Assembly (NCBI GenBank): GCA_913009835.1 | Contig: CAJVXH010000017.1 | Location: 1 to 33,313 of the forward strand | From: an uncultured bacterium | GTDB taxonomy: Bacteria > Electryoneota > Electryoneia > Electryoneales > Electryoneaceae | Length of the DNA stretch: 33,313 nt | Reading direction: 5' to 3' | Part shown: piece after piece, positions 1-33,313 of the stretch | Layout of the letters: each line of letters opens with the position of its first letter | Position numbering within the stretch: the stretch's first letter is position 1 | Position numbers and translations under genes: made by a program | Notes under the pieces: generated by a model | Databases searched by the model: none | The model's input: only the letters and a program-made list of their open reading frames with translations | Told to the model about the DNA's origin: nothing

Positions 1-114
1 TGAGATATAGAGCGATGAGGCGTACTGTTTGGAAGTGTCTGTGGTGCACAGAGTTAATACAATTATGCCTATTCTTTTTTCCTGATAAGGCAAATTTTCA
101 TCTGTTTTATTATC
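1..114. other. AT-rich sequence of unknown origin, probably a chimeric read end not belonging to the host contig
   Basis: Lies on the far side of a complete Illumina adapter; AT-rich unlike the rest of the window; no recognisable coding content. Confidence 0.8.
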
Positions 115-185
115 TTTTTTTTTTTTTAATGATACGGCGACCACCGAGATCTACACTCTTTCCCTACACGACGCTCTTCCGATCT
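115..185 (+). other. Illumina P5/TruSeq universal adapter (128-185) preceded by T13 (115-127); sequencing artefact
   Basis: Exact AATGATACGGCGACCACCGAGATCTACACTCTTTCCCTACACGACGCTCTTCCGATCT at 128-185. Translations give the familiar adapter peptides 'LMIRRPPRSTLFPYTTLFRS' (+) and 'EIGRASCRERV' (-). Confidence 0.99.
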
Positions 186-519
186 CGCCGTACCAACCGC
201 TGGGCATCTTCACGCCAATATCGACGCTCAGAATCTGCCCCTTCTTCAGAGGCTTGTCGTTCGGGAAACCATGTACTACCTGCTCGTCAACCGACATACA
301 ACAAGCAGCCGGAAATGGCTTCACACCCTGCGAACCGGGGTATCCCTTGAACGCCGGCGCCGCGCCAGCCTTCAGAATGTGTTCTTCGACAGCTGCGTTG
401 ATCTCTGCCGTGCTTACACCCGGCTTGATCATTTCGCGCGCAATCTCGTGGCATTCAACAACCAAACCGCCTGCGCGACGCAACTTGTCAATCTGTTCCG
501 GGTTTTTGACCCGAATCAT
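186..519 (-). CDS. map: Methionine aminopeptidase type I, N-terminal part only (3' end replaced by adapter)
   Basis: MIRVKNPEQIDKLRRAGGLVVECHEIAREMIKPGVSTAEIN... MAP family; follows adk with an ATGA overlap; reads into adapter at 185. Confidence 0.93.
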
Positions 520-1163
520 CCTAGATCCTTCAACGCCGCCTTGACACGTCCGCGCACATCTTCAACCGTACCATCGCCATCAACCTCCAACAACTTGCCC
601 TGCTTCTTGTAGAAACCGGCGACTGGTGCGGTTGACTCATGGTAGACTTCCAGACGGTGACGGATCACATCAGGCTGATCATCGTCACGATGAACCAGCG
701 CTTCGCCAGTTTTATCATCTACGCCCTCATTCTTCGGAGGGCTGAACAACAGGTTGTAAACGCGACCGCTGCCGGGATGTACACGCCGGGCGCTCAAGCG
801 ATCCACCACAACCTCATCATCGATTGTCAAAGCAACAGCGTTATCTACAGCCTTACCCATCTTCTCAAGTTCGACATCAAGACCGGCAGCCTGTGCTTCA
901 GTACGCGGGAAGCCGTCAAAGATAACCGCTTTACCCTCAAGCTCTTCCAGCTTGTCATGGATCATACCCAAGATGACTTCGTCAGGGACCAAGTCACCAG
1001 CATCCATGAACGTCTTGGCTTTCTTGCCAAGGTCAGTACCGTTAGCAATCGCCGCACGAAGTACCTCACCAGTTGAAAGCTGAACCGCTTTCAGATCGTC
1101 AATCAAAAACTGAGCCTGCGTCCCTTTTCCAACCCCCGGAGGGCCGAGCAAGATCAAGTACAT
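516..1163 (-). CDS. adk: Adenylate kinase
   Basis: MYLILLGPPGVGKGTQAQFL P-loop and VIFDGFPRT motif; position after secY. The ORF extends to 1184 but the ATG at 1163 is preferred. Confidence 0.97.
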   Translation of the reverse strand: MYLILLGPPGVGKGTQAQFLIDDLKAVQLSTGEVLRAAIANGTDLGKKAKTFMDAGDLVPDEVILGMIHDKLEELEGKAVIFDGFPRTEAQAAGLDVELEKMGKAVDNAVALTIDDEVVVDRLSARRVHPGSGRVYNLLFSPPKNEGVDDKTGEALVHRDDDQPDVIRHRLEVYHESTAPVAGFYKKQGKLLEVDGDGTVEDVRGRVKAALKDLG

Positions 1164-1262
1164 TCGTCCGTTCCTTCTACTCAAATGCCACCAAACTCAA
1201 CCAGGTGACGACATCAAATCTGTAAATCAACTGTACACACTAATGGGTACGGAAACTCTCAC

Positions 1263-2588
1263 CTACATCCGGCGACGACCCTTCATGCGACCAGACTTCA
1301 TCAGACCGTCGTAATGCCGCATCAGCAAATGACTGTCAATCTGCTGCAAAGTATCCAACGCCACACCAACCACGATCAACAAACCCGTACCGCCATAAAA
1401 TTGAGACAGGTTGAAGCCGGCGTTCGTGAACTTGGAAATCAATGTCGGGAAGACCGCGATGAACGCGAGGAATACAGATCCCGGCAGAGTAATACGGGTT
1501 AAAATATTGTCCAGGAACTCAGCCGTCTTCTTGCCAGGCTTGACACCCGGAACCATGCCACCGTTCTTCTTCAGATTGCTGGCAACATCAACCGGGTTAA
1601 AAGCAATCGCAGTGTAGAAATAGGTGAAGAAGATGATCAGCAAACCGTAGACACCCATATAGATGTAGCTGTCAAAACGGAAGGCAGCGTTCAGCCAGTC
1701 CTGAATCCCTCCCTGCGGGAGGAAAGTCGCGACCGTCTGCGGCAGGAACATGATCGTCTGCGCAAAGATGATCGGCATAACACCAGCCGTGTTCACACGC
1801 AACGGAATGTGAGTTGCCTGGCCACCGTACATACGACGTCCAACAACACGCTTGGTATACTGAACCGGAATCTTACGGTTGCCCTGTGTCAGCGCAACAA
1901 CTGCCGCCGTCGTCAACACCAGAATCGCGATCAGAAACAACTCCATGATCAGCGAACGAACGCCCTGTCGCATCAACTGGAACTCGTCCATGAAGGCATA
2001 GGGGAAGCGGTCGATAATACCGATGAAGATGATCAGACTGATTCCGTTACCGATACCGCGTTCGTCGATCTGCTCGCCCAACCACATGATGAACACCGTA
2101 CCAGCGGTCAGCGTGATCATGGTCAAGAAGTAGAATGGGAGACCCGGTGATTTCACTACCGCTTCGCTACCAATCGTAATTCCCACCAAGAAAGCCGATA
2201 CACCCAACGACTGCAGGCACGCAATACCAAGAGTACCATAGCGAGTCCATTGGGTAATCTTTTTCTGGCCCTCAGCACCTGATTGCTGTAGACGATGAAT
2301 CGATGGAATCACCGATCCTAGCAACTGGATGATAATAGAGGCGGAAATGTAAGGCATGATGCCCAACGCAAAAATTGTTGCGCGGGAGAAGTTGCCGCCA
2401 GCAAAAAGGTCGTATAACCCGAAAAGGGTGTTCGCCCGCTCCTCGAAAAACCGCCCAAGCACACTAGCATCAATGCCAGGCACTGGAATGTGCCCGCCAA
2501 GGCGATAGACCAGGAAAATGCCTAGCGTGAACAGAATACGCTTGCGCAGCTCTGGAATTTTGAAGATGTTGCGAATCTTCTCAAGCAT
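1263..2588 (-). CDS. secY: Preprotein translocase subunit SecY
   Basis: MLEKIRNIFKIPELRKRILFTLGIFLVYRLGGHIPVPGID...; multi-pass membrane protein; spc operon context. Confidence 0.98.
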   Translation of the reverse strand: MLEKIRNIFKIPELRKRILFTLGIFLVYRLGGHIPVPGIDASVLGRFFEERANTLFGLYDLFAGGNFSRATIFALGIMPYISASIIIQLLGSVIPSIHRLQQSGAEGQKKITQWTRYGTLGIACLQSLGVSAFLVGITIGSEAVVKSPGLPFYFLTMITLTAGTVFIMWLGEQIDERGIGNGISLIIFIGIIDRFPYAFMDEFQLMRQGVRSLIMELFLIAILVLTTAAVVALTQGNRKIPVQYTKRVVGRRMYGGQATHIPLRVNTAGVMPIIFAQTIMFLPQTVATFLPQGGIQDWLNAAFRFDSYIYMGVYGLLIIFFTYFYTAIAFNPVDVASNLKKNGGMVPGVKPGKKTAEFLDNILTRITLPGSVFLAFIAVFPTLISKFTNAGFNLSQFYGGTGLLIVVGVALDTLQQIDSHLLMRHYDGLMKSGRMKGRRRM

Positions 2589-2615
2589 CGTATTCCTCAA
2601 TCACCCGCGTGGGTG

Positions 2616-3119
2616 TTATTCTCCACGTTCCGAACGCTTCTTGTATTTCGTGCGCTTCGGCGCTGGTTCTGGCAAATGAACCTGCCCACCAGCCTGCTCG
2701 ATTTTTGCTACCGCAGGCTTGCTCGCCGCACTCAAGCGGACCACATACTTCCGCTCAGCTTCGCCCATCGAAAGCAATTTGACCGGACGATCCGGATACT
2801 TGATAACCCGTGCCGCCACAAGAACTTCCGGAGTCACTTCCACTTCGCCGTCACCAGCCAGTTTCGCGAGATCACGGATATTTACTTCCTGATTTTCCTC
2901 GCGGAACAGGTTGTGGAAGCCACGTTTCGGAAGACGGCGGTGGATAGGCATCTGCCCACCCTCGAACCATGCACGCCGCTTGAAACCGGAACGACTCTGC
3001 GCGCCCTTGTGTCCTCGGCCAGCTGTACGGCCCAAACCGCTGCCGGTACCGCGACCTCGACGACGCTTGTTCTTATTCGTTGAGCCCTTTGCAGGGGCAA
3101 GATTGCTCAGATTTTTCAT
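2616..3119 (-). CDS. rplO: 50S ribosomal protein L15
   Basis: MKNLSNLAPAKGSTNKNKRRRGRGTGSGLGRTAGRGHKGAQSR; L15 signature; 4-nt overlap with rpmD. Confidence 0.98.
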   Translation of the reverse strand: MKNLSNLAPAKGSTNKNKRRRGRGTGSGLGRTAGRGHKGAQSRSGFKRRAWFEGGQMPIHRRLPKRGFHNLFREENQEVNIRDLAKLAGDGEVEVTPEVLVAARVIKYPDRPVKLLSMGEAERKYVVRLSAASKPAVAKIEQAGGQVHLPEPAPKRTKYKKRSERGE

Positions 3120-3331
3120 GCTTCATCATCCCTGTCTACTTCCACCTGGAATTCTTCCACGTCCACCAGATGAGGTACCTTGGCAATCATGCCAAGAATC
3201 GTCGGAGATGCATCGTGCTCTACAGTGTTGTTCAACTTGTGAAGACCAAGCGCTTCAATGATTCGCTTCTGCTTCACCTGACGCCCAATAGCACTGCGCG
3301 TCCACGTTATTCTCAGTCGCTTCTCGGCCAT
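3116..3331 (-). CDS. rpmD: 50S ribosomal protein L30
   Basis: KRLRITWTRSAIGRQVKQKRIIEALGLHKLNNTVEHDASPTILGMIAKVPHLV; L30 family. Confidence 0.96.
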   Translation of the reverse strand: MAEKRLRITWTRSAIGRQVKQKRIIEALGLHKLNNTVEHDASPTILGMIAKVPHLVDVEEFQVEVDRDDEA

Positions 3332-3852
3332 CAGCGGAACACCTCCTGGAAGGTCTTACCACGCTTGGCTGCCACGTGCTCAAGACTCTCCATGTCCTTA
3401 AGACCGTTGAGCGTGGCCTTTGCGAGATTGTGCGGGTTACGGCTGCCGAGACACTTGGTCAGTACGTCACGAATACCAAGACACTCCAGCACGGCGCGGA
3501 CGGCGCCGCCAGCAATCACACCAGTACCAGCACTGGCTGGCTTCAAAACCACACGCGCAGCGCCGAAACGACCGACGATCGCATGAGGAAGAGTGTTACC
3601 CACCATCGGATAGGGTTTCAGGTTACGCTTGGCAATCTCGGTGCCTTTATTGATTGCCTCTGCCACTTCGCGCGCCTTCCCAAGACCAAGTCCAACCTTG
3701 CCATTGCCATCACCAACAATCACGATAGCATTAAAACTGAAATTACGACCACCCTTGACTACTTTCGAGACGCGGTTGATATGGACCACTTTCTCAATCA
3801 TCCCGGAATCGGCGGGGCCGCCACGATCTTGCTTACGTTCTCTACGATTCAC
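3331..3852 (-). CDS. rpsE: 30S ribosomal protein S5
   Basis: [45 protein letters not shown]5 family. Confidence 0.98.
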
Positions 3853-4265
3853 AGTGCCAGTCCCCCTTTTCGCGCTCCTTCAGCAATTGCGCGAACTCGA
3901 CCGTGATAACGATATCCGTTACGGTCAAAAACTACCGCGTCAATGCCTTTGTCCTTCGCCATCTGGGCGATAAACATACCCAACTGGAAGGCTTCACCAA
4001 CCTTTTTAACCAATGGAAGCTTCTTCTTGCCAGTCTTGAATTTGTCCGCCTTCTCCGGCAGATCCAGACCTGCTTCCGGCAGCTTGCGGGTGGACGCGCC
4101 AAACATCGTCATTCCGCGATCATCATCTACCAGGGACACACGCATATAGCGTAGCGAACGGTCAACGACCAAACGAGGGCGCTCAGCCGTTCCGCTGATC
4201 TTCTTGCGCACACGCATCTTGCGTCGAAGATGCGCTATCTTCAGCTTTTCTGCTCTGTTAGCCAT
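3849..4265 (-). CDS. rplR: 50S ribosomal protein L18
   Basis: [41 protein letters not shown]...[24 protein letters not shown]; start trimmed from ORF start 4373 to avoid overlap with rplF. Confidence 0.97.
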
Positions 4266-4266
4266 G

Positions 4267-4851
4267 TTATTTCGCCGCCTTTCCAGCCTTACGACGGACA
4301 TATTCCTTGTTGTATCGAATGCCCTTGCCCTTGTAGGGTTCAGGAGGACGAATCTTGCGAACACGTGCAGCAACCTGGCCCAGAAGAGCCTTGTCGATGC
4401 CTGTCACGCGGATCGCGACCGTTTGATTCTCACCCTGCTTCTCAACACCAGCCTCATTCCATTGGCTAGGCTGTAGAAGCTCAAACTTGATCTCCGGAGG
4501 GGGAGCCATCCAGATCGGATGTGAATATCCGAGACGAAGCATCAGACCGGAACCTTTCAGCTCCGCTGAGTAACCGACACCGATTATCACCAGAATCTTC
4601 GCGTAACCCTCAGTAACACCAATAACCATGTTGTTGATAAGGGTTCGAGAAAGACCATGAAGCGAACGATGTAACTTGCTCTCGCCAAGTGGAGTACAAA
4701 CCACCTGCTTGTCAACTAACTTGACTTCGATCTCGTCACGGATTTCACGATACAATTCACCTAGAGGGCCTTTGACCTTTACAACCTGACCTTCAACTGT
4801 GACCTGTACCTTGTCCGGGATCGGTATTGGCAATTTGCCGATTCGAGACAT
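4267..4851 (-). CDS. rplF: 50S ribosomal protein L6
   Basis: MSRIGKLPIPIPDKVQVTVEGQVVKVKGPLGEL...; L6 family; ORF start at 4872 trimmed. Confidence 0.97.
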   Translation of the reverse strand: MSRIGKLPIPIPDKVQVTVEGQVVKVKGPLGELYREIRDEIEVKLVDKQVVCTPLGESKLHRSLHGLSRTLINNMVIGVTEGYAKILVIIGVGYSAELKGSGLMLRLGYSHPIWMAPPPEIKFELLQPSQWNEAGVEKQGENQTVAIRVTGIDKALLGQVAARVRKIRPPEPYKGKGIRYNKEYVRRKAGKAAK

Positions 4852-4887
4852 GCTAACCTCAGCTTCCGCCATCTGGCGGGAGTTCCT

Positions 4888-5289
4888 TTACCAGACGAAC
4901 AACAATAGCTCGCCACCCACCTTCTCATGACGAGCGCGCTGACCGGTCAACACTCCCTTCGGAGTGCTGAGAACAGCGATACCCAGATTGTTGCGCACAC
5001 GTGGAACCTCGCGATAACCGACATACTGGCGAAGCCCAGGCTTGCTGACACGCTTCAATCCCGTGATGGTAGAGTTGCCATCACGGTCGTACTTGAGGAA
5101 AATACGCAAAAAGCCCTGCGTACCATCATCAACGTTCAAATAGTTGCGGACATACCCTTCATCTGCCAGGATCTTCGTGATTTCACGCTTTAATCCACTG
5201 GCCGGGACGTCCACATGCGGATGTTTTGCATGCAACGCATTTCGAATGCGAGTCAGTAAATCCGCAATTGGATCTGTGACTTTCGACAC
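4888..5289 (-). CDS. rpsH: 30S ribosomal protein S8
   Basis: MSKVTDPIADLLTRIRNALHAKHPHVDVPASGLKREITKIL; S8 family. Confidence 0.98.
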   Translation of the reverse strand: MSKVTDPIADLLTRIRNALHAKHPHVDVPASGLKREITKILADEGYVRNYLNVDDGTQGFLRIFLKYDRDGNSTITGLKRVSKPGLRQYVGYREVPRVRNNLGIAVLSTPKGVLTGQRARHEKVGGELLLFVW

Positions 5290-5415
5290 GGTCCGTATCC
5301 TTTCCGTTCGGACGCAACCACGCCGTTTCCAGCGTCTACCCCCGAAAGGGGCTGAGAGTAACAGGCAACCGCCATGAATGCAAGCGAGCCCGAGATTTAA
5401 TCCAAAATGAACTGC

Positions 5416-5601
5416 CTACCAACTAGCCTTTGTCACGCCAGGGATCTTCCCCTCAAGCGCGAGCTCACGGAACTTGATGCGAGAGATACCGAACTTGCGC
5501 ATATAACCACGCGCACGACCGGTCAAATGACAACGGTTGTACTCACGCACCTTGAACTTCTTCTTCTTTTTCCAGTGAGCGATCTTAGACTTCTTCGCCA
5601 T
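5416..5601 (-). CDS. rpsN: 30S ribosomal protein S14, short form lacking most zinc ligands
   Basis: [61 protein letters not shown] (61 aa); between rplE and rpsH. Confidence 0.95.
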
Positions 5602-5624
5602 AGTGATCTCACGTTTCAACATGC

Positions 5625-5644
5625 CCACGACATTTATGTCGTGG
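5625..5644 (-). repeat. Perfect inverted repeat (9-bp arms, 2-nt centre) just upstream of rpsN
   Basis: CCACGACAT-TT-ATGTCGTGG (plus strand). Confidence 0.8.
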
Positions 5645-5664
5645 ATGATGCCTTATCAGATCCG

Positions 5665-5687
5665 CGCGCTTGCAAGCAAGCACGGGC
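5665..5687. repeat. REP-like palindromic element, copy A
   Basis: CGCGCTTGCAAGCAAGCACGGGC, identical 23-mer to 29439-29461; folds into an imperfect hairpin. Confidence 0.75.
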
Positions 5688-5696
5688 ATACTCCAC

Positions 5697-6341
5697 TCAA
5701 GCAGCCTGCTGCTGCTCCTCACCACGCTTGGTGAATGGGCAACCCAACAGACGCAATAATTCACGCGCTTCTTCATCGTCCGGAGCTGACGTCACAATCG
5801 TGATGTCCATTCCGTGGATCTTGACTACCTTGTCGTAGTCGATCTCCGGAAATACGATCTGCTCCTTGATTCCCATGGAGAAATTTCCACGACCATCAAA
5901 GCTCTTGTCGCTGACACCGCGGAAGTCGCGTACTCGCGGCATCGCAAGGCCAAAGAGCTTATCCAGAAACTCCCACATATGAGCACGACGCAAGGTTATA
6001 CGTACACCAACCTGCATCCCCTCACGGAGCTTGAAGTTCGAAATTGACTTGCGAGCACGGGTAACAACCGGCTTCTGACCTGCGATCGTCGTTAGTTCGG
6101 CAACCACACTGTCGAGCAGCTTCTGGTCATTATTTGCATCACCAATGCCAACATTGATCACAACCTTCTCCAGGCAGGGAACACGCATCGGATTCTTGAA
6201 ACTGAACTTCTCCGTCAACGCGGGAACGGCCTTGTCCTGGTATACCTTCTGCATCCGCGGAATGTAGTCAGCCGGAGGCGCGATCACTTCCACAGCCTTT
6301 TCCGACTTGCCACCACCCTGCTTCTTATCCTTCTTCGCCAC
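5697..6341 (-). CDS. rplE: 50S ribosomal protein L5 with N-terminal extension
   Basis: [47 protein letters not shown]...; L5 family. Confidence 0.97.
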
Positions 6342-6351
6342 GATCTACCTC

Positions 6352-6720
6352 TTAGCCAATCGTTTCACCCGAAACCTTCGCCACACGTACGCGACGGATT
6401 TTGCCGTCGAGCTCTTGGATCACCTTGCGACCAATGCGCGTAGGTTTACCAGACTTCGGATCGATAACCTTAACGTTCGACACGTTAATCTTGCCTTCAC
6501 GTTCCAGAATGCCACCCTGCGGCATCTTCGGATTCGGACGAGTGTGACGCTTGATGAAACGCACACCTTCAACTATTATCCGACCCTCACCCGGAAACAC
6601 TTTCAGCACCTTGCCACGCTTGCCGCGATCATTGCCGGCGATCACCAAAACGTCATCGCCCCTGCGAACTTTCAAGCTACGCCGAAGCGGCTTCTTCGTC
6701 TGCCTTCTGCTTCCAAACAT
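6352..6720 (-). CDS. rplX: 50S ribosomal protein L24
   Basis: KVRRGDDVLVIAGNDRGKRGKVLKVFPGEGRIIVEGVRFIKRHTRPN; KOW motif; L24 family. Confidence 0.97.
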   Translation of the reverse strand: MFGSRRQTKKPLRRSLKVRRGDDVLVIAGNDRGKRGKVLKVFPGEGRIIVEGVRFIKRHTRPNPKMPQGGILEREGKINVSNVKVIDPKSGKPTRIGRKVIQELDGKIRRVRVAKVSGETIG

Positions 6721-7088
6721 TAGAGAACCTCCGGCGCCAAGCTGACAATCTTCATGTATCCTTCTTCACGCAACTCGCGGGCCACAGGACCGAAAATACG
6801 CGTGCCTTTCGGCTCCATACGCTCATCCAAAATCACCGCCGCGTTGTCATCAAAACGGATATACGTTCCATCAAGACGACGAACCGATTTCTTGGTGCGA
6901 ACTACCACCGCCTTCTGAACCGTCCCCTTCTTTATCGGGGAATTCGGTATCGCTTGACGAACCGACACAACAATGATGTCGCCAATCGACGCGTAACGGC
7001 GTTTACTGCCACCAAGAACACGGAAACACTTGACCTTACGGGCACCCGTGTTGTCTGCAACCGTGAGTACTGTTTCTTCCTGAATCAT
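6720..7088 (-). CDS. rplN: 50S ribosomal protein L14
   Basis: [47 protein letters not shown]14 family. Confidence 0.98.
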
Positions 7089-7143
7089 CTCTCAGTCCTC
7101 TTATCTCAACTCGAGGCGAGTGAAACTTACCCCGGGGTGTGAT

Positions 7144-7482
7144 CTACACAGCCCGCTTAATAATCTCTACCATCCGCCAACGCTTAAGACGCGAGATCGG
7201 ACGCGACTCTATGATCTGTACCACATCACCCTCACGAGCCTCATTCTGCTCATCATGCGCGTGATACTTCTTCGACTTCTTGATGTACTTCTTATACTTC
7301 GCGTGCTGCAAGAGACGAGTTACTTCCACTGTAATCGTCTTGTTGTTCTTGTCTGAAACCACGGTACCGGTCAGCATTCGGCGTCCAGATTTTACCGACT
7401 CCTCTGCTGCCTTGACCTGTGTCTGCTCTTCCGCCACGGCCTGCTCCTGGGTTTCCGCCACGCTGCCTTGCTTCTCGCTCAA
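7144..7482 (-). CDS. rpsQ: 30S ribosomal protein S17 with Glu/Gln-rich N-terminal extension
   Basis: [76 protein letters not shown]17 core. Confidence 0.95.
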
Positions 7483-7493
7483 CGCAGTCTCCC

Positions 7494-7721
7494 TTATGCT
7501 TCGTCGCCCGCAGCGACTTCAGCTTCAAGTTCTCTCTGGCGAATCAATGTCTTGATCCGCGCAACCATCCTGCGAGCACCTTTAACAGATGCCACATTCT
7601 CAAGCTGACCCGATCCGAGCCGGAACTGAAGGTTCGCCAGCTCCTCTTCGGCATCACCTAAACGCGCTGTCAGCTCTGCGGCATCCATCGCGTGCAAATC
7701 TTCCATCTTTCGACTTGGCAT
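7494..7721 (-). CDS. rpmC: 50S ribosomal protein L29
   Basis: [56 protein letters not shown]29 family. Confidence 0.95.
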
Positions 7722-7724
7722 GCC

Positions 7725-8138
7725 TCAGACCTCCAACCGCGAAACTATCTTGGTGCGAATAGGTAACTTGTGCATGGCACGAGTCAATGCCTCACGTGCC
7801 AACTCCTCATCCACACCACCGAGTTCGAACATCACACGACCCGGACGAACTACAGCTACCCAGAATTCCGGAGAACCCTTACCCTTACCCATACGAACTT
7901 CGGCAGGCTTCTTTGTCACCGGCTTGTCCGGGAAAATACGGATCCAGACCTTACCACCACGCTTCACGTGACGGGTCATCGCAACACGAGCTGCTTCTAT
8001 CTGACGAGATGTTAACCACGCCGGCTGAAGTGCCATGATTCCGAATTGACCAAAGCTGACCTTGTTGCCACGCTGTGACAGGCCACGCATCCGTCCGCGA
8101 TGCACCTTACGGTGCTTTACTCGTTTGGGAGCAAGCAT
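7725..8138 (-). CDS. rplP: 50S ribosomal protein L16
   Basis: [89 protein letters not shown]16 family. Confidence 0.98.
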
Positions 8139-8225
8139 GACTGCATTCCTCGCTCATCAGGCAATCGCCTGAATGATTCAAACCTCTATCCAAACGGATC
8201 GAATCAACGATCCCTTTATTATATA

Positions 8226-8936
8226 CTACTTGCCCTTCGGACGATGCGGCTTGCCGGAAGGACGATGCTGCTGCTGACCTGCAGGCTGTTGCGGCTGGCT
8301 CGCACCCTGGCGGCCATACACCTCACCCTTGCAGATCCATACCTTGACACCGATCGTGCCGTATGTCGTAAACGCGGTCTGCTGAGAATAATCGATGTCA
8401 GCACGCAAGGTGTGCAGCGGAACACGGCCTTCCTTGTACATCTCCGTCCGGCTCATTTCCGCGCCACCAAGACGACCAGAACACTGCACCTTGATGCCTT
8501 CGGCACCCATACGCATCGCAGACTGTATCGATTTCTTCATCGCGCGACGGAAACTGACACGGCCACGCAACTGATGAGCAATCGACTCCGCCACTAACGC
8601 CGCTTCAGTCTCTGGACGCTTCACCTCGAAGATGTTCAGCTGAACATCTTTACCAGTGTACAGCGCCAACTCAGCCTTCAGCTTGTCAACTTCCGAACCC
8701 TTACGACCGATCACAATACCCGGACGGGCGGTGTGAATCGAAATCGTGATAAGCTTCGGAGTGCGCTCGATCTCCACACGGGTTACCCCGGCGTTCTGCA
8801 GACGCTTATCGAGATAAGATCGCAGATCAAGATCCTGCTTCAGCGTGTCCGCGAAGTGTTTCTCATCGAACCAGTTCGAGCTCCAACTCTTGTTGATCTT
8901 CAGGCGGAACCCGATTGGATGTACCTTCTGACCCAT
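8226..8936 (-). CDS. rpsC: 30S ribosomal protein S3
   Basis: [23 protein letters not shown]...KH domain [26 protein letters not shown]3 family. Confidence 0.98.
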
Positions 8937-8959
8937 CCTAGCCTCTTCGTGGGTGGAGC

Positions 8960-9304
8960 CTATTCGGCCGATTCCACCGTAATCGTCATGTGACTGGTGC
9001 GCTTGTTAATCCGGGTTGCCCGACCCATGGCGCGTGGGCGCCAACGTTTCAGCGTCGGACCTTCATCCACCCGAATCTCGATGACCTTGGCCTCGTTGAT
9101 ATCAACCGATCCAGAATCATCCTTGTTCATCAAGTTTGCAAGTGCCGATCGCATCAACTTCTCTACATCGTGAGCCGCTTTACGCGGACTCAAGGTCAGG
9201 ATGCCCTGAGCGTCACCCGCTTTCCGTCCACGGATCATGTCCGCGACCAGACGCGCTTTTCGGGGCGCCATCCGGACATACCGCGACGTTGCCGTTGCCT
9301 TCAT
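8960..9304 (-). CDS. rplV: 50S ribosomal protein L22
   Basis: [55 protein letters not shown]22 family. Confidence 0.97.
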
Positions 9305-9336
9305 TCGTCCACCTTCTCATGCAGGGATAGGTCGTC

Positions 9337-9624
9337 CTACTTGACCTTACCCGCTTTTTCCGACTTGCCCCTGATATGACCGCGGAACGTCCGCGTCGGC
9401 GAAAATTCGCCCAACTTGTGACCAACCATGTTCTCAGTCACAAACACCGGCACATGCTTCTTGCCGTTGTGCACCGCAATGGTCATGCCCACAAAGTCCG
9501 GGCTGATCGTACTGCGCCGTGACCAGGTCTTGATCACCTTCTTGCTACCAGATCCGCGAGCCGCGTCCACCTTCTTCTGGAGGTGGTCGTCTATGAACGG
9601 ACCTTTTTTTATCGAGCGGGCCAT
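9337..9624 (-). CDS. rpsS: 30S ribosomal protein S19
   Basis: [84 protein letters not shown]19 family. Confidence 0.98.
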
Positions 9625-9644
9625 CTGCTATCCACTCCGTATCG

Positions 9645-10475
9645 CTACTTCTTCTTACGCGATTTGATGATATACTTGTCAGACTGCTTATGAGCTTTGC
9701 GGGTCTTGTAACCCTTTGTCGGCACGCCCCAGGGAGTACACGGGTGACGTCCACCGGAACTACGGCCTTCACCACCACCCATCGGGTGATCAACAGGGTT
9801 CTTCACCACGCCACGAACGTTCGGGCGACGACCAAGCCAGCGGTTCTTGCCAGCCTTGCCGTAAACCTGGTTCTCATGCTGCTCATTGCCAACCACACCA
9901 ATGGTGGCAAGGCAAGTCTCCGGAACCTGACGCATTTCGCCAGATGGTAAACGCAACGCCGCCATGCCTGAGTCGCGGGCCATTAGACGCACACCGGTAC
10001 CTGCTGCGCGCGCCAACTGACCGCCATGTCCAGGCGTCATCTCAACGTTGTGAACTTCCGTACCCATCGGGATCATCGTCAATGGCATAGCGTTACCAGT
10101 GCGAATATCAACATCCTCGCGACCTGACTTCACCATATCACCAATGTTCAAACCCTTTGGCGAAAGGATATAACGCTTCTCGCCATCACCATACACGATC
10201 AGTGCGATGAATGCGTTGCGGTTCGGATCATACTCAAGTGTCGCAACTTTACCCGGGATGCCAAACTTGTCCCGTTTAAAGTCTATACGGCGATACTTGC
10301 GCTTGTGACCACCACCGCGTTGCCAGGCAGTGATCCGGCCATTGTTGTTCCTGCCACCCTTCTTCGGTAGCGGTTCAAGAAGGCTCTTCTCCGGCTCGAC
10401 TTTGCTGAGCTCTTGATAGTCAAGATTCACGCGAAAGCGCGTACCGGGTGTTGTCGGGTTGTACTTCTTAAGCAT
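9645..10475 (-). CDS. rplB: 50S ribosomal protein L2
   Basis: [23 protein letters not shown]...[32 protein letters not shown]2 family; ORF start at 10496 trimmed. Confidence 0.98.
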
Positions 10476-10546
10476 CGTTCCCTCACGGCGGCCCAAAGGC
10501 CCTCGCCAATCGTCATCCCAGGGGAGACGACCGCTGCGGCGGATGA

Positions 10547-10846
10547 TTATACGTTCTCGTACAGCTCCAAGCTCTGACCCTCGGCAAGCGTTACATACGC
10601 CTTCTTCTTGCCTGCGCGGTAGCCCTCATAACGCCCCAGACGTTTCTTCTTGCCAGGGAGTTTCACGGTGCGAACATCTTTGACCGTCACCTCGAATAAC
10701 TTCTCGACAGCGCGACGAATCTCAATCTTGTTCGCATCCGGTGGGATTTCGAAGACATACGTATTGCTCTTCTCTATCAGCAACACTGCCTTCTCTGTCT
10801 GCAATGGCCGCTTAAGCAGCTTTCTCAGTCTTGCGGTCTCGTCCAC
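10547..10846 (-). CDS. rplW: 50S ribosomal protein L23
   Basis: [79 protein letters not shown]23 family; overlaps the rplD 3' end. Confidence 0.96.
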
Positions 10847-11468
10847 CCAACACCTCAGAGATGGAATCCAGAGCCCCTGACTGAATCAGGAGCATCCGGT
10901 GGTTTAACATGTCATAAGTCGAAGCTTCTATCGCCACATGCACGTCAACTTTCGGCAAATTGCGCACACTTTTCACCAATGCGGCATCGTACTCCTTCGT
11001 CAACAACAAAACCTTTTCATCCTGCAGGTTCATAGAGTTGATGATGTTCAAGATGTCCTTGGTACGTGGAGCATCAAAGCTAAAATCTTCGATCAATCTG
11101 ATCGCTTCACTCTGTGCGCGATCAGCAAGAGCGCTGCGACGGGCGAGACGGTTCACCTTCTTCGGGATGTCCATCTTGTACGGATGAGGACTCGGCCCGA
11201 AAACGACTCCACCATGTCGCCAAAGCGGACTGCGGATAGTACCCGCACGAGCCGCGCCACGACCCTTTTGACGCCAGGGCTTGCGACCACCGCCGCGCAC
11301 TGCCGAACGGTTCTTCGAACTATGCGTACCCTGACGCATCCGCGCGCGCTGCACCTTCACTGCCAGGTACATCACATGCTCGTTCGGTTCGATGTCGAAC
11401 ACCAGCGGGTCAAGCTCGATCTCACTGCCCGTCGTCTGTCCGTCACGGTTGTATACCGGCAACTTCAT
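10812..11468 (-). CDS. rplD: 50S ribosomal protein L4
   Basis: MKLPVYNRDGQTTGSEIELDPLVFDIEPNEHVMYLAVKVQRARMRQGTHSSKNRSAVRGGGRKPWRQKGRGAARAGTIRSPLWRHGGVVFGP; L4 family. Confidence 0.98.
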   Translation of the reverse strand: MKLPVYNRDGQTTGSEIELDPLVFDIEPNEHVMYLAVKVQRARMRQGTHSSKNRSAVRGGGRKPWRQKGRGAARAGTIRSPLWRHGGVVFGPSPHPYKMDIPKKVNRLARRSALADRAQSEAIRLIEDFSFDAPRTKDILNIINSMNLQDEKVLLLTKEYDAALVKSVRNLPKVDVHVAIEASTYDMLNHRMLLIQSGALDSISEVLGGRDRKTEKAA

Positions 11469-11472
11469 AGCT

Positions 11473-12096
11473 TCACTCGGCTTTGAGGATTTCGACGATG
11501 CTGTTTGTAGTGCCCGGTATAGCGCCGGAAACCAAAATCAGGTTCTTATCGTCAATCAACTCGATCACTTCAAGATTCTTCACGGATACCGTCTTGTTAC
11601 CCATCTGACCCGGCAACTTGGTACCCTTGTGAACACGCGCTGGATCGGCTGATGAACTGATACCACCCGGCCCACGGAAACTCTCGTGCGTACCGTGAGT
11701 GGCTTTGTGCCCACCAAATCCATGACGCTTTATCACACCAGCAAACCCGCGACCACGGCTGGTACCACGTACCATCACCAGGTCACCCTGCTCAAATATG
11801 TCAGCAGCTTTGACTTCCTGGCCGACTTCGAATCCCGTCATTCCACGGAACTCACGCAGCACACGCTTCGGATCAACCCCAGCACGCTTGTAATGACCCT
11901 GCATCGGCTGAGTCACCTGGCGCGGGCTTTTCTTCCCGTAGCCAAGCTGCAAAGCGTCGTATCCATCACGGCTGTCTGCGGTCTTTACCTGTACAACCGG
12001 GTTTGGCTGTACCTCAATCGCAGTGACGGGTATCTGCATGCCCTCGCGGTACACGCATGTCATGCCGATCTTGCGACCTAGTATTCCTTTTGGCAT
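11473..12096 (-). CDS. rplC: 50S ribosomal protein L3
   Basis: MPKGILGRKIGMTCVYREGMQIPVTAIEVQPNPVVQVKT...; L3 family; ORF start at 12150 trimmed to MPKG. Confidence 0.97.
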   Translation of the reverse strand: MPKGILGRKIGMTCVYREGMQIPVTAIEVQPNPVVQVKTADSRDGYDALQLGYGKKSPRQVTQPMQGHYKRAGVDPKRVLREFRGMTGFEVGQEVKAADIFEQGDLVMVRGTSRGRGFAGVIKRHGFGGHKATHGTHESFRGPGGISSSADPARVHKGTKLPGQMGNKTVSVKNLEVIELIDDKNLILVSGAIPGTTNSIVEILKAE

Positions 12097-12109
12097 AGTC
12101 CCGCCCTCC

Positions 12110-12430
12110 TCAGGTCTTGATCTCGATGTCGACACCCGCTGGAAGCTCAAGCTTCATCAACGCGTCAATCGTCTTGGATGTCGAATTGAGAATGTCAATC
12201 AACCGCTTGTGTACGCGCGTTTCAAACTGCTCACGCGACTTCTTGTCCACATGCGGACCGCGAAGTACCGTGTACAGAGAACGCTTCGTCGGCAGAGGAA
12301 TCGGTCCCGAAATCGCCGCTCCAGTCGAGCGTACCGTCTGAATAATCTTTTGCGTCGATTTGTCCAGAAGGATGTGATCGTACGCCTTCAGACGAATCCG
12401 GATATTCTGTCCGGCCACGCTGGCCTCCAA
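12110..12430 (-). CDS. rpsJ: 30S ribosomal protein S10
   Basis: [73 protein letters not shown]10 family. Confidence 0.98.
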
Positions 12431-12463
12431 TTACAGGGAAAACAACTATCCAGTGTATCTCAA

Positions 12464-13654
12464 TTACTCAATAATCTTGCTGACAACGCCGGCGCCGACT
12501 GTGCGGCCACCCTCACGGATCGCGAAACGAAGAGTCTCTTCCATCGCAATCGGTGCGATCAACTCTACATCCATCTTGATGTTGTCACCAGGCATGATCA
12601 TCTCAACGCCCTCAGGCAACTTGATCGAGCCGGTAACATCCGTCGTACGGAAATAGAACTGAGGACGATATCCATCAAAGAACGGAGTGTGACGTCCACC
12701 CTCATTCTTGCTCAAAATGTAAACTTCAGCCTCAAACTTGGTGTGAGGATTGATCGACTTCGGCTTCGCCAAAACCATCCCGCGCTCAATCGCGTCCTTG
12801 TCAACACCACGAAGCAACAAACCAGCGTTGTCGCCCGCACGACCTTCGTTCAAAATCTTGCGGAACATCTCAACACCAGTTACAACCGTCTTCTTGTTAG
12901 CATTGAGACCGACCAGCTCCACTTCCTCACCGGTCTTAACTATCCCACGCTCAATACGTCCAGTCGCCACAGTCCCACGACCAGTGATCGAGAAAACGTC
13001 CTCAACCGGCATCAGGAAAGGCTTATCCAAAGAGCGTTCCGGTTCCGGGATGTACTCGTCAACAGCCGCGATCAACTCAAATATCGAAGCAGTCGCCTTC
13101 TCATCATCAGCGTTGTTCAACGCTTCCAATGCAGAACCACGGATGATCGGAATGTCATCACCAGGGAACTCATACTCGCTCAGAAGATCACGCATCTCAA
13201 GCTCGACCAGGTCCAACAACTCCTCGTCATCAACCAAATCGACCTTGTTCATGTAAACGACCAAAGCCGGAACGTTCACCTGACGGGCCAGAAGGATGTG
13301 CTCACGAGTCTGAGGCATCGGACCATCGGCCGCCGATACCACAACTATCGCACCGTCCATCTGAGCTGCACCAGTGATCATGTTCTTCACGTAATCTGCG
13401 TGACCCGGGCAGTCTACATGCGCATAGTGACGGTTGTCTGACTCATATTCCACATGAGCCGTCGCAATCGTGATACCGCGCTCACGCTCTTCAGGAGCAT
13501 TGTCAATTGAATCGAAAGAACGGAACTCTGCCCCGCCCTTCTTCGACAATACCAACGTCATAGCAGCCGTCAAAGTCGTCTTGCCGTGGTCCACATGACC
13601 TATCGTGCCCACATTGACGTGAGGCTTGTCCCGCTTAAATACTTCCTTCGCCAT
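12464..13654 (-). CDS. tuf: Translation elongation factor Tu, copy 1 (str locus)
   Basis: [36 protein letters not shown]...; 396 aa; identical protein to 29493-30683. Confidence 0.99.
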
Positions 13655-13684
13655 CGACCTGTCTCCAGATGTTGCGGTGGTGGA

Positions 13685-15808
13685 TTAGTAACCACGAACC
13701 TTTTTAATCACTTCCTCTTCCACATCAATCGGCGCACGCTGGTAACGATTGAACTCCATCGAAAACAGGGCCCGACCCTGCGTCATCGAACGCAAGCTGG
13801 TTGCATACCCGAACATGTTTGACAACGGCGCCTCGGCATGGACGACTTGCACATCCTTACGCGGATCAATACCAGTTACCTTGGCGCGACGACTGCTTAA
13901 GTCACCCATCACGTCGCCGACATATTCTTCAGGGGTAAGAACCTCAAGCGCCATGATCGGCTCAGCCAGGAAGGGCTTCGCCTTCTCAACTGCCGCCTTT
14001 AGCGCCATTGAACCAGCGATCTGGAATGCCATCTCGCTGGAATCAACATTATGAAATGAGCCATCAATCAAACGAACACGGATGTTTTCCAGCGGATAGC
14101 CCGCAAGGACACCGCTCCCCATCGCCTGACGAACGCCCTTTCTAACTGCCGGGATATATTCGCGAGGAATGCTTCCGCCAACAATCTTGTCCTCGAATAC
14201 CAGACCGTTGTCCGATTCCTCATTAGCTGCCAGCGGCTCAAGCTCAATGACCGCATGACCAAATTGGCCACGACCACCAGATTGACGGACAAAACGCCCT
14301 TCCGCCTTTGCCAACTCGCTGACACCTTCCTTGTAGGCTACCTGCGGTATTCCCACATTCGCCTGCACCTCAAACTCACGTAACAGACGATCAACCAGGA
14401 TGTCCAGGTGTAACTCACCCATTCCACTTATGTGAGTCTGCCCTGATTCTTTATCGTACTTGACTATAAAGGTTGGATCCTCTTCCGCCAGCTTAAGCAA
14501 ACTGTCGAGGAGGTGATCCTGATCGGCTTTGGTCTTGGGCTCAATCGCACGAGTAATTACGGGGGTCGGGAAGGAGAGTGACTCCAAGACAATCGGATGG
14601 CTGGGATCGCAGATTGTGTCGCCGGTGCGAACGTCTTTCATACCGACTAGCGCAACAATACCGCCTGCAAAAACTGACTGGCGCTCTTCGCGTTTGTTCG
14701 CGAACATCTCCAGCACCCGGCCAATACGCTCTTTTTTGCCGGTGCGTGGATTTAACACTGCCTGACCTGAATGCATCATGCCCGAATACACACGTACATA
14801 GGTTAAACGCCCTACGAACGGATCGGTCATTATCTTGAATGCAAGACCGGAAAAATGCTCTTCGTCGACCTGATTCCGCACTTCTTCTTTCCCGTTGTGC
14901 GGATTGGTACCAAAAACCTGCTTGCGATCTTCCGGGCTCGGCAGATAGTCAATGATCGCGTCGAGAAGACGCTGCACGCCCTTGTTCTTGTAGCTCGAAC
15001 CACAGAGGACCGGCGTAACCTTCAAGTCAATCGTCGCCTTACGCAACGCCGCCTTGATCCGATCTTCCGCAATTCCCTGACCATCGAGGAACAACTCCAT
15101 CAACTCATCATCATAGTCGCTGATGGACTCGAGCATCTTCTCACGCCAGTTTTTGGCATCTTCCAACAAATCAGACGGAATCTCGCCTTCTTCAAACTTC
15201 ACCCCTTGGGAGGCTGCGTGATACCAGACGGCCTTCATCTTGATCAGATCAATCAGACCGTTGAACATCTTGCCAGCACCCATAGGGATCTGAACCGGAA
15301 TCGAACGATGACCGAAACGAGCCTTGATCATCTCGTAGGTACGGAAGAAATCGGCCCCTGTCCGATCCATCTTATTGATATAGCAGAGACGCGGAACATG
15401 GTATTTGTCCGCCTGGTGCCATACTGTTTCTGATTGGGGTTCAACACCGCCCACGGCACAGAAGAGCGCAACAGCGCCATCGAGCACTCGCAGGGAACGT
15501 TCGACTTCAGCAGTGAAGTCAACATGCCCTGGAGTATCGATGAGGCTCAACCGGTGTTTCTTCCATTCGGTCGTAATCGAGGCTGAGGTGATGGTGATGC
15601 CGCGTTCCCGCTCCTGATCCATCCAGTCGGTTACTGCAGCGCCCTCATGCACTTCACCCATACGATGCGTACGCCCGGTATAATAGAGGATACGTTCGGT
15701 CGTAGTTGTCTTGCCCGCGTCGATATGCGCCATGATACCAAAATTGCGCACCTTCGATAGCGGCCAGCGACGGGCCTCAACAGCTCCTTTTTTCTTCTGG
15801 TTTGCCAT
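13685..15808 (-). CDS. fusA: Translation elongation factor G
   Basis: [61 protein letters not shown], 707 aa. Confidence 0.99.
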   Translation of the reverse strand: MANQKKKGAVEARRWPLSKVRNFGIMAHIDAGKTTTTERILYYTGRTHRMGEVHEGAAVTDWMDQERERGITITSASITTEWKKHRLSLIDTPGHVDFTAEVERSLRVLDGAVALFCAVGGVEPQSETVWHQADKYHVPRLCYINKMDRTGADFFRTYEMIKARFGHRSIPVQIPMGAGKMFNGLIDLIKMKAVWYHAASQGVKFEEGEIPSDLLEDAKNWREKMLESISDYDDELMELFLDGQGIAEDRIKAALRKATIDLKVTPVLCGSSYKNKGVQRLLDAIIDYLPSPEDRKQVFGTNPHNGKEEVRNQVDEEHFSGLAFKIMTDPFVGRLTYVRVYSGMMHSGQAVLNPRTGKKERIGRVLEMFANKREERQSVFAGGIVALVGMKDVRTGDTICDPSHPIVLESLSFPTPVITRAIEPKTKADQDHLLDSLLKLAEEDPTFIVKYDKESGQTHISGMGELHLDILVDRLLREFEVQANVGIPQVAYKEGVSELAKAEGRFVRQSGGRGQFGHAVIELEPLAANEESDNGLVFEDKIVGGSIPREYIPAVRKGVRQAMGSGVLAGYPLENIRVRLIDGSFHNVDSSEMAFQIAGSMALKAAVEKAKPFLAEPIMALEVLTPEEYVGDVMGDLSSRRAKVTGIDPRKDVQVVHAEAPLSNMFGYATSLRSMTQGRALFSMEFNRYQRAPIDVEEEVIKKVRGY

Positions 15809-15928
15809 GTGTGTGTCTCAATATGAGCCGAACACTACTCAGGCCGACTCATCGGACCCTTCTATAACACGCCGACACAGATGCGTCAGCCTTGAATTCA
15901 GAACCACGTTACGGTAATGGTCTGTCTA

Positions 15929-16399
15929 CTACCAGCGGAAGTGAGCAAATGCCTTGTTCGCTTCGGCCATCTTATGGGTATCTTCGCGCTTCTTCATCGC
16001 TGCGCCTTCCCCATTGGCGGCTGCCGTGAACTCATCGGCCAGCTTGTCCGCCATGTTCTTGCCATTACGAGCTTTTGCATACTGGAGAATCCAACGCGTC
16101 GCAAGTGCCTGCCCACGATCCTGACGAACATCAATCGGCACCTGGTAAGTACTACCACCAACTCGACGACTTTTGACTTCAAGCATCGGCTGTACATTCC
16201 GCAACGCCTTATCAAAGATTTCCAGCCCACGACCCTTCATGCGCTGATCAATGAGCTCAATCGCGTTGTAGAAGATGCTCTCTGCTGTCGATTTCTTGCC
16301 GCGTTTCATCAGGTTGTTAATGAACTTCGCAACCTTGATGGATTCGAACTTCGGATCCGGAAGAATTACACGTTTTTCTGCGCGTCTACGCCTGGCCAT
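15929..16399 (-). CDS. rpsG: 30S ribosomal protein S7
   Basis: [47 protein letters not shown]7 family. Confidence 0.99.
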
Positions 16400-16447
16400 A
16401 CGCCATTCCCTGGTGATGCCGTGCGCCCCATCGGGACGACAAGCGGC

Positions 16448-16822
16448 TTACTTCTTCTTCTTCTTCGTACCGTACTTGCTTCGACTCTGATTACGGTCGT
16501 CAACACCTGATGTATCGAGGGTTCCACGGATGATGTGGTAACGCACACCCGGCAAGTCCTTCACACGACCACCGCGAACGAGCACAATCGAGTGTTCCTG
16601 CAAATTATGACCCTCACCCGGGATGTACGCCGTAACCTCGATCTGGTTAGTTAAACGCACACGTGCAACCTTACGAAGCGCTGAATTCGGCTTCTTAGGT
16701 GTGGTGGTGTACACACGAGTGCAAACCCCACGACGCTGTGGGCAACTACCCAGCGCGGGCGCTGTACCCTTCTTTACGATTTTCTTGCGGCCCTTACGGA
16801 CCAACTGATTTACCGTGGGCAT
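16448..16822 (-). CDS. rpsL: 30S ribosomal protein S12
   Basis: [79 protein letters not shown]12 family. Confidence 0.99.
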
Positions 16823-16962
16823 GCCAACTCCGGTGCAAAAACTCCAACTCGCGGGATCAAGCCCCGCTTACCAAAAGTTCAAGGATAAAAAACACGGACG
16901 CAGCGCGATACGTGCTCAATCCCTACCCTGCAAAATCCGGAAGAAAGTGCGCCTCTTCCATT

Positions 16963-16999
16963 TTTGCAAAAAGAGACAAGCGACGCACCAAAGCGTCGC
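16963..16999 (-). terminator. Candidate factor-independent terminator or attenuator between rpoC and rpsL
   Basis: Minus strand GCGACGC-TTTGGT-GCGTCGC (7-bp perfect stem, 16980-16999) followed by TTGTCTCTTTTT. Confidence 0.6.
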
Positions 17000-17023
17000 C
17001 CGCTACGGTTCCCCAATATCCAT

Positions 17024-17052
17024 TTGTCGCCGGCTCCGACTTCGCGTATAAT
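17024..17052 (+). promoter_or_regulatory. Candidate plus-strand sigma70-type promoter in the rpoC-rpsL spacer
   Basis: TTGTCG-N17-TATAAT on the plus strand, divergent from the operon. Confidence 0.35.
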
Positions 17053-17163
17053 TAGAACAATCGGTTGGGGATCAACCCATTGCCCCCGCACGCCGGAACT
17101 TGGCTGGCAACTATATCGTAAACGTCCGCTGAGTATAGAGGACTCAGGCCCATGAGTCAAGCA

Positions 17164-20100
17164 TCACGAGACCGACGACTCCTCTTCTCCAGACACCGTC
17201 CCTGATACTGTTTCGTCGTTTTCCGACTCCTCCTCTACAACATCCGCAACGGGTGCTGAAAGGGGTTCGTCACCACCTTCGAAACCACCATACTCCAATT
17301 CCTCTGCCTCTGCACGAGCCTTGGCAGCTTCTTCAGCAAGCCAGGCAGCTTCCTCACGCTCGAGACGCTTGCGCTCTTCCTCTTCAACATTGGACACTGT
17401 GATGCCATCGTACTTCTTCAGACCCGTTCCAGCAGGGATGCGATGACCCATGATCATGTTTTCTTTCAAACCGATCAATTCATCCGTCTTGCGCTCTATC
17501 GCTGCCTCAGGAAGGACACGAGTAGTCTCCTGGAAAGATGCCGCAGAAATCCAGGATTCAGTCGACAAACTCGCCTGAGTGATTCCCAGAAGAAGCGGAG
17601 TGTAACGCGCAGCGTCAGCCCGACGTACGGTCGGTGGTTGCATATCCAGTTTCTTCAGACGGCGAAGCTCGCGGTTGACATCAATACGTTCGCAAATACC
17701 GCCATCTTCAAAACGACTATCACCAGCGCTCTCGATAACAACCTTGCTCTGTATCTCGCGATTCCTGCGATTGATACGGTGAATCGAAACCTGATCACCT
17801 TCCAGCATCCGGGTGTCACCCGGATCCTCAACACGCACACGTTGCATCATCTGACGCACGATCACTTCGATGTGCTTATCGTTGATCTTCACACCCTGTA
17901 GACGATACACCTTCTGGATCTCGTTCACCAGGTATTCCTGAACCTGGGCTGGCCCTAAAACAGCCAGAATATCCTGCGGTGATACCGCGCCTTCACACAA
18001 CGGCTCGCCCGCCTTGACGAATTCGCCATCATGCACCAGGATGTGCTTACCGTAAGGTATCTGATACAAATATTCTGCATCTTCCGGCGTGGTGATCTTA
18101 ATCTCGCGATAGCCGCGCTTCAGCTTTCCGAGCTTCACCGAACCATCAACTTCGGATACCACGGCTGGATCTTTCGGTTTGCGGGCTTCGAAAAGTTCTG
18201 CCACCCTCGGCAGACCACCGGTAATATCCTTGGTCTTGAGAGCCTCACGAGGGATCTTCGCAATCGCATCACCGCCCTTGATCAACGCACCTTCTTCAAC
18301 CACCAGAGTACAACCAGTAGGCAAAATGTAATTCCCGATCTTCTTATCGTCCTCATCAACGATGTTGACACTCGGGTTCAACTTACGTTGACCTGGAACC
18401 TCGATGATCACGCGCTGCTTCATGCCTGTGATCTCATCGACCTGCTCACGCATCGTCAAATCAGCCTTGATGTCCGTGAACTTCACCGTGCCGCTCTCGG
18501 TGGCCAGAATCGAAGTCATGTGGGCGTCCCACTCGAACAACACCTGGCCTTTCTTCACCTGTTGCTCGTCGTGAACAATAAGGGCGGAACCATAAGGGAC
18601 GGAATACTTAGCGACGATGCGGTTATTCTCGTCAATCAATTTCACAATACCATTACGACGAATCGTTACAATACGCTTCACCTTACGGCCGGTCTTGCCC
18701 TTCGATTCCTGGGTAATGGTATGAATATTATCGAAGCCAATAATCCCGTCTACCTTCGCCTTCACCTGGGATTCAGAGGTGATCAATGAGGCCGTACCAC
18801 CGATATGGAAAGTTCGCAAGGTAAGCTGTGTGCCCGGTTCACCAATGGATTGAGCAGCGATAATACCAACCGCCTCACCCCTGTTGACTGGCATACCGTT
18901 GGTGAGATTGATACCATAGCAGCTCGCACAAATGCCCTGCTCAGTTTCACAGGTCAACGGACTGCGCACCTTGACAGTATCAACACCATTTTCAGAAATC
19001 TTGCGAGCTTCCTCTTCACGGATCAGGGTGTTACGAGGTATCACCAGCTCACCGGTTACCGGATGCAGAATGTCATCCGCAATAACGCGACCGAGAATGC
19101 GCTCCGCGAGTTGTTCAGTTACCTCTTCAGCTTCCTTCTGGGCTTCTACAGTAACGCCACGCAGGGTGCCGCAATCGTCACGGTTGACTATCACATCCTG
19201 CGCGACATCAACCAGGCGGCGAGTCAGGTAACCAGCATCCGCCGTCTTGAGTGCGGTGTCAGCCAGACCCTTACGGGCACCGTGGGTCGAGATGAAGTAC
19301 TCGAGCACCGACAGGCCTTCCTTGAAGTTCGCGGTGATTGGGGACTCGATGATCTCACCCTTACCACCGGTCATCGTCTTCTGCGGCTTAGCCATCAGAC
19401 CACGCATACCGGCGAGCTGACGGATCTGGTCCTTAGAACCACGGGCGCCCGAATCAGCCATCATATAGATCGGGTTGAACCCTTCGCGGTCGTTCTTCAT
19501 GTCACGGAACATTAATTCCGCAATCTGACTCGAAGTATGTGTCCAGATGTCGATGATCTTGTTGTAACGTTCGCCGTCAGTGATGATACCCATCTCGTAC
19601 TGAGACTGGATAGCGTCAACCTCTTTCTGAGACTTCCTGATGATTGATGGCTTTTCCTTCGGGATATGGACGTCGTCCAACCCGGCGGACAGACCGCCCT
19701 TGGTTGAGAAATCAAACCCCAGCCCCTTCATCTGGTCGAGGAATTTTGCGGTTTCGTAGTTGCCCACTTCCTTATGGCATTCGGAAATGATCTGCTGAAT
19801 ACGTTTCTTAGTCAACAGTTCGTTGAAGAAAGTGTTTTTCTCGCGTAGCTCTTCTGGGAGTATCTGGTTGAAGATTACACGGCCCGGTGTGGTTGTGATA
19901 AACCGCTCGCTATGACGGGCATAAATCTTCGCGTGCAAGCCTACCTTGTCGTGATTATAGGCTACCACCACTTCATCCAGACTGCCGAAGAAAGTTCCTT
20001 CACCGTAATCGCCAGGCTTGATCTTGGTCATATAATAACAACCAAGTACCATATCCTGACTTGGGACAGTGATAGGACGTCCACTGGCCGGATGAAGAAT

Positions 20101-21612
20101 GTTCTGGTTCGCCATCATCAGCAGTTTTGCTTCCAGCTGAGCTTCAAAACTCAGTGGAAGATGAACTGCCATCTGGTCGCCGTCAAAGTCGGCGTTAAAC
20201 GCTGTGCAAGCCAGCGGGTGAAGACGGATAGCCTTGCCTTCTATCAGCTGAGGCTGGAAGGCTTGGATACCCAGACGGTGCAATGTTGGCGCACGGTTGA
20301 GCATCACCGGATGGTTCTCGATGATCTTCTCGAGGATACCCCAGACCACTTCGTCCCGACGTTCAACCATTCGCTTGGCTGACTTGACCGTCTTAGCCTT
20401 CTCCTGCTCGATCAACTTGCGGATAACGAAAGGCTTGAACAGCTCAATCGCCATTTCCTTGGGCAGACCGCACTCGTGCATCTTCAGTTCCGGACCGACA
20501 ACAATTACACTACGACCGGAATAGTCAACACGCTTTCCGAGCAGATTCTGACGGAAACGACCTTGCTTACCCTTCAGATTGTCAGACAACGACTTGAGGG
20601 CACGGTTGCCATCACTGCGAACAGCAACACTTTTACGACCGTTATCATACAGCGAATCCACCGCTTCCTGAAGCATGCGCTTTTCGTTACGCAGAATAAC
20701 TTCCGGAGCGCGGATCTCAATCAAACGCCTGAGGCGGTTGTTGCGGATGATAACACGACGATAGAGATCGTTGAGATCGCTAGTCGCGAAACGGCCACCT
20801 TCCAGCGGAACTAACGGACGCAAGTCCGGGGGGATCACCGGAATCACGCTCAATACCATCCACTCGGGCCGGATATTGTCAACGCCTGGCCGATCACGGA
20901 TCGCCTCGACAACGCGAAGACGCTTGATAGCGTCCTGCTTGCGCTGCTGGCTCGTCTCATCACGAACTTTTATACGGAGTAGCTTGGCTTCCGCATCCAC
21001 ATCGAGAACACGAAGCAGATCACGAACCGCATCGCCACCAGTTTTGGCTATGAATCGCTCTGGACTGTCGGAAGGAAGCTGAGCATTGCTCATTCCGAAT
21101 TGGTCCATCGTCTCCAGATATTCGGCTTCAGTAATCAGCTGACGTGCCGCCAATTCCGAATTGCCAGGCTGGATTACGATGTAGTTTTCATAGTAGATCA
21201 GCCGCTCGAGCTCACGAACTGTCATCCCGAGCAGATAACCAATCTTCGATGGCAAGGATTTGAAGAACCAGATGTGCACGACCGGCACAGCCAGCTTGAT
21301 GTGGCCCATACGCTTGCGGCGCACATCCTTGCGCGTTACATCAACCCCGCAACGGTCGCAGATAATGCCCTTGTAGCGAATACCACGGTACTTGCCACAA
21401 TGACATTCCCAGTCCTTGGTCGGGCCGAAAATCTTCTCGCTGAACAAGCCCTCGTTCTCGGGTTTGTACGAACGATAGTTAATAGTCTCCGGCTTCGTCA
21501 CCTCACCATAACTGTTGGCGAGGATCAACTCGGGGCCAGCGACATTTATTGTGATGTTCTTGATGAGCTTCTGATCCGACTGACCGCCCATCGAACGTCC
21601 TGAATTCAACAC
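17164..21612 (-). CDS. rpoC: DNA-directed RNA polymerase subunit beta'
   Basis: [21 protein letters not shown] zinc motif, [16 protein letters not shown] catalytic loop; GTG start with AGGAGG 5 nt upstream. Confidence 0.99.
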
Positions 21613-21720
21613 CTGTGCCTCCTGAAACTTTTTGGGAGGATACTGATACGGGAACGTATTGTATGTCTTGCCACAGACTAACGCTCCGTGACGAAGACTA
21701 TCATTGCTTCGAACGTTCCC

Positions 21721-24700
21721 CTAATTGAGTCTGACATCCAACGCCAGACCCTTGAGCTCGTTGATCAGCACGTTGAAGGATTCCGGCACACCCGGAGCTG
21801 GCAGGTTCTCACCCTTCACAATGGCTTCATATGTGCGAGCACGTCCGCTGACATCGTCCGACTTCACCGTCAGCATCTCCTGTAACAGGTAGCTGGCACC
21901 ATAAGCCTCAAGTGCCCACACTTCCATCTCACCGAAACGCTGACCACCAAACTGGGCCTTACCACCGAGCGGCTGCTGAGTGATCAGACTGTATGGGCCA
22001 ATGCTGCGAGCGTGAATCTTGTCATCAACGAGGTGCGACAACTTGAGCATGTAGATATAACCGACAGTCGTCAGCTGGTCGAAAAGATCACCGGTACGGC
22101 CATCATATAACTGTACCTGACCGTTCTTCTGAAGCCCGGCCTTCTTCGTCTCCCGGGTAACGTCCTCCATCTTGGCACCGTCAAAAACACAGGTCGAATA
22201 ATGCTTGCCCAGCTTCTTGCCAGCCCAACCCAGCACGGTCTCAAATATCTGACCGATATTCATACGACTAGGCACACCCAGCGGGTTAAGGATGATCTCT
22301 ATTGAGGTTCCATCCGCCAGGAAAGGCATATCCTCAACCGGTACGATCTTCCCGACAACACCCTTATTACCGTGACGACCAGCCATCTTATCGCCGACGC
22401 TCAGCTTGCGGCGTTGAGCGATGTAAACCTTGGCCAGTTGTAAAGTGCCGGACGGAAGCTCATCACCCACCTGAACCTTGTGGATGTCATTGCGCGCCTT
22501 CGTCTGCACCTGATCCACCGCCTCACGATACTCACGCAAAGCGTAGTCCGTCAGCAGGTTGGTCTCCTCATCGTCCGTCCAGTTGACCTCTTCGACAATC
22601 ATATCAATGTCGATGGTGTCAATGAGTTCGGCCGTATAAATGAGACCCTCTTCAACAAACTCTTCGCCAGTCATAGCGTTGACCACACCCTGAGAGGTAC
22701 GTCCGACCAGCAGACCTTCGAGATTGCGAAGCGCATCCCGCTTCATGTTGCGAACCTCCTGCTCCATCTTCTCTTCGATAAGAGCAATCCGCTCTTTATC
22801 ACGGCGACGAGATTCGGGATCCTTGATCTTCCGGCTGAACAGCTTCGTGTCAATCACGATACCGTACATGCCCGGATGAGCCTTCAAGGATGCGTCCTTC
22901 ACATCTCCGGCCTTGTCACCGAAAATCGCCTTGAGCAGCTTATCTTCAGGTGTGAGATCGGTTTCACCCTTCGGCGTCACCTTACCTACCAGAATGTCGT
23001 TCGGCTTGATCAATGCACCAGTGCGGATGATGCCGTTCTCGTCAAGATCCTTTGTAGCCTCCTCGGAAACATTCGGAATCTCACGAGTAAGCTCTTCCTT
23101 GCCACGCTTGGTCTCACGTACCTGAAGTTCAAGCTCTTCGATGCGGATTGAGGTGAACACATCATCCCGCACAATGCGCTCAGAGATGATGACCGCATCT
23201 TCAAAATTGAAACCATGCCAGGGCATGAAAGCGACTAGAACGTTGCGACCTAGTGCCAAGTCACCACGCTCGGTGGATGGACCGTCCGCCAAAGGACGAC
23301 CTGCACGAACAAACTGACCCTTTTCAACCATCGGACGCTGGTTGACACAGGTATCCTGGTTCGAACGCTGGAACTTGCGGAGCTTGTAAGTGCGGTACAT
23401 CGGCGGCAAATCGGTCTGACGATCTTTCGACACACCCTTACGACGCGCCTTCATCACAATCTTCTGGGCATCAACGTAGATGATGTCGCCATCTTCCTCA
23501 GCCGTGATGATCGCACGAGAATCCCGCGCCGCACGTGACTCCATACCCGTTCCAACAATCGGCGCTTCCGGTACCAGTAACGGCACCGCCTGGCGCTGCA
23601 TATTCGAGCCCATCAACGCACGGTTGGCGTCATCATGCTCGAGGAAAGGAATCAATGCCGCTGCCAACGACACCATCTGGGTCGGGGCAACGTCCATAAA
23701 GTCTATCTTGCTCGGTTCCACGACCGGGTAGTCCGCACGGTGACGGCACTTGACACGATCGTTCTTAAAGCGCCCATCTTCCTTCAACGGCGCGTTTGCC
23801 TGAGCAATGATGTACTTGTCTTCGTCGTCCGCAGAGAGGTAACGGATCTGTTTCGTCACCTTTCCGTTCTTGACTACCCGGTAAGGTGTCTCCACGAAAC
23901 CGAGATCGTTAAAGCGCGCATAGGTCGTGAGCGACGAAATCAGGCCGATGTTCGGACCTTCAGGCGTCTCAATCGGACACAGACGACCATAATGAGTATA
24001 ATGGACGTCGCGAACCTCAAAGCCCGCACGTTCACGGGTCAAACCACCAGGACCAAGCGCCGATAAACGACGTTTGTGAGTCAACTCCGTCAAGGGGTTG
24101 ACCTGATCCATGAACTGGCTGAGCTGGTTGGTACCGAAGAAGGTGTTGATTACGCTTGATACGGTGCGAACATTTACCAGATCCTGCGGCTGCAACTTCT
24201 CAGAATCACGGACATTCATCCGCTCTTTGATCGTTCGCGCCATACGGCTGAAGGCCACACTGAACTGGTTGGCAAGCTGCTCGCCAACTGTACGTACACG
24301 ACGATTGCCCAGATGGTCAATGTCGTCAGTCTGACGCTTGTTGTTCTTCAGATCGAGCACGTACTTGATAATCGCGACGATGTCTTCTGAGGTCAGAATC
24401 GTATTGTCTTCCTCAACCTTGAGGTCGAGTTTAACATTGATCCGATACCGTCCAACTGCGCCGAGATCGTAACGTTTATCATCGAAGAACATCCGTTGTA
24501 AGAGCTTGAACGCCGTCTCCACATCGGGTGGGTCGCCGTTACGCATCTCACGATAGATGAACTCAAGCGCTTCGTCACGACTTGCAGTGCGATCCTTGGC
24601 AAAGGTGTTCTGAAGAATCTCGAAGCCGTGCTCATTGTCCTTGCCGCGAATCTTCTTCAGCAATGGGACTCGACGGATCTTGGCACGCTTCAACTTCTTC

Positions 24701-25524
24701 ATCACTTCTTCATCAAACTCAGCATTCTTCTCAACGAGAATCTCGAAGTTCCCCTCTTCGTCCTTGCTATCCTCATTGATGATATCAATCGGAACAATGC
24801 GACCAAAATAACTCTCGATGTTCTTTCTGCTCATTGGGACATCTTCGCAGAAACCGAACTGCTCGAGAATCTCATCGTCGCCACTGAAACCAATTGCGCG
24901 CAAGAACGTCGTGACCGGGAATTTCTTCCGACGGTCAATGTAGACGAACACCGCGTTGTTGATATCCGTAGTAAACTCCACCCAGCTGCCCCGGAACGGG
25001 ATAATACGGGCCGAGTAAATGGTGGTTCCATTCGGATGAATCGAATTGCTGAAGAACACACCAGGACTACGGTGAAGCTGGCTGACGATAACTCGTTCCG
25101 CACCGTTGATGATGAACGTACCCGTGTCCGTCATCATCGGAAGGTTGCCGAGATATACGTCAGACTCAATCGTCTGATCGAACTCTTCCGAATCATCGCT
25201 ATCAGAACGAGTGGACAGGCGTAAAACGGCCTTCAACGGAGCCGTGAAACTGACACCACGCTCCTTGCACTCTTCAACCGAATATTTCGGCGGTTCGATG
25301 AAGTACTCAACAAACTCCAACAGATGCTCTTCACGGTTGTCCACAATTGGGAAAACCGAGGTGAACACTTGCTGCAGGCCTTTATTCTCACGGTGATGGG
25401 AAGGAACGCCTGTTTGCAGAAAATCGCGGAAGGACTTGAGCTGGACCTCTAACAGATCCGGTATGTCCAGGGGGACTTCAATCCGCGCGAAACTGTGACG
25501 AGTGATTGGCTCTTTTTTCGCCAC
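21721..25524 (-). CDS. rpoB: DNA-directed RNA polymerase subunit beta
   Basis: GTNQLSQFMDQVNPLTELTHKRRLSALGPGGLTRERAGFEVRDVHYTHYGRLCPIETPEGPNIGLISSL; GTG start at 25524 preceded by AGGAGGG; the ORF extends to 25554. Confidence 0.98.
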   Translation of the reverse strand: MAKKEPITRHSFARIEVPLDIPDLLEVQLKSFRDFLQTGVPSHHRENKGLQQVFTSVFPIVDNREEHLLEFVEYFIEPPKYSVEECKERGVSFTAPLKAVLRLSTRSDSDDSEEFDQTIESDVYLGNLPMMTDTGTFIINGAERVIVSQLHRSPGVFFSNSIHPNGTTIYSARIIPFRGSWVEFTTDINNAVFVYIDRRKKFPVTTFLRAIGFSGDDEILEQFGFCEDVPMSRKNIESYFGRIVPIDIINEDSKDEEGNFEILVEKNAEFDEEVMKKLKRAKIRRVPLLKKIRGKDNEHGFEILQNTFAKDRTASRDEALEFIYREMRNGDPPDVETAFKLLQRMFFDDKRYDLGAVGRYRINVKLDLKVEEDNTILTSEDIVAIIKYVLDLKNNKRQTDDIDHLGNRRVRTVGEQLANQFSVAFSRMARTIKERMNVRDSEKLQPQDLVNVRTVSSVINTFFGTNQLSQFMDQVNPLTELTHKRRLSALGPGGLTRERAGFEVRDVHYTHYGRLCPIETPEGPNIGLISSLTTYARFNDLGFVETPYRVVKNGKVTKQIRYLSADDEDKYIIAQANAPLKEDGRFKNDRVKCRHRADYPVVEPSKIDFMDVAPTQMVSLAAALIPFLEHDDANRALMGSNMQRQAVPLLVPEAPIVGTGMESRAARDSRAIITAEEDGDIIYVDAQKIVMKARRKGVSKDRQTDLPPMYRTYKLRKFQRSNQDTCVNQRPMVEKGQFVRAGRPLADGPSTERGDLALGRNVLVAFMPWHGFNFEDAVIISERIVRDDVFTSIRIEELELQVRETKRGKEELTREIPNVSEEATKDLDENGIIRTGALIKPNDILVGKVTPKGETDLTPEDKLLKAIFGDKAGDVKDASLKAHPGMYGIVIDTKLFSRKIKDPESRRRDKERIALIEEKMEQEVRNMKRDALRNLEGLLVGRTSQGVVNAMTGEEFVEEGLIYTAELIDTIDIDMIVEEVNWTDDEETNLLTDYALREYREAVDQVQTKARNDIHKVQVGDELPSGTLQLAKVYIAQRRKLSVGDKMAGRHGNKGVVGKIVPVEDMPFLADGTSIEIILNPLGVPSRMNIGQIFETVLGWAGKKLGKHYSTCVFDGAKMEDVTRETKKAGLQKNGQVQLYDGRTGDLFDQLTTVGYIYMLKLSHLVDDKIHARSIGPYSLITQQPLGGKAQFGGQRFGEMEVWALEAYGASYLLQEMLTVKSDDVSGRARTYEAIVKGENLPAPGVPESFNVLINELKGLALDVRLN

Positions 25525-25578
25525 GCTCCACCCTCCTGGTAAAACTACAGTCATATGGCATAAAGTTTACGCCAGAAA

Positions 25579-25594
25579 CACCGGTGCCCCGGTG
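25579..25594 (-). promoter_or_regulatory. Perfect hairpin in rpoB 5' leader
   Basis: CACCGG-TGCC-CCGGTG (plus strand), 6-bp perfect stem with tetraloop. Confidence 0.6.
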
Positions 25595-25704
25595 ACTTAT
25601 GGACAGCTTGGAAGGTGCGAACGTTGGAAACTCGAATGCAAATCATCGATTTCGCCAAACGCCAACACCGAGCCACCCGAGACCGGGTTACCGTACCCAG
25701 AACG

Positions 25705-25747
25705 AAAAAAAACGGCGGAGCACTCCCAACAGGGCGTGACCCGCCGT
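25705..25747 (-). terminator. Terminator-like attenuator between rplL and rpoB
   Basis: Minus strand ACGGCGG...CAC-G-CCC-TGTT-GGG-A-GTG...CCGCCGT followed by an uninterrupted T run (25705-25712 are A on plus). Confidence 0.8.
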
Positions 25748-25785
25748 CGAAGACAATCACCGGCATGGCCGGTACCGCAGATCAA

Positions 25786-26160
25786 TTACTTCATCTCCGC
25801 AGTACCACCAACCTCTTCAATCTGCTTAATGATGTCTTCTGCTTCTTCCTTGGGAGCCGCTTCCTTGATAGTATTGGGAGCGCCGTCCACCAATTCCTTT
25901 GCTTCCTTAAGACCCAGACCGGTCAACTGACGAACAACCTTGATAACCTGAATCTTCTTCGCGCCACAATCCTTAAGGATGACGTCGAATTCTGTCTGCT
26001 CTTCTTCAGCAGCAGCTTCGTCACCAGCCGCCGGGACCGCGCCAGCCATCATCATTGGAGCCGCAGCTGCGGATACACCAAACTCTTCTTCCAATGCCTT
26101 CTTGAGCTCTACCAGCTCAAGAACCTTCATGTTCTTGATGGCTTCAATAATCTGTTCCAC
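25786..26160 (-). CDS. rplL: 50S ribosomal protein L7/L12
   Basis: [32 protein letters not shown]...[44 protein letters not shown]7/L12 family. Confidence 0.99.
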
Positions 26161-26256
26161 CGCGAACCTCCAAGCCTGCTATGAATGAATGTGTCTTTTG
26201 TTGCTATCTATAGTCGAAATACTGCATACAACACATATGTAGATCAAAGGACACCG

Positions 26257-26817
26257 CTAAGCTGCAGCACCATCCTCTTGCTTCTGTTTCTCTTGAATCA
26301 CTGCTTCAAGAACTGAAAGGAACTCACGAACGATCTCATTGAGAACGATGACAAGTCCACTAAGCGGGCTGGCAATGCTACCCACAATGCCCGCATACAG
26401 CTCTTGCTGCGACGGCATCTCAGCAAAAATTTTCACCTTTTCCGCATCATAGAACTCACCGTCAACCAGAACGCCCTTGAACTCGAGACTCTTATGCTTC
26501 TTGGCAAAATCTCCCAGAGTCTTTGCAGGCGTTACCGGGTCCTCGCCGATACCGATGCCAACCGGACCCTTGAGCAAGGAATCATCCGTGATCTCTATCC
26601 CACGGCTCTCAAGCGCCATCTTAAGGATGCTGTTCTTAACAACAATGAATTCGCTACAGCCGGTCTTGTGGAAATCGCTGCGAAGCTCGTTCATCTCTTT
26701 GACATTGAGACCACGATAATCCGCGAAGATCATCGATTCGATACCTTCCAGCCGCGATTGCAAAGCCTTTAGGGCTTCTTTCTTCAGCGGACTGGCTTTT
26801 GCCGTAAAATCACCCAT
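26257..26817 (-). CDS. rplJ: 50S ribosomal protein L10
   Basis: KALQSRLEGIESMIFADYRGLNVKEMNELRSDFHKTGCSEFIVVKNSILKMAL; L10 family; ATG at 26817 preferred over TTG at 26823. Confidence 0.97.
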   Translation of the reverse strand: MGDFTAKASPLKKEALKALQSRLEGIESMIFADYRGLNVKEMNELRSDFHKTGCSEFIVVKNSILKMALESRGIEITDDSLLKGPVGIGIGEDPVTPAKTLGDFAKKHKSLEFKGVLVDGEFYDAEKVKIFAEMPSQQELYAGIVGSIASPLSGLVIVLNEIVREFLSVLEAVIQEKQKQEDGAAA

Positions 26818-26840
26818 CGTCAATCCCTGCTATTTCCGCC

Positions 26841-26927
26841 TCTCCCAGTTCGGGAGATGGAGGTGTCAACATTCAGTGAACTGAAATCTCAGCCCAGATG
26901 AACCGATGCAGTTGCCTAGGTAGCAAC
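26841..26927 (-). promoter_or_regulatory. Candidate rplJ (L10) leader with three hairpins
   Basis: Hairpins at 26841-26857 (TCTCCC/GGGAGA), 26872-26885 (TTCAG/CTGAA) and 26911-26927 (GTTGC/GCAAC) in the rplA-rplJ spacer. Confidence 0.5.
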
Positions 26928-27629
26928 CTCTGCCGACAGGGAGCTCGCAAGCTGCAGCCTGACACCAGGACTCATCGTCGAAGAAAGCGACACCCGCTTG
27001 ATGTATACACCCTTGACTGCGGCGGGACGCATCCGATTTATCGTTGTCATGACCTCGCGAACGTTGTCTTCCAACATGTTCGCTTCGAAGCTGCCCTTGC
27101 CCACCCCGACATGCACGATTCCGTACTTGTCAACACGGAAATCAATACGACCTGCCTTGACTTCCTCGACGGCCTTGCCAACATCGAAGGTGACTGTTCC
27201 CGTCTTCGGATTTGGCATCAAACCACGGGGACCGAGCGCGCGACCCAACTTGCCAACATCACGCATTACATCCGGCGTTGCCACAAGAACATCAAACTCG
27301 AACCAACCTTCGTTCGAAATCTTATCGATGTACTCGTCGAATCCAACGTAGTCGGCACCAGCTTCGCGAGCTTCCACCTGCTTCTCACCCTTGGTGAGAA
27401 CGAGGACGCGTACCACTTTCCCGGTTCCGTGTGGCAAAGATAAAGTGCCACGTATCATCTGGTCGGCTTTTCGAGGGTCCACATCCAGATTGACCGTTAG
27501 TTCGACTGTTTCGTCAAACTTGGTCTTCTGTGCGAACTTCTTGACTAGATCAATGCCCTCGACGAGCTGGTATTCGCGGAGACGGTCGACATCGGCCATC
27601 GCCTCCTTCCAGCGTCGGCTTCGCTTCAT
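26916..27629 (-). CDS. rplA: 50S ribosomal protein L1
   Basis: [46 protein letters not shown]...; L1 family. Confidence 0.98.
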
Positions 27630-27631
27630 AC

Positions 27632-28057
27632 CTATTGCTCCACAATAACGCCCATTGAACGCGCCGTGCCAGCGATGATATGCATCGCTTGTTCCACCGT
27701 GTGTGCGTTCAAATCAGGCATTTTCTTTTCCGCGATTTCGCGGACCTGGTCCCACTTGATCTTTCCGACCTTCTCACGGTTAGGCTCACCAGAACCCTTG
27801 TCCAGCTTGATCGCCTTCTTGATCAAATAACTGGCCGGAGGAGTCTTCATGATAAAGGTGAACGAACGGTCCTGGTAAACCGTCACTTCCACCGGAGTCA
27901 ACTCACCGGGGACATTCGCCGTCTTAGCATTGAATGCCTTGACAAACTCCATGATGTTCACGCCCTTCGGACCGAGCGCTGTACCCACCGGGGGCGCCGG
28001 AGACGCCTGCCCGCCAGGAATCACGAGTTTTGCCATACCCAGAATTTTCTTCGCCAT
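27632..28057 (-). CDS. rplK: 50S ribosomal protein L11
   Basis: [36 protein letters not shown]11 family. Confidence 0.99.
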
Positions 28058-28067
28058 GACCTTTGCC

Positions 28068-28610
28068 TCAGGACTCGCCGAAATCCGTCGTTACCTGCAA
28101 AAAATCAACTTCAACAGGAGTCTCACGACCAAATATGGACACGAGAACTTTCAACTTTCGTTTCTCGGCGTTGATTTCCTTGATCGTTCCCTGGAAGTCC
28201 TTGAAAGGACCATCCGCAATCTTAACCACATCGTCTACCAGGAACGGAATCTCAACTGTTTGAACTCCAGACCGCTCTTCCACACGTCCAAGAATGCGGT
28301 CTACCTCTTCCTTACGAAGAGGTTCAGGATCATTGCCCGAACCACCTATGAACCCCATTACACCCGGGGTGCTCAGAAGGAGGTGCTTCGTGTGCTTCGT
28401 CAACTCCATCTCCACCAGCAAATAGCCGGGGAAAAAGTTGCGACGCTTGGTGCGCTTCTTCCCATCCCGCATCTCAATGACTTCTTCCGCGGGGATCAGG
28501 ATATTGCCCACCAGCTCTCTCTGCTCAACAAGCCGCTCCAACTCAGACTCAAGGTATTCCTTGACCCGGTTTTCCTGACCTGTGAATACTTGTAGTACGT
28601 ACCATTCCAT
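28068..28610 (-). CDS. nusG: Transcription termination/antitermination protein NusG
   Basis: [27 protein letters not shown]...[10 protein letters not shown]...[41 protein letters not shown] and KOW domains. A TTG start at 28628 overlapping the secE stop is possible. Confidence 0.97.
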
Positions 28611-28624
28611 AGGGTGGACTGACG

Positions 28625-28810
28625 TCAAATGATCAGTTGAATGAAACGCGAGATGACAAAATCAGCCGAGAAAACAAATATCGCCAGTATGATCGAGAGC
28701 ATCAACGTAACGCTGGTTGATTCGATCAGACCCGCACGGGTCGGCCATGTCACCTTGCCCATCTCCGAACGCACACTCTGGATGTAGTCCGCTGCCTGCT
28801 TAAACATCAT
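28625..28810 (-). CDS. secE: Preprotein translocase subunit SecE
   Basis: [61 protein letters not shown]; SecE family. Confidence 0.95.
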
Positions 28811-28953
28811 TACCTCAGAGGAGAAGACCGGGCTGTGCAATGATAGGGGACAGCCCCGCACCCAACAGTTTCTCTATCAGCCGCGATTCCCCGAACCGGG
28901 CTATCACCTCAATGCGAAGCCAAAAGCCACGCACAACACTTGCTATATCGTCG

Positions 28954-29026
28954 CAGGACACGAGGGAATCGAACCCCCAACCCCCGGTTTTGGAGACCGG
29001 TGCTCTACCAATTGAGCTAGTGTCCT
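28954..29026 (-). tRNA. tRNA-Trp (CCA)
   Basis: Cloverleaf AGGACAC...CCGGT-CTCCAAA-ACCGG...GGTTCGATTCC...GTGTCCT; anticodon CCA. Confidence 0.97.
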
Positions 29027-29112
29027 TTAACCACAGGTATGAGTGATGAATGAGCAACTGCAACTGCAAAACACAGTTCAAAACACACCTGAGAACACTC
29101 AACAATAGATTG

Positions 29113-29262
29113 TCAACGACTCTCCCGATGCTGCGTATGCTTGTTGCAGCGCGGACAGTACTTCTTCACAACCATACGTTCCGGATGATCAGCCTTGTTC
29201 TTCGACAACGTGTAGTTGCGGGAATGGCATTCCTCACATTCCAAAATCACCTTCACACGCAT
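29113..29262 (-). CDS. rpmG: 50S ribosomal protein L33 (zinc-ribbon form)
   Basis: Manual translation: MRVKVILECEECHSRNYTLSKNKADHPERMVVKKYCPRCNKHTQHRESR* (49 aa, too short for the ORF track). Confidence 0.95.
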   Translation of the reverse strand: MRVKVILECEECHSRNYTLSKNKADHPERMVVKKYCPRCNKHTQHRESR

Positions 29263-29366
29263 CGAAAAACACCCCCATCACACCGTGACGTAGTCAGCCT
29301 CTTCGCGAAACCAAGCTGCGATTCCCCAGCTGAGGTGTATGTACACAACACTCAGGTCGTGAATAA

Positions 29367-29461
29367 TCCGCGCTTGAGATAAGGAAGTCATCCTGACGCC
29401 GAAGGCGAGAAGGATCTCGGTTTGTACTTCCGATTGTCCGCGCTTGCAAGCAAGCACGGGC
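29367..29461. repeat. Palindromic repeat cluster in the tuf-rpmG spacer, including REP-like copy B
   Basis: TCCGCGCTTG twice (29367-29376, 29437-29446); ATCCT/CGCC-GAA-GGCG/AGGAT hairpin 29390-29415; 23-mer identical to 5665-5687 at 29439-29461. Confidence 0.65.
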
Positions 29462-29492
29462 CTATCAAACACGGGTCTGTACCTACCTGTAT

Positions 29493-30683
29493 CTACTCAA
29501 TAATCTTGCTGACAACGCCGGCGCCGACTGTGCGGCCACCCTCACGGATCGCGAAACGAAGAGTCTCTTCCATCGCAATCGGTGCGATCAACTCTACATC
29601 CATCTTGATGTTGTCACCAGGCATGATCATCTCAACGCCCTCAGGCAACTTGATCGAGCCGGTAACATCCGTCGTACGGAAATAGAACTGAGGACGATAT
29701 CCATCAAAGAACGGAGTGTGACGTCCACCCTCATTCTTGCTCAAAATGTAAACTTCAGCCTCAAACTTGGTGTGAGGATTGATCGACTTCGGCTTCGCCA
29801 AAACCATCCCGCGCTCAATCGCGTCCTTGTCAACACCACGAAGCAACAAACCAGCGTTGTCGCCCGCACGACCTTCGTTCAAAATCTTGCGGAACATCTC
29901 AACACCAGTTACAACCGTCTTCTTGTTAGCATTGAGACCGACCAGCTCCACTTCCTCACCGGTCTTAACTATCCCACGCTCAATACGTCCAGTCGCCACA
30001 GTCCCACGACCAGTGATCGAGAAAACGTCCTCAACCGGCATCAGGAAAGGCTTATCCAAAGAGCGTTCCGGTTCCGGGATGTACTCGTCAACAGCCGCGA
30101 TCAACTCAAATATCGAAGCAGTCGCCTTCTCATCATCAGCGTTGTTCAACGCTTCCAATGCAGAACCACGGATGATCGGAATGTCATCACCAGGGAACTC
30201 ATACTCGCTCAGAAGATCACGCATCTCAAGCTCGACCAGGTCCAACAACTCCTCGTCATCAACCAAATCGACCTTGTTCATGTAAACGACCAAAGCCGGA
30301 ACGTTCACCTGACGGGCCAGAAGGATGTGCTCACGAGTCTGAGGCATCGGACCATCGGCCGCCGATACCACAACTATCGCACCGTCCATCTGAGCTGCAC
30401 CAGTGATCATGTTCTTCACGTAATCTGCGTGACCCGGGCAGTCTACATGCGCATAGTGACGGTTGTCTGACTCATATTCCACATGAGCCGTCGCAATCGT
30501 GATACCGCGCTCACGCTCTTCAGGAGCATTGTCAATTGAATCGAAAGAACGGAACTCTGCCCCGCCCTTCTTCGACAATACCAACGTCATAGCAGCCGTC
30601 AAAGTCGTCTTGCCGTGGTCCACATGACCAATCGTGCCCACATTGACGTGAGGCTTGTCCCGCTTAAATACTTCCTTCGCCAT
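29493..30683 (-). CDS. tuf: Translation elongation factor Tu, copy 2 (tRNA-linked locus)
   Basis: Protein identical to copy 1; follows tRNA-Thr/Tyr/Gly/Thr. Confidence 0.99.
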
Positions 30684-30737
30684 CGCCAACCTCCGCAAGT
30701 CCAGGTTTGTCTATCTGCTACTTAAATCTTAAATGCG

Positions 30738-30810
<73 letters not shown>

Positions 30811-30820
30811 ATTGAAATAA

Positions 30821-30869
30821 AGTCCTGAGTCCTGAGTCCTGAGTCCTGAGTCCTGAGTCCTGAGTCCTG
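30821..30869. repeat. Heptamer tandem repeat (AGTCCTG)x7
   Basis: Seven perfect 7-nt units between tRNA-Gly and tRNA-Thr(GGT). Confidence 0.98.
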
Positions 30870-30883
30870 AGCTCAAAAACTTG

Positions 30884-30956
30884 AGCGGGAGACGGGGCTC
30901 GAACCCGCGACATCCAGCTTGGAAGGCTGGTGCTCTACCAGTTGAGCTACTCCCGC
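30884..30956 (-). tRNA. tRNA-Gly (TCC)
   Basis: GCGGGAG...CCAGC-CTTCCAA-GCTGG...CGGGTTCGAGCCCCG...CTCCCGC; anticodon TCC. Confidence 0.97.
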
Positions 30957-31014
30957 AGCACCTTCAACACTTGCCCCTTCAACAATCAGAACGGGCAGAC
31001 ATCGAAGCACTGTG

Positions 31015-31097
31015 TGGGGGGAGAAGGATTCGAACCTTCGAAGGCATACGCCGGCAGATTTACAGTCTGCTCCCTTTGGCCGCTCGGGCATCCCCCC
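31015..31097 (-). tRNA. tRNA-Tyr (GTA)
   Basis: GGGGGGA...CAGACTGTAAATCTG...long variable arm...GGTTCGAATCC...TCCCCCC; 83 nt; anticodon GTA. Confidence 0.97.
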
Positions 31098-31193
31098 AAA
31101 TAATCTGCTCGATGAATCATCGAGGTCAATCTCAAGCTGGAAAAGAACAGTGTTCTAAACTTCAATAACGATACACTTCAACAACACAGAAAC

Positions 31194-31276
31194 GGTGACT
31201 TCCGCTCACGATCCAGGTATGTGGCCCTCCGCCTTTGCTGGGGCGGGAACCTCCCTGCTCCGTGTCGCACGTCACC
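31194..31276. ncRNA. Candidate structured RNA (rod-like fold) between tRNA-Thr(TGT) and tRNA-Tyr
   Basis: Nested perfect arms: GGTGAC/GTCACC, CACG/CGTG, CAGG/CCTG, CCGCC/GGCGG, separated by near-symmetric internal loops. Confidence 0.35.
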
Positions 31277-31306
31277 TTGCTCCATTTGCTTGTTCGTATC
31301 GCTTAG

Positions 31307-31379
31307 GGCCGGCGATCGGAGTTGAACCGATGACCGCTGGATTACAAATCCAGTGCTCTACCAACTGAGCTACACCGGC
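31307..31379 (-). tRNA. tRNA-Thr (TGT)
   Basis: GCCGGTG...CTGGA-TTTGTAA-TCCAG...ATCGGTTCAACTCCGAT...CGCCGGC; anticodon TGT. Confidence 0.96.
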
Positions 31380-31592
31380 ATTCCAGCTAGTCCAAAATAT
31401 CAGGCCTGTACCCTGAAACCCTTGTCAACTCAAGGCCCGATGCCAAGCGCACGCTCTACGAAAAACCTGCGCAAAAAAGCGACGCTGTACAATCACACCT
31501 GCCTTGCGTCGCAGCCCTAAATATACTTCCATACTTCGATGAGTCAAGTGGAGTCTTCCACGAGACTCCAAGCACTCCAAAGCCACTTCACA

Positions 31593-32906
31593 TCAGATCA
31601 ATTTCTGCTCTTTTGCATAACTCTCCAGCTCCTCGCGGAAATCCGGATGAGCGATACGAATCATCTCCCGCGCACGATCTCGATAAGACAATCCATGCAG
31701 ATTCACAGAACCATATTCGGTTACAATCCAGTGTACATCCGCCCGAGTTGTCACCACACCAGCACCGGGTTTCAGTTGAGACACGATGCGGCTGATAGAA
31801 TCACCTTTGGCGGTGCTGGGAAGCGCGATGATCGGTTTGCCACCCCTGGACCTCGCAGCGCCGCGAATGAAGTCAACCTGCCCACCAAATCCCGAGTAGA
31901 GGTTTGGACCAATACTGTCCGCGCAAACCTGGCCAGTGATGTCAACCTCAATCGCACTGTTGATCGCGACCATGTTGTCGTGCTCGGCAATCACCTTGAT
32001 ATCATTCACATACTCTGTCGGGCGGAATTCGACGATCGGATTATTCTCTATGAAATCAAAAGTTTTACGTGTACCCAGGACGAATCCGGCAACCATCTTA
32101 CCACGGTTGATCGTCTTCTTGTCATTAGTGATAATGCCTTCCTCGACCAGATCCACCACCCCATCGCTGAACATCTCTGAGTGAACACCCAGATCATTCT
32201 TCTCTCTGAGGTGATAGAGAACCGCGTCAGGGATCGTTCCGATACCCATCTGCAAAGTATCGCCGTCATTTATCAAGCCAACGATATTCTCGCCTATCTT
32301 CAGAGGAACCAGATTCTTCTCATCATTTAAATCTGGCACAAATTGCGGCATCTCAAATAACGGCGCATCGTGTGTCACAAATGTGTCGATCTTGTTCACA
32401 TGAATGAAGCTGTCTCCCAAGGTGCGCGGCATGAGACGATTCACTTGGGCGATCACATGCTTTGCGCAATCCGCAGCCGCCTTTGTAACGCTCACATCAA
32501 CTCCAAATGAACAGAATCCATGCTCGTCCGGAGGGGATACGTGGATGAAACAAACGTCTATAGGCAATGTTCCATCGCTGAACATCTTGGGGACTTCAGA
32601 GAGGAACACCGGCATGGCATCTGCCCGTCCTTCGGAAACCGCTTCACGAGCGTTGCTGCCAATGAACAGGGCCAAGTGACGGAAGATGCCTTCATACTTG
32701 GCGTCGAGATAGGATGCCTTGCCCATAGTCAGAAGGTGCATCACCTCGACATTCTCAAGCTCGCCAGAACGTCGCACCATCGCGTCAGTCAGAGCTGTCG
32801 GCGTCGCACAGCCGGGTTGGACATTCACCCGATCTCCGCTCTTGATCACCTTCACAGCTTCATCAGCCGACATCTTGTGTGACCGGTACTTTTCCATCCA
32901 TCTCAT
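31593..32906 (-). CDS. Acetyl-CoA hydrolase/transferase family protein (4-hydroxybutyrate CoA-transferase-like)
   Basis: DRVNVQPGCATPTALTDAMV...GIGTIPDAVLYHL...HSEMFSDGVVDLVEEG...GFGGQVDFIRGAARSRGGKPIIALPSTAKG; class I CoA-transferase family motifs. Confidence 0.9.
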   Translation of the reverse strand: MRWMEKYRSHKMSADEAVKVIKSGDRVNVQPGCATPTALTDAMVRRSGELENVEVMHLLTMGKASYLDAKYEGIFRHLALFIGSNAREAVSEGRADAMPVFLSEVPKMFSDGTLPIDVCFIHVSPPDEHGFCSFGVDVSVTKAAADCAKHVIAQVNRLMPRTLGDSFIHVNKIDTFVTHDAPLFEMPQFVPDLNDEKNLVPLKIGENIVGLINDGDTLQMGIGTIPDAVLYHLREKNDLGVHSEMFSDGVVDLVEEGIITNDKKTINRGKMVAGFVLGTRKTFDFIENNPIVEFRPTEYVNDIKVIAEHDNMVAINSAIEVDITGQVCADSIGPNLYSGFGGQVDFIRGAARSRGGKPIIALPSTAKGDSISRIVSQLKPGAGVVTTRADVHWIVTEYGSVNLHGLSYRDRAREMIRIAHPDFREELESYAKEQKLI

Positions 32907-33313
32907 TTAAGCACCTCTTCGACCGAGTGATGCTTCACCCCGAACACGTCCGCTATAATGCCACGAACCACTTTCCCCTGGTGCGTGCTTAGTCCTGTTA
33001 CCAGGTAGGGATGATTTTGCAGCGTTTCAACCACGCCATCCCTCAGCATCAATTTGATGAACGGCAGCACCTGATTCTGAAATGCTCGTGTGGCCGAACG
33101 CGGCACTAACGCCGGCATGTTCGGCACGCAATAATGGACAACATCTTCTTCGATGTACGTAGGATTCGAGATCGTAGTGGGACGGCTGGTCTCGGCACTA
33201 CCTCCCTGATCAATGGCGACATCCACCAGGACACTGCCACGTTTCATAGCTTGCACGTTCTCCCGCATCAGCAAATGAGGAGTGGGATGATCCTCAATCA
33301 TGATTGCGCAGAT
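32903..33313 (-). CDS. ald: Alanine dehydrogenase, C-terminal part (continues past window edge)
   Basis: GSVLVDVAIDQGGSAETSRPTTISNPTYIEEDVVHYCVPNMPALVPRSATRAFQNQVLPF; stop overlaps the next ATG (ATGA). Confidence 0.88.
   Translation of the reverse strand: MCAIMIEDHPTPHLLMRENVQAMKRGSVLVDVAIDQGGSAETSRPTTISNPTYIEEDVVHYCVPNMPALVPRSATRAFQNQVLPFIKLMLRDGVVETLQNHPYLVTGLSTHQGKVVRGIIADVFGVKHHSVEEVLK

Follow-up and report, generated by a model that had tools for sequence, protein, structure and literature searches.

Adapter sequence at the left end of the contig

The window, by which we mean the whole stretch of DNA that was analyzed (33,313 nucleotides), is the entire contig C17 (C17:1-33313) of a 264-contig, 3.59-Mb, 86%-complete assembly. 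A sequence found at its left edge therefore sits at a true contig end. On the plus strand, positions 128 to 185 are an exact match to the Illumina P5/TruSeq universal adapter AATGATACGGCGACCACCGAGATCTACACTCTTTCCCTACACGACGCTCTTCCGATCT, with zero matches expected in shuffled sequence. The adapter points inward from the contig end, starting at base 128. Thirteen T residues lie directly outside it, and the insert starts at base 186, right after the adapter's CTTCCGATCT. An adapter scan of the window detected no second adapter, and the contig's right end was clean. The features at the left end are as follows.

1 to 114, no strand: most likely base-calling noise from cycles after the template had been read to its end (a read tail, in reverse complement) and not genomic; no match, and a gradient in T content
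3 to 350, plus strand: spurious 115-codon open reading frame with FFFLMIRRPPRSTLFPYTTLFRS, which is poly-T and adapter in translation; no Pfam family
115 to 127, plus strand: T13, which traces to the T10 spacer on the surface-bound P5 oligonucleotide and is a few bases longer; T-runs have a lower edge at 10 across sibling ends
128 to 185, plus strand: complete Illumina P5/TruSeq universal adapter with its Read 1 primer site; exact at 58/58 bases
151 to 185, minus strand: artefactual C terminus EIGRASCRERV, added to the map frame by the adapter, as read from the translation
186 to 519, minus strand: authentic 5' portion of map (methionine aminopeptidase type I), cut by the contig end; TIGR00500, E = 1.1e-26, profile positions 1 to 108; Peptidase_M24, E = 7.9e-17

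The match of map to TIGR00500 (247 profile positions) breaks off at position 108, close to the adapter's edge at 185. The adapter truncates the gene after about 108 profile positions. Its missing 3' part was not found in the assembly, where the sole other match was weak (8.8e-5) and lay in another frame, 396 residues long. From position 186 onward the contig looks ordinary; the rest of it presumably comprises ribosomal-protein, RNA-polymerase, and elongation-factor genes, which we named from their translations. Two copies of tuf (elongation factor Tu) are on the minus strand at window positions 12464-13654 and 29493-30698, one adjoining fusA and the other near tRNA genes, and their listed proteins are identical over 396 residues.

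Adapter contamination across the assembly

The 29-nt P5 sequence occurs in 91 exact copies, and the 24-nt P7 sequence in 96, among the 264 contigs, nearly all of them near contig ends. The 13-nt adapter stem AGATCGGAAGAGC is present 250 times versus about 0.1 expected by chance in 3.59 Mb, and adapter is found on roughly one-third of the assembly's 528 contig ends, if not more. Among the ends of this assembly that we read, 84 of 90 P5 copies contained the exact 58-mer, and 55 of 58 P7 copies contained an exact 66-mer that includes the index ATATCAGT. We take the reverse complement of this 66-mer to be the TruSeq index 25 adapter. The library index itself was present on 56 of the 58 P7 sites read; of the two sites without the standard index, one has a two-base deletion or shift and the other is a bare oligonucleotide in contig C41. 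At all ends read, the adapter faces the genome inward, except in contig C66, where genome lies outside it. The P5 sequence was absent from all 40 relatives searched, among them one congeneric genome and five genomes from the same family. Adapter contamination is systematic in this draft genome, and it is an ordinary artefact.

The tails outside the adapters start with runs of T. Among 148 adapter ends of this assembly, 133 have a T-run of at least 10, and run length cuts off sharply below 10, although the searches that located almost all of the ends used P5 or P7 alone, without the T-run in the query. When tails of at least 12 nt are counted, such runs occur at P5 ends in 77 of 85 cases and at P7 ends in 56 of 57. 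The T fraction in successive 15-nt bins outward from P5 is 0.91, 0.64, 0.52, 0.41, 0.32, and 0.27, and P7 tails are similar. With the T-run removed, 35 long tails have a T fraction of 0.52 near the adapter versus 0.26 far from it (Wilcoxon P = 5e-6). For the tail of contig C17, the T fraction is 0.47 near and 0.33 far. Tails are at most 167 nt long. Adapter and tail together span up to 212 nt at P5 ends and 233 nt at P7 ends, which argues that the reads were long, well over 230 nt, and probably belonged to the 250- to 300-nt class.

A second adapter fragment is present in 11 of the 148 tails (L003, L009, L014, L029, L052, L244, L246, L291, L304, L326, and L333). It is always oriented like the first, and some P5 tails hold a P7-type fragment. 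Pure noise does not explain these fragments, which might be the signal of neighboring clusters or tails joined by the assembler.

Bases 1 to 114 of contig C17 consist of 29 A, 16 C, 25 G, and 44 T, or 36% G+C versus 50 to 57% in the contig's 1-kb windows, a composition that fits the T decay seen at sibling ends. A search against the organism's own genome gave no non-self match beyond T-tract or 14-mer chance hits. There was no match among 50,697 phage and 20,395 Escherichia coli records, and 72,556 plasmid records yielded only one 27-nt match at chance level (E = 0.3). Because no source was matched and the T-rich-to-random gradient is common to other ends, these bases most likely represent base-calling noise rather than chimeric DNA.

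Similar ends were found in public data, where our comparison set consisted of species-representative genomes with T10-P5 among the matches listed. Among these matches, contig ends that carry P5 next to at least 10 T, with similar tails, occur in bins of DRR093004, DRR093005, DRR092712, ERR712384, and others; the bins of the four named runs are other organisms than the window's genome. The window's index ATATCAGT is readable at no fewer than five public loci (L062, L086, L137, L153, and L157), all of them DRR093004 bins among the matches listed, while the DRR093005 bins listed carry AAAGGAAT and the ERR712384 bins listed carry CTAGTACG. The window's genome thus resembles the listed DRR093004 bins in its T10 and P5 ends, in its type of tail, and in the index wherever it is readable. 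Since the P7 index is shared, the genome is probably another bin of library DRR093004, an assignment made from an index that is usable in other libraries as well.

Origin of the terminal 185 bases

We have little doubt that adapter read-through, kept in the assembly, explains positions 1 to 185. This explanation draws on the exact adapter at the contig end, its recurrence with one index, the minimum of 10 in the T-runs, the gradient from T-rich to random sequence, and the lack of P5 in relatives. The library insert would have been shorter than the read, which its orientation suggests was Read 2. The read would have passed the insert ending at 186 and then the whole P5 adapter, and would next have copied the T10 spacer that tethers the strand to the flow cell, called as A10. 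It would then have left its template, producing phased As followed by noise, and bases 1 to 114 would be the noise of that single read. The reads would have been used without adapter trimming, and the assembler would have retained the tail as a terminus of the contig. Bases 1 to 185 of contig C17 are thus almost certainly one read's untrimmed end and not bacterial DNA.

Commercial flow cells carry a T10 spacer. T10-tailed P5 and P7 surface primers have also been given for a home-made surface with the same primer sequences (PMC11123353). Read-through has been described as adapter, a run of As, and then apparently random sequence (Turner 2014; PMC3906532). The end of contig C17, when read on the complementary strand, has the same order of insert, full adapter, A-run, and random sequence. 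The published case concerned raw Nextera XT MiSeq reads, whereas here the artefact persists after assembly, in a draft genome of the TruSeq type. A literature search for the adapter-coded peptide, and for poly-A read-through under other wording, found no paper.

The sequence-only reading had identified positions 128 to 185 as an Illumina adapter and a laboratory artefact, which is confirmed by the exact match and by the same adapter at many ends of the assembly. There is virtually no chance that a random or biological sequence happens to resemble the adapter, given 58 exact bases where none is expected, recurrence at many contig ends, and absence from 40 relatives. The suggestion that the T-run traces to the poly-T spacer of the flow-cell oligonucleotide also agrees with our results, in that the T-runs have a sharp lower limit of 10 over 148 ends. 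The same reading had gone on to suggest that the artefact may derive from the flow-cell oligonucleotide itself. The T-run does adjoin P5, and bare T10-P7 and T10-P5 oligonucleotides exist mid-contig elsewhere (e.g., in contig C41 and at locus L121). However, the library adapter here is complete at 58 nt and its Read 1 primer site runs into the insert, whereas the surface oligonucleotide has no Read 1 site, which makes direct incorporation extremely improbable.

Bases 1 to 114 had been regarded as probably chimeric. On such a view they would be real DNA from this organism, another community member, or a eukaryote, joined to the adapter by chimeric ligation or by the assembler via poly-T. Joins of the latter kind do occur: at C66:18459 (L041), 18.4 kb of sequence lies outside the adapter, followed by a T-rich tail, the P5 adapter, and then a G+C-rich stretch of about 110 nt, so an assembler can link a genomic contig to unrelated DNA via such a tail. 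Yet for bases 1 to 114, searches of the organism's own genome, phages, and E. coli gave no match and a search of plasmids gave a hit at chance level, the outward T gradient is common to 148 otherwise unrelated tails, and tail length is bounded. We therefore consider a chimeric origin very unlikely. A doubtful variant of the noise interpretation is that the tails are partly the signal of neighboring clusters after a read's own template was exhausted, in which case bases 1 to 114 could contain pieces of other library molecules, read with many errors.

The artefact matters for curation only. The recommendation to trim this end stands, and the trim point is moved from 114 to 185: bases 1 to 185 should be removed and the contig kept from 186. 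The truncated map and the false frames should not be annotated unchanged, and an adapter screen is needed for the whole draft genome and for public bins of the same runs. If left in place, adapter-coded peptides such as FFFLMIRRPPRSTLFPYTTLFRS can enter protein databases as seemingly conserved sequences.

Bare oligonucleotides within contigs

The mid-contig oligonucleotide in contig C41 is a different artefact from the end adapters. At C41:22557-22590 (L298, 158-191), T10 plus the bare P7 24-mer, with no index, lies inside an apparent reading frame. In the closest homologue of this frame (same genus; G001, L340; 62% identical), both flanks align ungapped over 124 residues. Because the homologue aligns ungapped across the site, the oligonucleotide seems to have taken the place of about 34 genome bases instead of being inserted between them, overwriting them with length preserved. 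When the site was compared with homologues, P7-like bases numbered 7 of 36 in the nearest and 14 of 39 in another. Replacement of this length-preserving kind could reflect a consensus or correction step that was outvoted by abundant adapter reads.

Bare T10-P5 oligonucleotides of 39 nt, which lack the Read 1 site and directly adjoin other sequence, were also found in the interior of contigs from unrelated public genomes and of viral contigs (L117, L121, L146, L148, L155, L161, L176, L181, L184, and L216). At L121, the oligonucleotide is inside a uracil permease gene, and the alignment with a solved relative continues across it, broken only by a gap of two residues.
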